64,000 bases of DNA, from the NCBI RefSeq assembly GCF_030345715.1, contig NZ_JAUASX010000001.1:620001-684000 (forward strand), in the 5' to 3' direction. Below the pieces are notes generated by a model. The model worked only from the letters and a program-made list of their open reading frames with translations. It was not told the origin of the DNA and ran no database searches. Positions 1-64,000 of this stretch are shown piece after piece. Each line of letters begins with the position of its first letter. Position 1 is the stretch's first letter. The translations under genes were made by a program, and so were the position numbers. Origin of the DNA: Solimonas sp. SE-A11. GTDB taxonomy: Bacteria > Pseudomonadota > Gammaproteobacteria > Nevskiales > Nevskiaceae.

Positions 1-239
1 GCCATGTCCACCTGCAGCTTGCCCGCCGCGTCGAGCGCTTCGGGATAGGCGGGCATGACCATCCGCATGTCTGCGCCGAGCGCGGACAATGCCTTGGGCA
101 GAGCGCCGCAGACGTCGGCCAGGCCACCGGTCTTGGCCAGCGGATAGATTTCCGACGCGGCAACGAGAACCCTGCGGCCGGCGCCATCCTGGCGCGGCGC
201 GAAGGCTTGCGACGAGCAATCCTTGCCCGACTCGTACAT
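1..239 (-). CDS. glgA: Glycogen synthase GlgA, N-terminal part (cut by window edge)
   Basis: This is the first 79 codons of a gene running off the left edge. The translation reads [13 protein letters not shown], followed by [18 protein letters not shown] and [12 protein letters not shown]. The K-x-G-G-L element is the ADP-glucose-binding signature at the start of bacterial GT5 starch/glycogen synthases, which transfer glucose from ADP-glucose to a growing alpha-1,4-glucan in the cytoplasm. A leader of about 23 residues precedes the conserved strand, slightly longer than in E. coli GlgA. The ATG at 239 has AGGGAG just upstream. The remaining glg genes, if present, would lie left of the window. 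Confidence 0.93.
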
Positions 240-385
240 GTGAACTCCCTGTCCCGGCCATCCTTGGCCAGCGTGTAAGCTGCATTCCTGATCCGGGCGG
301 CCCGCCACGATCTGCATGCATGGCAATGGCTTCCATGCTCTGCGCGGGGCAACCCTCAGCAGGTGGTTAGCAACGACCGTGCCGC

Positions 386-1357
386 TTATCCGCGCCCGCG
401 TTTCAGCGTGCGGCGGAAGCGCTGCTGCAAGGCCTCCAGTTCTCCCGGCCGGAAGCGGAAGGCCTCGCCTCCGCGCATCGCCCCCAGCACGTAGTCGATG
501 AAGCGGCGCACGCGCAGCGGCTGGCCGGCGCGGGGTGGGTAATAGAGATAGACACCGTGCCGCTCGCTGACGTGTTCGCAGAGCAGCGGCACCAGGCGCT
601 GCTCGCGCAGCAGCGCGGCGGTGTTGATCGAGTCGATCTGGCCGATGCCGATGCCTGCCGTCACCGCCAGCGTCTCCGCCTCGAAGTCATTGGTGTGGAA
701 GGGCGCGCGCACGCTGCGCAGGCGCAGTTCACCGTCCTCCAGGAATTCCCAGGGTTCGATGCGGCCGGAGTTGGGTGCGCGCGAGCCGGTGCAGGCGTGC
801 TGCTCAAGGTCCTCGATGCGCTCCGGAATGCCATGCCGGCGCAGGTAGTCCGGCGCGGCGCAGACGATCAGCTGCAGGCGGAACAGCTCGCGCACTACCA
901 GCTGCCGTTCCGGAGGATGCCCGGCGCGGAAACCCAGGTGGATGCCGGCGGCCACCAGGTCGGTATAGCGGTCCTCCAGCAGCAGCTCGAACTCCACCGC
1001 GGGATGCTCGGCGCGGTAGCGCGCGATCAGGTCCACCAGGATTTTCTTGCCCACCAGTGGCGGCGCGGCGATGCGGATCAGGCCGCCCTGCTCGCGGGTG
1101 AACTCGTGCGCCTCGCTCCAGGCCTCGTGGATCGACTCCAGCCCCGGCCGCAGGCGCGCGAGAAAGGCCTTGCCCTCGTCGGTCAGCGTGCTGCGCCGCG
1201 TCGTGCGGTGGAACAGCCGCAGGCCCAGCTCCTTCTCCAGCTGACGGATCGCCTTGCTCACCGCCTGCGGCGTGATGCCCTGCTGCGTGGCCGCGCGGTT
1301 GAAGCTGCCGAGCTCGGCCACGCGCACGAAGGTTTCCATCGCTCCCAGGCGGTCCAT
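386..1357 (-). CDS. LysR-family transcriptional regulator
   Basis: This 323-residue protein has the usual LysR length and layout. The winged HTH covers residues 7-65 ([20 protein letters not shown], then [20 protein letters not shown]), and the rest is an effector-binding domain with the motif [10 protein letters not shown]. It belongs to the large group that controls oxidoreductases. It is divergent from an SDR gene starting at 1478, and a 13-bp palindrome sits 8 bases in front of its ATG, so autoregulation and control of the SDR are the likely roles. A second in-frame ATG lies 6 codons inside. The ligand cannot be told from sequence. Confidence 0.93.
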
Positions 1358-1364
1358 ATATTAT

Positions 1365-1377
1365 CAACCATTGGTTG
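1365..1377. promoter_or_regulatory. Candidate LysR operator (CAACCA-T-TGGTTG)
   Basis: A perfect 6-bp inverted repeat, CAACCA and TGGTTG, has a one-base centre. It lies in an AT-rich patch immediately upstream of the LysR start and 100 bases upstream of the divergent SDR. The extended sequence ATCAACCATTGGTTGTTA contains T-N11-A spacing as in LysR-type boxes. The role is inferred from position and symmetry. Confidence 0.55.
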
Positions 1378-1477
1378 TTACTGATGCGCAGGATTTTATC
1401 TACTTCGGTTGGCAGGGGTCACCTATCGTTCACTCCAGCAGCGCAGCCCGCGACTGCATCGAATCCGGAGCAGAGCC

Positions 1478-2245
1478 ATGACCCAGCAGACTCAAACCAA
1501 CCTCTCCAACATCGCCGGCAAGGTGGTCGTCATCACCGGCGCCAGCAGCGGCCTGGGCGAGGCCACCGCCCGCCATCTCGCCGGCCTCGGCGCCAAGGTG
1601 GTGCTGGGCGCCCGCCGCGCCGGCCACCTGGAGCGCCTGGTTGCCGAAATCCGCGCGGCCGGCGGCGAGGCCATCGCCACTACCACCGACGTCACCGACC
1701 GCGACCAGGTCGAAACCCTGGTGGCGCGCGCCATCGACCAGTACGGCCGCATCGACGTGATGGTGAACAACGCCGGCTACATGGCGTTGGCCCCGATGGC
1801 GCGGCTCAAGGTCGAGGAGTGGGACCGCATGATCGACATCAACATCAAGGGCGTGCTCAACGGCGTGGCCGCCGCGTTGCCGCGCATGCAGGCCCAGGGC
1901 AGCGGCCACATCATCAACGTCGCCTCCGTCGCCGGCACCAAGGTGTTCAGTCCCATCGGCGCGGTCTACAGTGCCACCAAGTTCGCCGTGCGCGCCATCA
2001 GCGAGGGCCTGCGTGCCGAGGTCGGCAGTCGCATCCGCACCACCGTGATCTCGCCCGGTGCCGTGGCCAGCGAGCTTAAGCACGGCAGCAGCGACGCCGA
2101 ATCGGCCAAGGCCGTCGGCGAGTGGTACAGCGCCAACGAGATCCCGGCCGAGTCCGTGGCCCGCGCCATGGCCTTCGCCATCTCGCAGCCGCCCGAAGTG
2201 GACATCAACGAGATCCTGCTGCGGCCCACCGCGCAGGAATTCTGA
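1478..2245 (+). CDS. Short-chain dehydrogenase/reductase (classical SDR)
   Basis: This 255-residue classical SDR has the NAD(P)-binding TGASSGLG at 20-27, NNAG at 97-100, the catalytic Ser in NVAS at 150, and Tyr164/Lys168 in YSATK. ARR at 45-47 after the second strand suggests NADP(H) preference. The reading frame is open further upstream, but the ATG at 1478 is chosen because it gives the normal SDR length and follows GGAGCAGAG. The C-terminal stretch [11 protein letters not shown] matches YdfG-like/clavaldehyde-dehydrogenase-like SDRs. It is probably the target of the divergent LysR protein. The substrate is unknown. Confidence 0.93.
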
Positions 2246-2256
2246 GGCGCTTGCAT

Positions 2257-2293
2257 CCAGCAGTCCCAGCGGCGCGGCCGCCGGGACTGCTGG
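2257..2293. terminator. Bidirectional terminator-like hairpin
   Basis: The arms CCAGCAGTCCC (2257-2267) and GGGACTGCTGG (2283-2293) are perfectly complementary, with a GC-rich inner part that can pair further. The hairpin lies between the convergent SDR and TetR genes. There is no T-run on either side, so it could terminate in both directions or be a simple repeat. Confidence 0.6.
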
Positions 2294-2299
2294 TGGTTC

Positions 2300-3064
2300 T
2301 CACGCCTGCCTGGCGGGCATGGGGCCGGGCAGGGGCAGGCGTGCGATGCTTTCCGCCTCCTTCTGTGGGAGGCCCAGGATCGTCATGGCGGTGGTGGTGG
2401 CGCGCTCGGCGATGCCCTCCAGGTCCAGGCCCAGCTTCTTCAGTGGCATGGCCTGCGGGCCATGCAGGGAACTGGACTGTTGCTCGACGGCAATCGCGCC
2501 GAGCACCGTGCTGCCCACGGCGACGAAGCTCATCAGCAGGTCCGGGGCCTTGAAGCGTCCGGCCGCGACGCCACGCATGATGTCGCGCAGCAGGAACTGC
2601 CCCAGGCCGCGACTCAGCACGCGGGCCGAGAAGCCTTCGCGCAACAGGAATTTGCCCCACACCGGCTCGCGCCGCGCCCGCTGCAGAGCATGGCGCACGC
2701 TGAAGGCCACGGCCCTGGCCGGATCGTCCACGTCCTTGATCAGTGCGTCCAGCGCGCGGGCGAATTCCTCGAAGACACTGTCCATCAGTGCATCGTAGAT
2801 CGCTTCCTTGGACTCGAAGTGGTTGTAGAACGAGCCGAAGCCGACATCGGCGGCCTCGGTGATCTCGTTGATCGCCACGCCTTCCATGCCGCGTTCGGCC
2901 ATCAGGCGGAACGCGGCCTCCAGCAGTTTCCCCCGGGTTTCGCGCTTGCGCCGCGCACCGCGCGGCTCGCGCTCCGCAACCGTTGCCTTGGCAGCGGTCT
3001 TTGTCGCGGGCTTGGCGGGGCCGCGCGGGCGCCCGGGGCTTCGGGCGGCGGGGGACTTGGGCAT
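2300..3064 (-). CDS. TetR/AcrR-family transcriptional regulator
   Basis: This 254-residue protein has a TetR DNA-binding domain at about residues 40-90 (INEITEAADVGFGSFYNHFE, then SKEAIYDAL). It is preceded by an unusual 40-residue basic Ala/Pro/Lys-rich extension that may add DNA contacts. The ATG at 3064 is preferred over one 14 codons upstream because CTGGAG lies 6 bases ahead of it. The gene follows the DUF1302/monooxygenase/acyltransferase operon on the same strand, 126 bases downstream, so it may regulate that operon. The ligand is unknown. Confidence 0.92.
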   Translation of the reverse strand: MPKSPAARSPGRPRGPAKPATKTAAKATVAEREPRGARRKRETRGKLLEAAFRLMAERGMEGVAINEITEAADVGFGSFYNHFESKEAIYDALMDSVFEEFARALDALIKDVDDPARAVAFSVRHALQRARREPVWGKFLLREGFSARVLSRGLGQFLLRDIMRGVAAGRFKAPDLLMSFVAVGSTVLGAIAVEQQSSSLHGPQAMPLKKLGLDLEGIAERATTTAMTILGLPQKEAESIARLPLPGPMPARQA

Positions 3065-3110
3065 CGGGAACTCCAGGGGATTCGTCGAGGCATCATATTC
3101 GATCACAAAC

Positions 3111-3126
3111 CTGATGAAACAATCAG
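3111..3126. promoter_or_regulatory. Candidate TetR operator CTGAT-N6-ATCAG
   Basis: A perfect 5-bp inverted repeat with a 6-base AT-rich spacer lies 47 bases upstream of the TetR start, in the only AT-rich part of the gap. Size and location fit an autoregulatory TetR site, but there is no second copy to support it. Confidence 0.35.
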
Positions 3127-3190
3127 ATATATAAGCCTATTGCCAAGGGGCTCTCCGTCCTGGGAGCCCCGCAGGGTGATCCCGCCGGCA

Positions 3191-5719
3191 TCAGAACTGA
3201 TAGCGCGCGAAGAACTGCAGGTAGTCGCGGTCGCGCAGCAGGTTGTAGCGCCCGCCGCCGGTGAACCAGGTGTAGCCCACGGTGAACGACAGCGCGTCCT
3301 GGTAGCGCGTCTCCAACAGCAGGTCGGCCTGCTTGCGTCCCTCCACGAAGTTGCCGCCGGGGCCGGGCGAGGTGCCGCGCACATCCTGCGCCCAGAAGAT
3401 CGACGGCCGCAGGCTGATCGAGGGCAGCACGCTTTCGTAGCTGAGCATCCCGATCACGCGGTAGCCCCAGGAGAAGCCGTCGGCGAAGCCCGAGAGTTCC
3501 TCCTGGTGTGGATTGAAGCGGATGCCGTCGGCGCCATGGCTGCAGGCCGGGTTCAGCGAGCAGGCCTGGCGCGAGCCGTCCGCGCCGGAACCGTCCGCCC
3601 CGGCGCTGGCGTGGTAGTCGGTGCCCGGTGCTTCCAACTGGAGTTGGTCCAGTGCCGGCATGTCCGGTACCCAGGTCGCGCCCCATTCCGTGACCAGGAT
3701 GACCTGGTCGGCGCCGAAGGGATTGTCCTGCGGGCCGTAGACGCGTGTGGTGCCGAGATTGAACTGGTAGACGTCGAAGCGTTCGTAGCCGCGCAGGTAG
3801 CAGTCGATCCCCGGCCGGTAGTCCGCCGCGCTCATACCGGCCGCGCAGGGCGGGTTCTCACCCACCGCGCCGCCACGGTAGGCGGTGACGAAGCTGGGGA
3901 AGGCGCGCGCCGAACCCGGGACATGGCCGATGCCGACGTTGATCAAGTCCGGGTAGGGCGTGGCGCCGCCGGCATCGACGAAATCGCTGGAGCCGTAATT
4001 GGTGGCCTGACCGTCCTCGCCGTAGCCGATGCCCAGGTTTAGCAACTGTGCCGATCCGGCGCAGCCGAGCCTGCGGTCATGGCAACGCGTCAGAGTGGGG
4101 CCGAAGGCGGCAAAGGCCAGGTCCTGCAGGTCCACCTGCAGCGGCAGGTTGGGGCGGTAGGCCACCTCGCCCTGGATGGCGAACTCGCCCACGGTGGTGT
4201 TGAAGCTCAGGCCGATCAGGCGGATGTCCTCCGGGTATTCCAGCTGGAAGCGCGCGCTGTCCAGCGTCGCGGCGCTGTCGGTGGCCTGGCTGGCGGACTC
4301 GCCCGGATGCGTCAGCGCATGCAGGAAGGGGATGTCCGGACAAGCGGCGAGGAAGCTCACCAGGTCGCGTGCGTCGATGCCAAGCGGGTTGCCCTCGCGG
4401 CGCGCACAACTGGCCTGCGTCGCGTAGAAGCTGCCGATCGGCAGGCGTGAGTGGTAGTTCATGAAGTACGCGCCCAGCTCCACGCCGTTGCCCAGCGATT
4501 CCAGGTAGTACTTCAGCGCCACGCCGAACTGCCCGGCGTCGCGCGGCTCCGCGTCACGCAGGCGCTGGATCGTTGAGCTGGTGTTGCTCAGGCCCGTCAG
4601 CGGCGAGTCCAGCGGCACGGCGAGGCGCTCCGGGTCCTCGGCCACGCCGCCGGTGCTGGTGTTGACCGTATTCACGGCATTGCCGGTGCCGACGTCGAGC
4701 TCGGAGAAGTAGCTGCCGGGCGCATGAATCTCCACGTTTCGCCACTCCAGCTGGTAGAAAACCTCCACCGTGGTGTCGTCGAAAGGCTCGAAGCTGGCGA
4801 ACATCATCCCCACCGGCGTGAAGACCTCCTCCACCGTGCGGCCGATGCGGTAGAAGTTGTTGGCATTCACCGGATTGGCCTGGTTGAGGCTGTTCAGCGC
4901 CAGCGTCGTGCTTTCACCCCAGTTCACCACCTGCCGTCCCAGCTTCAGCGTCAGCCGCCGGTCGTCCCACAGCGGCAACTGCGTGAACAGCACCGCATCC
5001 AGCCATTGCAGGTCGCTGCCGATCTGCCGCAGCGTCTCGCCGTCGCTGCGGCGGTTGCGCACCACGCCGCCGGGTCCGTAGACCCGGCGCGTGCCGTCCT
5101 CCGCTGGCTGACCCCAGGGGCGGCTGGCGATCAGGCCGGTGAAGAGCGACACCGGGTTGGCCAGCAGCGTGGCCAGGTCCGGCGCCGGCAGCGGTGCCGA
5201 GGGCACCGTGCGGCCGACCTGTGCGGCATTGCCGGAGGTGATGCGGTTGGGGTGGTACTCGCGGAAATCGTCGTTGACCAGGTCATGGAAGAACAGCACG
5301 CGGCCGAAGAAGCCGAAGTCGCCGAAGCTTAGCGTCAGGTCGCTGGTCACCTTGAGCGGCGCCGCGAACAGTTCGCCGCGATCGTAGTTGAGGTTGCCGT
5401 CGTCGTTGTTGATCGACGCGGCGCCCGGCGCGGCCACCAGGCGCTGGGCGGGGTGGACCTGGTTGCGGAACAGCCCCTGGCAGCTCTGGTAGGCACCATT
5501 GGGGCCGGTGCAGACCTGTGGATCGAGATTGGCCTTGCCGACCAGGTCGCTGGACCGGTCCTGCATGCGCAGGCCCGCCCCGAGCGTGATGCTGGTGTTG
5601 AGCACCGCGTTGATCGCCTCGCCATCGCCGAGCGGCAGGTCGAAGCCCAGCGCGTATACCGACGGCGGCATCGTGAGCGCCGCCAGCAGCGGCAGGATAC
5701 GCAGGCCTGGGCGGATCAT
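3191..5719 (-). CDS. DUF1302-family outer-membrane protein
   Basis: This 842-residue exported protein has a signal peptide at about 1-23 (LRILPLLAALTMPPSVYAL). The DUF1302 hallmark follows: repeated amphipathic strands, NYDRGELFAAPLKVTSDL, GRQVVNWGEST near residue 260, and a C-terminal aromatic residue (FFARYQF) typical of beta-barrels. DUF1302 proteins are proposed outer-membrane proteins, often encoded beside lipid or steroid catabolic genes, possibly for uptake of hydrophobic substrates. Its ATG overlaps the stop of the upstream monooxygenase (ATGA), so the two are translationally coupled. No DUF1329 partner is in the window. It seems longer than most family members and has several Cys-containing loops. 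Confidence 0.88.
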   Translation of the reverse strand: MIRPGLRILPLLAALTMPPSVYALGFDLPLGDGEAINAVLNTSITLGAGLRMQDRSSDLVGKANLDPQVCTGPNGAYQSCQGLFRNQVHPAQRLVAAPGAASINNDDGNLNYDRGELFAAPLKVTSDLTLSFGDFGFFGRVLFFHDLVNDDFREYHPNRITSGNAAQVGRTVPSAPLPAPDLATLLANPVSLFTGLIASRPWGQPAEDGTRRVYGPGGVVRNRRSDGETLRQIGSDLQWLDAVLFTQLPLWDDRRLTLKLGRQVVNWGESTTLALNSLNQANPVNANNFYRIGRTVEEVFTPVGMMFASFEPFDDTTVEVFYQLEWRNVEIHAPGSYFSELDVGTGNAVNTVNTSTGGVAEDPERLAVPLDSPLTGLSNTSSTIQRLRDAEPRDAGQFGVALKYYLESLGNGVELGAYFMNYHSRLPIGSFYATQASCARREGNPLGIDARDLVSFLAACPDIPFLHALTHPGESASQATDSAATLDSARFQLEYPEDIRLIGLSFNTTVGEFAIQGEVAYRPNLPLQVDLQDLAFAAFGPTLTRCHDRRLGCAGSAQLLNLGIGYGEDGQATNYGSSDFVDAGGATPYPDLINVGIGHVPGSARAFPSFVTAYRGGAVGENPPCAAGMSAADYRPGIDCYLRGYERFDVYQFNLGTTRVYGPQDNPFGADQVILVTEWGATWVPDMPALDQLQLEAPGTDYHASAGADGSGADGSRQACSLNPACSHGADGIRFNPHQEELSGFADGFSWGYRVIGMLSYESVLPSISLRPSIFWAQDVRGTSPGPGGNFVEGRKQADLLLETRYQDALSFTVGYTWFTGGGRYNLLRDRDYLQFFARYQF

Positions 5720-7359
5720 GCCTGGGTGCTCCCCGTGTGATGCGCTTGCGGCAAGCCAGCCGGCGCCGGACCCTGCAGCAGCACCAGCGACTCGTCCACC
5801 AGGCGCGCGGCCTCGTCGGCGGGTCCGTCGTGCAGCACCACCCGGTCAGGGCGCAGTACCACCAGCCAGCCGAAGGGCGCAGCGCCGGGCAGCAGTGCGC
5901 CGGTGAGATCCTCGGCAGCATCGTCGCCGCGATGCAGCGACTGGCTGCGGTGGCAGATCTGCAGCATGCGTCCGCCGGCGGCAGTCCAGGCGCGACACCG
6001 CTGCTCATCGAGCTGGTGGTGCGGATGCAGGCCGAAACCCAGCAGTACCGGGCCGTCGCCGAGCAGGTCGTCGCTCAGTCGTATCCGTCCCTGGGCATCG
6101 CGCACCCAGCCCTGCGGCAACTGTCCGCCACGTGGCAGGCGTCCGCCACCGCGCGCGAACAGGCCCTTGTCGAAACGGTTCTTGGGCTTGATGCCGAGAT
6201 CGTCGAGCAGCCTGCGCAGCGGCGGCAGCAGGCGGATCAGCCGCACCGTGCCATGCGTCAGGATCGCCACCAGCGCATTGCGCGGCATCACCATGCGACC
6301 CATCAGCTTGGCCAGGCCAATCATGGCTCTGGCATGCGGGCGCCGCTCCTGGTCGTAGCTGTCGAGGATGGCGGGCGTCGCACGGCCCTGGACGACGGCG
6401 GCGAGTTTCCAGCAGAGGTTCGCGGCATCGCGCAGGCCCGCCACCAGCCCCTGCCCGACGAAGGGCGGCGTGATGTGCGCGGCATCGCCCGCCAGGAACA
6501 CGCGGCCGCGGCTGAAGCGCTCGCAGCAGCGCGCGTGGAAGCGGTATACCGCGCGCCGCTCGATCTTCATCTGGCCCGGCTCGCCCCAGGGCCGGAGCAG
6601 CTCGCCGATGCGCGCGTCGCTCTCCATCTGCTCGCGTGTCTCGCCCGGGGCCAGCATGAATTCCCAGCGCTCGCGCCGGCCGGGAGCCGGCATGTGCGGG
6701 ATCGGCCGCCGCGGATCGCAGATGAACTCGATGTGGTCGATTGGCCGGGGCACGTCGAGTGCGTCGACGATCAGCCAGTCCTCCGGATAGGTGGCTCCAC
6801 CAAAGTCCTGGCCGATGCTGCGGCGCACGAAGGACGCGGCACCGTCGGCACCCACCACGAACCCGGCCCGCAGGCGGCGCTCCACGCCGGAGGCGTCGCG
6901 CAGGCGGGCGGTCACGCCGCCGCCGTCGTCGACCAGTTCCAGCAGTTCCACGCCGCAGGCGGTCTGCACCATGGCCTGCGCGTCCACCAGGCGGCGCAGA
7001 GCCGCCTCCAGCGCCGGCTGGTAGAAGGTCACCAGCTTGGCGTGGCCGTCGATGGCGCCCGCGCTGTTCACCTGGCCGAACTGGCCGACGTAGGGCGAGT
7101 GCATGCGCACCTGCGGGATCGCCACGCGCTCGAAGGCCTGCTCGTCCAGCCCCACCATCTGCAGGATGCGCAGCGCCTCGTTGTCCAGGGCGATGGCGCG
7201 CGGCTGCGTGAGGATGTCCGGGGCCTTGTCGATGATCAGCGTGCGTACCCCGTAGCGTCCGAGCAGGCAGCCGATGGCGGCCCCCACCGGCCCGTAGCCG
7301 ACCACGAGTACGCAAACCTGCTCGGGCAGGTCCTGGAGGAGGGAAGGAGGATGGCTCAT
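5716..7359 (-). CDS. FAD-dependent aromatic hydroxylase, MhpA-like
   Basis: This 547-residue class A flavoprotein monooxygenase has the dinucleotide motif GYGPVG at 21-26, the NADPH/FAD motif GADGAASFVRRS from 170, and the FAD ribityl motif GDAAHITPP at 291-299. The C-terminal 150 residues resemble the thioredoxin-like tail of phenol and 3-(3-hydroxyphenyl)propionate hydroxylases. It should ortho-hydroxylate a phenol to a catechol using NAD(P)H and O2 in the cytoplasm. The frame is open back to 7566, but that part overlaps the acyltransferase and looks like shadow sequence, so MSHPP at 7359 is chosen despite a weak ribosome site. The divergent ring-cleavage dioxygenase suggests the catechol product is cleaved next. 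The exact substrate is inferred, not shown. Confidence 0.88.
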   Translation of the reverse strand: MSHPPSLLQDLPEQVCVLVVGYGPVGAAIGCLLGRYGVRTLIIDKAPDILTQPRAIALDNEALRILQMVGLDEQAFERVAIPQVRMHSPYVGQFGQVNSAGAIDGHAKLVTFYQPALEAALRRLVDAQAMVQTACGVELLELVDDGGGVTARLRDASGVERRLRAGFVVGADGAASFVRRSIGQDFGGATYPEDWLIVDALDVPRPIDHIEFICDPRRPIPHMPAPGRRERWEFMLAPGETREQMESDARIGELLRPWGEPGQMKIERRAVYRFHARCCERFSRGRVFLAGDAAHITPPFVGQGLVAGLRDAANLCWKLAAVVQGRATPAILDSYDQERRPHARAMIGLAKLMGRMVMPRNALVAILTHGTVRLIRLLPPLRRLLDDLGIKPKNRFDKGLFARGGGRLPRGGQLPQGWVRDAQGRIRLSDDLLGDGPVLLGFGLHPHHQLDEQRCRAWTAAGGRMLQICHRSQSLHRGDDAAEDLTGALLPGAAPFGWLVVLRPDRVVLHDGPADEAARLVDESLVLLQGPAPAGLPQAHHTGSTQA

Positions 7360-7390
7360 GGAGGGTCCGTGGTTGGAGCGGAAGGGGCCG

Positions 7391-8248
7391 TCAGACCTGC
7401 AGCGGCGCAAGCCAGCGCCGCAGCAGGCTCCAGCTTTGCTGGCGGTCTTCGCGGCGGTAGCGCAGCAGGCGCGAGATCTGTTGCTCGACGGCGCCGGCGA
7501 CCTGCTCGCGCAGTGCCCAGGCGGCGGCCGGATCGTCGTGAAGCCCGCGCAGCGACGTGGTGGCAATGCGCGGGCCGAAGCCGAAGTAGTAGCGCTGCGG
7601 CCGCGGCAGCAGGCTGGGCCCCAGGCCGCGCACCAGCGGCGGGATCATGTCGCCCCCGCGTGTCAGCGACTCCAGCGGCAATTGCCGCGACAGCCAGCGC
7701 CAGGCGCGCGAGTCCTGAACGTCGTTGGCGTCCAGCAGGATGCGGTAGCTCTCGTCAGGGCCGACCGAGCCGAACGGGATGATGTCGTAGCCGTGCTCGA
7801 TCGCCAGCCGCGCGAAGCCGCTGCGCCGCTTCCAGATCAGCCGATAGGCCTCGCCGCGCCGGCGCATCACCTCGCGGCCGCCGCCGGGGAACACCAGCAC
7901 GTGCTCGCCGGCGCGCATCAGCGCCGCACAGTTCTCCGGCGTGCCCAGCACCATGCCGTTGCGCGCCAGGAACTCGCCCCAGTACGGCACCTGGAAATGT
8001 CCGCGGTCGCCGAGGCCGCGGAGCATCACGCCGTACTGCGTGTAGAGGTGCTCGATCATCAGCGGCGCGTCGGTCAGGCCGAACAGCGTGTGGTTGCCGA
8101 CGAACAGCGCGGGGCGCCGCAGGTCCAGCTCCCACAAGCCGAGGAACTCCGGCAGGAACCAGCGGCGCGCCAGTGCGAAATAGCGCCGCATCTGCTGGGG
8201 AGAAGGCGGCGTGAACGGCGGCAGGACGGGCAGGGCGGGATCGTGCAT
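7391..8248 (-). CDS. Lysophospholipid acyltransferase-like protein (DGAT2/MGAT-like)
   Basis: This 285-residue protein has GNHTLFGLTDAP at 51-62, a variant acyltransferase motif with His53 and Asp60 farther apart than the usual H-x4-D. FPGGGREVMRRRGEAYRL starts at 120. The FPGGxRE block is characteristic of the monoacylglycerol-acyltransferase-like branch of LPLATs. It should move an acyl group from acyl-CoA onto a hydroxyl-bearing lipid at the membrane. It is the first gene of a three-gene operon with the monooxygenase (31 bases downstream) and DUF1302 protein. That is an unusual partner for an aromatic hydroxylase and hints at an acylated or lipidic substrate. The ATG at 8248 is the first in frame. 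Confidence 0.82.
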   Translation of the reverse strand: MHDPALPVLPPFTPPSPQQMRRYFALARRWFLPEFLGLWELDLRRPALFVGNHTLFGLTDAPLMIEHLYTQYGVMLRGLGDRGHFQVPYWGEFLARNGMVLGTPENCAALMRAGEHVLVFPGGGREVMRRRGEAYRLIWKRRSGFARLAIEHGYDIIPFGSVGPDESYRILLDANDVQDSRAWRWLSRQLPLESLTRGGDMIPPLVRGLGPSLLPRPQRYYFGFGPRIATTSLRGLHDDPAAAWALREQVAGAVEQQISRLLRYRREDRQQSWSLLRRWLAPLQV

Positions 8249-8299
8249 GGCACATCGGGATGACGGGATGGCGCCGGAGATTAGATCAATATCTCATAA

Positions 8300-8330
8300 T
8301 TGACAAGTTTATCAGTTATAGATAATGTCA
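8300..8330. promoter_or_regulatory. Promoter with overlapping inverted repeat for the divergent catabolic arms
   Basis: TTGACA at 8300-8305 and GATAAT at 8321-8326 form a sigma70-like pair 15 bases apart, reading toward the dioxygenase. The same stretch holds nested inverted repeats: TGACA (8301-8305) with TGTCA (8326-8330), and TTATC (8309-8313) with GATAA (8321-8325). A dimeric regulator bound here would cover the promoter. It lies in a very AT-rich gap between the two divergent operons. Confidence 0.55.
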
Positions 8331-8356
8331 TCATCAGACAGCCCGAGGAGCAGCCG

Positions 8357-9445
8357 ATGACCGCAGCGGTCCAGAGCCCGATGACCACGCCCCAGCCCGC
8401 GCGCCACCCGGCGCCGACGGCCCGGGCCTGCGCGCTGGCCCACCTGGTGTTCGAGCGTCCCGACCTGCAGCGCGCCCAGCGCTTCCTGGAGGACTTCGGC
8501 CTGCAGGTGGCCAGCCGCAGCGAGGATCTGCTGCTGATGCGCGGCACCGGCAGTTCGCCGTACTGCTACCGCGTGCATCGCGGTCCCCAGGCGCGCTTCG
8601 TCGGCCTAGGCCTGCGCGTGGAGAGCCGTGCGGAACTGGAGCGTCTGTCGCGCCTGCCCGATGCCGGCCCGATCCGCCCGTCCTCCCATCCTGGCGGCGG
8701 CGAGTGCGTGGATCTGACCGATCCTTCTGGGTTCCGGGTCGAGGTACTGGCGGGCCAGGCTGCGGCCGCAGAGCTGCCGCACCGCGGCCCGATCCACTTC
8801 AACCTCCCCGGCGAGCCGCGCCGCGTGAACGCCACCCAGCGTCCGGCGGTGCAGCCGCCGGAGGTGCTGCGGCTCGGCCATGTGGTGATCGAAGTGGCCG
8901 ACTACCAGGCCACCAGCGCCTGGTACACGCAGCACCTCGGCCTGATCCCCAGCGACGTGCAGTTGCTGCCCGACGGCTCCCCGGCGGTGTGCTTCTTCCG
9001 TCTCGACCTCGGCGACACCCCGGCCGATCACCACACCCTGGCGATGGCCCAGGGCTTCGCGCCGCTGTACAGCCACAGCGCCTTCGAGGTGCTCGACGCC
9101 GACGCCATCGGCATGGGCCAGCGCGTGCTGCGCGAGCGCGGCTGGCGCCATGCCTGGGGTATCGGCCGGCACATCCTGGGCAGCCAGATCTTCGACTACT
9201 GGCAGGACCCCTGGGGCGACAAGCACGAGCATTACTGCGACGGCGACCTGTTCACCGCCTCGCGGCCCACCGGCTATCACCCGGTGAGCCGCGAAGCCAT
9301 GGCGCAATGGGGGCCGCCGATGCCGGCCAGCTTCACCAAGCCCCGGCTGAACCCGGCCAACATCGCCGCGCTGTTGCGCAACCTGCGGCGCAGTCCGGAC
9401 CTGTCGCTGCGCAAGCTCATCACGCTGGCCCGGCTGTTCGGCTAG
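8357..9445 (+). CDS. Extradiol (type I, VOC-fold) ring-cleavage dioxygenase
   Basis: This 362-residue protein has two vicinal-oxygen-chelate domains. The C-terminal domain carries a complete iron triad: His175 (LGHVVIEV), His240 (YSHSAFEV) and Glu291 (DKHEHYCDGD). The spacings of 65 and 51 residues are close to those of BphC. Such enzymes cleave catechols meta to the hydroxyls using Fe(II) and O2. The ATG at 8357 is chosen over one at 8300 because GAGGAG precedes it. It is followed 10 bases later by a FAH-family hydrolase and then a CoA ligase, so it is the central step of the operon. The tail after the iron site is about 70 residues and basic. Confidence 0.88.
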   Translation: MTAAVQSPMTTPQPARHPAPTARACALAHLVFERPDLQRAQRFLEDFGLQVASRSEDLLLMRGTGSSPYCYRVHRGPQARFVGLGLRVESRAELERLSRLPDAGPIRPSSHPGGGECVDLTDPSGFRVEVLAGQAAAAELPHRGPIHFNLPGEPRRVNATQRPAVQPPEVLRLGHVVIEVADYQATSAWYTQHLGLIPSDVQLLPDGSPAVCFFRLDLGDTPADHHTLAMAQGFAPLYSHSAFEVLDADAIGMGQRVLRERGWRHAWGIGRHILGSQIFDYWQDPWGDKHEHYCDGDLFTASRPTGYHPVSREAMAQWGPPMPASFTKPRLNPANIAALLRNLRRSPDLSLRKLITLARLFG

Positions 9446-9455
9446 CCAGCAGGCC

Positions 9456-10541
9456 ATGTCGTTCAGTCGCCGAGAGCTGCTCAAGGCCAGCCTGTCGCTG
9501 GGCCTGGGTGCCGTGGCGCTGCCGGCCGTGTCCAGGACTTCCTTCCAACCGGGCCCCGGCCCGCAAACACTGCAACGAGAACCGACCATGACCGTCAATG
9601 TCGTCCGCTACGAGCACCAGGCCCGTATCCACTGGGGCGTGATCCGCGAGGACCGCGTCACGCCGGTGCCCGGCGAGTACCCGACCACCGGGGATTTCAT
9701 CCGCGCGCACAGCGTCACCTCGCTCCAGGGCCTCGGCGGCGACAGCCTGGATCGCGCGTCGCTGCGCCTGCTGTCGCCGGTGACCGGCAACCAGCAGTTC
9801 GTCTGCCAGGGCGCCAATTACCGCCAGCACATGATCGAATCCGGCATGAACCCGGACGTGAAGACCTTCAACATGATCTTCACCAAGGCATCCAGCTGCA
9901 TCGTGCCGGCCGACAGCGACGTGGTGCGCCCGCGCGTCGTGCAGTTCCTGGACTACGAGATCGAGCTGGGCCTGGTGCTGCGCAAGGCCATCCGCGGGCC
10001 GGTACAGGTGACCGATGCCAACCTGCACGAGTACGTCGCCGGCGTGGTGATCGTCAACGACTACTCCGCGCGCGACGTGCAGATACCGCAGATGCAGTTC
10101 TACAAGGGCAAGAGCTTCCGGACCTTTGGCCCGGTGGGTCCGCACCTGACCCTGCTCGATGCCGGCAGCATCGGCCAGTTGCGCCAGCTGCAGCTGCGGC
10201 TCAGCGTCAACGGCGAAGTGCGCCAGCAGGACAGCACCGCCAACCTGGTCTACGGACCGGCCGAGACGCTCACTGAGCTGTCCGGCGTGCAGGACCTCGA
10301 GCCCGGCGATCTGCTGGCCACCGGCACGCCGGCGGGCTGCGCGCTGTCGATCCCGTCGCCGGCCAAGCAGAAGATCGGCGCCTTGCTGCCCGAGAAGAAG
10401 AAGTGGGAGATATTCATGAAGGTGCAGGCGGGGCGCAGCCAGTACCTCAAGCCCGGTGACGTCGTCGAGGCCAGCATCCGCAGCGCCGACGGCCGCGTAG
10501 ACCTGGGCCTGCAGCGCAACCGCATCGTCGCCGGAGCCTGA
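9456..10541 (+). CDS. Fumarylacetoacetate hydrolase-family protein with Tat-like leader
   Basis: This 361-residue protein contains a FAH-fold catalytic domain: FLDYEIELGLVLRK near residue 165, then VNDYSARDVQIPQMQFYKGK and FRTFGPVGP. The family hydrolyses C-C bonds of acylpyruvates or hydrates/decarboxylates ring-cleavage products using a divalent metal. The first 27 residues (MSFSRRELLK, then ASLSLGLGAVALPAVS) look like a twin-arginine export signal, unusual for a normally cytoplasmic family. An internal ATG at 9588 would give a leaderless protein, but its ribosome site is no better. Gaps of 10 and 5 bases to its neighbours put it firmly in the dioxygenase operon. Confidence 0.85.
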   Translation: MSFSRRELLKASLSLGLGAVALPAVSRTSFQPGPGPQTLQREPTMTVNVVRYEHQARIHWGVIREDRVTPVPGEYPTTGDFIRAHSVTSLQGLGGDSLDRASLRLLSPVTGNQQFVCQGANYRQHMIESGMNPDVKTFNMIFTKASSCIVPADSDVVRPRVVQFLDYEIELGLVLRKAIRGPVQVTDANLHEYVAGVVIVNDYSARDVQIPQMQFYKGKSFRTFGPVGPHLTLLDAGSIGQLRQLQLRLSVNGEVRQQDSTANLVYGPAETLTELSGVQDLEPGDLLATGTPAGCALSIPSPAKQKIGALLPEKKKWEIFMKVQAGRSQYLKPGDVVEASIRSADGRVDLGLQRNRIVAGA

Positions 10542-10546
10542 CGCCG

Positions 10547-12490
10547 ATGCAGGGGATCGCCACGCTCGCCGACGTCGAGTCTCTGGAGGCCGCCGGCCTA
10601 CCCGCGGACCTGCCGCCCAGCACCTACGAGATGATCGCGCGCGGCGCGCGCATCGACCCGGACGCGCCGGCGCTGAGCTTCTTCCTCTCTGTGGCCGAGC
10701 ATCGCCGCCCGGAGGTCTGGAGCTACCGCGCGCTGCTGGCCGACATCAACCGCTGCGCCAACTTCTTCCACGGCCTTGGAGTAAGGCAGGACAGCGTCAT
10801 CGCCTTCGTGCTGCCCAACCTGCCGGAGACGCACTTCGTCATCTGGGGCGGAGAAGCCTCCGGCATCGTCTTCGCCGTCAATCCGCTGCTCGAGCCCCCG
10901 GCCATCGCCGAGCTGCTCAATGCCGCCAGCGCCAGCGTGCTGGTGACCCTGGCACCGTTTCCCGGCACCGATCTCTGGCCCAAGATCGCGGCCATCCTGC
11001 CGCAGTTGCCCGCTCTGAAGCACCTGGTCCTGGTGAACCTGGCCGACCGGGTGCGCGGTCCCAGGGGCCTGGTGGCGCGCCTGCTGCAGAAGCGCGAGGC
11101 ACGCCGGCAGCACGGCCCGCGCGGCGTCGCCTCGGTACTGCCGCCGTCCCTGCGGCTGCATGACTTCGGTCGTGGCCTGCGCCGCCAGCAGGGCGCGTCG
11201 CTGGACAGCGGCCGCCGCATCGCGGCCAGCGACATCTCCTCCTACTTCTGCACCGGCGGCACCACCGGCCTGCCCAAGATCGCGGTACGCCGCCATGGCA
11301 ACGAGGTCGCCAATGCCTGGAGCGCGGGCCAGTTCCTCGGCGACGGCATCGGCCGCGGCAAGGTGGCCTTCTGCGGCCTGCCGCTGTTCCACGTCAACGG
11401 CGTGCTGGTCACCGGGCTGCTGCCGTTTTCGCGCGGCGCCCACGTGATCCTCGGCACGCCGCAGGGATATCGCGGCCCTGGCCTGGTGCCGCGCTTCTGG
11501 GAGGTGGTGGAGCGCCACCGCGTCAATTTCTTCAGTGGCGTGCCTACCCTGTACGCCGGCCTGCTGCAGGTGCCCACCGCGGGCCATGATCTGCGCTCGC
11601 TGGAGTACGGCCTTTGCGGCGCCGCGCCGATGCCGGTGGAAGTGTTCCGCAGCTTCCAGGAGCGCAGCGGCATCCGCATTCTCGAAGGCTACGGGCTGAC
11701 CGAGGCGACCTGCGTCAGCAGCGTCAACCCGCCGCTGGGCGACCGCCGCATCGGCTCCATCGGCCTGCGCGTTCCCGGCCAGGCCATGAAGGCGGTACTG
11801 CTCGACGACGACGGCGCCTACCGCCGCGACTGCGAATGCGGCGAGGTCGGCGTGCTGCTGGTCTGCGGCCCTAACGTCTTCGAAGGCTACCGCCTGCCGG
11901 AGCAGAACAAGGGGCTGTGGGTGGACTGCGGCGACGGCCGGCGCTGGCTCAACACCGGCGACCTGGCCCGGCAGGACGCCGAGGGCTACTTCTATCTCAC
12001 CGGCCGCAAGAAGGAACTGATCATCCGCGGCGGCCACAACATCGACCCGCTGACCATCGAGGAGCCGCTGCACCGCCATCCGGCCGTGGAGATCGCCGCC
12101 GCCGTCGGCCGGCCGGACGCCCACGCCGGCGAGCTGCCGGTGGCCTACGTGCAACTGCGCGCCGGGGCCAGCGCCAGCGAGGCGGAGCTCGCCGAGTTCC
12201 TGCGCCGCGAGATCGCCGAGCGCGCCGCGCTGCCGCGGCAGGTGCGCATCATCGACACCATGCCGCTCACCGCGGTCGGCAAGATCTTCAAGCCTGCCCT
12301 GAAGCTGCGCGAGACCCGCGACGCGCTGGAGACAGCGTTGCGCGAGGCTGGCATCGCCTGGCGCGAGCTGGCCGTGGCTGACGACAAGTCGCGGGGCCTG
12401 GTGGTGACGTTGCGCCTCGGCGAGGGTGCCTCGCCCGAGGCGGCGCGCCAGGTGCTGGGACGCTTCCCGTTCTTCTTCACCGTGGATTGA
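10547..12490 (+). CDS. Acyl-CoA synthetase (AMP-forming)
   Basis: This 647-residue ANL-superfamily enzyme has the phosphate-binding loop CTGGTTGLPK near residue 236, LEGYGLTEAT near 380, the hinge segment YFYLTGRKKELIIRGG near 480, and the catalytic Lys in AVGKIFKP near 580. It activates a carboxylic acid to its CoA thioester through an acyl-AMP. It begins 5 bases after the FAH gene, so it probably activates the acid released after ring cleavage and hydrolysis, or a side-chain acid. About 65 residues follow the catalytic Lys, longer than usual. The substrate is not assignable. Confidence 0.9.
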   Translation: MQGIATLADVESLEAAGLPADLPPSTYEMIARGARIDPDAPALSFFLSVAEHRRPEVWSYRALLADINRCANFFHGLGVRQDSVIAFVLPNLPETHFVIWGGEASGIVFAVNPLLEPPAIAELLNAASASVLVTLAPFPGTDLWPKIAAILPQLPALKHLVLVNLADRVRGPRGLVARLLQKREARRQHGPRGVASVLPPSLRLHDFGRGLRRQQGASLDSGRRIAASDISSYFCTGGTTGLPKIAVRRHGNEVANAWSAGQFLGDGIGRGKVAFCGLPLFHVNGVLVTGLLPFSRGAHVILGTPQGYRGPGLVPRFWEVVERHRVNFFSGVPTLYAGLLQVPTAGHDLRSLEYGLCGAAPMPVEVFRSFQERSGIRILEGYGLTEATCVSSVNPPLGDRRIGSIGLRVPGQAMKAVLLDDDGAYRRDCECGEVGVLLVCGPNVFEGYRLPEQNKGLWVDCGDGRRWLNTGDLARQDAEGYFYLTGRKKELIIRGGHNIDPLTIEEPLHRHPAVEIAAAVGRPDAHAGELPVAYVQLRAGASASEAELAEFLRREIAERAALPRQVRIIDTMPLTAVGKIFKPALKLRETRDALETALREAGIAWRELAVADDKSRGLVVTLRLGEGASPEAARQVLGRFPFFFTVD

Positions 12491-12499
12491 GGCCATCAC

Positions 12500-12811
12500 A
12501 TGCAAGGCAAGGCGGCGGTGATCAGCGGCGGCTCCTCCGGCATCGGCCGCGCGATGGTGGCCTGGCTCGATGCACAGGGCTGGACCGTCCATACCTGTGG
12601 GCGCGACCTCGCGAAGCGCCCGGCGGAACAGCGCCTCGCCCTGCGGGCCGGCCAGTATGTCGCCGGGCATCGGCGATGCCGACGGGGCTGCTGCGCTGCC
12701 TGCCACGGTTTTCCTCCTGGCGACATCGGTCCGGGGAACAGACCTGTGCGGACCGTAGCGGCCAGGAAAGCATGTTCTGCAGCGTCAAAACCTACTGCCA
12801 CCTGTGCATAA
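12500..12811 (+). pseudogene. Truncated short-chain dehydrogenase (N-terminal fragment)
   Basis: The ATG at 12500 starts a convincing SDR N-terminus: GKAAVISGGSSGIGRAMVAW and then GWTVHTCGRDLAKRP. After about residue 50 the frame turns into low-complexity Arg/Cys-rich sequence, and it stops at residue 103 without NNAG, catalytic Ser or YxxxK. No other frame restores the SDR, so the 3' part is lost rather than frameshifted. It sits 9 bases after the acyl-CoA synthetase stop, so it was probably the last gene of the operon. The deletion joint lies near 12640-12660. Confidence 0.7.
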
Positions 12812-12868
12812 GTCGCAGGCGGCAGCCTCCGCCCGACAGTCGGGCGCCGTCGTCAGCCCAGGCTGCCC

Positions 12869-14149
12869 TCAGGAAGCGCGCAGGCGCCGCGTGCGAAAGG
12901 TGTTCCAGCCGTTTTCCACCATGCCGATGGCAAAGGCCTGCAGGCCCGACTCGCGCGGCCGCGGATTGCGGCCCTCGCCCATGCGGCGCAGCTGGCGCGT
13001 GTACCAGGCCACTTCCATCAGCGCCATTCGGTCCACCATGCCGATGCCGGTGCTGATCGGCTTGATCTCTTCGCGCGGGTCCTCGCCGCGCATCAGGCGC
13101 GCCGGCAGGTCCGGCTCCACCGCCAGCAGGCGGCCCAGGCCGATGAAGTCGATGGCGCCGCTGTCCAGCGCCTGCGCCATCCCCGACAGCGAGCGGAAAC
13201 CGCCGGTCAGCATCAGCGGCAGCTTCACCGCCGCGCGCACCTTCTCGGCGAACTCCATGAAGTAGGCCTCGCGCGCCACCGTGCTGGCCTTGCGCTCGAT
13301 GCCAGTCATCGCCGGCGCCTCGTAGGTACCGCCGGAAATCTCCACCAGGTCGATGCCGGCCTCGGCCAGCGCGCGGATCGCGTCCAGCGACTCGTCCTCG
13401 GTGAAGCCGCCACGCTGGAAGTCCGCAGAGTTCAGCTTGATGCCGATGGGAAAATCCTTGCCCACCTGGCGGCGCATCTCGGCCAGCACCTCCAGCACGA
13501 AGCGGCGGCGGTTCTCCGCACTGCCCCCCCACTGGTCCTCGCGGCGGTTGTGGTGCGGCGACAGGAACTGGCTCACCAGGTAGCCGTGCGCACCGTGGAT
13601 CTGCACGCCGGTGAAGCCCGCCTTCTTGGCAATACGCGCCGTGTTGCCGAAGCGCTGGATCAGTTCGCGAATCTCCGCGTCGGTCAGCTCGCGCGGTGTC
13701 GAGAAGAAGGCCGCCATGTCCGGGCGGAAGCCGATCGCCGAGGGCGACACCGTCTCGCGGTGGAGCCCGCGCGGCGACTGCTTGCCCGGGTGGTTGATCT
13801 GCATCCACAGCTGGCCGCCGCGGCGCGTGCCCGCCGCCGCCCAGCGCCGTAGCGCCGGCAGGTCAGACTCGTCCTCGATCACCACGTTGCCCGGCTCGCC
13901 CAGCGCGCGCCGGTCGATCATCACGTTGCCGGTGATGCACAACCCGATGCCGCCATCGGCCCAGCGCGCATACAGCCGCTCCAGGCGTTCGGTCGGGCGG
14001 TTGTCCATCGTTCCCAGCGCCTCGCTCATCGCGGACTTGGATAGCCGGTTGGGCACCACCACGCCATTGGGCAGGCGGAAGGACTGGGCCAGCGTCTGGG
14101 CGGGCGACTTGGGAGCGGTCTTGGCAGTGGTCTTGGGGCGGGAGGCCAT
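12869..14149 (-). CDS. NADH:flavin oxidoreductase, old yellow enzyme family
   Basis: This 426-residue TIM-barrel FMN enzyme has LPNGVVVPNRLSKSAMSE near residue 27, QLWMQINHPGKQSPRG, the substrate-binding H-G-A-H element GVQIHGAHGYLVSQFLSP, and DQWGGSAENRRRFVLEV. These are standard for the OYE/2,4-dienoyl-CoA-reductase-like group that reduces activated C=C bonds. There is no C-terminal 4Fe-4S/FAD extension, so it is a single-domain member. The first 25 residues are a basic Lys/Pro/Thr-rich extension. The start is MASRPK at 14149, because the upstream in-frame codons look noncoding. It is convergent with the truncated SDR and has an AT-rich upstream region. Confidence 0.9.
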   Translation of the reverse strand: MASRPKTTAKTAPKSPAQTLAQSFRLPNGVVVPNRLSKSAMSEALGTMDNRPTERLERLYARWADGGIGLCITGNVMIDRRALGEPGNVVIEDESDLPALRRWAAAGTRRGGQLWMQINHPGKQSPRGLHRETVSPSAIGFRPDMAAFFSTPRELTDAEIRELIQRFGNTARIAKKAGFTGVQIHGAHGYLVSQFLSPHHNRREDQWGGSAENRRRFVLEVLAEMRRQVGKDFPIGIKLNSADFQRGGFTEDESLDAIRALAEAGIDLVEISGGTYEAPAMTGIERKASTVAREAYFMEFAEKVRAAVKLPLMLTGGFRSLSGMAQALDSGAIDFIGLGRLLAVEPDLPARLMRGEDPREEIKPISTGIGMVDRMALMEVAWYTRQLRRMGEGRNPRPRESGLQAFAIGMVENGWNTFRTRRLRAS

Positions 14150-14392
14150 GGGATGGGCTCGATGGAATAGGGAGTGCGTGCAGGGTAGGGAGCTATCGCG
14201 GCTCCTGCCAGCGCCGCACATGCAGGCGGGCCTGTCGGGGAAGCCAAGATTTTAAATTGCAAAATATGATATTAATCAATATAAATTCACAATCACCGCC
14301 ACCAATCCGGCGTGCGTCGGCCGTGGCGGGTTATGCCGCCGGCCTCATGGTCGGCTCATTTCCGGGGCTCGCGCCGCGCCGGTGGTCCGGAG

Positions 14393-14983
14393 TCAGGGCT
14401 GCCCGGCCTCGTCCAGCGCCTTGAGCACCGCCGCATCGTCGGCGTGCTTCCGGCGCAGCGCCGCCACGTCGTCCTCCAGCGCCCCGCAGCGCAGCTCTGT
14501 CATCGTCGCGTTGATGCGCTTGTCGTGCTCGGACTGGTCGCCGTTGAACTCGCCGGCAAAATGCGTGCACTGCGCCACGCGTTCCACCAGCGCCGATGCA
14601 TCCGCCGGCAGGCGCGGCGCCGCCTGGCCGGTCTCGTGCGCGATCCGCGTATCCAGGCCCATCGCTCCGGCGGCGCGCAGGCCGCTGCCCTTGACCCAGC
14701 CGCTGGTCATCTCGCCCCGGTCGTTGTACTGCACCGAATACCAGCCCTTCCACTCGTTGTAGGCGGTCAGCGCGCTGTCGCGCTGCACCGAGACCCTGGT
14801 CGCGCAGCCGCGGTCCGGTATGCGGTGGAAGTACAGTTGCTTGGGCGCGGTGACGATCATGCGTTGCACCGGCCGGATCGCCGACTGCTCCTTCTCCACG
14901 CGCTTGGGCAGTTTGTCGCAATGCGGGGCCGCAAGGGCGGCAGCGGGCAGCAGCAGCGCCGCCATCAGCAGTAGGGCTTTCAT
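14393..14983 (-). CDS. Exported protein with SH3-like segment, function unknown
   Basis: This 196-residue protein has a clear signal peptide (MKALLLMAALLLPAAALA). The middle part, about residues 45-105, contains strands resembling a bacterial SH3 domain: RDSALTAYNEWKGWYSVQYN and MTSGWVKGSGL. The last 70 residues are helical and charged (EHDKRINATMTELRCGALED). Bacterial SH3 domains often bind cell-wall or protein ligands in the periplasm. I do not recognise the family. It is followed by no obvious partner and preceded by a small lipoprotein gene in the same direction. Confidence 0.75.
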   Translation of the reverse strand: MKALLLMAALLLPAAALAAPHCDKLPKRVEKEQSAIRPVQRMIVTAPKQLYFHRIPDRGCATRVSVQRDSALTAYNEWKGWYSVQYNDRGEMTSGWVKGSGLRAAGAMGLDTRIAHETGQAAPRLPADASALVERVAQCTHFAGEFNGDQSEHDKRINATMTELRCGALEDDVAALRRKHADDAAVLKALDEAGQP

Positions 14984-15005
14984 GGCCCGACTATAGCGCC
15001 CGGGT

Positions 15006-15365
15006 TCAGGGCGCGCGCGGCGCCGTGGCCAGTACCGGCTGGCAGGTTTCCCAGAGGATGCTCCAGGCCTCGCGCTCCTGCGCCTCGGCGCGCTGTCGGT
15101 CGCGCGGCTTCATCTGTTCCGCACCTCGGCGATATGCACGGCTCAGCTCATATTGCAGGAGCGCCGAGCGGATCTGCCGGCCGCGCCAAGGGTGCACCTG
15201 CGGGGCCACCTCGCGGCAGCGCTGCACCAGCATGTGTGCCGGCACGAAGCTGGGTTGCTGCGGGCGCGGCTGAGGTTGCGGCGCCGGCGGGGGGGGGCAG
15301 CGGGTCGCGCAGGCCCCCAGCAGCAGGGCAGGCAACAGGATCGTCAGGCGGCGGAGCAGGCGCAT
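15006..15365 (-). CDS. Small lipoprotein, function unknown
   Basis: This 119-residue protein starts MRLLRRLTILLPALLLGACA, a type II signal peptide with lipobox LGAC. A Pro/Gln-rich spacer (PPPPAPQPQPRPQQ) follows, then a helical charged domain with two Cys (LVQRCREVAPQVHPWRG and WSILWETCQPVLA). The frame is open 23 codons further upstream, but the lipobox fixes the start at 15365. It lies 29 bases after the LysR stop, same strand. A lipid-anchored periplasmic role is likely. No function can be assigned. Confidence 0.75.
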   Translation of the reverse strand: MRLLRRLTILLPALLLGACATRCPPPPAPQPQPRPQQPSFVPAHMLVQRCREVAPQVHPWRGRQIRSALLQYELSRAYRRGAEQMKPRDRQRAEAQEREAWSILWETCQPVLATAPRAP

Positions 15366-15394
15366 GCCCCCGCCGTTGCAGGAATCGTTCCGCA

Positions 15395-16297
15395 TCAGCT
15401 TTCGAAGGACTGGATCAACTGCTCGCGCAGCCACAGGTTGGCGGGTTCCTGGTCCACGTTGGCATGCCAGTAGAGATAGGCGTCGAGCATCGGCACGGAC
15501 AGAGGGAAGGGCAGGATACGGTTGTTGTACTGGCGGTTGGCGATGCGCGCATAGCTTTCCGGCATGGTCAGTACCAGGTCGGTCAGGCTCACCACGCGGC
15601 AGGCAGCGAAGTAATGCTGGCAGCGCAGGCGCACGCGGCGCTCCACCCCGAGCCGGCTCAGCTCCACGTCCTCCAGCCCCGGCCCGCTGCGGCGCGAGCT
15701 GACCAAGATATGGTCCTGGCGCAGGTAGGTCTCCATGTCCATGCCCTCGCCGAAGGCCGGATGATCCGCGCGCACGATCACCACCAGCGGATCGGCGGCG
15801 ATGCGGATGCGGCGGATGTTGTCGGACAGCGGCAGCAGCGTATCGATCGCCGCGTCCACCGTGCCGGCCGCCAGTTCCGCCTCCAGGTCGCGCCGGTCCA
15901 CGCGCACGGTGTTCACCGCGATCAGCGGCGCCGTCTCGGTGATGCGGCGCATCAATACCGGCAGCAGGGTCGCCTCCAGCACGTCGCGCACGGAGAGGGT
16001 GAAGCGCCGCTCCGTGCTGGCCGGGTCGAAGCGCGCCACTTCGTTGAGGGTGATCTCCAGGCCGCGCAGCGAGCGCCGTACCGGCTCGATCAGGCTGCGT
16101 GCCAGGGGCGTCGGAACCATGGCGCGGCCATCGCGTTCGAACAGCGGGTCGCCGAACATGTCGCGCAGGCGCCCCAGGGCATGGCTGATCGCCGGCTGGG
16201 TCAGGTTGAGCTTGCGGCTGGCGCGGGTGATCCCGCCCTCCGTATAGATCGCGTCCAGCACCACGAACAGGTTCAGGTCGATCCGGTTCAGATTCAT
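15395..16297 (-). CDS. LysR-family transcriptional regulator (NodD-like branch)
   Basis: This 300-residue LysR protein begins MNLNRIDLNLFVVLDAIYTE with ASRKLNLTQPAISHALGRLR as recognition segment, then PLFERDGRAMVPTPLA. The DLNLFVVLD start is typical of the NodD/PcpR/SyrM branch, whose members often activate aromatic or fatty-acid catabolic operons. It is divergent from the histidine phosphatase gene at 16384, first of a long catabolic run. An ATTCA-TT-TGAAT palindrome lies between them. It is therefore the best candidate regulator of the 16-25 kb cluster. Confidence 0.93.
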   Translation of the reverse strand: MNLNRIDLNLFVVLDAIYTEGGITRASRKLNLTQPAISHALGRLRDMFGDPLFERDGRAMVPTPLARSLIEPVRRSLRGLEITLNEVARFDPASTERRFTLSVRDVLEATLLPVLMRRITETAPLIAVNTVRVDRRDLEAELAAGTVDAAIDTLLPLSDNIRRIRIAADPLVVIVRADHPAFGEGMDMETYLRQDHILVSSRRSGPGLEDVELSRLGVERRVRLRCQHYFAACRVVSLTDLVLTMPESYARIANRQYNNRILPFPLSVPMLDAYLYWHANVDQEPANLWLREQLIQSFES

Positions 16298-16323
16298 TTC
16301 ATTTATGGACGCTGATTCAATCT

Positions 16324-16335
16324 ATTCATTTGAAT
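16324..16335. promoter_or_regulatory. Candidate LysR binding site ATTCA-TT-TGAAT
   Basis: A perfect 5-bp inverted repeat with a 2-base centre lies in the 86-base AT-rich gap between the divergent LysR gene and the acyl-CoA cluster, 27 bases from the LysR start. Its position suits both autoregulation and activation of the cluster. Confidence 0.45.
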
Positions 16336-16383
16336 GATTGTAGGGGGGCTCCTAAGCTGCCGGCAATCCAGAAACGGTGACCC

Positions 16384-17088
16384 ATGGGCCAGATCTTCCT
16401 TGTGCGGCATGGCCAGGCGTCCTTCGGCGCGGCCGACTACGACCAGCTTTCCGACCTGGGCTACGAGCAGTCGCGGCTGTTGGGTGCCTGGTTCAAGCAG
16501 AGTGGCCTGAGCTTCGACCGCGTGGTGGTGGGCGGCATGAAGCGCCACCGCCAGACCGCCGAGGCCTGCCTGGGCGCCCTCGGCGCCGCCCCCCCGGAGT
16601 CCGAGTGGCTGGTCGACGCCGGCCTGGAGGAATACGACCACGTGCAGATGCTCAACGTCGCCCGGCCGGACCTGCAGGAGAAGGCCGCCATGGGCGGCTA
16701 CCTGAAGCAGTTCGAGAACCCGCGCCGTGCCTTCCAGCGCCTGTTCGAGGACGCCATGATCCGCTGGATGAGCGGCCAGCACGACGCCGAGTACCGCGAG
16801 AGCTGGGCCGGCTTCCGTGGCCGCTGCGTCGGCGCCGCGCGCCGCGTGCTGGCCGACACCGACAAGTCGCGCCGCGCCGTGGTCTTCACCTCCGGCGGGC
16901 CGATTTCCGCCATCGCCCAGGAACTGTTCGGCCTCACCGAGGCGCGCACCGCGGCGCTGAACTGGACCGTGGTCAACAGCGCCGTCACCAAGCTGTTGCA
17001 CAGCCCCGGCCAGCTGACCATCAGCTACCTGAATGCCTACCCGCACCTGGAACAGACGCGGGATCCCAAGAACATCACTTACCGTTGA
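16384..17088 (+). CDS. Histidine phosphatase-family protein
   Basis: This 234-residue protein of the phosphoglycerate-mutase-like superfamily has the catalytic R-H-G at residues 8-10 (FLVRHGQASFG) and the second His region in VVFTSGGPISAIAQELFG. In that region the usual His is replaced by SGG, common in members of uncertain activity. It resembles small phosphatases encoded in acyl-CoA catabolic operons, acting on unknown phosphoesters. It is the first gene after the divergent LysR and is followed 10 bases later by an SDR. Given the kinase further down the run, a role in handling a phosphorylated intermediate is possible but unproven. Confidence 0.85.
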   Translation: MGQIFLVRHGQASFGAADYDQLSDLGYEQSRLLGAWFKQSGLSFDRVVVGGMKRHRQTAEACLGALGAAPPESEWLVDAGLEEYDHVQMLNVARPDLQEKAAMGGYLKQFENPRRAFQRLFEDAMIRWMSGQHDAEYRESWAGFRGRCVGAARRVLADTDKSRRAVVFTSGGPISAIAQELFGLTEARTAALNWTVVNSAVTKLLHSPGQLTISYLNAYPHLEQTRDPKNITYR

Positions 17089-17098
17089 GGACACCCGC

Positions 17099-17869
17099 AT
17101 GAATCCCACCGAACTGTTCAGCCTCAAGGGCAAGATCGCCCTGGTCACCGGCGCCAGCCGCGGCATCGGCGAGAGCATCGCCAAGACCCTGGCGGGTGCC
17201 GGCGCGCACGTGATCATCTCCAGCCGCAAGCTGCCGGACTGCGAGCGCGTGGTCGGCGAGATCCGCGCCGCCGGCGGCAGCGCCGAGGCCATCGCCTGCC
17301 ACATCGGCGAGATGGCGCAGATCGACGCGATCTTCGCGCAGATCGAGCAGCAGCACGGCCGCCTCGACATCCTCATCAACAACGCCGCCGCCAATCCCTA
17401 CTTCGGCCCGATCCAGGACACCGACCTCGGCGCCTTCCAGAAGACCCTGGACGTCAACATCCGCGGCTACTTCTTCATGTCCTCCAAGGGCGTGAAGCTG
17501 ATGGCGAAGAATGGCGGCGGCAGCATCGTCAACGTCGCCTCGGTCAACGGTGTCATCCCCGGCCCGGCGCAGGGCATCTACTCCATCACCAAGGCCGCGG
17601 TCATCTCCATGACCCAGGCCTTCGCCCGTGAATGCGCCCCGCAGAAGGTGCGCGTCAACGCCCTGCTGCCGGGCTTCACCGACACCAAGTTCGCCGCCAC
17701 CCTGGTGCAGAACAAGCAGATCGTCACCAAAGTGCTGGAGCACGTGCCGATGAATCGCGTGGCGCAGCCCGACGAGATGGCCGGCGCCGTGCTGTACCTG
17801 GTGTCGCCCGCCGCCAGCTACACCACCGGCGTCGCGCTCAACGTCGACGGCGGTTACCTCGTCGCATGA
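17099..17869 (+). CDS. Short-chain dehydrogenase/reductase (classical SDR)
   Basis: This 256-residue SDR has TGASRGIG at 17-24, INNAAANPYFG (a variant of NNAG with Ala in the Gly position), the Ser in NVASVNG and YSITK as active site, and DGGYLVA at the C-terminus. The pattern is close to 3-hydroxyacyl-CoA dehydrogenase or DHRS4-like SDRs. The ATG at 17099 is preceded by TTGAGGACA. The stop overlaps the start of the next SDR (ATGA), showing tight coupling. In the cluster it could oxidise or reduce a hydroxyacyl/ketoacyl intermediate. Confidence 0.93.
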   Translation: MNPTELFSLKGKIALVTGASRGIGESIAKTLAGAGAHVIISSRKLPDCERVVGEIRAAGGSAEAIACHIGEMAQIDAIFAQIEQQHGRLDILINNAAANPYFGPIQDTDLGAFQKTLDVNIRGYFFMSSKGVKLMAKNGGGSIVNVASVNGVIPGPAQGIYSITKAAVISMTQAFARECAPQKVRVNALLPGFTDTKFAATLVQNKQIVTKVLEHVPMNRVAQPDEMAGAVLYLVSPAASYTTGVALNVDGGYLVA

Positions 17870-18696
17870 AGACGCTCGCCGGCAAGGTCGCCGTCATCAC
17901 CGGCGCGGGCAGCGGCTTCGGCCGCGAACTGGCGCTGCTCTGCGCCCAGGAAGGCATGCGCCTGTCCCTTGCCGACGTGGACGAAAAGGGCCTGGAAGCC
18001 ACCCGCGACCTGCTGCCCGCCGGCACCGCCGCCCTGCTGCAGCGCTGCGACGTCTCGCAGGGCTGGCAGGTGCAGCAGCTCGCCGATCGCACCTACGCCG
18101 AGTACGGCAGTGCGCAACTGCTGTTCAACAACGCCGGCGTCGCCGTGGCCGGCCCCACCTGGACCACCACCGAGCAGGACTGGGAGTGGGTGCTGGGCGT
18201 CAACCTGATGGGCGTGGTCCACGGCATCCGCAACTTCGTGCCGCGCATGCTCAAGCAGGGCGACGAGTGCCACATCGTCAACACCGCCTCGGTCGCCGGC
18301 CTGCTGGCCGTTCCGGCCTCCAGCGTCTACTGCGTCAGCAAGCACGGCGTGGTGGTGATGTCGGAGTGCCTGCACCACGAACTGCAGGCGGCGAGCGCGC
18401 AGATCGGCGTCTCCGTGCTGTGCCCGGCCTACGTCAACACCGGCATCGCGGATGCCGCACGCAACCGCCCGGGTGAACTGGCCGACGCCAATCCCGAGGC
18501 CGCGGCCTACGAGGAGCGCGTCCGCCAGGCGGTGAAGAAGGGCAAGATCAGCGCCGCCGACGTGGCGCGCATCACGATCGATGCGGTGAAGGAAAACCGC
18601 TTTTATATTCTGACTCACCCGGCCATCAAGCCGGCCGTGGAGATGCGCCTGCGCGACATCGTCGACGGCGGCCAGCCGCGGAATCCGATGCCGTGA
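17866..18696 (+). CDS. Short-chain dehydrogenase/reductase
   Basis: This 276-residue SDR has TGAGSGFG at 12-19, LFNNAGVAV, NTASVAGL and the catalytic YCVSK. The C-terminal region (AARNRPGELADANPEAAAYE) is longer than in the preceding SDR and resembles SDRs acting on steroid or bulky alcohols. The ATG at 17866 overlaps the upstream stop by four bases. Two different SDRs back to back suggest successive redox steps at different positions of one substrate. Confidence 0.92.
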   Translation: MKTLAGKVAVITGAGSGFGRELALLCAQEGMRLSLADVDEKGLEATRDLLPAGTAALLQRCDVSQGWQVQQLADRTYAEYGSAQLLFNNAGVAVAGPTWTTTEQDWEWVLGVNLMGVVHGIRNFVPRMLKQGDECHIVNTASVAGLLAVPASSVYCVSKHGVVVMSECLHHELQAASAQIGVSVLCPAYVNTGIADAARNRPGELADANPEAAAYEERVRQAVKKGKISAADVARITIDAVKENRFYILTHPAIKPAVEMRLRDIVDGGQPRNPMP

Positions 18697-18716
18697 GCAG
18701 CACCCTGGACCATCCA

Positions 18717-18806
18717 CCGTTCGCCCTGAGCCCGCCGAAGGGTGAACGGGCGCAACGCACCCGCAGTCACCAGCCGATCACGCTTCGACAGGCTCAGCAC
18801 GAACGG
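18717..18806. repeat. REP-like palindromic repeat (GTTCGCCCTGAGC family)
   Basis: CCGTTCGCCCT (18717-18727) pairs with AGGGTGAACGG (18739-18749). A second element, CTTCGACAGGCTCAGCACGAACGG (18783-18806), is the reverse-strand form of the same family. Related copies lie at 32975-33021 and 41103-41212. This is a dispersed intergenic repeat of REP type, placed between the second SDR and the quinone-reductase-like gene. Confidence 0.8.
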
Positions 18807-18829
18807 CACCCCACTGGAGGAATAAAAGA

Positions 18830-19813
18830 ATGAAAGCCCTGATCTGCAATCAATGGGCGCCGCCCGAGGCGCTGGTGCTGGAAGACCGTCCCGATCCGAC
18901 GCCGGGCGACAATGACGCCGTGGTGCGCGTGCATGCCGCCGGCGTCAATTTCCCAGACACCCTGATCGTGCAGGGCAAGTACCAATTCAAGCCCGAGTTC
19001 CCGTTCTCGCCGGGCGGCGAGTGCGCCGGCGTGATCGAGTCGGTCGGCGCCAAGGTCAAGCACGTCAAGCCGGGCGACAAGGTCATCTGCTTCACCGGCT
19101 GGGGCGCCTTCGCCCAACTGGTTGTGGCCGACGCCCGCGCCGTGCTGCCGATGCCTGAAGGGCTGGACTTCGTCACCGCGTCGTCCTTCGTGATGACCTA
19201 CGCCACCTCGTACCACGCCCTCAAGGACCGCGCGAAGCTCAAGGCCGGCGAGACCCTGCTGGTGCTGGGTGCTTCCGGCGGCGTCGGCCTGGCGGCCATC
19301 GAGATCGGCAAGGTGCTGGGCGCGCGCGTCATCGCCGCCGCCTCCAGCGCCGAGAAGCTGGCGGTGTGCAAGGAACACGGCGCCGATGAGCTGATCGACT
19401 ACAGCAAGGAAGACCTCAAGGAGCGCCTCAAGGCGATCACCGGGGGCAAGGGCGTAGACGTCACCTACGACCCGGTCGGCGGCCCCTACACCGAGGTGGC
19501 GCTACGCAGCACCGCCTGGCGCGGACGCCTGCTGGTGATCGGCTTCGCCAATGGCGAGATTCCCAAGATCCCCATCAACCTCGCCCTGCTCAAGGGCTGC
19601 GACATCGTCGGCGTGTTCTGGGGCGACTACGCCAAACGCGAGCCGATGAACAACCTCGCCGATCTGCGCGTGCTGATCGGTTGGCTCAAGGAAGGCAAGC
19701 TCAAGCCGCACATCGCCGGCACCTATCCGCTGTCGCGCGGCGCCGAGGCCATCCGCCTGCTGATGGACCGTCGCGTGTCCGGCAAGATCGTTGTCACCCC
19801 GCAGGAGATCTGA
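18830..19813 (+). CDS. Zinc-free MDR / NADPH:quinone oxidoreductase-like enzyme
   Basis: This 327-residue medium-chain reductase begins MKALICNQWAPPEALVLE. The substrate-side motif VHAAGVNFPDTLIVQGKYQ is typical of quinone reductase and crotonyl-CoA reductase-like MDRs. The cofactor motif is LVLGASGGVGLAAIEIGKVL. There is no zinc-ligand cluster. The ATG at 18830 follows GGAGGAATAAAAGA. In this setting it probably reduces an enoyl-type double bond with NADPH. It is separated from the SDRs by a REP repeat but lies only 2 bases from the kinase gene, so the two are co-translated. Confidence 0.92.
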   Translation: MKALICNQWAPPEALVLEDRPDPTPGDNDAVVRVHAAGVNFPDTLIVQGKYQFKPEFPFSPGGECAGVIESVGAKVKHVKPGDKVICFTGWGAFAQLVVADARAVLPMPEGLDFVTASSFVMTYATSYHALKDRAKLKAGETLLVLGASGGVGLAAIEIGKVLGARVIAAASSAEKLAVCKEHGADELIDYSKEDLKERLKAITGGKGVDVTYDPVGGPYTEVALRSTAWRGRLLVIGFANGEIPKIPINLALLKGCDIVGVFWGDYAKREPMNNLADLRVLIGWLKEGKLKPHIAGTYPLSRGAEAIRLLMDRRVSGKIVVTPQEI

Positions 19814-19815
19814 GC

Positions 19816-20889
19816 GTGTCGGACCAGAAGGATTTCACCGGTACCATGCCGGTACAGGAAAAGCACCAGTTCGACGCCGCCGCCCTCGAGAGCTACCTGG
19901 CGAAGAACGTCGAGGGCTTCGCAGGCCCACTGACGGTAGAGCAGTTCAAGGGCGGGCAGTCCAACCCCACCTACAAGCTGATCACGCCGAACAGGAAGTA
20001 CGTGCTGCGCCGCAAGCCACCCGGCAAGCTGCTGGCCTCGGCCCATGCCGTGGACCGCGAGTACAAGGTCATCAGCGCCCTGGCCAGCACCGACGTGCCG
20101 GTGGCCAAGACCTACGTCCTCTGCGAGGACGACAACATCATCGGCACGCCGTTCTACGTCATGGACTGCGTGGAAGGCCGCATCATGTGGGACCCGTCCT
20201 TGCCGGACTCCACGCCCGAGCAGCGCCGCGCCATCTTCCAGGAGATGAACCGCGTGATGGCCGCCCTGCACAAGGTGGACTACCAGGCCGTGGGCCTGGG
20301 CGACTACGGCAAGCCTGGCAACTACTTTGCGCGCCAGATCGACCGCTGGAGCAAGCAGTACCGCGCCTCCGAGACCGAGAAGATCGAGGCCTTCGACCAG
20401 TTGATAGAATGGCTGCCGGCCAACATCCCGGCCGGTGACGAGACCAGCGTGGTCCACGGCGACTACCGCCTGGACAACATGATCTTCCACCCCACCGAGC
20501 CACGCGTGCTGGCCGTGCTCGACTGGGAGCTGTCCACGCTGGGCCATCCCCTGGCCGACTTCTCCTACCACTGCATGACCTGGCACATCCCCAAGGGCGT
20601 GTTCCGCGGCCTGGCCGGCTACAAGCTGGCCGAGCTGGGCATCCCGAGCGAGGCCGAGCACGTCGCCGCCTACTGCGAGCGCATCGGCCGCGGCCCGATC
20701 CCGCAGAACGACTGGGACTTCTATATCGCCTACAACCTGTTCCGCCTCGGCGCGATCCTGCAGGGCATCGCCGGCCGCGTGAAGGACGGCACCGCCGCCA
20801 GCAAGCAGGCCGCCGCGATGGGCGCCGCCGCCCGTCCGCTGGCCGAGATGGCCTGGCAGAAGGTGCAGCAGATACAGAAGCGGAAGTAA
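19816..20889 (+). CDS. APH-family phosphotransferase, ACAD10/11 N-terminal-like
   Basis: This 357-residue kinase-fold protein has [12 protein letters not shown] as nucleotide loop, [20 protein letters not shown] with the conserved Lys, catalytic HGDYRLDN near residue 214, and metal-binding [17 protein letters not shown] near 235. This is the signature of the kinase domain found fused to an acyl-CoA dehydrogenase in ACAD10/ACAD11, and of LvaA-type 4-hydroxyacyl-CoA kinases. A GTG at 19816 is chosen because AGGAG lies 9 bases ahead of it. The next gene is the matching dehydrogenase. It probably phosphorylates a 4-hydroxyacyl-CoA. An aminoglycoside-resistance role is unlikely. Confidence 0.88.
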
Positions 20890-20941
20890 GCACGACAGCA
20901 CCCCTCGCCCGCGTGCGGGAGAGGGGAAGGGGAGAGGGTTT

Positions 20942-21005
20942 CTGTAATTCCCGCAAGTATTACAGAGCCCTCTCTCCCGACCTCTCTCCCGTCAACGGGA
21001 GAGAG
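20942..21005. repeat. Two adjacent palindromes (CTCTCTCCCG family)
   Basis: CTGTAAT (20942-20948) pairs with ATTACAG (20959-20965), and CTCTCTCCCGT (20982-20992) pairs with ACGGGAGAGAG (20995-21005). The second belongs to the CTCTCCCCGC-AA-GCGGGGAGAG family also seen at 28198 and 32819. They fill the 143-base gap between the kinase and dehydrogenase genes and may attenuate or stabilise the message. Confidence 0.7.
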
Positions 21006-21032
21006 GAGACCAGACGACGAGGAGATACCCAG

Positions 21033-22283
<1,251 letters not shown>

Positions 22284-22299
22284 GCGTAAAGCCTTGTGG

Positions 22300-22346
22300 C
22301 GGGAATCCGCTCGTACTGCGACCCGCCCAGTACGAGGGGATTCCCG
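22300..22346. repeat. Long inverted repeat between acyl-CoA dehydrogenase and DUF2855 genes
   Basis: The 19-base arms 22300-22318 and 22328-22346 match at 17 of 19 positions around a 9-base loop (CGGGAATCCGCTCGTACTG against its partner). There is no T-run, so it could be an mRNA stabiliser, an attenuator or a repeat copy. Confidence 0.7.
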
Positions 22347-22389
22347 GGCCTGACTGCAAGGACGCGGCGCAACCCTCAAGGAGCGAACC

Positions 22390-23466
22390 ATGAACGCATT
22401 CGACTTCGAAGTGGCCCGAAAGGATCTGCGCCAGTGCCGCCTCGCCGAGTCCATGCTGCAGGAACTGCAGGACGGCCAGGTGCTGCTGCGCATCGAGCGC
22501 TTCGCGCTCACCGCCAACAACGTCACCTACGGCGTGTTCGGTGACGCCATGCAGTACTGGCAGTTCTTCCCGGCGGCCGAGGGCTGGGGGCGCATTCCGG
22601 TCTGGGGCTTCGCCCGCGTGGAGCGCTCGCGCTGCGAGGGCATCGCCGAGGGCGAGCGGGTCTACGGCTATCTGCCCATGTCCTCGCACCTGCTGGTGCA
22701 GCCGGGTCGCATCGGCGAGACCTCCTTCATGGACGCCATGCCGCATCGCCGCGCGCTGCCCGCCGCCTACCAGCTCTATCGCCGCGTCTCCAGGGATCCG
22801 GCGCATGACACGGGGCAGGAGGACGAGCAGGCCCTGCTGTCGCCGCTCTACATCACGTCCTTCCTGATCGAGGACTTCCTCGCCGACAACGGTCTCTTCG
22901 GCGGCCGCTCGGTGGTCATCGCCAGCGCCTCCAGCAAGACCGCATTGGGCGTGGCGCAGCGCCTGTCGCTGAACCGCCCGCAGTCCTGCGAGGTGATCGG
23001 CCTGACCTCGGCGCGCAACCGCGCGTTCTGCGAGCAGCTCGGCCACTACGACCGCGTGATCGGCTATGACGCACTGGAATCCCTGCCGGCGGACATGGCC
23101 AGCGTCTACGTCGACATGTCCGGCGACGGCGGCCTACTGTCGCGCGTGCATCACCATTTCAAGGACGCGCTGAAGCACAGCTGCATCGTCGGCGCCACGC
23201 ACTGGGAAGAGCGCCAGACCCAGCATGCATTGCCGGGCGCCAAGCCGCAGTTCTTCTTCGCGCCGGGCCAGATCAAGAAGCGCACGCAGGACTGGGGCCC
23301 CGGCGGCATCGACCAGCGCTTCGCTCTCGCCTGGGCCGAGTTCCTGCCGCCGCTGCGCCGCTGGCTGCGCGTGCAGCACAGCAGCCCGGCGCAGTGGGAA
23401 GCCGCCTGGCGCAAAGTGCTGGAAGGCCGTGCCGCGCCGCAAGCGGGTCACATCCTGGAGGCCTGA
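22390..23466 (+). CDS. DUF2855-family protein
   Basis: This 358-residue protein matches my memory of DUF2855: RIERFALTANNVTYGVFGDA, YWQFFPAAEGWGRIPVWGFA and VYGYLPMSSHLLVQPG. The middle resembles a degenerate MDR Rossmann domain (SVVIASASSKTALGVAQRLS), so it may be an MDR-like reductase that has lost the Gly-rich loop. No function is established for the family as far as I know. AGGAGCGAACC precedes the ATG at 22390. The next gene starts 1 base after its stop. Its repeated placement with acyl-CoA genes points to lipid metabolism. Confidence 0.88.
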   Translation: MNAFDFEVARKDLRQCRLAESMLQELQDGQVLLRIERFALTANNVTYGVFGDAMQYWQFFPAAEGWGRIPVWGFARVERSRCEGIAEGERVYGYLPMSSHLLVQPGRIGETSFMDAMPHRRALPAAYQLYRRVSRDPAHDTGQEDEQALLSPLYITSFLIEDFLADNGLFGGRSVVIASASSKTALGVAQRLSLNRPQSCEVIGLTSARNRAFCEQLGHYDRVIGYDALESLPADMASVYVDMSGDGGLLSRVHHHFKDALKHSCIVGATHWEERQTQHALPGAKPQFFFAPGQIKKRTQDWGPGGIDQRFALAWAEFLPPLRRWLRVQHSSPAQWEAAWRKVLEGRAAPQAGHILEA

Positions 23467-23467
23467 A

Positions 23468-24346
23468 ATGCTCGCCGCCACTCTCGACAGCCTGATCAAC
23501 CGCTCGCTTTCCGCGCCGGACACCTCCGGCTGGCCGGCCGGCACGCGCCTGGTCGACACCCGCATCGGCCGCCTGCGCGTGTTCGACACCGGCGGCAAGG
23601 GCCCGGTGGTGCTGATGGTGCCGGATGGCCCCAATGTCATCGAGCACCACGCCGCGGTGATCGAGCGGCTGCGCCCCTATGCGCGCGTGGTCTGCTTCGA
23701 CCTGCCGGGCTTCGGCCATTCGAAGCCCGCGCTGGCCTACGGCCATCGCCTGCAGGACGGTGCTGGCGCCGTGCTGGCGGTGATGGACGAGCTGGACATC
23801 CGCGAGGCCGCGCTGCATTTCTCCTGCGCCAACGGCCTCTACGCCATCGCCGCCGCCAAGGCCGCGCCGCATCGCATCCGCCGCCTGTTGCTGTGCCAGA
23901 CCCCGTCGATGCCGGCCATGCGCGCCTGGACGCAGAAGAACGTGCCCAAGCCGCTGCAGGTGCCGGTGGTAGGGCAGTTGCTGATGCGTGCCTCGCGCCG
24001 CCGCTTCGCCAGCGTGTGGTATGGCATCGCCCTGCCGGACCGCTCGCGCTTCGATGAATTCCTGGCGCCCGCGGATCACTCGCTGACGCATGGCGGCTGC
24101 TTCTGCCTGGCCGGTGTCGTGCAGGGCCTGTCGCAGGCCCGGGACGGCGAGCTGGACGGCGTGAAGACGCCGACGCTGCTGGTCTGGGGCGAGCGCGACC
24201 GCAGCCACCTCCGCACCTCGCCCGATTCATTGCAGGAGCTGCTGCCGCAGGCCCGCGTCGAGCGCTTCGCCGACTGCGGCCATTTCCCCGATCTCGAACA
24301 ACCACAGCGCTACGCCGAACTGGCGCTGGCCACCCTCAACGCCTGA
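23468..24346 (+). CDS. Alpha/beta-hydrolase-fold protein
   Basis: This 292-residue protein has the alpha/beta-hydrolase layout: VVLMVPDGPNVIEHHAAVIE (oxyanion area, without the common HG), VVCFDLPGFGHSKP, the nucleophile region ALHFSCANGLYAIA, Asp in LLVWGERDRSHL and His in DCGHFPDLEQP. The nucleophile elbow reads F-S-C-A-N instead of G-x-S-x-G, so catalysis may be altered. It begins 1 base after DUF2855, suggesting the two act together. It could be a thioesterase or ester hydrolase of the cluster. Confidence 0.88.
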   Translation: MLAATLDSLINRSLSAPDTSGWPAGTRLVDTRIGRLRVFDTGGKGPVVLMVPDGPNVIEHHAAVIERLRPYARVVCFDLPGFGHSKPALAYGHRLQDGAGAVLAVMDELDIREAALHFSCANGLYAIAAAKAAPHRIRRLLLCQTPSMPAMRAWTQKNVPKPLQVPVVGQLLMRASRRRFASVWYGIALPDRSRFDEFLAPADHSLTHGGCFCLAGVVQGLSQARDGELDGVKTPTLLVWGERDRSHLRTSPDSLQELLPQARVERFADCGHFPDLEQPQRYAELALATLNA

Positions 24347-24357
24347 AGGAGAACCCC

Positions 24358-25371
24358 ATGACCGCCATCAATCACCAGATCCGCCTCGCCGCCCGCCCGG
24401 TGGGCCTGCCGCAGGAGAACGTCTGGCAGCGCACCGAAGAGCCCGTGCCCGAGCCGGCCGAGGGCCAGTTCCTGGTCAAGCTGCTGTACCTGTCGCTGGA
24501 CCCGGCCATGCGCGGCTGGATGAACGACGGCAAGTCCTACGTGCCGCCGGTGGGCATCGGCGAAGTGATGCGCGCCGGTGCCGTCGGCCGCGTGATCGCC
24601 TCCAAGCATCCCAAGTTCGCCGTGGGCGAGCACGTGGTCAGCACCTTCGGCGTGCAGGAATACGCGCTGTCCGATGGCCGCGCCGTCACCAAGGTGGACC
24701 CCAAGCTGGCTCCGCTGCCGGTGTGGCTCGGCACGCTGGGCATGCCCGGCATGACGGCCTACTTCGGCCTGCTGGAAGTGGGCGAGGCCAAGGCCGGCGA
24801 GACCGTGGTGGTGTCCGGTGCCGCCGGTGCCGTGGGCGGCGTGGTGGGCCAGATCGCCAAGGTCAAGGGCTGCCGCGTGGTTGGCATCGCCGGCGGCGCT
24901 GACAAGTGCAAGTACGTGGTCGAGGAACTGGGCTTCGACGCCTGCATCGACTACAAGAACGAGGACGTGAAGAAGGGCCTCAAGCAGCACTGCCCCAAGG
25001 GCATCGACGTCTACTTCGACAACGTCGGCGGCGAGATCCTCGATGCCGCGCTGACGCAGATCACGCGCGGCGCGCGCATCGTCATCTGCGGCGCCATCTC
25101 GCAGTACAACAACACCACGCCGGTCACGGGCCCGAGCAACTACCTGTCGCTGCTGGTCAACCGCGCCAGCATGAAGGGCATGGTGGTGTTCGACTACGCC
25201 GACCGCTACGCCATCGCCGGCCGCGAAATGGCCGGCTGGCTCGCCGCCGGCAAGCTCAAGACGCGCGAGGACATCACCGAGGGCGGCATCCAGGTGTTCC
25301 CCGAGACGCTGCTCAAGCTGTTCCGCGGCGACAACACCGGTAAGCTGGTGCTGAAGATCGCGGAAGCCTGA
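24358..25371 (+). CDS. NADP-dependent MDR oxidoreductase (PTGR/CurA-like)
   Basis: This 337-residue protein has the leukotriene B4 12-hydroxydehydrogenase/CurA layout: INHQIRLAARPVGLPQEN, LLYLSLDPAMRGWMND, TVVVSGAAGAVGGVVGQIAK as cofactor loop, VDVYFDNVGGEILDAALTQI-like segments (GIDVYFDNVGGEILDA) and RIVICGAISQYN. Members reduce alpha,beta-unsaturated ketones with NADPH. It is the last gene of the acyl-CoA run, with GGAGAACCCC before the ATG, and is followed by a perfect hairpin. An enone intermediate in the pathway would be its natural substrate. Confidence 0.93.
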   Translation: MTAINHQIRLAARPVGLPQENVWQRTEEPVPEPAEGQFLVKLLYLSLDPAMRGWMNDGKSYVPPVGIGEVMRAGAVGRVIASKHPKFAVGEHVVSTFGVQEYALSDGRAVTKVDPKLAPLPVWLGTLGMPGMTAYFGLLEVGEAKAGETVVVSGAAGAVGGVVGQIAKVKGCRVVGIAGGADKCKYVVEELGFDACIDYKNEDVKKGLKQHCPKGIDVYFDNVGGEILDAALTQITRGARIVICGAISQYNNTTPVTGPSNYLSLLVNRASMKGMVVFDYADRYAIAGREMAGWLAAGKLKTREDITEGGIQVFPETLLKLFRGDNTGKLVLKIAEA

Positions 25372-25380
25372 TCCTGCTCC

Positions 25381-25412
25381 CCCGTCATGCCGGCTTTCGC
25401 CGGCATGACGGG
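25381..25412. terminator. Perfect hairpin after the acyl-CoA cluster
   Basis: The 14-base arms CCCGTCATGCCGGC and GCCGGCATGACGGG flank a TTTC loop. The hairpin starts 9 bases after the MDR stop and ends 13 bases before the next gene. There is no T-run, so it is either a Rho-independent-like barrier or a repeat element. Confidence 0.6.
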
Positions 25413-25425
25413 TTAAAGTAGGGCC

Positions 25426-26064
25426 ATGAGTGATCTCAAGCCCATTTCCTACGCCGAGTTCGGCCACAACTTCATCCGGCAGGTGGTCAATGCCGGCCGC
25501 CTGAGCCAGGAGATCGAAGGCCTGCTGCAGGAGACCATCGACGGCTCGCTCAAGCGCATGCCGGCCGACCTGATCGTGGGCTCCTATTCCTTCCGCGTGC
25601 GCGACGTGCAGGTGGAGCCGCGGCTGGAGCTGCTGCCCAAGGTCGGCTTCCGGCTGGAACTGTTCGGCGACATGCTGCTGGAACTGCGCATCCTCAACAT
25701 CCGCGCCGACGTCGACATCGACGTGCTGATCAACGTCGACCTCGACGTCGAGACCTACGAGCCACTGATCCTCAAGCTGGTGCCGCGCCCGGTCGTGCCC
25801 GAGCAGGTGCGCCTGCGGCTCGACGGCCGCAACCTGCCGGGTGGGCTGCTGCACCGCGCCCAGCTGCTGGAGCCGCTGGTGCGCGAGCAGATCGTGCGCC
25901 AGGTCAACAAGCGTATCGACAGCCCCTCGCTGGCCAAGGCCGCCACCATCGACGTGCTGAAGATGGCGCAATCCTCGCGCGTCTCCGGCAAGGCGCCGGA
26001 AGCGCCTGTGGCCGAGGTCGCCGGCCGGCCCCTGGACGGCGGGTCGCCGCAGGACACCAACTGA
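25426..26064 (+). CDS. Conserved-looking protein of unknown function, possibly lipid-binding
   Basis: This 212-residue protein has no signal peptide or membrane span. Residues 35-150 form long alternating hydrophobic strands (VRDVQVEPRLELLPKVGF, LELRILNIRADVDIDVLINV, LRLDGRNLPGGLLHRAQLLE), a pattern reminiscent of TULIP-type lipid-binding barrels. It ends with a disordered Ala/Pro/Gly-rich tail. I do not recognise the family, and the TULIP comparison is an impression only. It lies between the acyl-CoA cluster and a YegD-like Hsp70 gene, 54 and 45 bases away. Confidence 0.7.
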   Translation: MSDLKPISYAEFGHNFIRQVVNAGRLSQEIEGLLQETIDGSLKRMPADLIVGSYSFRVRDVQVEPRLELLPKVGFRLELFGDMLLELRILNIRADVDIDVLINVDLDVETYEPLILKLVPRPVVPEQVRLRLDGRNLPGGLLHRAQLLEPLVREQIVRQVNKRIDSPSLAKAATIDVLKMAQSSRVSGKAPEAPVAEVAGRPLDGGSPQDTN

Positions 26065-26109
26065 CCATCGAACGCGGGTAGAATCGCGCCCCCTTTTCCG
26101 GCCACCCCC

Positions 26110-27360
26110 ATGAAGCCCTACGCCGGCATCGACTTCGGTACCTCCAACTCCGCCGTCTGCCTGGGCGGGCAGGGCTCGCTCGGCCTGGTGCCGCTGGAGC
26201 AGGACCGCGTCACGCTGCCCAGCGCGGTGTTCTACAACGCCGACGAGCGCAGCACGGTGTTCGGCCGCCAGGCCATCGCCGAATACCAGGCCGGCTACAG
26301 CGGCCGCCTGCTGCGCTCGCTCAAGAGCCTGCTCGGCAGCGAGCTGCTGGGCGAGACCACGCTGGTCAACGGCAAGGCGGTGGCCTATCGCGAGATCATC
26401 GGCGGCTTCATTGCCCACCTGAAGCAGCGTGCCGAGGTACAGGCAGGCGCGCCCCTGGAGCGCGTGGTGCTGGGCCGCCCGGTGCATTTCGTGGACGACG
26501 ACCCGGTGCGCGACGCCGCGGCCGAGACCTCGCTGCGCGAGATCGCCCTGGAGGCGGGTTTCAGCGAGGTGAACTTCCAGTACGAGCCCATCGCGGCCGC
26601 CTTCGACTACGAGACCGGCCTGTCCCGCGAGACCCTGGCACTGGTGGTGGACATCGGCGGCGGTACCTCGGACTTCTCCGTGGTGCGGCTCGGGCCCGAG
26701 CGCGCCGGCCGCCTGGACCGCACAGCCGACGTGCTGGCCAGTGGTGGCGTGCACGTCGCCGGCACGGACTTCGATCAGCAGCTGAGCCTGGTCTCGGTGA
26801 TGCCCTGCCTGGGCCTGAACAGCACGGGGCGCGAGGGCAAGCCGGTGCCCTCGCACATCTACTTCGAACTGGCCACCTGGCACCGCATCAACTTCCTCTA
26901 CACGCCCAAGGCCCTGTCGGAGGCCCTGACCCTGCGTCCCTTCTACAAGGCGCCGACCTTCCATGACCGCCTGATGAAGGTGCTGCGCGACCGCGAAGGC
27001 CACCGCCTGGCCGGCCTGGTGGAAGACGCCAAGGTGGCCATTGCCGACGGCGGCCGCCACAAGATCGATCTCGCCTTCGTCGAGAACGGCCTGATGACCA
27101 CGCTCAACCAGCTCACCCTGTCCTTTGCCATCGACGACGCGCTGGCGCGCATCGTCGCCACCGCCCTGGAAACGGTGCGCAGCGCCGGGCTGACGGCGGA
27201 GCAGATCGACACCGTCTACATCACCGGCGGCTCCACCGGCATTCGCCTGCTGCGCGATGCCGTCGCCACGGCGTTCCCTGCGAGCGAGCAGGTGATCGGC
27301 GATCCCTTCGCCAGCGTGGCGCGTGGGCTGGGCGTGCATGCCCGCCGGCTCTATGGATAA
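26110..27360 (+). CDS. Hsp70-family protein, YegD-like
   Basis: This 416-residue protein is the ATPase half of Hsp70 without the substrate-binding domain. It has AGIDFGTSNSAVCL at the start, LGRPVHFVDDDPVRDAAAE, YEPIAAAFDYETGL, the phosphate motif DIGGGTSDFSVVRL and adenosine motif VYITGGSTGIRLLRDAV. E. coli YegD has this architecture and its role is still poorly defined. The ATG at 26110 lies within CCACCCCCATG with no strong ribosome site. Two small paralogous genes follow on the same strand. Confidence 0.92.
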   Translation: MKPYAGIDFGTSNSAVCLGGQGSLGLVPLEQDRVTLPSAVFYNADERSTVFGRQAIAEYQAGYSGRLLRSLKSLLGSELLGETTLVNGKAVAYREIIGGFIAHLKQRAEVQAGAPLERVVLGRPVHFVDDDPVRDAAAETSLREIALEAGFSEVNFQYEPIAAAFDYETGLSRETLALVVDIGGGTSDFSVVRLGPERAGRLDRTADVLASGGVHVAGTDFDQQLSLVSVMPCLGLNSTGREGKPVPSHIYFELATWHRINFLYTPKALSEALTLRPFYKAPTFHDRLMKVLRDREGHRLAGLVEDAKVAIADGGRHKIDLAFVENGLMTTLNQLTLSFAIDDALARIVATALETVRSAGLTAEQIDTVYITGGSTGIRLLRDAVATAFPASEQVIGDPFASVARGLGVHARRLYG

Positions 27361-27442
27361 AACATACCGGCCGCCCCTAAAGGGGCTGGATTTCGCGTAA
27401 ATCTGGGCGTCATGAGGCATCGGCAAGCGGAAAGGCCGGTCT

Positions 27443-27748
27443 ATGGCGGGGGCACGCGAGGGTCTGGGGTTCAGCTACGGCGAGCGCGAGGAATTCCAGC
27501 GCTCGTTCGAGCGCGCGGCCGCGCGCCTGCCGGGCATGTTCCGCTCCTTCTGGCACCGGTGGGAGGAAACCTCCGGGATTCCCCCCGAATTCATCGTCCA
27601 TGCCGAGGACGGCACCCAGGTGCTGCGCGTGACCCGGCTCAATTCCGGCGGCTACCGTGCCGCCGGCGTGACCGGGCAGGGCTCGGTGATCTATGCCGTC
27701 GCCGCCCGCAGCATCACCGACGCCTTCAAGGCCGCCGGACTGCTCTGA
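27443..27748 (+). CDS. Small protein of unknown function, copy A of a tandem pair
   Basis: This 101-residue soluble protein has FSYGEREEFQRSFERAAARL, then PGMFRSFWHRWEET, HAEDGTQVLRVTR and a C-terminal KAAGLL. It aligns along its whole length with the next gene (27855). Conserved positions include ER-EFQR, RLP-MFR-FWHRW, HA, QVLRVTR/EVLRVTR, YR-AGVT and the AAGLL end. AAAGG precedes the ATG. I do not recognise the family. The Trp/His-rich FWHRW block is the most distinctive feature. Confidence 0.72.
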   Translation: MAGAREGLGFSYGEREEFQRSFERAAARLPGMFRSFWHRWEETSGIPPEFIVHAEDGTQVLRVTRLNSGGYRAAGVTGQGSVIYAVAARSITDAFKAAGLL

Positions 27749-27854
27749 ACGATTCCCCGGTTTATTCGTGAAATGAAGCTCAGTTTGCGTCCCGTTGGGG
27801 GGGGGGCGCAGCGTATGATCGAAGCGCGTCGGTGGGGACCGACCGGGGACTTCG

Positions 27855-28163
27855 ATGGGGATCGGGGACACACCGCAACACTTCAGTTATGTCGAGCGCC
27901 TGGAGTTCCAGCGCGTCTTCGACCTGGTGTCTACGCGCCTGCCGGCCATGTTCCGCCCGTTCTGGCATCGCTGGAGCCTGGTGGACGGTCCGCCGCAGGC
28001 CCTGGTGGTCCATGCCGACAACGACTCCGAGGTCCTGCGCGTCACGCGCCGCTTCACCGGCGCCTACCGGGTGGCTGGCGTCACCGCCGGCGGCGTGGTG
28101 GTCAGCTATGCCGAAGCCGTGCCGACCCTGATGGCGGCCGTGCGTGCGGCGGGGCTGCTTTAG
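27855..28163 (+). CDS. Small protein of unknown function, copy B of a tandem pair
   Basis: This 102-residue protein is the paralogue of copy A: FSYVERLEFQRVFDLVSTRL, PAMFRPFWHRWSLV, HADNDSEVLRVTRRF, YRVAGVTAGG and RAAGLL. The two copies share roughly half their residues by eye, including the Trp-rich core, so they arose by duplication but are well diverged. The ATG is preceded by GGGGACTTCG. Copies with distinct N-termini suggest a heterodimer or separate partners. The function is unknown. Confidence 0.72.
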   Translation: MGIGDTPQHFSYVERLEFQRVFDLVSTRLPAMFRPFWHRWSLVDGPPQALVVHADNDSEVLRVTRRFTGAYRVAGVTAGGVVVSYAEAVPTLMAAVRAAGLL

Positions 28164-28197
28164 GAGCCTCCAGAATTCCCAGCGCGGAAGCCCGCCT

Positions 28198-28223
28198 CCT
28201 TCTCCCCGCAAGCGGGGAGAAGG
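28198..28223. repeat. Palindrome CCTTCTCCCCGC-AA-GCGGGGAGAAGG
   Basis: Perfect 12-base arms with an AA loop lie between the convergent small-protein gene and the PQQ dehydrogenase gene. It belongs to the same family as the palindromes at 20982 and 32819. It could serve as a bidirectional terminator. Confidence 0.75.
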
Positions 28224-28264
28224 TGGCGCCTAGCGCCGGATGAGGGGCGCCCCACCAGGCTCCG

Positions 28265-30385
28265 CTACTTCTTCGCGTCCTTCTGCTGCGCCGCCAGCTC
28301 CTGTTCCAGGTCGTGGGCGCGCTTGATGATGTACTGCTGCAGCACCGCCTGGTAATCCGGCGGCAGCAGGTCGGCGAACACCGGCATGCCCTTCCGCGCG
28401 TAGGCGCCCGCCAGGATGCCGGCGAAGATCTGGTGCTTTTCCGGCGTCAGGTAGCGCAGGTCCGGCAGCACGCCGCCGCTGATCGCGTTGAAGCCATGGC
28501 AGACCGAGCAGTAGCCGTTGTACAGCGCGCGGCCCAGGGCCAGCTGTTCAGCCGTGGCCGTGACCGGCGGCGGCTTGGGCAGCGTGGCCAGCACGCGGGT
28601 CGGTGCCGGCATCTTCGCCTTGCCGCCCAGCTTGTAGGTCAGCACACGCGCTTCCGGGCGCACCTTGGCGACGTTGGCCATCGCCCCACCCAGCGCGAAG
28701 GCGCCGCCCCAGCCAGCCATGAAGGTCACATACTGCTCGCCGTCCACCGTGTAGGTCACCGGCCCGGCCATCACCCCGGTATTGGCGGGCGCCTCCCAGA
28801 GCTTCTTGCCGGTGTCCGCGGCATAGGCCACGGCACGGCCGTCGGCGCTGCCCTGGAACACCAGGTTGCCGGCGGTGCTCAGCGTGCCGCCGTTCCAGAT
28901 TGTCACGTGCGGCTGGTCCCAGGCGGCCTTCTGAGCCACCGGGTCCCAGGCCAGCAGATGGCCCTTGTGGGCGTCGGCCACCTGCTGCATGCCCTTGGGG
29001 TCCTCGGGGATGTCGAAGGGCTGCAGGCCGACGTTGAAGATGCCCTTGCGCACGTACTTGGCGTTGTTGTCCGGCGCCAGCAGGATCAGCGTCTCCTGCA
29101 TCGGGATATAGACCAGGCCGGTCTTCGGGTTGAAGGACATCGGCTGCCAGTTGTGCGCGCCGAAGGGCGAGGGGAAGATCAGCCGCGCTTCCTTGGTCCA
29201 GTCCGCCTCCGGGTTCTCCACCGGCCGGCCGGTCTTCATGTCTACGTGGCTGGCCCAGTTGGACGGCGCGAACTTCTCCGCCGAGATCAGCTCGCCGGTC
29301 TTGCGGTCGATCACGTAGAAGAACGCGTTCTTCGGCGCCTGCATCAGCACCTTGCGCAGCTCGCCCTTGATGCGCAGGTCCGCCAGGATGATGTGCTGCG
29401 TCGCGGTATAGTCCCAGGTGTCGCCCGGCGTGGTCTGGTAGTGCCAGACGTACTCGCCGCTGTCCGGCTTCAGCGCGATGATCGAGGACAGGAACAGGTT
29501 GTCGCCGCCGCCGGGGCTGCGCACCTTGCGGTTCCACATCGAGCCGTTGCCGGTGCCGATGTAGAGCAGGTCCAGTTCCGGGTCATAGGCCATCGAGTCC
29601 CACACCGTGCCGCCGCCACCCTGCTGCACGTAGGCGTCGCCGGCCCAGGTCTTCTGCGCCATCTCCATGGCCTTGTTCTCGGGCGGCTGCCTGGGGTCGC
29701 CCGGCACCGTGAAGAAGCGCCACAGCAGCTTGCCGCTGGCCGCGTCGTAGGCCGAGACATAGCCGCGCACGCCCATCTCGGCGCCGCCGTTGCCGATGAT
29801 CACCTTGTCCTTCACCACGCGCGGCGCGCCGGTGATGGTGTAGCTGCGGTTGCGGTCGATCACCGTGTCGGTGGTCCAGGCCGGCTTGCCGGTCTTGGCG
29901 TCCAGCGCGATCAGCCGGCCGTCGAAGCTGCCGACGTAGACCTTGCCCTTCCAGGCCGCCACGCCGCGGTTGACCACGTCGCAACAGCCGTTGCCGGCCC
30001 ACTCGCGTGGCACCTTGGGGTCGTACTTCCACAGCAGCTTGCCGCTGCGGGCATCCAGCGCATACACGATGGAATAGGCGCCGGTGGTGAACATGACGCC
30101 GTCCACCACGATCGGCGTGGCCTCCACGCCACGATCCACGTCCAGCTTGTAGGTCCAGGCCAGGCCGAGTTGGCCGACGTTGGCCTGGTCGATCTTCGCC
30201 AGGGGGCTGTAGCGCTGCTCGTCGTAGCTGCGGCCGTGCGACATCCAGTTGCCCGGCTCGCGGTCCGCCGCCTGGATGCGCGCGCCGTCCACCGGCGCCG
30301 CCGCCAGCGGGCCCGGGGCCAGCAGGAAAAGGAAAGCGACTGACGCCGCCGTGCACAGCGCCGTGATCGGGCTGGTAATTCTCAT
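28265..30385 (-). CDS. PQQ-dependent alcohol dehydrogenase with cytochrome c domain (type II quinohemoprotein)
   Basis: This 706-residue periplasmic protein has a signal peptide ([19 protein letters not shown]) and an eight-bladed PQQ propeller with W-motifs such as [13 protein letters not shown]. The vicinal disulfide pair is in [11 protein letters not shown], and the catalytic Asp in [16 protein letters not shown]-terminal cytochrome c domain carries CSVCHG. The residue two after the catalytic Asp is Thr, not Asp, so it looks calcium- rather than lanthanide-dependent. Two ATGs lie 6 bases apart; the second (30385) has correct spacing from GGGGGAG. It oxidises alcohols and passes electrons via heme c. 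It is divergent from a second PQQ enzyme. Confidence 0.93.
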
Positions 30386-30391
30386 TTTCAT

Positions 30392-30586
30392 TCTCCCCCG
30401 TTGCCGAGAGCCCTATCGTGTCTCAGCAAGGGGGCGATTGCCACCTACACCGTTGGGTGGGATTTTTATGCTGCGCTGCGGCAGATGGATGAGCCGCGGT
30501 ACGGCCGCGGCTACTGCGAAAGCAGGAGGGCGGAGCAGGGGAGCGGGGGCGATACTCTCCGGCATCCACGCTCTTGGGGGAGAACC
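30392..30586. promoter_or_regulatory. Shared upstream region of the two PQQ dehydrogenase genes
   Basis: This 195-base gap separates divergent starts. It holds ribosome sites on both ends (GGGGGAG in each direction) and must contain both promoters. TTATGCTGCG and TACGGCCGCG stretches are present, but I cannot assign -35/-10 pairs with confidence. No strong palindrome is visible. Confidence 0.4.
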
Positions 30587-32743
30587 ATGAAACGTACCGG
30601 CCTGGCGGCCCTTGCCCGCCGTGTCCTGCTGGCAGCCAGCACCGCACTGCTGCCCGTGCTCGTAGTGCAGGCAAATGCCAGCACTATCGACAACGCCGCC
30701 CTCAACAACGAGACCGACGGTGCCAACTGGGCGGCCTGGGGCCGTACCTTCAGCGAGCAGCGTTTCAGCCCGCTGGACCAGATCAACACGCAGACCGTGC
30801 CCAAGCTCGGCCTGGCCTGGTCGCTGGAGCTGGACGACGTCTGGAACGTCTCCAGCCAGCCGGTGGCCGTGGACGGCATCATCTACACCGCCGTGGGCTA
30901 CAGCATCGTGCATGCCGTGGATGCCCGCACCGGCAAGCTGCTGTGGAAGTACGACCCCAAGGTGGAGTCGCGCAAGATGCGCTATGCCTGGGGCAGCCGC
31001 GGCCTCGCCTTCTGGAACGGCAAGGTCTACACCGGCGTGCAGGACGGCCGCCTGTTCGCGCTCGACGCCAAGACCGGCCAGCTGGTCTGGGAAGTGCAGA
31101 CCAACACGCCGGGCGACAACCGTTACATCACCGGCGCGCCACGCATCTTCAACGGCAAGGTCATCATCGGCCACGGTGGCGCCGACTTCGGCGGCGTGCG
31201 CGGCTACGTCACCACGTATGACGCCGAGACCGGCAAGCAGCTGTGGCGCTGGTTCGTCGTGCCCGGCAACCCGGCCGACGGCTTCGAGAACAAGGCCATG
31301 GAAGAAGCCGCCAAGACCTGGAGCGGCGAGTGGTGGAAGTACGGCGGCGGCGGCACGGTCTGGAACGCCATGACCTACGACCCCGAGTACAACCGCATCT
31401 ACCTGGGCACCGGCAACGGCTCGCCCTGGAATGCCCAGCTGCGCAACCCTGGCGGCGGCGACAGCCTCTATCTCTGCTCCGTGGTCGCGCTGGACGCCGA
31501 CACCGGCGAGTACGTCTGGCACTACCAGACCACGCCGAACGAGACCTGGGACTTCAACTCCACGATGGACATGGTCAGCGCGACCATCGACATCGAGGGC
31601 AAGCCGCGCAAAGTGCTGATGCACGCGCCGAAGAACGGCTTCTTCTACGTGCTGGACCGCGAGAGCGGCAAGCTGATCTCCGCCGAGAAGATCGGCAAGG
31701 TCACCTGGGCCGAGAAGGTCGACATGGCCACCGGCCGCCCGGTGGAAGTGCGCGGCGCCCGCTACGAGAACGGCCCGGCGCTGACCTGGCCCGGCTCCGG
31801 CGGCGCGCACAACTGGCAGCCCATGGCCTTCAGCCCGGATACCGGCCTGGTCTACATCCCTGCGCGCGAGATGGCGGGCTTCTATGACGGTGAAGGCCGC
31901 AAGCCCGGCAAGTGGCAGATGACCCCGGGTGACGTGCTCGGCCTCAAGGGTTTCTTCGACGACATCCCCACCAGCGCCGGCAGCACCTCGCTGCTCGCCT
32001 GGAACCCGGTCACGCAGAAGGAGGCCTGGCGCAACCCGACCCCAGGCGCCACCGCCGGCGGCGTCATCGCCACGCACGGCGGCCTGGTGTTCCAGGGCCT
32101 GGCCGACGGCCGCTTCGTCGCCACCGACGCCGTCAGCGGCAAGGAGCTGTGGAGCTACCAGATGGGGGTGGGCACGCAGGCTCCGCCCCTGACCTACAGC
32201 GTGGACGGCAAGCAGTACGTCACCATCCTTGCCGGCTGGGGCGGCGCGCCCGCGCTGCTGGGCTCGCTCAGCGCCCAGCACGGCTGGGTCGGCCGCCAGT
32301 ACCCCCGCCGCATGCTGACCTTCGCGCTGGACGGCAACGCCACGCTGCCGCCGTCACCCCCGCCGCTGGCCAAGGTGGAGCCACTCGCCGCCCCCGACTT
32401 CAAGATCGACCCGGTCCTTGCCGAGAAGGGCAAGCACGTCTACACCGGCTGCGTGATCTGCCACGGCACCGCCGCCGTCGCCGGCGGCTACGCCCCGGAC
32501 CTGCGCGCCTCCCCGGTGCCGCTGTCGCATGACGCCCTCAAGGCTATCGTCCAGGGCGGTGCCCTGCAGTCCCGCGGCATGCCCAAGTTCGAGGAATTCA
32601 CCGACGAGGACATCACCGCGCTGCAGCACTACCTGCGCGAGCGCGCTAACTACAAGCCCAGCTTCTGGGAGCAGGTGAAGCAGGTGTTCGGCTTCCTCTG
32701 GCTGATGATCAAGATGAAGCTGCTGGCGATGGGCTTGTTCTGA
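30587..32743 (+). CDS. PQQ-dependent dehydrogenase with cytochrome c domain, atypical
   Basis: This 718-residue paralogue of the divergent PQQ enzyme has a signal peptide (AASTALLPVLVVQANAS). Propeller motifs include [15 protein letters not shown] and DAKTGQLVWEVQ, the catalytic Asp lies in ETWDFNSTMDM, and heme c is in CVICHG. It differs in two ways. The vicinal Cys-Cys of the first enzyme is replaced by SRKMRYAWGSRG. The C-terminus also carries an extra hydrophobic helix (FGFLWLMIKMKLLAMGLF) that could anchor it to the membrane. It ends at a strong intrinsic terminator. GGGGGAGAACC precedes the ATG. The substrate is probably an alcohol of different size from that of its partner. Confidence 0.9.
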   Translation: MKRTGLAALARRVLLAASTALLPVLVVQANASTIDNAALNNETDGANWAAWGRTFSEQRFSPLDQINTQTVPKLGLAWSLELDDVWNVSSQPVAVDGIIYTAVGYSIVHAVDARTGKLLWKYDPKVESRKMRYAWGSRGLAFWNGKVYTGVQDGRLFALDAKTGQLVWEVQTNTPGDNRYITGAPRIFNGKVIIGHGGADFGGVRGYVTTYDAETGKQLWRWFVVPGNPADGFENKAMEEAAKTWSGEWWKYGGGGTVWNAMTYDPEYNRIYLGTGNGSPWNAQLRNPGGGDSLYLCSVVALDADTGEYVWHYQTTPNETWDFNSTMDMVSATIDIEGKPRKVLMHAPKNGFFYVLDRESGKLISAEKIGKVTWAEKVDMATGRPVEVRGARYENGPALTWPGSGGAHNWQPMAFSPDTGLVYIPAREMAGFYDGEGRKPGKWQMTPGDVLGLKGFFDDIPTSAGSTSLLAWNPVTQKEAWRNPTPGATAGGVIATHGGLVFQGLADGRFVATDAVSGKELWSYQMGVGTQAPPLTYSVDGKQYVTILAGWGGAPALLGSLSAQHGWVGRQYPRRMLTFALDGNATLPPSPPPLAKVEPLAAPDFKIDPVLAEKGKHVYTGCVICHGTAAVAGGYAPDLRASPVPLSHDALKAIVQGGALQSRGMPKFEEFTDEDITALQHYLRERANYKPSFWEQVKQVFGFLWLMIKMKLLAMGLF

Positions 32744-32765
32744 TCGCAGGCTTGCGATGACACGA

Positions 32766-32794
32766 GGGCGGCGATGCGAATCGCCGCCCTTTTT
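32766..32794 (+). terminator. Rho-independent terminator of the second PQQ gene
   Basis: The arms GGGCGGCGAT (32766-32775) and ATCGCCGCCC (32780-32789) flank a GCGA loop and are followed directly by TTTTT. It lies 23 bases after the stop codon. Confidence 0.9.
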
Positions 32795-32818
32795 CGTTAG
32801 GCGTCCATCGTCTTCATC

Positions 32819-32844
32819 CCCTCTCCCCGCAAGCGGGGAGAGGG
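32819..32844. repeat. Palindrome CCCTCTCCCCGC-AA-GCGGGGAGAGGG
   Basis: Perfect 12-base arms with AA loop; third member of the palindrome family seen at 20982 and 28198. It lies at the left end of the repeat-rich gene-poor stretch. Confidence 0.8.
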
Positions 32845-32851
32845 CTACGAG

Positions 32852-32955
32852 GGCATGGATGCCCGAGGTAGGGCAACGCATGGAGCAGTTGCCGAGGGTG
32901 AGGGGCATGGATGCCCGAGGTAGGGCAGCGCAGGAGCCGTTGCCGAGAGGCGAGC
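32852..32955. repeat. Tandem 52-base repeat, two copies
   Basis: Units 32852-32903 and 32904-32955 both start GGCATGGATGCCCGAGGTAG and continue with GTTGCCGAG near the end. Each starts with the small palindrome GGCAT-GG-ATGCC. They differ at a handful of positions. No coding sense is apparent. Confidence 0.8.
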
Positions 32956-32974
32956 TTGAAGGGACTAGCCCAAC

Positions 32975-33021
32975 CGTTCGCCCTGAAGTCCTGAGCTTGT
33001 CGAAGGATCGAAGGGTGAACG
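32975..33021. repeat. REP-like palindromic repeat, second copy
   Basis: CCGTTCGCCCT (from 32975), a middle CCTGAGCTTGTCGAAGGATC, then AAGGGTGAAC. It is the same family as 18717-18806 and 41103-41212. Confidence 0.75.
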
Positions 33022-33380
33022 CGACCGAGTAGCCGTCCATGGCGAGGCTTTAGTTACCTAATTTAGCCCCTGGGCGGCCATCCATGGCCGCGCTCAGTTA
33101 ACCAGACCCACCAAAGAAATACGGAACTCCGTTATGAGTTCCCCAAGTAAGCGCGCAAACTATTCCCATCGAGCCAGGCCCCACGTTGGACACCCAACGA
33201 CCGAGGCCCACCGAATACCGGGAACGATCTCACCCACCCGGCCCATACCCTCACGGCTCTCAGACTTCCCTGCAGTAGAACGATTGCCGGGCTAACCCAG
33301 TAGGGCTCTGCTAGCGCATCCGCGAACGAGTCCCGGGTCACACCTGCTGTCGGTGCTCATTAACAACTTGGTATTGCTGC
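33022..33380. other. Gene-less stretch with one small hairpin
   Basis: No frame here shows convincing coding character, and the base composition is lower in GC than its surroundings. GGAACTC (33123-33129) pairs with GAGTTCC (33136-33142). A 69-codon open frame on the minus strand (33132-33341) lacks codon bias and ribosome site. It may be a scar of an older insertion. Confidence 0.5.
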
Positions 33381-33494
33381 CCGCCGGGTCCCTCCACCAG
33401 GGGAGCCCGCGCAGCGCAACGGCTGGCCGCAAGGCCAGGTCTGGCACGTGGCGAGCGCGATCTCTCCGGAGTCGGCCCGGCGGAGCAGGTTTTT
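33381..33494 (+). ncRNA. Candidate structured RNA with GNRA hairpin and T-run
   Basis: CCGCCGGG (33381-33388) can pair with CCCGGCGG (33476-33483) to close a domain of about 100 bases. Inside lie CCCT-CCACC-AGGG (33390-33402) and CTGGCC-GCAA-GGCCAG (33423-33438), the latter with a GNRA tetraloop. Six bases after the closing stem comes TTTTT (33490-33494). This resembles a small transcript with its own terminator. The first hairpin's outer pairs compete with the closing stem. I recognise no known RNA family. Confidence 0.35.
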
Positions 33495-33547
33495 ATGGGT
33501 TGTCTAGTCAATAGATGTGGTGTACCTGGTGAACCGCATCTGTCGAA

Positions 33548-33574
33548 GCGAATGATGTGGCTTATTTCATTCGC
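33548..33574 (-). terminator. Hairpin downstream of the DUF7832 gene
   Basis: GCGAATGA (33548-33555) and TCATTCGC (33567-33574) are perfect complements around an 11-base AT-rich loop, 19 bases beyond the stop of the minus-strand gene. No T-run follows, so termination is a guess. Confidence 0.4.
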
Positions 33575-33593
33575 CTCACCCTACCTTGCGCCA

Positions 33594-34043
33594 TCACCAT
33601 GGCTTCCACCAAGGCTTCTTCTTGATCTGCTGCTTTGTCAGTACGCCGCTCCTGAAGCGGCTCTCAAGAACGGATGAATACCTGGAGAAATCATGCGCAC
33701 TCTCCGGAGCCACGTACATGAGCTCTCCAAAGTGTTCCGTGTAATCGTCCAGGTACAAGCCATCATCGCCGTAGTATTGCCCCGCGAAGCGATTGCCCTC
33801 GTCATTGAGCATGTCGTCGATCAGCTTGCCGTCGCAGTACTGGAAAAAGAACTCCGTGGCTGACAGGGTTCCGGCGATGACCTGCTTCACGGCCTCGGGT
33901 TCCTCGGTCTGGTGTAACTCACCGGCCCAACCCTTGATGAAACACCACTTCAGGAAGAGAGCGATGTGTGTGCCGCCATGTTCCTCGGGCTGCCCTTCGG
34001 GGAAGTTTCCGCCGTAGTGCCAGCTTGCATCGTCGTACTTCAT
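33594..34043 (-). CDS. DUF7832-like protein, possibly immunity-type
   Basis: This 149-residue soluble acidic protein starts MKYDDASWHYGGNFPEGQPE and continues GGTHIALFLKWCFIKGWAG. That start is typical of the family I remember as DUF7832. Later segments FAGQYYGDDGLYLDDYTEHF and SRYSSVLESRF fit. The family often appears singly in accessory regions and looks like an immunity protein, but I know of no proven role. An earlier in-frame ATG 14 codons upstream is less likely because conservation starts at MKYDD. Codon use is less GC-biased than neighbours, consistent with transfer. Confidence 0.75.
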   Translation of the reverse strand: MKYDDASWHYGGNFPEGQPEEHGGTHIALFLKWCFIKGWAGELHQTEEPEAVKQVIAGTLSATEFFFQYCDGKLIDDMLNDEGNRFAGQYYGDDGLYLDDYTEHFGELMYVAPESAHDFSRYSSVLESRFRSGVLTKQQIKKKPWWKPW

Positions 34044-34141
34044 GAGGGCTCCGGTGCCGGGGACGGTGGGCCGACGGATGGACAACGCCGGGGGTGGCTC
34101 TGGGCTACGATAAACCTCTCTGAGCCATCCTGCCTCGTCCC

Positions 34142-34675
34142 ATGCGCAAAGAATACGGCGCCGCGCTACGCGAACTCTTCGCGGCCCGCATGAAAGCGGA
34201 GTTCCCGGCCTGGCGTGAAGTGCCTGCGCCCAAGACCTGGTTCTTCCCCGGCGAGCGCCTGTATGTCCGCGACGATCACCCCGCGGCTTGGCAGGTCATC
34301 GTGCTGCAGCCCGACATGAAGGACCACGACAGCTTCGACATCGAGATCGGCTGGTCGCGCCTGAAGCGCGTGCCGGAGTTGTCGATGCGGCCCAGCCTGG
34401 AGTCACCGGACAGCGCTGAAGCACTGGCGCGTGAGGAGTATATCTGCCGTCTGAGTAGCCTGATACCCGCACGCGACCAGCCGGCGCCAGGGTGGATTCT
34501 CGATCCGCGTACTTATTCCACCGACTTCAACCAGATCATGGCGGCGATGACCGAAAGGCAGGTGAAGCTGACCAAGGAGCAGGCGCGTGCCGCGATGACG
34601 CCCTTCGTGGACGAAGCCTTTGCGGTGCTGGGCGACCGTGGCCTGTCCTGGCTGGAAAGTCGCCTAGCCGCCTAG
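34142..34675 (+). CDS. Protein of unknown function
   Basis: This 177-residue soluble protein starts MRKEYGAALRELFAARMKAE with a mixed alpha/beta pattern: TWFFPGERLYVRDDHPAAW, IVLQPDMKDHDSFDIEIGWS and a helical C-terminus (TKEQARAAMTPFVDEAFAVL). The WS-LKRVPE segment and stand-alone setting resemble small proteins of contact-dependent or polymorphic toxin neighbourhoods, but I cannot name the family. It is divergent from the DUF7832-like gene across 98 bases, and its stop overlaps that of the AraC gene by 4 bases. Confidence 0.65.
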   Translation: MRKEYGAALRELFAARMKAEFPAWREVPAPKTWFFPGERLYVRDDHPAAWQVIVLQPDMKDHDSFDIEIGWSRLKRVPELSMRPSLESPDSAEALAREEYICRLSSLIPARDQPAPGWILDPRTYSTDFNQIMAAMTERQVKLTKEQARAAMTPFVDEAFAVLGDRGLSWLESRLAA

Positions 34676-35694
34676 CCGCCGCGCGCCCGGAACTCCCCCG
34701 GCGAAGCCCCGTTCCACGCCCGGAACGCCCGCGCGAAGTTTGCCAGCGAGCTGTAGCCCAACTGCTGCGCGATATCCGTAAGCGTCAGCCGCGGATCTTC
34801 CAGCAGGCGCAGGCTGTCGCGTTGTCGCGCTTCGGCCAGCAGTTCGCGGAAGCCGCTGCCGCGCTTTTCCAGTTGCCGGTTCAGCGTGCGCGTGGAGGTA
34901 TGCAGGCGCTTCGCCACCTGTTCCAGCGTGGGATAGCGGGTGCCGTCGTTCACCAGCACCGCGCGCACCTGGTTGACCAGGTCGCGGTTGCGGCTGAGCA
35001 GGGAGAGCTCGCGCTCGCACTCGCGCTCGGCCAGCAGGGCGGAGACCTGGTCGGCGGTGCGCAGCGGCATGTCGAGATAGGCCGCCGGCACTCGGATCTG
35101 GGTGCAGGACGTGGAGAAGCGGGCCCGCGGCAGGCGCTCGCGGTAGCGAGCGTGGTACTCCGGCTCCGGGTAGTCGAACAACAGCTCGATCTCCGGGTCG
35201 GGCACCGGCAGCAACTGCTGCGCGATGGAGTACATGCTCACCACCAGTTGCTCGCAGGAGAAGCGCCGCAGGCTGCCATGGGCGATGGCCTCCTGGCCTT
35301 CCATCACGGCGTGGTCGCCGTCCTCGTAGAAGCGCAGCTGCCAGGCCGGCATGCGCAGCGTGGCTCCGAAGCGCTGGGCGAACGTGAGCATGTCGCGGAA
35401 GCGGGCCTGGCTCATCAGGCCGTAGCCGAGGATGCCGTGCGTCGTCAGCGTGGCCCGCAGGCCGAACTCGTAGCCCAGGGCGGGCTCGCCGGTGTGCTTC
35501 AGGGCGCGGATGCAGAGGCGGGCGTAGTCGTCGAGTAGGCTGATGCGGGCGTCCGGCTTCTGCAACAGCTCGGGGGTGATGGCCAGGCCGTCCAGCAGGG
35601 TCTCCCGCCGCACGCCGTAGCCGGCGGCTATGTCCAGCATCAGCAGCACGTAGCTGACGGGGACGGTGGGGACGATTAGGTCGTTGGCTCGCAT
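34672..35694 (-). CDS. AraC-family regulator with Arabinose_bd-type N-domain
   Basis: This 340-residue protein has an N-terminal ligand-binding domain of the OruR/Arabinose_bd type (VSYVLLMLDIAAGYGVRRET, GILGYGLMSQARFRDML) and a C-terminal double HTH. The first HTH is LEQVAKRLHTSTRTLNRQLE and the second LTLTDIAQQLGYSSLANFAR, followed by AFRAWNGASPGEFR. This branch commonly regulates catabolic genes for alcohols, fatty acids or amino acids. It is divergent from the M28-like lipoprotein gene with a 146-base gap. Its targets are not evident. Confidence 0.92.
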   Translation of the reverse strand: MRANDLIVPTVPVSYVLLMLDIAAGYGVRRETLLDGLAITPELLQKPDARISLLDDYARLCIRALKHTGEPALGYEFGLRATLTTHGILGYGLMSQARFRDMLTFAQRFGATLRMPAWQLRFYEDGDHAVMEGQEAIAHGSLRRFSCEQLVVSMYSIAQQLLPVPDPEIELLFDYPEPEYHARYRERLPRARFSTSCTQIRVPAAYLDMPLRTADQVSALLAERECERELSLLSRNRDLVNQVRAVLVNDGTRYPTLEQVAKRLHTSTRTLNRQLEKRGSGFRELLAEARQRDSLRLLEDPRLTLTDIAQQLGYSSLANFARAFRAWNGASPGEFRARGG

Positions 35695-35840
35695 ACCTGG
35701 ATTTTAGGTGTGGCGAGAAATGAATGCGAGATTGTCCGGAGATGAGAAGCGGGCCGGCCCCTGCCGGGCCGACAATGCGGCATACAACATCGACAGGGTC
35801 GCGGCCGCGCCGCAGGCCCCCTGTGCCCGAGGAGAGTCAT

Positions 35841-37406
35841 TTGCTGAAGAATGCCGCCATTGCCCTGGCCGCGGCCGGGACCCTGCTGCTTGCGTCCTGC
35901 GGATCGAGCACCGCCCCCAGCGGCGGCGGGGGCCGCAGCGTAGTGGACGCCGCCCCCTGCGCCCGCTCCACAGCCCCCGAGGCCCAGGGCATGCCCAGCA
36001 CCGAGCGCATCTACGGCTGGATCGAGGACCTGGTGGGCATCGGCTACCGTCGCACCGGCACGCTGGAAGGCGAAAAGGCCGCGGCCTATGTGAAGTGCCA
36101 GTTCGAGTCCCTGGGCCTGCAGGACGTCCACTACGAGACGGCCAAATCCTGGAACTGGAGCGCCACCCGTTCTAGCCTCAAGGTCAACGGGGAGGCGGTG
36201 GACAGCTTCCCGGTGGCGCACACCTACGTCACGGTGGATCAACCCTCGGTGTTCTCCACGGGGCCCAACGGTTTGTCGGCCGAGATCGTGGATATCGGCT
36301 CCGGCGTGCCGCTGCGTTCGGTCAAGGGCAAGATCGTGATGTTCGATCTCAAGTTCCTGATGCCGCCGGCGCTGCTGGCGCTGCAGATCGAGTTCCTGTG
36401 GGATCCGGGCTTGACCACACTCGAGCCGACTCTGGTGATCGGCAATCCCTTCGTCACCTCCTACGCCAGTACGGTGGAGCGGGCGATGGAGGATGGTGCG
36501 GTGGGCTTCATCGGCGTGCTCAGCGACTACTTCGACTCCAACAAGTACTACAACGAGTTCTACCGCCGCACGCAGGTGACGATCCCCGGCGTGTGGGTGA
36601 CCAGGAAGGAAGGCGCGCGCATTCGCGAGATGACCGCCAGCGGCGTGCCGGCCAGCGCCAACATGGTCATGGAGGGTTTCCGCAAGGAAGCCATCGGCCG
36701 CGCGGTGGTGGGCTTCCTGCCGGGCAAGAGCAAGGACACGATCATGGTGCAGTCGCACCACGACTCGGTGTTCTACGGCGCGGTGGAGGACGGCAGCGGC
36801 ACGGCCGCGGTGCTGGCGCAGGCGCAGTACTACGCCTCGCAGCCGGCTGATTCGCGCCAGAAGACCATGATGTTCGCCACTTTCGACACGCACTTCAGCG
36901 GCTACCAGGTGCACCGCGAGTTCGTGCGCAAGTACGTCATCGACAAGGAGACGCCCTACAACATCGTCGCCAACGTCACGCTGGAGCACATCGGCAAGCA
37001 GGGTATCAAGGGTGCCGACGACAAGCTGGAAATCACCGACAAGCCCGAGCTGCGCGCGATCATCGAGAACATGGGGCCCACGCTGAAGCTCAGCATGATC
37101 AACTCGGTGATCCGTCACGACCTGCGGCGTACGGCACTGATCTCCGGGCATGTGCTGTGTCCGATCGGCGCGCTGCCGACCGACGCCGGTTTCATCTGTG
37201 CCGCCGGCGTGCCCACGGCCAGCCTGATCGCGGGCCCCAACTACCTGTACGACTTGGCCGACACGCTGGACAAGGTGGCCAAGGATGACCTGGTGCCCGT
37301 CACCAAGGTGTTCATCGACCTGATCGATGCCATCGACTCCACGCCGACGGCTCTGATCGGCCTGCCGCTGAAGTCGCCGCTGTACGAAAGCGGCTCGCAG
37401 GACTGA
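35841..37406 (+). CDS. M28-like (PA-domain type) exported lipoprotein with altered metal site
   Basis: This 521-residue protein starts at TTG 35841, preceded by GGAGAGTCAT. The start gives MLKNAAIALAAAGTLLLASC, a lipoprotein signal with lipobox LASC. ATG starts upstream would bury the signal. Residues 100-250 resemble a PA insert (GKIVMFDLKFLMPP, EDGAVGFIGVLSDYF). The catalytic domain retains QSHHDSVFYGAVEDGSG, the first M28 His and bridging Asp. The usual Glu-Glu pair reads Thr-His (FATFDTHFSGYQ), the next Asp is Glu (VTLEHIG), and the last His is Tyr (LYDLADTLDK). It may use another chemistry or be a binding protein. It is followed 7 bases later by a lipase-like lipoprotein gene. Confidence 0.82.
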   Translation: MLKNAAIALAAAGTLLLASCGSSTAPSGGGGRSVVDAAPCARSTAPEAQGMPSTERIYGWIEDLVGIGYRRTGTLEGEKAAAYVKCQFESLGLQDVHYETAKSWNWSATRSSLKVNGEAVDSFPVAHTYVTVDQPSVFSTGPNGLSAEIVDIGSGVPLRSVKGKIVMFDLKFLMPPALLALQIEFLWDPGLTTLEPTLVIGNPFVTSYASTVERAMEDGAVGFIGVLSDYFDSNKYYNEFYRRTQVTIPGVWVTRKEGARIREMTASGVPASANMVMEGFRKEAIGRAVVGFLPGKSKDTIMVQSHHDSVFYGAVEDGSGTAAVLAQAQYYASQPADSRQKTMMFATFDTHFSGYQVHREFVRKYVIDKETPYNIVANVTLEHIGKQGIKGADDKLEITDKPELRAIIENMGPTLKLSMINSVIRHDLRRTALISGHVLCPIGALPTDAGFICAAGVPTASLIAGPNYLYDLADTLDKVAKDDLVPVTKVFIDLIDAIDSTPTALIGLPLKSPLYESGSQD

Positions 37407-37413
37407 TCGGGCC

Positions 37414-38715
37414 ATGAGGATCGCAGCCGTCGCGTGGCTGGCCCTGTTGCTCTGTGCCTGCGGCCCCGCGGGCGAGGGCGGCGATCCCGCCGGGAGCTTC
37501 GGGCTGAAGCGCGGCGCCGGGCCAGACGGCAGCTTCTACCCGCCGCCCGCGGACGGCAGCGGCAAGAGCCTGGCGACGCGCTGGCCGATCCTGCTGTCGC
37601 ACCCCTTCTCCTACACCGCGGAGCGCTCCTTCCGCGGTGACACGCAGCAGCCCGGCGGCGGCTTCGACGCCTATGGGGTCAAGGCCATGCTGGAAGCGGG
37701 TGGCGCGGTGGTGTACCAGCCGGACAAGCTGGCTTACGCCTCGCACGAGACGCGTGGCCAGTTGCTGTACAAGAAGTGCGCCGGCAGCAGCGTGGCCGAG
37801 CTGCTGTGCCAGGGGCGCAATCCCCGGGTGATCGACGGCGTGCATGCGGCCACGCTGGATTATTGCGCCGATGCCGCGCGGCGCGCGCGCAGCGGTTTCG
37901 CCGACGAGGCCTCCTGCCGCCGCGGCCTGCAGTTCAACGTCATCTGCCATTCGCAGGGCTGCCCGGACTCGCGCTACATGCTGGCGGCCGTGCGCAACGA
38001 GTTCAGCGGCGACCCCATGCACCGGCACGTGGCGAGCTGGACCTCCATGGCCGGCGCCAACAAGGGCACGGCGCAGGCGGACTGGATCCTCAAGGTCACG
38101 GCGTCCTGCCTGACGCCGGGTTGCCGCTCGCCGCTGGTGGACCTGGCGCTGGCGGCGGACTCCTACCGGCAGAACCAGGCACTGGTGGTCAATGGCAGCG
38201 AGTCGGCGGTGGCGCTGTCGCGCAAGTACATGATGATCACCACCGACATGGACTGCGAGCCCGGCTTCGGCAAGACCTGCCCGCCCAGCTTCAACCAGCG
38301 CTACCCGCTGCCGATGGACGCGGCCCACCCGGTGTTCTACCAGAGCTTCACCTCGCAGGTGGACGACATCGACCACCCCTGCTACTCGGGCAAGAAGTTC
38401 AACTGGCAGATCGTCATGGATGGCGAGGGTCCCAACGACGGCAACATCTCGGTGGACTCGCAGAAGTTCACCACCTACGGCCCCGAGGGCAGCGGCGGCG
38501 CCACGCCCGTGCTGCCGCGCTGGATCAGCGGCGTCTCTCTGGACCCCACCCGCCCGCACCCAGGGCTCAATCACATGGCCTATGCCGACTCGCGCGTGCC
38601 CGGCATGGACGAGGGCCGCATGAGCTGCAACGGCGAGGACAACAGCCTGTTCCGCTTCAGCCGCCTGGGCCTGTACCGCGACATCGTGGCGGAGCTGGCG
38701 CAGCGGGGCTACTGA
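37414..38715 (+). CDS. Lipase-like exported lipoprotein (alpha/beta hydrolase)
   Basis: This 433-residue protein has signal MRIAAVAWLALLLCACGPAG with a cysteine at the lipobox (LCAC). The fold follows family I lipases: RWPILLSHPFSYTAERSF, nucleophile FNVICHSQGCPDSRYML near residue 175, SWTSMAGANKGTAQAD, putative Asp region GPNDGNISVDSQKFTTYG and His region LNHMAYADSR. The elbow reads C-H-S-Q-G rather than G-H-S-x-G. Eight or more cysteines suggest disulfides in the periplasm or outer surface. It is tightly linked to the M28-like gene, and both are lipoproteins, so joint degradation of an extracellular polymer or lipid is plausible. Confidence 0.82.
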   Translation: MRIAAVAWLALLLCACGPAGEGGDPAGSFGLKRGAGPDGSFYPPPADGSGKSLATRWPILLSHPFSYTAERSFRGDTQQPGGGFDAYGVKAMLEAGGAVVYQPDKLAYASHETRGQLLYKKCAGSSVAELLCQGRNPRVIDGVHAATLDYCADAARRARSGFADEASCRRGLQFNVICHSQGCPDSRYMLAAVRNEFSGDPMHRHVASWTSMAGANKGTAQADWILKVTASCLTPGCRSPLVDLALAADSYRQNQALVVNGSESAVALSRKYMMITTDMDCEPGFGKTCPPSFNQRYPLPMDAAHPVFYQSFTSQVDDIDHPCYSGKKFNWQIVMDGEGPNDGNISVDSQKFTTYGPEGSGGATPVLPRWISGVSLDPTRPHPGLNHMAYADSRVPGMDEGRMSCNGEDNSLFRFSRLGLYRDIVAELAQRGY

Positions 38716-38791
38716 GCCTGTCCTTGTGCGAGCCTGCCAGGCCTTGGCACTCTAGTTCCCGGGAGAAGCACACCTCCGGACAGGGATCACC

Positions 38792-39355
38792 ATGCGCTAC
38801 CAGGGCCGCATCATCGAGTGGAACGACGCCAAGGGCTTCGGCTACATCGAATGGCATGGAGCGAGCGACAAGCTGTTCCTGCACATCAGTGCCTTTGCCG
38901 ACCGCAGCCGCCGGCCGCGCCTGGGTGACATCGTCACCTACGAGGCCGAGCGCGATCCGCAGGGCCGCCACCGGGCGGTCAAGGTCGCCTTTCCGGCCAG
39001 CGCCTCGCGCCCGCGGGATGATCCGGCGCGCCACGTCCGCCAGGAGCGTCGCCGGTCCGGGGGTGGCTGGCTGGGGGGCGTGATCATTGCGTCCATCTTT
39101 GCCGGCGGCCTGCACCTGTACTCGGGCTACCAGCAGGCCCGGCAGCCCGAGCTGGGGCCTGAGGTGACCGAGCCGGTGCAGTCCTTCGTGAAGCCGGTGC
39201 CGGTACGGGCGCCGGGCTTCAGTTGCGATGGCAAGGTCTACTGCTCCGAGATGAGCTCCTGCGACGAGGCGCGCTACTACCTGGCGCACTGCCCCGGCGT
39301 GAAGATGGACGGCGACGGAGACGGCAAGCCCTGCGAGAAATGGTGCGGGTACTGA
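38792..39355 (+). CDS. Cold-shock domain / transmembrane / Excalibur fusion protein
   Basis: This 187-residue protein has three parts. Residues 1-65 are a cold-shock nucleic-acid-binding domain (YQGRIIEWNDAKGFGYIEWH, KLFLHISAFADR). Residues about 90-112 form one membrane span (GGVIIASIFAGGLHLYSG). Residues 140-187 are an Excalibur domain with paired cysteines and a calcium-type loop (DGKVYCSEMSSCDEARYYL, KMDGDGDGKPCEKWC). The topology would place the RNA/DNA-binding part inside and the calcium-binding part outside. GGGATCACC precedes the ATG. Such fusions exist in proteobacteria, but their role is unknown. Confidence 0.85.
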   Translation: MRYQGRIIEWNDAKGFGYIEWHGASDKLFLHISAFADRSRRPRLGDIVTYEAERDPQGRHRAVKVAFPASASRPRDDPARHVRQERRRSGGGWLGGVIIASIFAGGLHLYSGYQQARQPELGPEVTEPVQSFVKPVPVRAPGFSCDGKVYCSEMSSCDEARYYLAHCPGVKMDGDGDGKPCEKWCGY

Positions 39356-39394
39356 CCCGGCTGGTGTAGCGCCGTTCGGTGACGCCCCTTTCCA

Positions 39395-39424
39395 GGGGGG
39401 CGGGAGGGGTGGGTGGGGCGGGGG
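39395..39424 (+). other. Potential G-quadruplex upstream of the histidine kinase gene
   Basis: Six G-runs of 3-6 bases are separated by single bases: G6-C-G3-A-G4-T-G3-T-G4-C-G5. One-base loops are the most stable quadruplex arrangement. It ends 62 bases before the ATG at 39487, on the coding strand, so it could form in DNA or in the mRNA leader. Confidence 0.6.
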
Positions 39425-39486
39425 CCGCCCGGCCGGAAGGCTGGTATCGTTCCGTAACCAAAGCCTCCGGAGGGTCAGGCAGCGCC

Positions 39487-41082
39487 ATGACCGGTACCTA
39501 CGATCCAGCCCTTGTCGCCCTCTCCCTGCTGGTGGCCATTCTCGCGTCCTATGCGGCCCTGAGCCTGGCCGCGCGGGTGACGGAGAGCCGGGACAGCGCC
39601 ACCCTGGGCTGGATCGTCGGCGGTGCCCTGGCGATGGGGGCAGGCATCTGGACCATGCATTTCATTGGCATGCTGGCCTTCAGCCTGCCGATCGCCATGG
39701 CTTTCGAGCTGAAGCTGACCGCCGTCTCCATGGCCTATGCCGTGGTGGCTTCGGCCATCGCCCTGACCGTTACCAGCCGGCCGCAGCTGCGCCTGCATTA
39801 CCTGTTGGGCGGTGGCCTGGTCATGGGCGCGGGCATCTGCGCCATGCACTACACCGGCATGGCCGCCATGCGCATGTCGCCGCCAATCCGCTACGACACC
39901 GGCCTGTTCCTGTCCTCGTTCGCCATCGCGGTGGGGGCCTCGGTGGTGGCGCTATGGCTCGCCTTCAACCTGCGCTCGCGCAGCGAGGGCACGGTGATCA
40001 AGCGCCTGGCCGCGTCCGCCATCATGGGCGTGGCCATCGCCGGCATGCACTACACCGGCATGAGCGCCGCGCAGTTCTCGCCCGGTGCCATGTGCCTGGC
40101 CGGCGGCGGTCCCTTCGCTCTGCAGGGTGACTCGCTGGCCTTCGTCATCGCCGGCGTGGTGGTGGGCCTGCTGGTGCTGGCGCTGATCGCCTCCACCGTG
40201 GACGCCCGGCTGTCGCAGCGCCGCGCCGTGATGATTGCCCGCCTGGAGAAATCGAACGAGGACCTGCAGCACCAGGTCGAGGCCCGCGAGCAGGCGCAGG
40301 CGGCGCTGAGCCAGAGCCTGGCCGAGCAGCAGCGGCTGGCTGAGATCCTGCAGACCCGCAGCGCCGAACTGGAGCGCTCCAACCGCGAGCTGGAGCAGTT
40401 CGCCTACGTGGCCTCGCACGACCTGCAGGCGCCGCTGCGCACCGTCAACGGCTTCGTGCAGTTGCTGGAGCGCAAGCTGCCGCAGGCCGAGGGCGAGGTG
40501 CGCGAGTACCTGAGCTTCATCTCCGAGGCCTCCAACCAGATGCGCGAATTGATCCGCGCCCTGCTGGAGCTGTCGCGCGTCGGCCAGAACGGCGTGCATG
40601 CCACGGATTTCCAGCTGCGCGAGGCGGTGGATGCCGCGCGCCTGGCGATGAAGGCGCTGATCGAGGAGCGCGGCGCGGTGATCGAGACCGGCGAGCTGCC
40701 CCAGGTGCATGCCGACCGCCCGCTGGTCACGCAGCTGCTGCAGAACCTGATCAACAACGCCATCAAGTTCCAGCCGCAGTCCCGCCCGCTGGTACGCATC
40801 GGCGCCTCGTGCGAGCCGGGAGAGTGGGTCGTGTCCGTGGAGGACCAGGGCATCGGCATCGAGGAGATGCACCAGAAGCGCATCTTCCAGATCTTCCAGC
40901 GCCTGCACACCTCGGACCGCTTCGAGGGCAACGGCATCGGCCTGGCCATCTGCGAGAAGATCGTGCATCTGCACGGCGGCCGCATCTGGGTCTCGTCAGA
41001 GATCGGCAAGGGCGCCACCTTCTCCTTCACGCTGCCGCGCCGGGAGGCTGAGCCGCCACCGCAGCCGCTGGAAGCAGCCTAG
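39487..41082 (+). CDS. MHYT-domain sensor histidine kinase
   Basis: This 531-residue protein has seven predicted membrane helices bearing the three MHYT motifs (WTMHFIGM near 57, CAMHYTGM near 121, AGMHYTGM near 190). This domain is thought to sense O2, CO or NO through a bound metal. A coiled coil at about 250-305 (LEKSNEDLQHQVEAREQAQA) leads to the kinase: His311 in FAYVASHDLQAPLRTVNGF, N-box QNLINNAIKFQ, G1 VEDQGIGIEEMHQ and G2 GNGIGLAICEKIVHLHGG. No receiver domain or adjacent response regulator is present, so it is an orphan. GGAGGG lies 12 bases before the ATG. The phytochrome-like HK subtype is suggested by RIFQIFQRLH. Confidence 0.9.
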   Translation: MTGTYDPALVALSLLVAILASYAALSLAARVTESRDSATLGWIVGGALAMGAGIWTMHFIGMLAFSLPIAMAFELKLTAVSMAYAVVASAIALTVTSRPQLRLHYLLGGGLVMGAGICAMHYTGMAAMRMSPPIRYDTGLFLSSFAIAVGASVVALWLAFNLRSRSEGTVIKRLAASAIMGVAIAGMHYTGMSAAQFSPGAMCLAGGGPFALQGDSLAFVIAGVVVGLLVLALIASTVDARLSQRRAVMIARLEKSNEDLQHQVEAREQAQAALSQSLAEQQRLAEILQTRSAELERSNRELEQFAYVASHDLQAPLRTVNGFVQLLERKLPQAEGEVREYLSFISEASNQMRELIRALLELSRVGQNGVHATDFQLREAVDAARLAMKALIEERGAVIETGELPQVHADRPLVTQLLQNLINNAIKFQPQSRPLVRIGASCEPGEWVVSVEDQGIGIEEMHQKRIFQIFQRLHTSDRFEGNGIGLAICEKIVHLHGGRIWVSSEIGKGATFSFTLPRREAEPPPQPLEAA

Positions 41083-41102
41083 GGAAGCTCTGACCTCATT
41101 TG

Positions 41103-41212
41103 CCGTTCGCCCTGAGCTTGTCGAAAGGTAGGCGGCAACGGATTGAGAGACCTGGCGGGTAGCCCGCCGATGCTTCGATCCTTCGACAGGCTCAGGACTT
41201 CAGCACGAACGG
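41103..41212. repeat. REP-like palindromic repeat, third copy (inverted pair)
   Basis: CCGTTCGCCCTGAGCTTGTC (from 41103, running to GAAAGG at 41128) and CTTCGATCCTTCGACAGGCT (from 41173, running to CGAACGG at 41212) are inverted relative to each other. They flank about 45 bases. It is the same family as 18717 and 32975, in the gap after the histidine kinase. The rest of the gap up to 41363 shows no gene. Confidence 0.8.
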
Positions 41213-41363
41213 ACTTCTTCAGGGGCTCGGCCTTGCCCCCGGCCGCAGGAGGGTTTCTCTTCGCGGCACGCGCCGGGCTGGACGCCGCCATCCGCATGCT
41301 ATTGTGGTTCCCATAACGAGACGGCCGCCCAGCGCCGCGAGCCCTACAGAGGAGAGTGACAGC

Positions 41364-41453
41364 ATGTACAGCCCCCCGCGTGCGCGGAACAGCGCCTGCC
41401 GTTGCCGCGTCCCTCATCGATGGGCCGGCGGTTGGCCGATGCCCCGGCTTTGA
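41364..41453 (+). CDS. Short upstream reading frame (29 codons), possible leader
   Basis: The ATG at 41364 has GGAGAG 7 bases ahead, the best ribosome site in this gap. It encodes MYSPPRARNSACRCRVPHRW followed by nine more residues. The TGA at 41451-41453 stands 2 bases before the ATG of the DUF305 gene. It could couple translation of that gene, or be a chance frame. No family is recognisable. Confidence 0.35.
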   Translation: MYSPPRARNSACRCRVPHRWAGGWPMPRL

Positions 41454-41455
41454 GC

Positions 41456-42148
41456 ATGGCCGCGCGACGTTCCCTGGGTATCGCCGTGGTGCTGGTTCTT
41501 GCCGGCCTGGCCACGCTGGCGGTGCAGCAGCAGCTTGCACTGCGATCCGTGCGGGCCGAGTTGGCCGCGGTGGCGGGCAGCCCCATCGACGTCGGCTTCG
41601 CGCAGTCCATGAGCCTGCATCACCAGCAGGCCATCGCCATGTCCAAGTTCATGCTGGACGGGCGGCCCACCGGCCTGGGCCGGCTGGCGCAGACCATCGC
41701 CGACGCACAGATCGCCGAGTTGGGCCAGATGTACGGCTGGCTGCGCCTGTGGAACCAGCCCTTCGTGCCGCCCACGCGCGGCATGGACTGGATGCTGCTC
41801 GGCAGCGAGCCGCCCGACGCGGCGCTGAGCAAGTACCTGCTGGATTGTAGCCGCTCGCCCACCGGCATGACCGGCCTGGCCACGCCGGAACAGATCAACC
41901 GCCTGCGCCAGATCGAAGGCGCCGAGCGTGACCGGCATTTCCTTACGCTGATGCTGGCGCACCACGAGGGCGGGGTGCCCATGGCGCGCTTCGCCGCGGA
42001 CAACGGCCGCGTGGCGGCGGTGCGCGAACTGGCGGCGCGAGTGGTGATGGAGCAGTCGCGCGAGATCGACATGATCCAGCGGATGCTGGCGATCCTGGCG
42101 CAGCAGGCCGCGGACGGCGGCGCCTCCGCAGGCGGCGCATCGAAGTAG
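41456..42148 (+). CDS. DUF305-family membrane-anchored protein
   Basis: This 230-residue protein has one N-terminal membrane span (RRSLGIAVVLVLAGLATLAV), then a periplasmic DUF305 domain built of ferritin-like helices: FAQSMSLHHQQAIAMSKFML near residue 45, and LTLMLAHHEGGVPMARFAAD near 165. The paired His motifs (SLHHQQAI, LAHHEGGV) are the family hallmark and suggest metal, often copper, binding. In-frame earlier starts at 41402 (TTG) and 41420 exist; 41456 is chosen because the short upstream frame ends beside it. Its neighbours are exported proteins. Confidence 0.85.
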   Translation: MAARRSLGIAVVLVLAGLATLAVQQQLALRSVRAELAAVAGSPIDVGFAQSMSLHHQQAIAMSKFMLDGRPTGLGRLAQTIADAQIAELGQMYGWLRLWNQPFVPPTRGMDWMLLGSEPPDAALSKYLLDCSRSPTGMTGLATPEQINRLRQIEGAERDRHFLTLMLAHHEGGVPMARFAADNGRVAAVRELAARVVMEQSREIDMIQRMLAILAQQAADGGASAGGASK

Positions 42149-42208
42149 AGCATCGAAAAACGCATTGAGACAACGGGCCGCCCACGCGGCGGTGCATGGA
42201 GACGCAGC

Positions 42209-43630
42209 ATGGCAGTGAAATCCCCCCTGGTTCCGGCATTTCTGGTGGCGCTGTCCGCTGGCCTGGCGTCCTGCGGCTCCAGCAGTTCGGTGGCCGATGC
42301 CCCGCTGGAGGGCGCCACTCCCAGGGCCTCCTGCGGTGAAGGCTCCCTGCCCGAGACCGGCATGCAGGGGCGGGTGACGAAGGCCGACCACGACAGCGGC
42401 CGCGCGGCGCAGGGCTACACCTGCAACACCGAACTGGTGGGCAGCTACATGGTGCCCAATGCCATCGGCACCGTGGGCGGCTTCAAGGTGGAGCGCTACA
42501 TCGACAAGGCCGGTCGCGAGTGCGCCTACTACGACAGCACGCTGCTGTTCCCCACCAACATCCTCGACGCCAACGTCGGCGTGAACGTGCTGGACATGAG
42601 CGATCCGGCCAAGCCGGTGCTGACGGCGCGCTTGATCAGCCTGGCCATGCTGTCGCCGCATGAATCGCTGGTGGTGTCGCAGCAGGCCGGCGTGCTGGCG
42701 GCGGTGATGGGCAGCCCGCTGGCCTATCCGGGCATCGTGGACGTCTACGACATCGCCGAGGACTGCCGCAGCCCCAAGCTGCGCGCTTCCGCGCCGGTGG
42801 GCGTGCTGGGCCACGAGAGCGGCATGTCGCCCGACGGCAAGACCTTCTTCTCCGCCACGCCGATGATCCCCACTCTGACCGCGGTGGACATCTCCAACCC
42901 CTCGCTGCCGCTGCCGATCTGGAGCGGCGGCTACAGCTCGCACGGCCTGTCGATCAGCGACGACGGCAACCGCGCCTACCTGGCCTATGGCCAGAACACC
43001 GGCGTAGTGGTGTTGGACATCTCCGAGATCCAGGCGCGCAAGCCCAACCCCAAGGTGCGTGAAGTGAGCCGCCTGGACTGGGACAACCGCAGCATCCCGC
43101 AGAACGCCATTCCGTTCACGCGCAACGGCAAGCCCTACCTGCTGGAGATCGACGAGTATTCCACCAACAACCCCGGCAGCCTGGGCGTGGCCCTGCACGG
43201 CCGCTACGTGGGCGCCGGCCGCATCATCGACATCGGCGACGAGACCGCGCCGAAGATCATCTCCAACCTGCGCCTGGAAGTGCACGAGCCGGAGAACCGC
43301 GACGCCATCGCCGGCGACCCCGGCGCCATGAATCCCATCGGCGGCTACGCCGGCCACTACTGCAACATCCCCACGCGCGTGAACCCGGACATCGCCGCCT
43401 GCAGCATGATCCTGTCGGGCCTGCGCATCTTCGACATCCGCGATCCGCATCGCCCGCGCGAGATCGCCTACTACAACGCCCCGATCCAGCCGCGCATCAT
43501 CACCGTGCCGGCGCCAGCCAGTAACTGGGCCATGTCCAGCCCGTCCTTCGTGCCCGAGCGCAAGGAGATCTGGTACACCGACGGCTTCAGTGGCTTCTAC
43601 GCCATCCGCGTCACCAACGGCGTCTGGTAG
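42209..43630 (+). CDS. LVIVD-repeat beta-propeller lipoprotein
   Basis: This 473-residue protein has a type II signal peptide ending GLASCGSSSS. LVIVD-like repeats follow: VNVLDMSDPAKPVLTARL, VDVYDIAEDCRSPKLRAS, LTAVDISNPSLPLPIW, VVVLDISEIQ, RIIDIGDETAPKIISNL and LRIFDIRDPHRPREIAYY. These form a surface-exposed beta-propeller of unknown ligand. The gene runs between DUF305 and PhoD genes in one direction and ends at a strong hairpin terminator. The repeats occur in proteins of diverse gammaproteobacteria without a defined role. Confidence 0.85.
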   Translation: MAVKSPLVPAFLVALSAGLASCGSSSSVADAPLEGATPRASCGEGSLPETGMQGRVTKADHDSGRAAQGYTCNTELVGSYMVPNAIGTVGGFKVERYIDKAGRECAYYDSTLLFPTNILDANVGVNVLDMSDPAKPVLTARLISLAMLSPHESLVVSQQAGVLAAVMGSPLAYPGIVDVYDIAEDCRSPKLRASAPVGVLGHESGMSPDGKTFFSATPMIPTLTAVDISNPSLPLPIWSGGYSSHGLSISDDGNRAYLAYGQNTGVVVLDISEIQARKPNPKVREVSRLDWDNRSIPQNAIPFTRNGKPYLLEIDEYSTNNPGSLGVALHGRYVGAGRIIDIGDETAPKIISNLRLEVHEPENRDAIAGDPGAMNPIGGYAGHYCNIPTRVNPDIAACSMILSGLRIFDIRDPHRPREIAYYNAPIQPRIITVPAPASNWAMSSPSFVPERKEIWYTDGFSGFYAIRVTNGVW

Positions 43631-43637
43631 GTATGCA

Positions 43638-43681
43638 GGGCGCCGTTGGGGCGGATTTACCGCCCCCGGCGCCCGGCTTTT
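43638..43681 (+). terminator. Intrinsic terminator after the LVIVD lipoprotein gene
   Basis: The outer arms GGGCGCCG (43638-43645) and CGGCGCCC (43667-43674) and inner arms GGGGCGG (43648-43654) and CCGCCCC (43660-43666) form a 15-bp stem. TTTT follows at 43678-43681. Confidence 0.85.
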
Positions 43682-43740
43682 CATCCGGCTGCCATCTTCG
43701 GCGGCAAGACTGACCCCTTCTTTCAATTTGGGGTCGTAGC

Positions 43741-45411
43741 ATGCCGCCGTTCACGCGCCGCGCCTTTGTCGTTGCGACGGGCGCGACCCTGGTCAGCCTG
43801 CTCTCCGGTTGCGGCAACAGCGATGACCGCGAGGATGGCGACGGCGGCCTCGACGCCGCCGACTTCACCCATGGCGTCGCCAGCGGTGATCCGCTGCCCG
43901 ATGCCGTCATGCTGTGGGCGCGCGCCGTGCCCGCCACGGCCGCCGCCCGCAGTGCGCGCCTGCACTACGTGGTGGCACGCGACCCGGGCCTGACGCAGGT
44001 GGTGCTGCGCGGTAGCGTCACCAGCGCCGCCGAGCGCGACTGGACCGTGAAGCTGGACCTGCGCGACTTGGCGCCCGACACCGCGTATTACTATTGCTTC
44101 GAATCCGCCAGCGCCCGTTCGCCGGTCGGCCGCGCGCGCACCGCGCCGCTGGGCGGGGTGGCGCGCCTGCGTCTGGCCTTCGTCACCTGCTCCAACTACG
44201 TCGCCGGCTACTTCCACGCCTACCGCCGCGTGGCCGAGCGCAGCGACCTGCACGCCGTGGTGCACCTGGGCGACTACATCTACGAGAACGGCAGCCAGGA
44301 CCAGGTGCGGCCCCATGAGCCGGCGAAGGAACTGGTCGGTCTGGCTGACTATCGCCAGCGCTACGCCCAGTACCGCGCCGACGCCGACCTGCAGGAACTG
44401 CACCGCCAGCATCCCATGATCTGGATCTGGGACGACCACGAGGTGGCCAACAACGCCTGGAAGGACGACGCCGAGGCCCACGACGCCGACACCGAAGGCT
44501 CCTATGCCGAGCGCCGTTTCGCGGCCATGCAGGCGGCCTTCGAGTGGATGCCGATCCGAGCGCCGGATGCCGCGGACCCTTCGCGCGTCTGGCGCGGCTT
44601 CCGCTTCGGCGACCTGGCCGACCTGACCATGATCGACGCGCGCCACCACGGCCGCGACGCGCCCCTGCCGCCCAACAGCCTGTTCGGTGACGCCGTGCCG
44701 GTGTTCACCCAGAGCGGTGACTTTGCCGATGCCTCGCGGCACATCCTGGGGCCGGTGCAGGAGGCCTGGCTGGGCGGACAGCTCGCCGCCAACACCGCGC
44801 ATTGGCAGCTGATCGGCAACCAGGTGTACTTCTCGCCGCTCAAGCTGCTCGGCGGGCCGCGCGCGCTGGGCGGCGGCGGGCTGTACCTCTCCAACGACAA
44901 GTGGGACGGCTACGACCCGGCGCGCTCGCGCGTGCTCGAGATGATCCGCGCGCGCAGCGGCGGCAACGTGGTGATCCTGACCGGCGACGCCCACGAGGCC
45001 TATGCCTTCGAGGTCACCGACGATCCCAACGGCCTGGGCTACCAGCCGTTGAGTGGGCAGGGTTCGGCGGCGGTGGAGTTCGTGGCCACCTCCATCACCT
45101 CGCGCGGCGACCTGCCGGCCGGCAACGGTCCCACGGCCCTGCTCGCGCAACTCGCCGCCAATGCCGAGCAACTGCTGCGGCTGACCAACCCGCACCTGAA
45201 GTACTACCAGAACACGCTCAACGGCTACCTGCTGCTGGATATCACCCCCGAGCGCCTGCAGGCCGAGTTCTGGATGGTGCCGCGCGTGACCGAGCGCAAC
45301 GACGAGCAGGCCCTGACCCAGGCCTTCACGGTGCAGAGCGGCAGCAATCACCTGGTGTCGTCGCGCCAGGCCAGCGAGCCCATCACTGGCGGGCCGGCCG
45401 CTGCCCCCTGA
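43741..45411 (+). CDS. PhoD-family alkaline phosphatase/phosphodiesterase
   Basis: This 556-residue protein has a twin-arginine leader with lipobox (TRRAFVVATGATLVSLLSGC), so it is probably a Tat-exported lipoprotein. An N-terminal Ig-like PhoD domain (THGVASGDPLPDAVMLWAR) precedes the metallophosphatase core: FVTCSNYVAGYFHAYR, VVHLGDYIYENGS, WIWDDHEVANNAW, MIDARHHGRD and VILTGDAHEAYAFEV. PhoD enzymes bind Ca/Fe and hydrolyse phosphomono- and diesters under phosphate limitation. No Pho box is evident in the 110-base gap. A distinct promoter is expected, since a terminator precedes the gene. Confidence 0.93.
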   Translation: MPPFTRRAFVVATGATLVSLLSGCGNSDDREDGDGGLDAADFTHGVASGDPLPDAVMLWARAVPATAAARSARLHYVVARDPGLTQVVLRGSVTSAAERDWTVKLDLRDLAPDTAYYYCFESASARSPVGRARTAPLGGVARLRLAFVTCSNYVAGYFHAYRRVAERSDLHAVVHLGDYIYENGSQDQVRPHEPAKELVGLADYRQRYAQYRADADLQELHRQHPMIWIWDDHEVANNAWKDDAEAHDADTEGSYAERRFAAMQAAFEWMPIRAPDAADPSRVWRGFRFGDLADLTMIDARHHGRDAPLPPNSLFGDAVPVFTQSGDFADASRHILGPVQEAWLGGQLAANTAHWQLIGNQVYFSPLKLLGGPRALGGGGLYLSNDKWDGYDPARSRVLEMIRARSGGNVVILTGDAHEAYAFEVTDDPNGLGYQPLSGQGSAAVEFVATSITSRGDLPAGNGPTALLAQLAANAEQLLRLTNPHLKYYQNTLNGYLLLDITPERLQAEFWMVPRVTERNDEQALTQAFTVQSGSNHLVSSRQASEPITGGPAAAP

Positions 45412-45493
45412 ATCCCGGGGCCAAGGCTCCTGCTTGAAATCCCGGCACGGCGGCACCATCTTTGACCAAAAGCAAGCAGCAGCAGAGAGGGCC

Positions 45494-45760
45494 ATGGCCA
45501 CCGGTTGGGCGCGCGAGGGTGCGGTGCAGGAGCAGATCGATGCCACGGTCTCCGACGCCATTGCCCGTGCCCGCAGCGGCCTCTCCGCGGGCCCCAGCCT
45601 GAGCCACTGTGCAGAATGCGAGGCCGGGATTCCCGAGGGCCGCCGCCTGGCCATTCCCGGGGTGCGCCTTTGCGTGGACTGCCAGGAGGCGCAGGACCGC
45701 CAGTCCGGTACCTTCAGCGGCTACAACCGCCGCGGCAGCAAGGACAGCCAACTGCGCTGA
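45494..45760 (+). CDS. DksA/TraR-type C4 zinc-finger protein
   Basis: This 88-residue protein has four cysteines, Cys39/Cys42 (HCAECEAGIP) and Cys60/Cys63 (LCVDCQEAQD), preceded by helix EQIDATVSDAIARARSGL. This matches the YbiI/TraR group of short DksA relatives that bind the RNA polymerase secondary channel. It lacks the long coiled coil with the Asp tip residues of DksA. The ATG at 45494 is chosen over a start at 45434 because AGAGAGG precedes it and the extra residues are not conserved-looking. Confidence 0.87.
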   Translation: MATGWAREGAVQEQIDATVSDAIARARSGLSAGPSLSHCAECEAGIPEGRRLAIPGVRLCVDCQEAQDRQSGTFSGYNRRGSKDSQLR

Positions 45761-45854
45761 GTTGGCGTTGAGGGCTGCAGGGCGATAGCAACAGTCTGTC
45801 AATTTCCCCCGGGGCCGGTGACAATCGGCCCATAACGATTCCGGGGGAGAACCC

Positions 45855-47627
45855 ATGAACAAGACTTCAGGCCTCGGGCTGGCGGCCCTGCTGGCCCTGG
45901 CGGTGCTTCCGGCTGCGGCGACCGTGCCGGCCGCGGCCCCTGCGGACACGCGCCCCAACTTCGTGCTGCTGCTGATCGACGACGCCGGCTTCAGCGATCT
46001 CGGCGCCTACGGCGGCGAGGCGCGCACGCCCAACATCGACGCGCTCGCGGCACGCGGCGCGATCTTCACGCAGTACCACAGCTCGCCGCTGTGCTCGCCC
46101 TCGCGCGCCATGCTGCTGACCGGCGTGGACAACCACCGCACCGGCTTCGCGACGATCCCGGAGACGCTGCCCGCCGACCAGCAGGGCCGGCCGGGCTACC
46201 GCATGCGCTTCGAGCCCGGCGTGGAGACGCTGGCCACGCGCCTGAAGGCGGAGGGCTATCGCAACTACATGACCGGCAAGTGGCACCTGGGCCATGGGCC
46301 GGGCGAGTTGCCGGATTCCCATGGCTTCGACCGATCCTTCGTGCTCGATGCCTCGGGCGCGGACAACTGGGAGCAGAAGCCCTACATGCCGTACTACACC
46401 AGTGCCGACTGGTTCGAGGACGGCAAGCCGGCGACCCTGCCGGAGGATTTCTACTCCTCCAAGTTCCTCATCGACCAGATGATCGGCTACCTGGACAAGG
46501 ACCAGCAGCGCCGCGAGCCCTTCCTGGCCTACATCGCCTTCCAGGCGGTGCATATCCCGGTGCAGGCACCGCGCGAGCTCACCGCGGGCTACGCCGGGGT
46601 CTACGACGGTGGCTGGGGCGTGATCCGCGAGCAGCGCTGGCGCCGTGCGCAGGAGCGTGGCCTGATCCCGCAGGGCGCGCCGCTGGCGCCGGTGCACGAG
46701 AGGCTGCGCAGCTGGGAATCGCTGGACGCCGACGAGCGTGCGATCTACGCCAAGAGCATGCAGGTGCACGCCGCCATGATCGAGGCGATGGACCAGCACA
46801 TCGGCCGCCTGGTGGAGTACCTCAAGGCACGCGGGCAATTCGAGAACACCATCTTCCTGCTGACCTCGGACAACGGCCCCGAACCGAGCAACCCGGTGGC
46901 GCAGACCGGCTTCAAGACCTGGATGTCGCGCCATGGCTATACCCATGAGCTGGAGAACCTGGGCGAGAAGGGCAGCATGGTGTTCATCGGCCCTGAATGG
47001 GCCAATGCCACAGCCTCGCCCGGCAACCTGTTCAAGTTCCATTCCTCGGAAGGCGGCATGCGCGTGCCGCTGATCGCGGCGGGCCCCGGTATCGCCGCAG
47101 GCCAGCGCGTGATCGGCACCAGCTTCGTCACCGACGTGGCGCCGACCATCTACGACTATGCCCGCGTGGAGCCTTCCCGCTGGAACGGCCCGGTGCCGAT
47201 GAGCGGCCGCAGCCTGAAGCCCGCGCTCAGCGGCGCCTCGCCGCGGGTCTACGCGGCCGAGGAACCGGTGGGCATGGAGGTGGGCGGCAACGCGGCGCTG
47301 TTCAAGGGGGACTACAAGATCACCCGTATCACGCTGCCCTGGGGCGACGCGAAGTGGCGCCTGTACAACCTCGCCACCGACCCGGGTGAAGTGCAGGACC
47401 TGAGTGCGCAGGAGCCAGAGCGCTTCCAGGCCATGCTGGCCGACTACGCGGCCTACGAGAAGGACGTGGGCGTGCTGAAGCTGCCGGACGACTTCAACCC
47501 GCACAAGCAGGTAAAGATCAACGCCATCAAGAAGCAGCTGCACCACTACCGCTTCGTGCTGGGCGGCGCGGCGATCGTGCTGGTGTCGCTGCTGCTGATG
47601 TGGCTGCGCCGGCGCCTGCCGGCCTGA
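45855..47627 (+). CDS. Arylsulfatase-type sulfatase with C-terminal anchor
   Basis: This 590-residue protein has a signal peptide (GLAALLALAVLPAAATV). The sulfatase core begins NFVLLLIDDAGFSDLGAYGG, supplying the metal Asp pair. The formylglycine site CSPSR has Cys80, with LLTGVDNHRTG after it and YMTGKWHLGH and SDNGPEP downstream. Cys80 needs a formylglycine-generating enzyme, not seen in the window. The C-terminus has an unusual extra membrane helix (VLGGAAIVLVSLLLMWLRRR), so it is probably tethered to the inner membrane with its active site in the periplasm. GGGGGAGAACCC precedes the ATG. Confidence 0.93.
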   Translation: MNKTSGLGLAALLALAVLPAAATVPAAAPADTRPNFVLLLIDDAGFSDLGAYGGEARTPNIDALAARGAIFTQYHSSPLCSPSRAMLLTGVDNHRTGFATIPETLPADQQGRPGYRMRFEPGVETLATRLKAEGYRNYMTGKWHLGHGPGELPDSHGFDRSFVLDASGADNWEQKPYMPYYTSADWFEDGKPATLPEDFYSSKFLIDQMIGYLDKDQQRREPFLAYIAFQAVHIPVQAPRELTAGYAGVYDGGWGVIREQRWRRAQERGLIPQGAPLAPVHERLRSWESLDADERAIYAKSMQVHAAMIEAMDQHIGRLVEYLKARGQFENTIFLLTSDNGPEPSNPVAQTGFKTWMSRHGYTHELENLGEKGSMVFIGPEWANATASPGNLFKFHSSEGGMRVPLIAAGPGIAAGQRVIGTSFVTDVAPTIYDYARVEPSRWNGPVPMSGRSLKPALSGASPRVYAAEEPVGMEVGGNAALFKGDYKITRITLPWGDAKWRLYNLATDPGEVQDLSAQEPERFQAMLADYAAYEKDVGVLKLPDDFNPHKQVKINAIKKQLHHYRFVLGGAAIVLVSLLLMWLRRRLPA

Positions 47628-47633
47628 GCCCTG

Positions 47634-47661
47634 GATGGATCGGCCCGCGGGCCGATCCATC
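47634..47661. terminator. 28-base perfect palindrome between convergent genes
   Basis: GATGGATCGGCCC (47634-47646) and GGGCCGATCCATC (47649-47661) are perfect complements with a GC centre. It lies 7 bases after the sulfatase stop and 12 before the stop of the convergent lytic transglycosylase gene, so it probably ends transcription from both sides. Confidence 0.75.
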
Positions 47662-47672
47662 TGGCGTGCGCC

Positions 47673-48419
47673 TCAGCTCCTGGGCTTCTTCGCCGCGGCC
47701 TTGTTGCCGCGGTACTCCGCGAGCACGCGCTCGACGTACTTGCGGGTTTCGCTAAAGGGGGGCACGCCGCCGTAGGTGTCCACTGCGGTGGGGCCGGCAT
47801 TGTAGGCGGCGATCGCCAAGGGCGTGTCGTTCTCGAAGCGGGTCAGCAGCTGGCTCAGGTAGCGCACGCCGCCGGCGATGTTCTGGTCGGCGTCAAAGCT
47901 GTCGGTGACGCCCAGTTGCGCGGCGGTCCTGGGCATCAGCTGCATCAGCCCGCGCGCGCCCACCCGCGAGAGGGCTCGCGGATCGAAGCAGGATTCGACA
48001 CGGATCATGGCATGCACCAGTGCGGCCGGCACGCCATGCGTCTGTGCATGCTTGGTCACCAGGTCCTGCCACTGCAGGGCCCGCTCGTCCATGGCCTGCC
48101 GGCTCACGCCCTTGCACGACGCCGCCCAGCCGACCAGGGCCTCCGGGTCTGTGCCAGCGGGCTTGTCGGCCGCGACCTCCGAGGGGGGCAGGCTCAGCAC
48201 AGGACGGGCCGCGCCGGAGCCGGGATACACCACGGTGTACTCGACGTTGTCCGGCGGCAGGCTGGTGTACACCGGCATGCCGCGTTCCTTGTGCAAGTAG
48301 AGCTTCACCGGCTCGGCGCCAGCCTGCAGGCTGGCGGTGCCGAGCATGGCAAAAAGCACGGCGCGCAGCCCAACCTGCCAGCGCGAGCGCAGTATGTCGT
48401 TCAACGGTAGTTTCCCCAT
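47673..48419 (-). CDS. Lytic murein transglycosylase (SLT domain)
   Basis: This 248-residue protein has a signal segment (VLFAMLGTASLQAGAEP) and a short DUF4124-like region (YLHKERGMPVYTSLPPDN). The SLT/goose-lysozyme-like domain has catalytic Glu142 in IRVESCFDPRALSRVGARG, followed by LMQLMPRTAAQLGV and AIAAYNAGPTAVD. It cleaves the glycan strand of peptidoglycan to 1,6-anhydromuramyl ends in the periplasm. An in-frame start 24 codons upstream exists, but MGKLPL at 48419 gives the better export signal. Confidence 0.92.
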   Translation of the reverse strand: MGKLPLNDILRSRWQVGLRAVLFAMLGTASLQAGAEPVKLYLHKERGMPVYTSLPPDNVEYTVVYPGSGAARPVLSLPPSEVAADKPAGTDPEALVGWAASCKGVSRQAMDERALQWQDLVTKHAQTHGVPAALVHAMIRVESCFDPRALSRVGARGLMQLMPRTAAQLGVTDSFDADQNIAGGVRYLSQLLTRFENDTPLAIAAYNAGPTAVDTYGGVPPFSETRKYVERVLAEYRGNKAAAKKPRS

Positions 48420-48507
48420 GGGGCAGCAGCCTACAGCGGTCTGCCGACAGAACGCCACCCTCCGTCCGCGCTCCGGCAACACCTTGCGCAAGGGTGGCGC
48501 CGATTCC

Positions 48508-49074
48508 TCAAGGGTGTTTCGCGCGCTGCCACGGCGAGGGCGGCGTAGCTGCTTCTGGCTCCGCCGCCTGTGACGTCACCGGCATGGTGGGGCCCATCGC
48601 TGCGAGCTTGCGGGACAGACGGAAGGCATAGGACTCCACCACGCGCCAGTCCCAGTCGGAGACGGCGCCCAGTTCGGGGTAGCGCGCTTGGCGCGACAGT
48701 GCCCGCGTCTGCGAGTTGACGGCGATGCGGCACTGCAGCTTGCGTGGCTGCGTGAAGTAGAGGTGCAGGTGGATCAGCCCCCACCCCGTCAACGAGTGGC
48801 GGAAGGCGTGGCCTTCACGCGGTGGATCGAGGATCACCTTGCGCTCGATGGGGCGGCCCATCATCGAGGGATACCAGAAGCCGAAGGCGTAATCGTGCAG
48901 GCCGGCGGCGGCACATTGCGCGACCTTGGCGTGGATGTCGGCGGGCGTTGCGAAGTGCTGCAGCGCCTGGCCGAGATCGGACTCTGAGGAGGACACCTTC
49001 GGTGTCTCCTTCTGGAAGGCACTGGCGAGCAGTTCGCCCAAGTCCGCGTGGGTGATGAGGGTGGCAAGCGTCAC
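48508..49074 (-). CDS. Protein of unknown function
   Basis: This 188-residue soluble protein starts MTLATLITHADLGELLASAF. Its middle contains FGFWYPSMMGRPIERKVILD, GWGLIHLHLYFTQPRKLQCR and AVNSQTRALSRQARYPELGA with many aromatic residues, and it ends in a disordered Pro/Ala tail. No signal peptide or membrane span is present. I do not recognise the family. It is in the same direction as the lytic transglycosylase gene (88-base gap) and the TetR gene, without clear operon spacing. Confidence 0.75.
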   Translation of the reverse strand: MTLATLITHADLGELLASAFQKETPKVSSSESDLGQALQHFATPADIHAKVAQCAAAGLHDYAFGFWYPSMMGRPIERKVILDPPREGHAFRHSLTGWGLIHLHLYFTQPRKLQCRIAVNSQTRALSRQARYPELGAVSDWDWRVVESYAFRLSRKLAAMGPTMPVTSQAAEPEAATPPSPWQRAKHP

Positions 49075-49132
49075 GGGGCGTCCTTCGGTGGAGAGGCGGC
49101 GGTCGCCGTTCAGCGGCGCCCATCGCTTTTGC

Positions 49133-49786
49133 TCATTCTCTCATTTTCGCCAGGCCCGGAGCCTCGTACAGCTGCCGCAGCACGGTTTCAACCAGGGCCT
49201 CCACGAGCCGCTCGCGCGACAGGTGATCCGGGCGGTGCAGGGCGATCTGCTGCATGGCGGTCCACACCATGCTGGTCAGCAGCCAGGCACTGGCCTCGGT
49301 GTCGTAGAGCCGCACCACGGCGGCGCTCTTGTCGCGGCCCTTGCGCACGATCTGTTCCAGGCTCTGCGAGAGTCCGCGCGCCTCCGGGATCTCGCCGAGG
49401 AAGGGCACCTCGCTCAGCGCCACGCGCAGCAGGCCGGCGCGGGCTTCCAGCGCGGCGATGATGGTGCGGATCCAGTGGTCGATGCCGGCACGCGGCTGGT
49501 CGGGCAGGGCCAGGGCCTCGTGCAGGCTGCGGCCGACCTCGGCGACGATCTCGCGCAGCGCCGCCGCCAGCGTGGCTGCGACGATCGACTGCTTGTTGGG
49601 GAAGTACTCGTACAGGGAGCCGACACCGACACCGGCCCGCTCGGCCACGCGGTTGGTGGTCACGGCGGCGTAGCCTTCTTCCTCCATAAGCCGAGCAGCG
49701 GCGTCGCAGAGAGCGTCCACGGTGGCCCGGGAGCGCGCCTGCTTGGGATGTTTTTTCAGTTGCAGATCAGTTGCTTGTCTCGCCAT
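49133..49786 (-). CDS. TetR-family transcriptional regulator
   Basis: This 217-residue TetR protein has an N-terminal HTH at about residues 20-65 (DALCDAAARLMEEEGYAAVT, NRVAERAGVGVGSLYEYFPN) and a C-terminal helical ligand domain of AcrR type. The ATG at 49786 has GGAGGGGG 5 bases ahead, so it is chosen over an upstream start. It is divergent from the multiheme lipoprotein gene, with a 16-bp palindrome between them. A repressor of that gene is the simplest reading. Confidence 0.93.
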   Translation of the reverse strand: MARQATDLQLKKHPKQARSRATVDALCDAAARLMEEEGYAAVTTNRVAERAGVGVGSLYEYFPNKQSIVAATLAAALREIVAEVGRSLHEALALPDQPRAGIDHWIRTIIAALEARAGLLRVALSEVPFLGEIPEARGLSQSLEQIVRKGRDKSAAVVRLYDTEASAWLLTSMVWTAMQQIALHRPDHLSRERLVEALVETVLRQLYEAPGLAKMRE

Positions 49787-49835
49787 CCCAACCCCCTCCG
49801 GACCGTCGGCCCCGGCACCCTCAATCCGAGTGGTT

Positions 49836-49851
49836 CCGAGCAATTACTCGG
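49836..49851. promoter_or_regulatory. TetR operator candidate CCGAG-CAATTA-CTCGG
   Basis: A 16-bp near-perfect palindrome, with 5-bp GC arms and an internal AATT that is itself symmetric, lies in the 106-base divergent gap, 50 bases from the TetR start and 42 from the cytochrome gene start. TTTATCTTA just downstream could be part of a -10 region. Length and symmetry are typical of TetR operators. Confidence 0.65.
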
Positions 49852-49892
49852 TTTATCTTAGCGGGACTATATCGCCGCCGTGGAGGAGAGCC

Positions 49893-52310
49893 ATGAGCCT
49901 GCGAAACCTGCGTACTCCGTTGTTCCTGTTTGCCGCCCTTGGCGGTGCCATCCTTTTGTCCGCCTGCGGCGAGTACGGCGGCCGCAGTGACCCTGCCACG
50001 GGTGGCGGTGTTACCGGCCCGCGCGACAGCGTGCAGGTGAAGAATTGCGATGAGCTTTTCACCAAGCGTGTGCAGCCGCGCCTGGAGTTCTGCCGCAGCT
50101 GCCATGTGCCGGGTGGCGTGGCGGACGTTGCCGATGGCAGGCTGTTCCAGCTCGACAAGGATGCAGCCCAGGATGCCCGGCTGCTGAAGGAATCCTGGCT
50201 GCGCCTGGGCGGCAATGGTGCCGGCAAGTCCCGCATCCTCAAGATGGCCTCCGGCACCGATACGCGCACGCACAGCGCTGGCGCGCCCTGGCCGGTGGGC
50301 AGCGACGCCTACCGCGAGATGGATGCACTGCTGCAGGGCTATGACAATCCCTCCGCCTGTGCGCTGGGCAATCTCGGCGCCATCACCGAATTCCCGCTGC
50401 TCGGCGGCCCGCGCGGCGGCGGCGCCTGGTCCAATTTCTGTGCGGGCAAGGCCGACAGCGCGGTGTTGCCGGTGGATCCGCGCACGCTGGTGGTGCCCGG
50501 CGTCAACGAGGGCAAGGCGGTGGCCTTCAACGCCTACTGGAAGTCCTGCGACAACGGCGTGCCGCGGCCCAAGACCTGTGGCGAGATGCGGGAGCAGTCC
50601 AAACTGGGCCTGTTCGTGGGCCATGGGCAGGGTGAGGTCGGCACGCCGCTGAGCTTTGCCGGCGGCAATGAGAATGTCAGCGGCCTGTCCGCCGAAAAAT
50701 ACAACCAGCTCTGGAAATCCGCCTGGGGCATGGACGAGCGGCCCAGCAACTTCGACGAGCTGGTGGCCGAGCGCTATGGCTCGCCGGCTAGCCTGGTGCC
50801 CAACCCCTATCCGCTGCCGGGCGAGGATCCCAACAAGACCAATGGCGGCTCCGGCAAGTTGCCCATGGTGTTCACGCAGATCCGCAAGGCCGATGGCACC
50901 TGGACCGGCGAGATCGGCCAGAAGGTCTGCCTGTTCTGCCACAACGGCCAGCTCGGTACCGTGGCCGACGGCGAGGGCATGGGGCCACAGCTCGGTGGTG
51001 CCGGCAGCATCGGCGACTTCGCCGTGGCCAGCTCGGACTTCAGCAAGGCGGAAGGACTCGCCGGCTTCGGCGCCAACTCCGCGCTGTCGCTGGTCACCAC
51101 CTCGACCAACCGCGGTACCGGCGCCATCGACTTCTTCCAGCTTGCCTTCATCCTGTTCAGCAACGGCGATCCCGCGCTGCTGCTCAATGACAAGATCGTG
51201 CTGAGCCAGGCCATCGGCAACATCAAGAGCCCGCCCTGGTGGAACCTGGCGTACCGTCCGCAGAAATTCCACGGCGCGGTGCTGCCCACCGATTCCTCGC
51301 GTATCGACCTGGCCGCGTACTACGACCTGGTGAAGAGCCTGAGCGGCGGTGGCGACGAGGCGCTGGCCTGGATGGATGCGCACTCGGGTCCCTTCCAGAC
51401 CTGGGCGGAGACACTGGCCTCGCCGAAGTTCCCCGGCGAGATCGACACGGCGCTGGCGGAGCAGGGCGCCATCCTGTTCCATTCCAAGAACCTCTGGGGC
51501 GATGGGCTCGACAATCCGGGACCGAAGCCGGACCAGGGCAATGGCTCCTGCGCGGGTTGCCACGGTGCCTATTCGCCACGCTACACCCACGACCCGGCCT
51601 ACCTCGACACGCCGGAGCTGGCGGGCATCGCGGCCTACACCGTGCCGACGGCGGTCGTCGGCACCGATCCGGTCTACGCCGACGCCATGCAGAGCCTGCG
51701 TAACCGCGACGGCAGCGTCAGCCCGGCGATCCTGAAACAGGCGGTGGTGTCGTGCGGGCTGGGCAATGCCGGCTCCACGGACGACCTGACGCCGATCTAC
51801 CTGGCTCCGCCGCTGTGGGGCACCTGGGCCGCCGCGCCCTACTTCCACAACGGTTCGGTGCCCAATATCTGGGGCGTACTGGACCCGCACAGCGAGCGCC
51901 CCAACATCTGGAAGCGCCGCTCCACGCCGGCCCGCGAGGATCAGGCGGGCAAGGTGGTGATGGGCTTCGACACCAACCTGCAGCGCGCCTACGACTTCGA
52001 CAAGCTCGGCTGGAAGTACGACGAGATTCCCTGCGGTGCCGCCGGCTCGCAGCCCTACATCGCCTGCAACCCGCTGAACCCCGAGGCGCCCTCGCCGGTG
52101 CAGGCGCTGCTGGGCGAAATCTACAAGCTGATCGGCCTGACCTGGAACCTGCCGCGGCCCGAGGGCCTGATGATGACGCAGCAGAACATCGAGAACCGCA
52201 AGGTGTTCAACACCAACCTCTACAGCCAGGGCAACCAGGGCCATGCGTTCACGTCGGTTCTGACCGACATGGAGCGCAAGGCGATCATCGAGTACCTGAA
52301 GACGCTCTGA
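49893..52310 (+). CDS. Multiheme c-type cytochrome lipoprotein, possibly RoxA/CCP-like
   Basis: This 805-residue protein has a type II signal (FAALGGAILLSACGEY) and three heme c sites: CRSCH near residue 67, CLFCH near 346 and CAGCH near 552. Segments such as NIKSPPWWNLAYRPQKFHG, PPLWGTWAAAPYFHNGSVP and IENRKVFNTN resemble the di-heme cytochrome c peroxidase/MauG fold, and overall it recalls the rubber oxygenases RoxA/RoxB (about 680 residues). The extra N-terminal heme and lipid anchor set it apart. It could be an outer-membrane oxygenase or peroxidase for a hydrophobic polymer. That is inference. GGAGGAGAG precedes the ATG at 49893. Confidence 0.82.
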   Translation: MSLRNLRTPLFLFAALGGAILLSACGEYGGRSDPATGGGVTGPRDSVQVKNCDELFTKRVQPRLEFCRSCHVPGGVADVADGRLFQLDKDAAQDARLLKESWLRLGGNGAGKSRILKMASGTDTRTHSAGAPWPVGSDAYREMDALLQGYDNPSACALGNLGAITEFPLLGGPRGGGAWSNFCAGKADSAVLPVDPRTLVVPGVNEGKAVAFNAYWKSCDNGVPRPKTCGEMREQSKLGLFVGHGQGEVGTPLSFAGGNENVSGLSAEKYNQLWKSAWGMDERPSNFDELVAERYGSPASLVPNPYPLPGEDPNKTNGGSGKLPMVFTQIRKADGTWTGEIGQKVCLFCHNGQLGTVADGEGMGPQLGGAGSIGDFAVASSDFSKAEGLAGFGANSALSLVTTSTNRGTGAIDFFQLAFILFSNGDPALLLNDKIVLSQAIGNIKSPPWWNLAYRPQKFHGAVLPTDSSRIDLAAYYDLVKSLSGGGDEALAWMDAHSGPFQTWAETLASPKFPGEIDTALAEQGAILFHSKNLWGDGLDNPGPKPDQGNGSCAGCHGAYSPRYTHDPAYLDTPELAGIAAYTVPTAVVGTDPVYADAMQSLRNRDGSVSPAILKQAVVSCGLGNAGSTDDLTPIYLAPPLWGTWAAAPYFHNGSVPNIWGVLDPHSERPNIWKRRSTPAREDQAGKVVMGFDTNLQRAYDFDKLGWKYDEIPCGAAGSQPYIACNPLNPEAPSPVQALLGEIYKLIGLTWNLPRPEGLMMTQQNIENRKVFNTNLYSQGNQGHAFTSVLTDMERKAIIEYLKTL

Positions 52311-52452
52311 GGAGCCAGCAATGCTTGCCCGCCCCAGAACGTGTCCTGGGGCGGACAGCATCTTTTGACGGAGAGGCGTGCGGATTCGTATAGCCTTGGC
52401 GTGCTGGCCTTCCGGTTTGACTGCCGGTGGGCGAACCGTCCCTATCCGGGTC

Positions 52453-52977
52453 ATGACACGAAAGCAAAGCATTCCCGCATTGGCTGTCGCCGTGGTCGTG
52501 GGCGTCGCCGCGTGTGTCGTGCTGTGGAACGACTATCGTGATGCCGAGATGAAGCTGTACGTCGCTTACCTCCAGTCGCTCAACGCTGAGCCCGCCATGA
52601 AGGACATTGCCTTCATGAGCCAGGTTTGGTCATGTGGCGCCAGCGTGGATCGAGTGCCTGCGGAGTATGCGGAGGCCCTGCGCGACATGCTGCGTGCGAA
52701 CGGGCCAGATGCGATCCCCCGGCGATTTGAAAAGCTCGCGCAGTTGGCCAACGTGGTCAGGTACGAGGAAGCGCAGCGCCTGCATGCACTGCGGTACCAG
52801 GAACCCTCCTTCGCCCGGACGCGCGTCATCGGCTTGTCCCGTGCGGGATTCAACCCAGGCCGTGACAGAGCAGTCTTGTGCGTGCAGCCTGGCCATGGCC
52901 GCGCATTGGCCTACTTCCAGAAGGCAGACGGACCCTTCTGGCGATTGGTGAATCAAGAGTATCTTGTGGTCCAGTAA
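52453..52977 (+). CDS. Membrane-anchored protein of unknown function
   Basis: This 174-residue protein has one N-terminal span (IPALAVAVVVGVAACVVLWN) and a mostly helical periplasmic part: MKLYVAYLQSLNAEPAMKDI, SCGASVDRVPAEYAEALRDM, and FQKADGPFWRLVNQEYLVVQ at the end. I do not recognise the family. A GTG 25 codons upstream is possible, but the hydrophobic start fits ATG 52453 better. GC content and codon bias are lower than those of its neighbours. Confidence 0.65.
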   Translation: MTRKQSIPALAVAVVVGVAACVVLWNDYRDAEMKLYVAYLQSLNAEPAMKDIAFMSQVWSCGASVDRVPAEYAEALRDMLRANGPDAIPRRFEKLAQLANVVRYEEAQRLHALRYQEPSFARTRVIGLSRAGFNPGRDRAVLCVQPGHGRALAYFQKADGPFWRLVNQEYLVVQ

Positions 52978-53034
52978 GCTGCGTGAGTGAGACGATGCAG
53001 CTGAAGTCATGGCGCTGCTATGAAGGAGATTGAG

Positions 53035-53409
53035 ATGCCCGGCAAGCGTCCGACGACGATCGACGAATACATCCGCGCCGCGCCGGCGGCTGGCCAGCCG
53101 CACCTGCGCCGCATGCATGCGCTGCTCAAGAGCGTCGCCCCGCACGCCGAGGAGGCGATCAAGTGGGGCACGCCGTTCTTCGTGGAGCCGCGCTTCGTGT
53201 TCGCGTTCTCGGCGCACAAGGCGCACCTGAGCTTTGCGCCGACCGCGACGGCGCTGGAGTCGTTCCGCGACGAACTGGTGGGGCAGCCGACCACCAAGGG
53301 AACGCTGCAGATTCCATACAAGGCTCCGTTTCCGGAAGACCTGGTGCGTCGGCTGGCGGAGCGCTGCTGGCAGGGCGTGCGTGCGCGCAAGGACGACGCG
53401 TTCTGGTGA
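53035..53409 (+). CDS. DUF1801-family small protein (YdhG-like)
   Basis: This 124-residue protein has TTIDEYIRAAPAAGQPHLRR, LLKSVAPHAEEAIKWGTPFF and HKAHLSFAPTATALESFRDE, which match DUF1801 (YdhG/YdeI-type, cytosolic, proposed iron chaperones in Bacillus frataxin-like relatives). The second ATG (53035) is chosen over 53020 because AAGGAG sits 7 bases ahead. The next gene, convergent, is a second and divergent member of the same family. Confidence 0.87.
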   Translation: MPGKRPTTIDEYIRAAPAAGQPHLRRMHALLKSVAPHAEEAIKWGTPFFVEPRFVFAFSAHKAHLSFAPTATALESFRDELVGQPTTKGTLQIPYKAPFPEDLVRRLAERCWQGVRARKDDAFW

Positions 53410-53417
53410 GGCGGGTC

Positions 53418-53834
53418 CTAGTGGGCCCGCCCGGGCTTGGCCTTCTTGCCTGCGGCGTTGAGCGCGGCGGCTTCCTGGATCAGGGCCTTGAAGTCCTCGG
53501 CGTCGATCTCCTCGCCCTGGCGGATGTCGATGGCGCGCCGGGTATTGCCATCGAGGCTGGCGTTGAACAGCTTGGCCGGGTCCTGCAGTGCGGCGCCCTT
53601 GGCGAAGGTGAGCTTGACGACGGCCTTGTAGCTCTCGCCGGTGCAGAGGATGCCGTCCTGCGACCACACGGGCGTGCCCATCCATTTCCACTCTTCCACG
53701 ACTTCGGGCAGGGCCTGCCGGATGAGCTGGCGCATCCGGGCCAGTGTCTGGCCGCGCCAGTCGCCGAGCTCGGCGATGCGGCCGTCGATCAGCTCTGAGG
53801 CCGAGGGGCTTTCGGCAGCTGCCGGCTTCTTCAT
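53418..53834 (-). CDS. DUF1801-family small protein, second copy
   Basis: This 138-residue protein has SASELIDGRIAELGDWRGQT, IRQALPEVVEEWKWMGTPVW and YKAVVKLTFAKGAALQDPAK. The E-E-x-K-W-x-G-T-P core matches the first copy's E-E-A-I-K-W-G-T-P. It ends in a Lys/Pro/Gly-rich tail. GGAGG precedes the ATG at 53834. It is followed by nothing in its direction for 8 bases, because the two copies are tail to tail. The function is unknown. Confidence 0.88.
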   Translation of the reverse strand: MKKPAAAESPSASELIDGRIAELGDWRGQTLARMRQLIRQALPEVVEEWKWMGTPVWSQDGILCTGESYKAVVKLTFAKGAALQDPAKLFNASLDGNTRRAIDIRQGEEIDAEDFKALIQEAAALNAAGKKAKPGRAH

Positions 53835-53869
53835 GTGTTCCTCCCTGGAAAGCGACGATGCGCGCGGGC

Positions 53870-54361
53870 TCACATCAACCGGTCGTAGAATCCGGGTGAG
53901 CGGTCCACGCGCAGCCGTGTGAGCTTGCGGTAGCAGATCAGCCAGCGACCCTCCACCTTGCGGTAGTGCTCGTGGTAGTGGCCGTAGCCATGAAGATACT
54001 CCTCGCGCTCGCCGTCCTTCCACCACAGGTGATCCTCCATCGGCCAGATGCCGGTGGCGGTGGTGTCGGAGGTGAGCTCGATCTCCGGCGTGTGCGCGTG
54101 GTGCGCGGAGGTAATGGGCGTGCGGTGCTCCATGAAGTGCCGGATGGCTTCTGCCAGCGCCCGGGGGCCGACGACCTTGTTGCGCACGCCGCCGGATTGC
54201 GGCTGCAGCGCCGCCGGCAGGTCGCCGTAGGTTTCCGACCAGGCGTCCTCGGTATGGACGCTGCCGTACAGGTCCCATTGCTTGAGGTCCATGTAGCGCA
54301 GCCGGCGCGCGAACACGTTCCTGATCTCCTCGATGGCCAGCAGCGTTTCGATCCCGGTCAT
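53870..54361 (-). CDS. SnoaL/NTF2-like protein
   Basis: This 163-residue protein has the NTF2-like cone fold: IEEIRNVFARRLRYMDLKQW at the start, AEAIRHFMEHRTPITSAHHA in the middle, and YHEHYRKVEGRWLICYRKL at the end. Such proteins are small isomerases, dehydratases or hydroxylase subunits, often acting on steroids or polyketides. AAGGAG lies 8 bases before the ATG at 54361. A related protein is encoded at 56251. Confidence 0.87.
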   Translation of the reverse strand: MTGIETLLAIEEIRNVFARRLRYMDLKQWDLYGSVHTEDAWSETYGDLPAALQPQSGGVRNKVVGPRALAEAIRHFMEHRTPITSAHHAHTPEIELTSDTTATGIWPMEDHLWWKDGEREEYLHGYGHYHEHYRKVEGRWLICYRKLTRLRVDRSPGFYDRLM

Positions 54362-54711
54362 GACGGTGCTCCTTGGTGTGGATGACCGCAGCCTGGGCCG
54401 CCGGGGACTTTCACACATCGGCTGAATGAAGGAGACGAAGGTTCCAGTCGGGCCCTTGCTGCTTGCCACGGCAAGAGGCCTGCGGTTGACACCACCGGCA
54501 ACGCGGCCGATGATCGGTTCATGAACGTCCTTTCCGTCCGCTGCGCCAAACCCCATCGGGGGCCTCTGCTCGAAGGCTAGCCGCCCCGGGCTTCGCGCCA
54601 TTGCGCGCCGTTCAAGCCCGGGGTGACGGAACACAGCTTCTCCCTCGCCACGTCGCGTGCATCGCTGCGCGCGCGTTGCGCCTTGCCGTTCATGAAAATC
54701 ACGAGGTTCCC
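54362..54711. other. 350-base gap, no gene seen
   Basis: The gap separates the divergent SnoaL-like and Rnk genes. The minus frame stays open through it but lacks a ribosome site and conserved-looking sequence. CTTGCC-AC-GGCAAG near 54466 can form a small hairpin. No clear palindromic operator was found. Confidence 0.4.
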
Positions 54712-55110
54712 ATGCAAGTGGATCCATTGCTGCAATCACCGCCCCTGCTCATCGCCGAATCGCTGGCGGGGCCACTGCGCGCCCTGGCGGAGAGATGGCT
54801 GCGCCAGGCGCCGGAGGTGGCGCGCCGCCTGATCGAGGAGATCGACCGCGCCGAACTGATCACGGACGGCCAGATGCCGGACGACGTGGTGACGCTGGGT
54901 TCTTCCGTCAGCTATCGCGACGAGGACAGCGGTGCCGAGCACACCATCCGGCTGGTGATGCCGACGGAGGCGAATCCCTCGCTGCGGCGCGTGTCGGTGA
55001 TGACGCCGGTGGGGGCGGCGCTGATCGGTCTGCGCCGGGGCCAGCGCATCGCCTGCGAGATCGCGGGGCGCGAGGCGGTGCTGGCGGTGACCGGTGTTGC
55101 TCGTGCCTGA
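54712..55110 (+). CDS. rnk: Rnk-family regulator (GreA/GreB C-terminal-like)
   Basis: This 132-residue protein has an N-terminal helical pair (GPLRALAERWLRQAPEVARR, LIEEIDRAELI) and a GreA/GreB-like C-domain (DDVVTLGSSVSYRDEDSGAE, LVMPTEANPSLRRVSVMTPV, GAALIGLRRGQRIACEIAGR). Rnk binds RNA polymerase and modulates transcription and nucleoside diphosphate kinase levels. GAGG precedes the ATG at 54712. The frame is open further upstream, but the conserved region starts here. Confidence 0.88.
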   Translation: MQVDPLLQSPPLLIAESLAGPLRALAERWLRQAPEVARRLIEEIDRAELITDGQMPDDVVTLGSSVSYRDEDSGAEHTIRLVMPTEANPSLRRVSVMTPVGAALIGLRRGQRIACEIAGREAVLAVTGVARA

Positions 55111-55120
55111 GGGCGCACCC

Positions 55121-56065
55121 TCACTCCGCCGGTTCGGCCATCGCCTGCCGCGTGAAGCGGGACTTCAGCGCCACCAGGATGCCGGAGGCGGCGATCACGC
55201 ACATTCCCAGGATCGCCATGCTGTCCGGCACGTGGCCGAAGACCATCCAGCTCAGCAGGCCGGCCCAGACCAGCTGTGCGTACATGATCGGTGCCAGCAC
55301 GGAAGCGGGCGCGTAGCGGTGGGCGGCGGTGAAGAGATAATGACCGAGGCCGCCCATGGCGCCGACGCCGAAGAACAGCAGCAGCTCCAGCGTGGAGGGC
55401 GGAGGGCCGCCCCAGGTCCAGGGCAGCAGGCTGCCGAACACCAGGCTGCCCACCAGCGCGGTGCAGAACAGCATGGGAACCGTGTGCTCGGTGCTGGCGA
55501 GGATGCGTGACAGCAACTGGTAGGCGGCGGTCACCACCACGCCGCAGAGCGCCAGCATGGTGCCCACGGGGTCCAGGCCACCGCCCGGATGGGCAATCAG
55601 CAGTATGCCGGTGAACCCGAGTGCGGCGGCCACCCAGCCCGCCGCGCCCACCTGCTCGCCCAGCAGGCGCCCGGCCACCAGCATCACCAGGATCGGCGAC
55701 AGGAAGACGATGGAGGTCATCTCCGCCACCGGCATGCGCTGCAGGGCCAGGCCCAGTACCAGTGATGCCGCCGCCAGGCAGACGCCGCGCAGCAGCACCA
55801 GCCCGGTGCGCTGCGTCTGCACCAGCCGCTTGCCGTGGCTGGGGGTGAGCAGGATCACCATCAGCAGGCCGTTGACGATGTAGCGGATCGCCACCACCAG
55901 CGGGACGTCGTAGCGCGTCACCAGGTACTTGGTGGTGTTGTCCATGCAGGCGAACACGAACACGCCGAGCATCACCAGCATGACGCCGCGCAGGGGGTGT
56001 GCGGGTGAGGGGGCGTGACGGGGCGGGCTGGCGGCAGCCTCGGGTTCGCGCGGTGTCGGGGCCAT
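55121..56065 (-). CDS. DMT-superfamily transporter (EamA type)
   Basis: This 314-residue protein has ten hydrophobic segments in two EamA repeats: GVMLVMLGVFVFACMDNTTK at the first helix, SIVFLSPILVMLVAGRLLGE, and APIMYAQLVWAGLLSWMVFG in the second half. The N-terminal 25 residues are Pro/Ala-rich and polar. EamA proteins export small metabolites such as amino acids. No substrate can be deduced. It is convergent with rnk with a 10-base gap. Confidence 0.93.
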   Translation of the reverse strand: MAPTPREPEAAASPPRHAPSPAHPLRGVMLVMLGVFVFACMDNTTKYLVTRYDVPLVVAIRYIVNGLLMVILLTPSHGKRLVQTQRTGLVLLRGVCLAAASLVLGLALQRMPVAEMTSIVFLSPILVMLVAGRLLGEQVGAAGWVAAALGFTGILLIAHPGGGLDPVGTMLALCGVVVTAAYQLLSRILASTEHTVPMLFCTALVGSLVFGSLLPWTWGGPPPSTLELLLFFGVGAMGGLGHYLFTAAHRYAPASVLAPIMYAQLVWAGLLSWMVFGHVPDSMAILGMCVIAASGILVALKSRFTRQAMAEPAE

Positions 56066-56250
56066 CGCCAGGGCGGGGTCTTGGGGGCAGGGGCGCTAGT
56101 GTGACAGTGAAGCGGCAAGGCGGCAGCCTGATTCTTGACCCAGGCGGCACGGCCGATGTCCGGCAGGCCTTGCCGCGGGGGAGTTGGAGTAGCCTCGTCC
56201 GAGGACTCGTGCGCCTCACCCATGGCGCCTGGCCGGACTGAGCGAAGGCC

Positions 56251-56773
56251 ATGGAGACCCTGATCGAGATCGAGGCCATCCGCAAGATCAAGGCGCGCTA
56301 TTGCCGTTTCCTGGACCTGAAGGACTGGAATGCCCGGCGCGGGCTCTTCGCCGAGGATTTCATCAGCAATACCTCGGATTCCGGCGGCATTCGCACCCAG
56401 GGCGTGGACGAGTTCATCGACTTCGTCTGCGACAGGCTGGGCAAGCCGCAGCAGGCCACGGTGCACATGGTGCATGGGCCGGAGATCGAGCTGCTCTCCG
56501 CGAACACGGCGCGCGGCATCTGGCTGCTGGAGGATTTCCTGCGCTTTGCGCCTGGGTTCAACTTCCGCGGCCACGGGTACTACCGCGAGACCTACGAGAA
56601 GCGCGATGGGGCCTGGGTGATCAAGACCTCGCGGCTCACGCGGCTGCGCGAGGACTTCGTGACGCCGCTGTTCTCGCTGCATGTCTCCGGCTGGCTGCGG
56701 CGGCAGTCGATCAAGGCGGGGCAGCGGCACTCCCCCGCCTGGCGGGCGCGGCGCCGGCGGAAGTCCTCGCTAA
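56251..56773 (+). CDS. SnoaL/NTF2-like protein with missing stop codon
   Basis: From ATG 56251 the frame encodes an NTF2-like domain: IEIEAIRKIKARYCRFLDLK, GVDEFIDFVCDRLGKPQQAT, IELLSANTARGIWLLEDFLR, and YRETYEKRDGAWVIKTSRLT. The domain ends near residue 150, but the frame has no stop until 58284 and runs antisense through two real genes. A TAA at 56771-56773 is one base out of frame, so a one-base indel in the tail or a lost stop is likely. The end given here is that TAA. It is paralogous to the protein at 53870. Confidence 0.6.
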
Positions 56774-57390
56774 CGCGACAGCACCAGCAGCAGGGCGGTG
56801 CCGGCCAGCAGCACCGGCCATCCGCGCTGCAGCGTGCCGGGGCCCGGCCGGTGGGGATGGCGCGCCAGGCCACGATGGATGCCGCTGGCGACAAGTCCGG
56901 TGGTGAGCAGCATGGCTGCCAGGTGCAGCGCCAGGCCCATCAGCGGCAGCAGCGGCGGGCCGGGAAGGCGCGCGCTGCCGCCTGCCAGGCACATCGGCGC
57001 CAGCGCAGGGGTCAGCATCATGCCGGCGCCCTGTGCAGAGGCCATCAGGAAGGACCAGAGCGCCATGCTCGCCGGGCCGGCTTCGCGGCAGAGGGCGCGG
57101 TGTCGCCGCGCGCCGCGCAGCAGGCAGTGCAGGGCGGCCACGGCGAGCAGACCGGCAGCCATGAGACGGAACACGCTGGGGTCCATGGCCGCGCCGCGCG
57201 TGAGCAGCCAGGCCACGACCGTGATCGAAGCGAGGTGACCGAGCGCCAGGGATGGCAGGGCTCGCCAGGTGCGTGCCCCGCCATCCTCCTGCCGGTCCCA
57301 GGTGGTGGCGAACATCCAGCCGCTGGCGGGGTTCAGCCCATGCAGGGCACCGAGGCCAGCGATCGTCAGCCAGGGCCAGAGGCTGTCCAT
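56770..57390 (-). CDS. Small integral membrane protein, NicO/LysE-like
   Basis: This 206-residue protein has about six membrane helices, starting LTIAGLGALHGLNPASGWMF with an H-G-L-N-P motif seen in NicO/RcnA/HisP-type small permeases and relatives. LPSLALGHLASITVVAWLL follows. The proteins are thought to act in metal or small-molecule export or sensing. It is 15 bases downstream of the DUF899 gene, same strand, so an operon is likely. The exact family is not certain. Confidence 0.75.
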   Translation of the reverse strand: MDSLWPWLTIAGLGALHGLNPASGWMFATTWDRQEDGGARTWRALPSLALGHLASITVVAWLLTRGAAMDPSVFRLMAAGLLAVAALHCLLRGARRHRALCREAGPASMALWSFLMASAQGAGMMLTPALAPMCLAGGSARLPGPPLLPLMGLALHLAAMLLTTGLVASGIHRGLARHPHRPGPGTLQRGWPVLLAGTALLLVLSR

Positions 57391-57405
57391 GGCTCGCGTC
57401 GCGCT

Positions 57406-58176
57406 TCAGGCCTTGCCGCAGCCGCAGCCGGACTGGGATGCCTGCGGCTCGTAGCGATCGTGGTGGCGCACCCAGGCCATGGGATAGCTGAGCCCGTCCT
57501 CGTCGCGCCCGCGCGGCGTCAGGTCGATGAACTCGTAGGCGCCCATCATCAGCTCCACGCCACGGCCGTAGGTGGAATAGGTGTGGAACACCTGACCGGC
57601 GTCGTCCCGGTAGAACACGCTGATGCCGGGCACCTCCTCTTCGGAGAGTGCCTGCAGCTCGTAGTTGTAGTAGACCTCGCCGCGCGCACGCTCCTCGGGC
57701 TTGAAGCTGACCCCGAAGTCGTAGTTGAAGTCGCTGCCCTGCGAAGAGGCCCAGGGAAACTGCCAGCCCATGCGCTTGCGGAAGCGCTCGATCTCGGCCA
57801 GCGGTGCGCGCGAGATCGCCGTCAGCGTGATGTCGCGCTGCTGCAGGTGCAGGCGGGCGCCCTCGATGTGGTCGGCCATGAAGGAGCAGCTCGGGCAGCC
57901 CTGCTGCCAACCGGGACCGAGCATGAAGTGTTGCACCACCAGCTGGCGGCGTCCGTCGAACAGATCGGCCAGCGAGCGGCGGCCCGCCGGGGTGTCGAAG
58001 GCGTAGTCCTGTTCGATACGCCGCCAGGGCAGGGCGCGGCGCTGCTCGGCCAGTTGGTCGCGCAGCCGGGTCAGCTCCTTCTCGCGGCGCAGCAGGGCGC
58101 GGCGTTCGGCGATCCACTGGTCGTGGGGGACGACGGGATGCTGGGCCAGCGAGGCGGGGTAGCTTGGAGTACTCAT
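57406..58176 (-). CDS. DUF899-family thioredoxin-like protein
   Basis: This 256-residue protein has the DUF899 layout: ALLRREKELTRLRDQLAEQR, YAFDTPAGRRSLADLFDGRR, GWQQGCPSCSFMADHIEG and DITLTAISRAPLAEIERFRK. The CPSC pair sits where thioredoxins have CxxC. GSDFNYDFGVSF and GVELMMGAYEFIDLTPRG complete it. The C-terminus ends SQSGCGCGKA, a cysteine-rich tail that may bind metal. The gene belongs with a membrane protein, propeller and HTH gene on the same strand. The substrate is unknown. Confidence 0.9.
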   Translation of the reverse strand: MSTPSYPASLAQHPVVPHDQWIAERRALLRREKELTRLRDQLAEQRRALPWRRIEQDYAFDTPAGRRSLADLFDGRRQLVVQHFMLGPGWQQGCPSCSFMADHIEGARLHLQQRDITLTAISRAPLAEIERFRKRMGWQFPWASSQGSDFNYDFGVSFKPEERARGEVYYNYELQALSEEEVPGISVFYRDDAGQVFHTYSTYGRGVELMMGAYEFIDLTPRGRDEDGLSYPMAWVRHHDRYEPQASQSGCGCGKA

Positions 58177-58276
58177 GTTTTGCTCCTGGCTCTACGAGCC
58201 GTTGTCGGGACGAGTTCGGGACGAGGGAGAGGGAGCGCACCGCCAAAGGCGGCACGCGTTCGCGGTGCCGGAGGGT

Positions 58277-58954
58277 TTACTTGACCTGGCGCGGGCGCCG
58301 CACGGCGCGCAGCTTGCCGCTGCCGCCACCGCCGCAATAGAACAGCCCGGCGCCGTCGGACTCCAGCCCGCTGACGCCGATGCCGCTGGGCATCTGCAGG
58401 CGTTGCAGCACCTCGCCGCTGTCCGGGTCGATGCGGCGGATGTCGCTCTCGTCGCCTTCCCAGGTGCCGTGCCACAGTTCGCCGTCGACCCAGGTCACGC
58501 CGGTGACGAAGCGGTTGGATTCGATGCTGCGCAGGATGCGGCCGCTGTCGGGATCGATCTGGTGGATCTTGCGCTCGCGGTACTGGCCGACCCAGAGGCT
58601 GCCCTCGGCCCAGGCCATGCCCGAGTCGGCGCCGTGGCCGGGCGCGGGAATGGAGGACAGGATCTTTCCGGTGGCGGGGTCGATCTTGTCGATGCGTGCC
58701 TCGGCGATCTGGTAAAGGTGCTTGCCGTCAAAAGAGGTGCCGGCATCGCCGCTGCAGGGCAGCGAGCGGGCGATCTCGCCACTGGCGGGGTCGATGGCCA
58801 GCAGGCGGGCGCCAACGGCGGCCCACACGCGTTGGCCGTCGTGGGTGACGCCGTGGACGGCCTTGGTATCCCCGAAGGGTCCGTATTCGCGCACGATCTC
58901 GGCGTGCTGTACGGTTTGCTTGCTGCGGGCTGCTGTCTTGCGGTGGTCGCTCAT
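58277..58954 (-). CDS. YncE/Vgb-type beta-propeller protein
   Basis: This 225-residue protein has propeller repeats of the YVTN/glutaminyl-cyclase-like type: RLLAIDPASGEIARSLPC, RIDKIDPATGKILSSIPA, KIHQIDPDSGRILRSIES, and DIRRIDPDSGEVLQRLQM. There are five or so blades and no signal peptide. It may bind a metabolite or act as a cytosolic sensor. Its gene lies 49 bases downstream of the HTH-protein gene and upstream of the DUF899 gene on the same strand, suggesting joint regulation. Confidence 0.85.
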   Translation of the reverse strand: MSDHRKTAARSKQTVQHAEIVREYGPFGDTKAVHGVTHDGQRVWAAVGARLLAIDPASGEIARSLPCSGDAGTSFDGKHLYQIAEARIDKIDPATGKILSSIPAPGHGADSGMAWAEGSLWVGQYRERKIHQIDPDSGRILRSIESNRFVTGVTWVDGELWHGTWEGDESDIRRIDPDSGEVLQRLQMPSGIGVSGLESDGAGLFYCGGGGSGKLRAVRRPRQVK

Positions 58955-59004
58955 GCCGGTGCTCCTGTGTGGCTAGCGCCGGTGGCGGCGCCATGGGGAG
59001 CAAT

Positions 59005-60225
59005 CTACCCCTGCGGCAGCAGGGCCGGGAGTAACAAGTTCGTCGTGATTCCGGTCAGCGGCGCCGCCAGCCAGCGCTGCGAGCGGGCCTTGCCGATGCT
59101 GCGCACCCGCCCCTGGGACGTCAGTACCCGCAGTGCGCGCTGCACGGTACGCTGGCTGGCGCCGAGCGCCAGCGACAGGGCGGAGGTGGGCCAGGGCGCA
59201 CCGTCGGCCAGGATCGCCAGCAGCGAGGCCTGCTCTCCGTCGATGGGCGGCACCAGCACCGCGACCGGGCGTGCATCGCCGGGCTGGAGCGCGAAGCCGC
59301 TCGCGCTAGCCACGATACCGGCCTGTGGGGCAATCAGCGCGCGCAGGCGGCCGATCTCCACGCGCAGGCGCGCGCGATGGGTTTCATTGGGGCGCTTGCT
59401 GCGGAAGGCGCGTTCAATGAGCACATTGCGATCGGCATCGCCGGGCCAGGCCTCGGCCAGCGCCTGCGCCAGCGCGAACAGCACCGCACGGCGTGCCAGC
59501 GGCAGCCAGTGCTCCGCGCTGCCGATGCCGCGGCGGCAGGCATCGATCACCAGGGTGTCCGAGGACAAGAGAGCTTCGACCTCATGCAGCCGCAGTGGCT
59601 GTTGCCGGCCATGGTGCAGGCGCCGCGCAGCAGGGCGCTCCAGCATGGCTTGCGCCTCGCTGGCCTCGGCCAGCAATGCGGGCACGCTGGCACGCGCTGC
59701 GGCGTCGCGGGCGCGTGTCAGGGACGCTCGTGCGGCGGCGGTGTGCAGCGAGCGCAAGGACAACTCCGCCGAGGCCATCTCGGCGACGGCCAGTAGGGCC
59801 GCCGGCAGGCCTTGGCCGTCGAGCCGCGACAGGGCGACTGCGGCGTCGTCGAGGCGGCCGAGCAGCAGCAGGCGGCGCACAGCGATCAGGCGCGCCTGCT
59901 GGGCATTGGCGCGGTCGCGGTGAACTTCGAGCACGAGTGCGGCCTTTTCCAGCACGCGCGGTGATTGCTGGAAGTCGCGCATGGCCAGCGCCACCTCGGC
60001 CTCGGCGACGATGCAGCGCGCCCGTGCCAGATTCTCGCGGGGGCCGAAGCCGCGCGCAGCGCGGCGCAGCAGCTCGCGGGCACGCGCGTGCTCGCCGAGT
60101 TGCGCCATGGCGATGCCGCGCAGCGCGAGCGCTGCAGGATCGTCGCGCAGTGAGACGTGCTTGAGAGCGCCCAGCGCGTCTCCGGTGGCCAATGCGCGTG
60201 CGGCAGCGGCAATCAGGGAGTCCAT
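59005..60225 (-). CDS. Helical-repeat protein with C-terminal HTH, likely regulator
   Basis: This 406-residue protein has an N-terminal half of TPR-like helical hairpins (LGEHARARELLRRAARGFGP, RARCIVAEAEVALAMRD), which may bind protein or ligand. The C-terminal winged HTH contains PTSALSLALGASQRTVQRAL and RVLTSQGRVRSIGKARSQRW. No periplasmic signal. It resembles uncharacterised regulators encoded next to propeller genes. It probably controls the downstream propeller/DUF899/membrane-protein genes. The start is the first ATG of the frame. Confidence 0.8.
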   Translation of the reverse strand: MDSLIAAAARALATGDALGALKHVSLRDDPAALALRGIAMAQLGEHARARELLRRAARGFGPRENLARARCIVAEAEVALAMRDFQQSPRVLEKAALVLEVHRDRANAQQARLIAVRRLLLLGRLDDAAVALSRLDGQGLPAALLAVAEMASAELSLRSLHTAAARASLTRARDAAARASVPALLAEASEAQAMLERPAARRLHHGRQQPLRLHEVEALLSSDTLVIDACRRGIGSAEHWLPLARRAVLFALAQALAEAWPGDADRNVLIERAFRSKRPNETHRARLRVEIGRLRALIAPQAGIVASASGFALQPGDARPVAVLVPPIDGEQASLLAILADGAPWPTSALSLALGASQRTVQRALRVLTSQGRVRSIGKARSQRWLAAPLTGITTNLLLPALLPQG

Positions 60226-60434
60226 CGGCGGAGCTTAACGCGGTGTGGCAGAAGCAGGGGGGCATGTCGGGAGAGTGACGGCGGAACGTCTGCCTGGAGG
60301 AGCGACGCAGATCGCGATCCTTTGCGGCAAGCTGCCATCGCGACTTTCGTCGCTCCCGCTGTCGGACACAGGCGCTGTTCTTGTTGCGCGGGCTGCTGGG
60401 TACAGGCTCCCCCGCATCCCGGGGGGGGCAGGCA

Positions 60435-60755
60435 TCAGGACTGCGAGGACGGCAGGCGCACCACCAGGCCATCCAGCTCCGGCTTCACCATGATCTGGCA
60501 GGTGAGGCGGCTGTGCGACTGCACGTCCATGGCGCCCTCCAGCATCATCTCCTCGGCCTCGCCCCTGGGCTCCACCTTGGACCCCCAGGCGGCATCGACA
60601 TAGCCGTGGCAGGTGGCGCAGGAGCAGGCGCCGCCGCAGTCGCCGACGATGCCGGGCACCAGGTTCTCGACAGCGGCCTGCATCACACTCTTGCCGGCCT
60701 CCGCTTCGACGAGATGTTCCTTTCCGCTGTGTTCGATGAAGAGAATCTTCGGCAT
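60435..60755 (-). CDS. 2Fe-2S ferredoxin, adrenodoxin type
   Basis: This 106-residue ferredoxin has the adrenodoxin/putidaredoxin spacing: Cys40, Cys46, Cys49 (GDCGGACSCATCHGY) and Cys86 (RLTCQI). An extra Cys44 sits inside the loop. It carries electrons from a ferredoxin reductase to a cytochrome P450 or oxygenase. No P450 is in the window, so the partner is elsewhere or upstream. A gene fragment and a Baeyer-Villiger-type monooxygenase lie upstream on the same strand. Confidence 0.93.
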   Translation of the reverse strand: MPKILFIEHSGKEHLVEAEAGKSVMQAAVENLVPGIVGDCGGACSCATCHGYVDAAWGSKVEPRGEAEEMMLEGAMDVQSHSRLTCQIMVKPELDGLVVRLPSSQS

Positions 60756-60763
60756 GGCGTGGA

Positions 60764-60955
60764 TCAGGCCTTGGTTGCAGTGAAGGGGTAGGAACCCATG
60801 AAACCGGCCTTGGCCTTGTCGCTGAGCACGTTGCCGTTGAGTTCGCCGGTGAACTCTACCTTGATCTTCATCCGCTTGGTGACGAGGCTGATCCAGCAGA
60901 CCTCGAAGTCAAGGCGGTTCGCTTGGGCGGTCCTGTTTCGGCGATCGGGCGGACT
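60764..60955 (-). pseudogene. C-terminal gene fragment, beta-rich protein
   Basis: The minus strand between ferredoxin and the terminator encodes ANRLDFEVCWISLVTKRM, then KIKVEFTGELNGNVLSDKAK and AGFMGSYPFTATKA, ending in TGA at 60764-60766. This looks like the last strands of a calycin-like or similar beta-barrel domain. Upstream of about residue 15 the frame is Arg/Pro-rich and noncoding in appearance, and no ATG with ribosome site exists. The parent gene cannot be identified. It is a remnant of a deleted gene. Confidence 0.5.
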
Positions 60956-60972
60956 CCCGGGCGCCCGGCACG

Positions 60973-61010
60973 AAAAAGGGCGGTGCAGGTATTCCCTACC
61001 TGCACCGCCC
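60973..61010 (-). terminator. Rho-independent terminator of the monooxygenase gene
   Basis: Read on the minus strand, GGGCGGTGCAGGTA and TACCTGCACCGCCC (60997-61010 and 60978-60991) form a 14-bp perfect stem with a 5-base loop, followed by TTTTT. It lies 20 bases after the monooxygenase stop, so transcription ends before the fragment and the ferredoxin. Confidence 0.93.
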
Positions 61011-61030
61011 CGGCTTGAAGCCCTGCCTGC

Positions 61031-62545
61031 TCAGGCGGCCTGCGTCTTGCGCGTGGCCTTCTTCGGCTTGGTGGCCACGGCGGCGACCTTGGCGCTGAAC
61101 TTCAGGATGCCGTCCTCGATCTGGGAGTAGCGCAGCACCGGCACGTCGCGCACGTAGTCGTGCACCACCTTCCAGGGGCGCTTGCTGCCCTGGCGCGGCA
61201 GGTTGTCGGCGGCACGCTGGATGTAGCCAGAGCTCAGGCCGCCCATCACGGTCTCGTTCTCCACCGGGGTCTCGCCCTCGGCCTGCGGCACCACGGCACC
61301 GTAGCCCTTCTTGTCCATGTGGTTGATGACGCGGCAGATGTATTCGCTGGCGATGTCGGCCTTCAGCGTCCACGAGGCGTTGGTGTAGCCGATGATGATG
61401 GCGGCGTTGGGCACGCCTTCCACCAGCACGCCCTTGTAGGTCATGTGCTCCTTGGGCTTGAAGCGCTCGCCGTCCACGTCCACCTGCACGCCGCCCAGCA
61501 ACTGCACGTTGAGGCCGGTGGCGGTGACGATGATGTCGGCCTGCAGCTCCTCGCCGCTCTTGAGCTTGATCCCCTTGGCGGTGAAGCTGTCGATCTGGTC
61601 GGTGACGATGGAGGCGCTGCCCTTCTTCAGTGCCTTGAACAGGTCGCCATTGGGCACCACGCAGAGGCGCTCGTCCCAGGGGTTGTAGCTCGGCGTGAAG
61701 TGCTTCATGTCGACCTTGCCGCCGAGCTGCGCCTTGACCTGCGCCAGCAGCAGGCGCTTGACCGCCTTGGGCGCGCGGCGCGAGGCCTGGTACAGCAGGC
61801 GCTGCAGGCCGACGTTGCGCGCGCGGGTGATGCGGTAGACCGCCATCTCCGGCAGGAAGCGGCGCAGCTTGGGCGACAGCGGATCGATGGCCGGCACCGT
61901 CATGATGTAGGTGGGCGAGCGCTGCAGCATGGTCACGTGCGCGGCCTTGCCGGCCATGGACGGCACCAGCGTGATGGCGGTGGCGCCAGAGCCGATCACC
62001 ACCACGCGCTTGCCGGCGTAGTCGAGGTTTTCCGGCCACTGCTGCGGGTGGATGATGGGGCCCTTGAAGTTCTTCTCGCCCGGGAAGGCGGGGCGGTACG
62101 GCGTGTCGTAGTTGTAGTAGCCGGTGGCGCCGATCAGGAAGTTGCAGCTCAGCACCTGGACCTTGCCGCCGGGCTCGGTCTCGGCCGTCACCGTCCAGCG
62201 CTGCTCCTCGCTGGACCAGGAGGCTGCGGTGACCTTGGTGCCGAAGCGGATGTGCCGGTCCACGCCGTACTGCTCGGCGGTCTGGCGCAGGTAGCCCTTG
62301 ATGGAGGCGCCGTCGGCCAGCACCTTGGGTTCGGACCAGGGGCGGAAGTTGAAGCCGAAGGTGAACATGTCGGAGTCCGAGCGGATGCCCGGGTAGCGGA
62401 ACAGGTCCCAGGTGCCACCGACGTTCTGGCGACGCTCGAGGATCGCGTAGGTCTTGCCGGGGGACTTGCGCTCGAGGTGGCAGGCCGCGCCGATCCCGGA
62501 GATGCCGGCGCCCAGGATCAGGACGTCGAAGTGTTCGGTTTGCAT
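61031..62545 (-). CDS. Flavin-containing / Baeyer-Villiger-type monooxygenase
   Basis: This 504-residue protein has the FAD loop ILGAGISGIGAACHLE at 10-25, the BVMO-type fingerprint FKGPIIHPQQWP near residue 160 and an NADPH loop VVVIGSGATAITLVPSMAG near 185. Type I BVMO/FMO enzymes insert oxygen beside a ketone or oxidise heteroatoms using NADPH and O2. The Lys/Ala-rich C-terminal tail (VATKPKKATRKTQAA) is extra. GAGGAG precedes the ATG at 62545. It is divergent from a FabR-like TetR gene across two tandem palindromes and ends at a strong terminator. Confidence 0.93.
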   Translation of the reverse strand: MQTEHFDVLILGAGISGIGAACHLERKSPGKTYAILERRQNVGGTWDLFRYPGIRSDSDMFTFGFNFRPWSEPKVLADGASIKGYLRQTAEQYGVDRHIRFGTKVTAASWSSEEQRWTVTAETEPGGKVQVLSCNFLIGATGYYNYDTPYRPAFPGEKNFKGPIIHPQQWPENLDYAGKRVVVIGSGATAITLVPSMAGKAAHVTMLQRSPTYIMTVPAIDPLSPKLRRFLPEMAVYRITRARNVGLQRLLYQASRRAPKAVKRLLLAQVKAQLGGKVDMKHFTPSYNPWDERLCVVPNGDLFKALKKGSASIVTDQIDSFTAKGIKLKSGEELQADIIVTATGLNVQLLGGVQVDVDGERFKPKEHMTYKGVLVEGVPNAAIIIGYTNASWTLKADIASEYICRVINHMDKKGYGAVVPQAEGETPVENETVMGGLSSGYIQRAADNLPRQGSKRPWKVVHDYVRDVPVLRYSQIEDGILKFSAKVAAVATKPKKATRKTQAA

Positions 62546-62577
62546 CTGCAGCTCCTCGTGACGTGTTCGTTATGAAT

Positions 62578-62614
62578 GTGTACGACCGTCCACAAAAAGT
62601 AGACGAGTGTCCAC
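62578..62614. promoter_or_regulatory. Two tandem TetR-type palindromes, 21 bases apart
   Basis: Site 1 is GTGTAC-GACC-GTCCAC (62578-62593) and site 2 is GTAGAC-GAGT-GTCCAC (62599-62614). Each has arms matching at 5 of 6 positions around a 4-base centre. Their centres are 21 bases apart, two helical turns, so two dimers would sit on one face of the DNA. They lie between the divergent monooxygenase and TetR starts. Confidence 0.65.
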
Positions 62615-62672
62615 ATTCATGTCAATATCATTTCCGCCAGTGTCTGGTGTCGGAGCGACACAAGCAGCTGAT

Positions 62673-63389
62673 ATGAAAGACAATATTGATGATTCCCCTG
62701 AGCGCGTCAGTGTCATGGGCCGCGGCTCGGGTGGCCGCCAGAAGCTGATCGACGCCGCGCTGGAGCTGGCGTCCACCACGCGCAGCCTGGCTTCTCTGGG
62801 CCTGCGCGAGGTCACCCGCTGCGCCGGCCTGGCGCCCAACGCCTTCTACCGCCACTTCCGCGACTTCGATGACCTGGGCCTGGCGGCCGTGGACATGATG
62901 GGCGGCGAGTTGCGCCGGGGCCTGCGCGAGCGCCGCCTGCGCCTGGCGCGCAGCCGCCAGGGCCCGGTCGTCTCCACCAAGGGCATCGTCAACGACGCCG
63001 GACGCCAGAACATCCGCGAGACGGTGGGCCTGGTGCTGGATTTCGTCACCGAGCATCCCACTGCCTACGTCGTCGGCATCCGTGAACTCAATGGCAGCTC
63101 GCCGAAGATGCGCGCGGCCGTGCGCAAGCTGCTGGACGATTTCGCGCGTGACATGGCCGAGGACATCCAGCAGATGCTGGATGCACCGATGACCGACGAG
63201 GCTTCCATGCAGGAGATCGCCCGCCAGGTGATCTACCAGATGACCTTCTTCTCGATGGACTACCTGGAACAACCTCAGCGCCGCGACGAGATCCGCGAGC
63301 GGGCCGAGCGCTTCATCCTGCGCATGTTCGTCGGTGAAATGGGGCTGCAGGCGATGGCGCCGAAGAAGAAGGCGGCTGCCAGGAAGTAG
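62673..63389 (+). CDS. TetR-family regulator, FabR-like
   Basis: This 238-residue protein has a FabR-like HTH: LASLGLREVTRCAGLAPNAF then YRHFRDFDDLGLAAVDMM, close in wording to FabR. FabR represses unsaturated fatty acid genes, and this homologue may respond to acyl-CoAs. The start is ambiguous: ATGs at 62619, 62673 and 62715 and a GTG at 62607 are all possible, none with a clear ribosome site. 62673 keeps the palindromic sites outside the gene. The C-terminus (APKKKAAARK) is basic. It is the likely repressor of the divergent monooxygenase gene. Confidence 0.88.
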   Translation: MKDNIDDSPERVSVMGRGSGGRQKLIDAALELASTTRSLASLGLREVTRCAGLAPNAFYRHFRDFDDLGLAAVDMMGGELRRGLRERRLRLARSRQGPVVSTKGIVNDAGRQNIRETVGLVLDFVTEHPTAYVVGIRELNGSSPKMRAAVRKLLDDFARDMAEDIQQMLDAPMTDEASMQEIARQVIYQMTFFSMDYLEQPQRRDEIRERAERFILRMFVGEMGLQAMAPKKKAAARK

Positions 63390-63449
63390 GGTGTGGCAAA
63401 CGCTGCAGCGCACCCCCAGAATGGCCGCCCTACCGCCACCCCTGTTCCG

Positions 63450-64000
63450 ATGAGTGCCTTGCTGCTGCTGACCAAGCTTGCGCTCGTCCCGCTGCTGATC
63501 GCACTGGTCACGCTGGCCGGGCGTCGCTGGGGTGCGAGCGTGGCGGGCTGGCTGTCGGCTTTTCCGGTCGTGTCTGCGCCGATCCTGCTGTTCGTGGCGC
63601 TGGAGCAGGGTCCGGTGTTCGCCGCGCAGGCGGCTACCGCCACGGTTTCGGCGGTGCTCTGCATCCTGGCCTTTGGCCTGCCGTATGCCTGGGTGGCGAC
63701 ACGTCATTCCTGGCCCCTGGCGTCGCTGGCCGGATTCGCCTGTTACTTCGCTTCCGTAGCGCTGATGACGCTGTGGGTGCCGGCGTTGCCCGTGGCGGCG
63801 GCGACTGCCGCCTGTGCGCTGTTGCTGGTGCCGCGCCTGTATCCGCAGGCGCCACCGGTGATGCCCGCTGCCGCCAGGCCGGCTTCGCGGGCCGACATCC
63901 CGCTGCGCATGATCGCGGCTGCCGTCCTGGTGCTGCTGGTCACGCACTTTTCCGCGAGGCTGGGGCCCCAGCTGAGCGGCCTGCTTGCAATGTTCCCGGT
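63450..64000 (+). CDS. Integral membrane protein with internal repeat (cut by window edge)
   Basis: The frame starts at ATG 63450 (MSALLLLTKLALVPLLIALV) and is open to the window end, giving 183 residues so far. It has about five helices. The segment GWLSAFPVVSAPILLF in the first half recurs as GLLAMFPV at the window end, so the protein is probably built from two similar halves. I do not recognise a named family; the pattern recalls small GlpM/DUF3147-like membrane proteins. No ribosome site is strong. The gene follows the TetR gene by 60 bases. Confidence 0.75.
   Translation, partial: MSALLLLTKLALVPLLIALVTLAGRRWGASVAGWLSAFPVVSAPILLFVALEQGPVFAAQAATATVSAVLCILAFGLPYAWVATRHSWPLASLAGFACYFASVALMTLWVPALPVAAATAACALLLVPRLYPQAPPVMPAAARPASRADIPLRMIAAAVLVLLVTHFSARLGPQLSGLLAMFP

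Follow-up and report, generated by a model that had tools for sequence, protein, structure and literature searches.

Does the three-heme lipoprotein encoded divergently from a TetR-family gene in Solimonas sp. SE-A11 cleave rubber, and is its architecture a new one? A sequence-only reading of the 64,000-nucleotide stretch of DNA that holds the locus (the window) had described an 805-residue lipoprotein with three CxxCH motifs and RoxA-like segments, and had proposed it as a possible new rubber-oxygenase-like enzyme. The protein itself is as described, with CxxCH at residues 67, 346 and 553 and the lipobox LSAC ending in Cys25, and the divergent TetR gene is likewise present.

Architecture of the Rox lipoprotein

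The rox coding sequence starts with an ATG preceded by a GGAGGAG Shine-Dalgarno sequence, and the mature lipoprotein has a computed pI of 5.39. The features of the locus are as follows.

49133..49786, minus strand: gene for a TetR-family repressor of 217 aa, facing away from rox (Pfam TetR_N, 62.7 bits)
49826..49851, no strand: probable TetR operator CCGAGTGGTTCCGAGCAATTACTCGG, with three CCGAG/CTCGG half-sites, including the palindrome at 49836-49851 (conservation)
49893..52310, plus strand: three-heme Rox lipoprotein, 805 aa, of the HA clade (with His for RoxA W302 and Ala for RoxA F317)
49956..49967, plus strand: lipobox LSA-C25, with Cys25 as the lipid attachment site and Gly at +2 (sequence motif)
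50091..50105, plus strand: CRSCH 67-71, N-terminal third heme motif (motif and alignment)
50271..50273, plus strand: His127, which probably serves the third heme as its second axial ligand (alignment; Fontimonas RoxC parallel)
50928..50942, plus strand: CLFCH 346-350, catalytic-type heme motif, equivalent to RoxA CSACH195 (alignment)
51270..51272, plus strand: His460, aligned with Trp302, the inter-heme bridge in RoxA (alignment, profile matches)
51315..51317, plus strand: Ala475, aligned with Phe317, which stabilises O2 in RoxA (alignment, profile matches)
51549..51563, plus strand: CAGCH 553-557, second core heme motif, equivalent to RoxA CASCH394 (motif and alignment)
51837..51863, plus strand: MauG-type motif PYFH652NGSVP, residues 649-657 (motif and alignment)
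52242..52244, plus strand: His784, equivalent to RoxA H641, an axial ligand to the C-terminal heme (alignment)

Judged by its sequence, the product is a three-heme c-type cytochrome of the RoxA/RoxB/RoxC superfamily, in which an N-terminal one-heme domain (His71, His127) precedes a RoxA-fold di-heme core. Membership in the superfamily is indicated by a PF21419 score of 63.2 bits (cut-off 26.7), the conserved axial His residues and the MauG-type motif. The RoxA-like segments are confirmed by a PDB sequence search, where RoxA (4b2n) is the sole match up to E=1, at E=1e-96, and by the core fold, which superimposes on 4b2n with a VIA Z of 33.1 and an rmsd of 2.8 over 569 residues. After RoxA, the best VIA folds are bacterial cytochrome c peroxidases (CCP), at Z about 12; the CCP and MauG proteins share part of the core fold (Z about 9-12), but they are about half the size, with 15-23% identity over about 225-255 residues.

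Regarding the third heme, His127 is invariant in the 50 three-heme rows of our alignment, and in the RoxC of Fontimonas the third haem is ligated by H44/H98 (PMC10837239). Searches with this domain gave no family in Pfam (one chance ABC_tran match, E 0.12), 0 matches in the PDB by Foldseek, no match among the 4 chains compared by VIA and no convincing match in the PDB by sequence; this lack of matches is no evidence of a new fold. In a search of plasmids, 4 records matched in part, at 28-32% identity.

The architecture had been taken as new, and this does not hold, since three-heme lipoproteins were already described as RoxC by Prakash et al. 2024 (PMC10837239), where a substantial number of these lipoproteins carry a third N-terminal heme. 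The RoxC proteins of Fontimonas thermophila and Oceanococcus atlanticus resemble the present one in the lipoprotein signal with a Cys after the cleavage site, the acidic pI, the change of F317 to Ala and the RoxA-type core, and the third heme is common with the Fontimonas protein, whereas the Oceanococcus protein has none (PMC10837239). However, RoxC has Phe at the W302 position, where His460 is found here, so that of the RoxC pocket signature only the Ala agrees. Moreover, the NCBIfam RoxC model (NF051462) gives 753.1 bits, under its cut-off of 900, and the protein does not group with classical RoxC. The lipoprotein is predicted to be directed to the outer membrane, where it may be exposed at the surface.

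A clade with its own pocket signature

The RoxA active-site residues, whose absence was the condition under which the earlier proposal was to be dropped, are lost in part. The alignment retains the equivalents of the ligand and motif histidines H195, H394, H517 and H641 as well as F301, whereas W302 and F317 are replaced by H460 and A475. In RoxA the F317 variants, F317A included, have no bound O2 and their polyisoprene cleavage is drastically reduced or abolished (PMC6797691), and W302 is named as the inter-heme bridge (PMC4496055). Because of these two replacements, a ferric resting state with no bound O2 would be expected, with poor or no cleavage of polyisoprene, and rubber dioxygenation appears unlikely although the NCBIfam models score the protein as RoxB. 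Asp413, a clade-specific polar residue near the pocket, was set aside as its alignment to RoxA is ambiguous (G253 by phmmer, I252 by MAFFT) and its surroundings, residues 392-413, have a pLDDT <50; this stretch includes the positions equivalent to the pocket residues A251/I252.

The RoxB model (NF050034) is the one whose cut-off is passed, with 912.6 bits against 900, whereas the RoxA model (NF050033) gives 434.2 bits against 1000. RoxB from S. cummioxidans 35Y is thus the closest by score, and RoxB rows fall in the same larger clade of the tree. Nonetheless, RoxB has two hemes, a Sec non-lipoprotein signal and the Val294/Phe309 pair, in contrast to the three hemes, the lipobox and the His/Ala pair found here. 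Also, several lipoproteins outside the RoxB clade pass the RoxB cut-off or narrowly miss it, and therefore this cut-off does not separate function.

For the phylogeny, 80 non-identical rox ORFs were found by a motif filter that is not exhaustive (it missed the frames L008:5758-7842 and L019:5718-7787, and L036 yielded none); removal of 8 fragments or duplicates and addition of three proteins from the same genome and RoxA gave a 76-row alignment. The larger tree has 74 rows (L023_609p and L025_2347p omitted) and the smaller 54 (22 near-duplicates and long branches omitted). The only RoxA row is PDB 4b2n, a long branch, because a class-wide RoxA search placed 0 of 369 genomes above the cut-off. 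In these trees the Rox protein sits in a separate clade with full support, distinct from both classical RoxC and the RoxB rows and here called the HA clade; its support remains 100/100 when both signature columns (W302, F317) are masked. In the phylogeny, which had been suggested as a check, a union of the HA clade with classical RoxC is rejected (p-AU 0.0088), whereas a union with the RoxB rows is not (p-AU 0.113). The protein falls outside the V/F (RoxB) clade in both trees, whose RoxB rows were assigned from HMM scores and the V/F signature, the 35Y sequence being absent.

A profile search finds 17 matches of at least 937 bits, the next best being 724; 12 of them re-find known rows and 5 are new sequences. 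K344, H460 and Y595 occur in all 17, and A475 in 16, with Glu in L094. Six HA-clade members are full-length two-heme proteins, so the third heme would not be essential to the role of the clade. Taking the CxxCH motif count as the heme number, there are 10 heme-number changes on the tree, or 9 without L010_1p, which is cut by the contig end yet labelled two-heme in both trees, and L038_7728p; in L025, CRTCP replaces the first heme motif.

What remains of the rubber proposal is a lipid-anchored oxygenase of RoxB type with one heme more, which would cleave polyisoprene at the cell surface. Besides the RoxB score and a union with RoxB that the AU test does not reject, an lcp gene in S. fluminis of the same genus (PMC10837239) and three MPAB_Lcp_cat matches in the own genome speak for it. 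Also, clearing-zone formation is listed for strains with RoxA F317Y, F317L and F317A in the strain table of PMC6797691, which indicates that loss of Phe317 need not fully abolish rubber attack. Against this stand the Ala at the Phe317 equivalent, the His at the Trp302/Val294 equivalent, the drastically reduced or abolished activity of the RoxA F317 variants and the poor discrimination of the RoxB cut-off. We consider this RoxB-type reading improbable, and rubber oxygenase was rejected as the leading function on the changes at A475 and H460; that the Rox protein is not a rubber oxygenase is held with fair confidence, lowered on account of the clearing zones listed for the F317A strains.

The TetR gene and its probable operator

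The TetR protein is 59% identical (blastp) to the one divergent from a RoxC paralogue in the same genome. Within 1 kb of rox, a TetR gene was found in 29 of 55 non-RoxB-like operons and in 1 of 7 RoxB-like ones (two TetR queries), counts which include near-orthologues and the overlapping loci L018/L029 and err on the low side, since an operon can be broken up by a rox frame that was missed.

The 16-bp palindrome CCGAGCAATTACTCGG at 49836-49851, to which the earlier reading had drawn attention, is present and self-complementary at 14 of 16 positions. By itself it was rejected as support, since its CCGAG-N6-CTCGG core is expected 0.33 times in the window and occurs at least once in 30 of 100 shuffles. 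However, the palindrome is part of a larger box of 26-27 bp, which is present in 12/12 rox operons that have a TetR of this type and in 0/53 others, the same near-orthologues and overlapping loci being counted. The own genome has two copies of the extended box, each upstream of a rox gene, against 0 for the reversed pattern used as a control. The conservation of the extended box is the reason to take the palindrome as biologically real, and the box between TetR and rox is probably the TetR operator.

Function and meaning of the HA clade

Some indications on the substrate come from other HA-clade members, as no acyl-CoA or DUF1302/1329 gene was seen at the window locus, and thus the metabolic context is borrowed. 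Among the 14 HA-clade loci with some surroundings, DUF1302 and DUF1329 are HMM-confirmed within about 7 kb in three (L009, L116, L117) and acyl-CoA ligases lie near rox in three (L116, L117, L119); in L116 both kinds of gene face rox in convergent orientation and are not part of its operon. None of these genes was seen in L007, in L114 (judged by protein starts) or in the scanned part of L118. Several neighbours, namely the ArsR-like gene in L114, those in L115 and some of the acyl-CoA dehydrogenases, got their names from visual inspection of protein starts. AmeA/AmeB (DUF1302/DUF1329) act in monoterpene metabolism (PMC6394551), and such neighbours of several clade members suggest the oxidation of a small apolar unsaturated lipid or isoprenoid; the DUF1302/DUF1329 context was considered as proof of the substrate and kept as a hint. 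RoxA-related di-heme enzymes outside rubber degradation are known: PA2077 from P. aeruginosa, a RoxA relative, dioxygenates oleic acid and PA2078, with Ser in place of the bridging Trp, turns the hydroperoxide into a diol (PMC4496055). Compared by description alone, these differ from the present protein in that the passages describing them mention no third heme domain.

A different chemistry would be that of a CCP/MauG-like peroxidase that shields the envelope: H2O2 or lipid hydroperoxides would be reduced at the core hemes, and the third heme would supply the electrons. Folds of this kind rank next after RoxA, and the alignment puts a His in the inter-heme region, as opposed to the RoxA pocket, which is described as exclusively hydrophobic (PMC6797691). 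A redoxin-family gene lies directly 3' of Q/F- and F/F-type rox genes in L022, with its cluster in 5 loci, and the layout is like that of YhjA, whose structure 9qdt is among the VIA fold matches. E. coli YhjA has an N-terminal third electron-transfer heme. Nevertheless, the large RoxA-type core is retained over 569 aligned residues, and the HA-clade neighbours, many judged by protein starts, are mostly catabolic with no oxidative-stress gene seen, which leaves the peroxidase unlikely, though worth keeping in mind. Another option, a lipoprotein for electron transfer whose Rox core is degenerate and non-catalytic, would fit the loss of F317 and W302 and the fact that the two RoxC lipoproteins with F317 changed to Ala that have been assayed show no rubber activity (unpublished data cited in PMC10837239). 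But the core ligands and clade-specific residues are strongly conserved across genera and the six two-heme members have no relay domain, which favours a catalytic role and makes the non-catalytic option very improbable.

The explanation that we favour, with about even confidence for it as a whole, is a TetR-controlled HA-clade lipoprotein that oxidises a small unsaturated apolar molecule. TetR would repress rox and release the box when the apolar substrate or its acyl-CoA product binds; the His350 heme of the lipoprotein would be the site at which an isoprenoid or a fatty acid is oxidised, the third heme would link the core to a periplasmic partner as an electron carrier, and the product fragment would enter CoA activation and beta-oxidation. 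More speculatively, and rather doubtful in our view, a separate branch of the superfamily may have swapped the hydrophobic O2 pocket and the Trp bridge for His/Ala, giving an oxidase or peroxygenase that sits in the outer membrane, is fed with electrons and acts on small isoprenoids or unsaturated lipids, with the third bis-His heme wired to the respiratory chain and its own TetR switch; as part of this, the close paralogue of the TetR may control the RoxC gene of the same genome via the same kind of operator.

With 243 of 458 sequences, RoxC outnumbers every other Rox group, and its function is stated as unknown (PMC10837239). With the architecture already known, what is new here is a clade set apart by its own His/Ala pocket signature, together with its conserved TetR operator. 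An automatic RoxB score does not imply a rubber-type pocket, which calls for caution before such genes from genomes or metagenomes are counted towards rubber degradation. Finally, the regulator-operator pair offers a handle to find the inducer and, through the inducer, the substrate, making the function of RoxC testable.

Rox-type core and the additional N-terminal domain

The 64-kb window belongs to contig C1 of a 4.94-Mb genome, and its rox locus comprises the following features.

49893-52310 (+): rox gene, encoding 805 residues with three CxxCH motifs, a MauG-type motif and a lipobox
49133-49786 (-): TetR gene, divergent from the rox gene
49826-49851: probable TetR operator, containing a 16-bp palindrome (49836-49851)
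48508-49074 (-): gene for a 188-residue protein without Pfam match, just downstream of the TetR gene, possibly in one operon with it; kept in loci L006 and L007

Inspection of genes and motifs agrees with the sequence-only reading in the coordinates and in the description of a three-heme lipoprotein gene with a divergent TetR. The rox product of Solimonas sp. BWSM_106 shares 97% identity with this protein, and that of S. fluminis HR-BB 88%. It matches Pfam RoxA-like_Cyt-c (63.2 bits) and scores above the cut-off for NCBIfam RoxB (912.6; cut-off 900) and below it for RoxC (753.1; 900) and RoxA (434.2; 1000). Several lipoproteins outside the RoxB clade pass or narrowly miss the cut-off of 900 of NF050034 (RoxB), so automatic names such as 'rubber dioxygenase RoxB' may be wrong for them. 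A PDB sequence search returned RoxA (4b2n) as sole match (E=1e-96), and the AlphaFold2 model (pLDDT 79.2, pTM 0.87) superimposes on RoxA with a Z of 33.1 over 569 residues (model range 166-805), the next-best folds being cytochrome c peroxidases and MauG (Z about 9-12). The protein is thus almost certainly a member of the Rox superfamily.

The lipobox carries Gly at +2, which by the established sorting rule directs lipoproteins to the outer membrane, and this location is therefore predicted for the window protein. The N-terminal ~165 residues form the extra domain, for which Pfam and PDB searches gave no match at the thresholds applied. His127 is invariant in 50/50 rows with three CxxCH motifs, in addition to the motif residues by which these rows were selected. 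Because the third haem of the Fontimonas RoxC is listed with ligands H44/H98 (PMC10837239, Table 1), His71/His127 would be the probable axial pair here. The third heme of the window protein, with presumed bis-His ligation, may well act as an electron relay.

The sequence-only reading had considered this architecture possibly new. However, the available text of PMC10837239 describes RoxC as mostly lipoproteins, acidic, with F317 and W302 replaced and with a third N-terminal haem in a substantial number of members, so that three-heme Rox lipoproteins were already on record. The same text cites, as unpublished data, two RoxC members without rubber activity, and states the RoxC function as unknown.

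Active site and the His/Ala clade

Concordant phmmer and MAFFT alignments map RoxA F301, W302, A316 and F317 to F459, H460, A474 and A475 of the window protein, and H195, H394, H517 and H641 to H350, H557, H652 and H784. Hence, of the RoxA active-site residues, F301 and the four histidines are kept, whereas W302 and F317 are absent, replaced by His and Ala. In RoxA, W302 is described as the inter-heme electron bridge (PMC4496055, as available), and heme-bound O2 is held by F317 and F301, acid-base catalysts being absent (PMC6797691, as available). The latter text reports drastically reduced or abolished polyisoprene cleavage for F317 variants (A, L, Y, W, H) and a deoxygenated heme in those characterised, although clearing zones are still tabulated for F317Y, F317L and F317A strains. 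The earlier suggestion of a rubber-oxygenase-like enzyme stands for the RoxA-type core, but with F317 and W302 replaced rubber cleavage is unlikely, and we consider that the window protein is probably not a rubber oxygenase.

Grouped by what stands at RoxA positions W302 and F317, the rows separate into RoxA (W/F), RoxB (V/F), classical RoxC (F/A) and the window type (H/A); further rows are Q/F, F/F, Y/F, W/F or W/I, besides a few single types. The 13 H/A rows form one clade (support 100), recovered with these two columns masked (11 rows, 100/100). The phylogeny, proposed as a check in the sequence-only reading, places the window protein in a separate clade; an AU test rejects joining this clade with classical RoxC (p-AU 0.0088) but does not reject joining it with RoxB (p-AU 0.113). 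Six H/A rows have three hemes, six are full-length with two, and the remaining row, L010_1p, is truncated at a contig end; every other row carries a lipobox-like signal. Over the 54-row tree, heme number requires 10 changes, or 9 without two doubtful rows (L010_1p, L038_7728p).

In a new search with a profile of this clade, covering 85 genomes of the order, 17 hits reached at least 937 bits, and the next scored 724. Twelve were already known rows and five were new sequences, with identities of 0.66-0.86 to the nearest known row. K344, H460 and Y595 are present in 5/5 of these and A475 in 4/5 (Glu in L094); Phe at the A475 position occurs in 0/5.

TetR and its probable operator

A scan of 21 genomes located the pattern CCGAGTNGTNCC(N)GAGN6CTCGG at 7 sites, which lie only in the four genus members and all directly upstream of a rox gene; the reversed-pattern control gave 0. 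Among 65 rox operons with room upstream, a box departing from the pattern at no more than 2 of its 18 fixed positions is found in 12/12 with the window TetR type, 0/17 with the other TetR type and 0/36 with neither. The window and L003, a paralogue of the same genome, served to define the pattern. Since four further loci are close orthologues of these two (L006, L007, L019, L025) and L064 is a more distant orthologue from the same genus, the fair test lies in the five operons from other genera (L016, L017, L022, L047, L048), with 0-2 mismatches. The operator is very probably real. L003, on contig C5, repeats the window layout, with a related box and a divergent TetR 59% identical to that of the window.

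In genus member G003, a perfect box (G003:C1:693585-693610) precedes the HA rox gene of L114, beside which tblastn in L114 found no TetR homologue, and a full-length TetR match lies at L064; the natural reading is that this box would be controlled in trans. By eye, L114 holds a short TetR remnant, and a gene of ArsR-like look (from its protein start) is now divergent from rox. Also, a second TetR family, as upstream of paralogue L002, is divergent from rox genes in 17 operons of several genera, without this operator.

Neighbourhoods, paralogues and proposed function

Some flanking sequence is available for fourteen HA-clade loci (window, L006-L010, L013, L026, L114-L119), L006 being outside the gene-by-gene listing. 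DUF1302 and DUF1329 genes are HMM-confirmed near the HA gene in L009, L116 and L117, after rox on the same strand in L117 and convergent in L116; L009 also has an AraC regulator and an alpha/beta hydrolase. Acyl-CoA ligases occur in L116, L117 and L119, a confirmed acyl-CoA dehydrogenase in L116 and a P450 gene in L026. DUF or acyl-CoA neighbours of this kind were not seen in L007, L118, the window locus or, judged by protein starts, L114. L008 shares the DUF1302 cluster of L009, and L115 (G003) resembles L009 by protein starts. One monoterpene degrader grew less well on limonene and myrcene after an insertion in ameB; its AmeA/AmeB are DUF1302/DUF1329 proteins (PMC6394551, as available).

Other rox and related genes include the following.

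G000:C20, protein 1447-3792 (L002): full-length three-heme F/F paralogue of the window genome, Phe kept at the F317 position (F454), RoxB score 903.8, above cut-off
G000:C5 (L003): full-length three-heme F/A paralogue, RoxC 1333.7 bits
L005:1483-1797 (G000:C12): 104-residue open frame whose match to Rox is confined to the C-terminal 99 residues of the latter; it is probably what remains of a fourth copy
L008:3384-5765, L009:5468-7846, L085 (row L085_1) / L115:5926-8304: three-heme Rox lipoproteins with W at 302 and F at 317
G000:C23:287934, C39:160535, C14:17946: MPAB_Lcp_cat (latex clearing protein family) hits, best 196 bits
L022:12787-13284: redoxin/AhpC-TSA-family gene that comes immediately after rox genes of types other than H/A and is itself followed by a DUF3570 gene

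With Phe at the F317 position and a RoxB score above the cut-off, the L002 protein is more likely than the window protein to be an O2-binding oxygenase, and the W/F proteins indicate that not all Rox lipoproteins lack the RoxA-type residues. The W/F gene is directly followed by a two-heme HA-clade gene in L009 and L115; in L008 another two-heme rox frame (5758-7842) separates the two. The RoxC-type protein of the BWSM_106 MAG (L025:2404-4866) may have lost its third heme, since its first motif reads CRTCP, not CRTCH. Paralogues are strongly expanded in the genus, with 10, 9 and 17 matches in G001, G002 and G003 against 3 here, many in tandem. The cluster of the L022 redoxin gene is present in 5 loci, and its position after rox genes may connect them with peroxide or thiol redox chemistry.

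The function with most support is that the protein oxidises, at the envelope, a small unsaturated molecule of apolar character, a lipid or an isoprenoid, and that a TetR sensing this substrate controls the gene; the odds on the substrate class are about even. PA2077, a RoxA relative, dioxygenates oleic acid, and PA2078, which like the window protein has no bridging Trp, converts the resulting hydroperoxide (PMC4496055, as available). A literature search found no mention of rox genes having a TetR regulator or an operator, and none of a His/Ala Rox clade. For the specialist the surprise is not the three-heme Rox lipoprotein itself; a distinct H/A clade together with a clean TetR-operator pair makes the open RoxC question testable.
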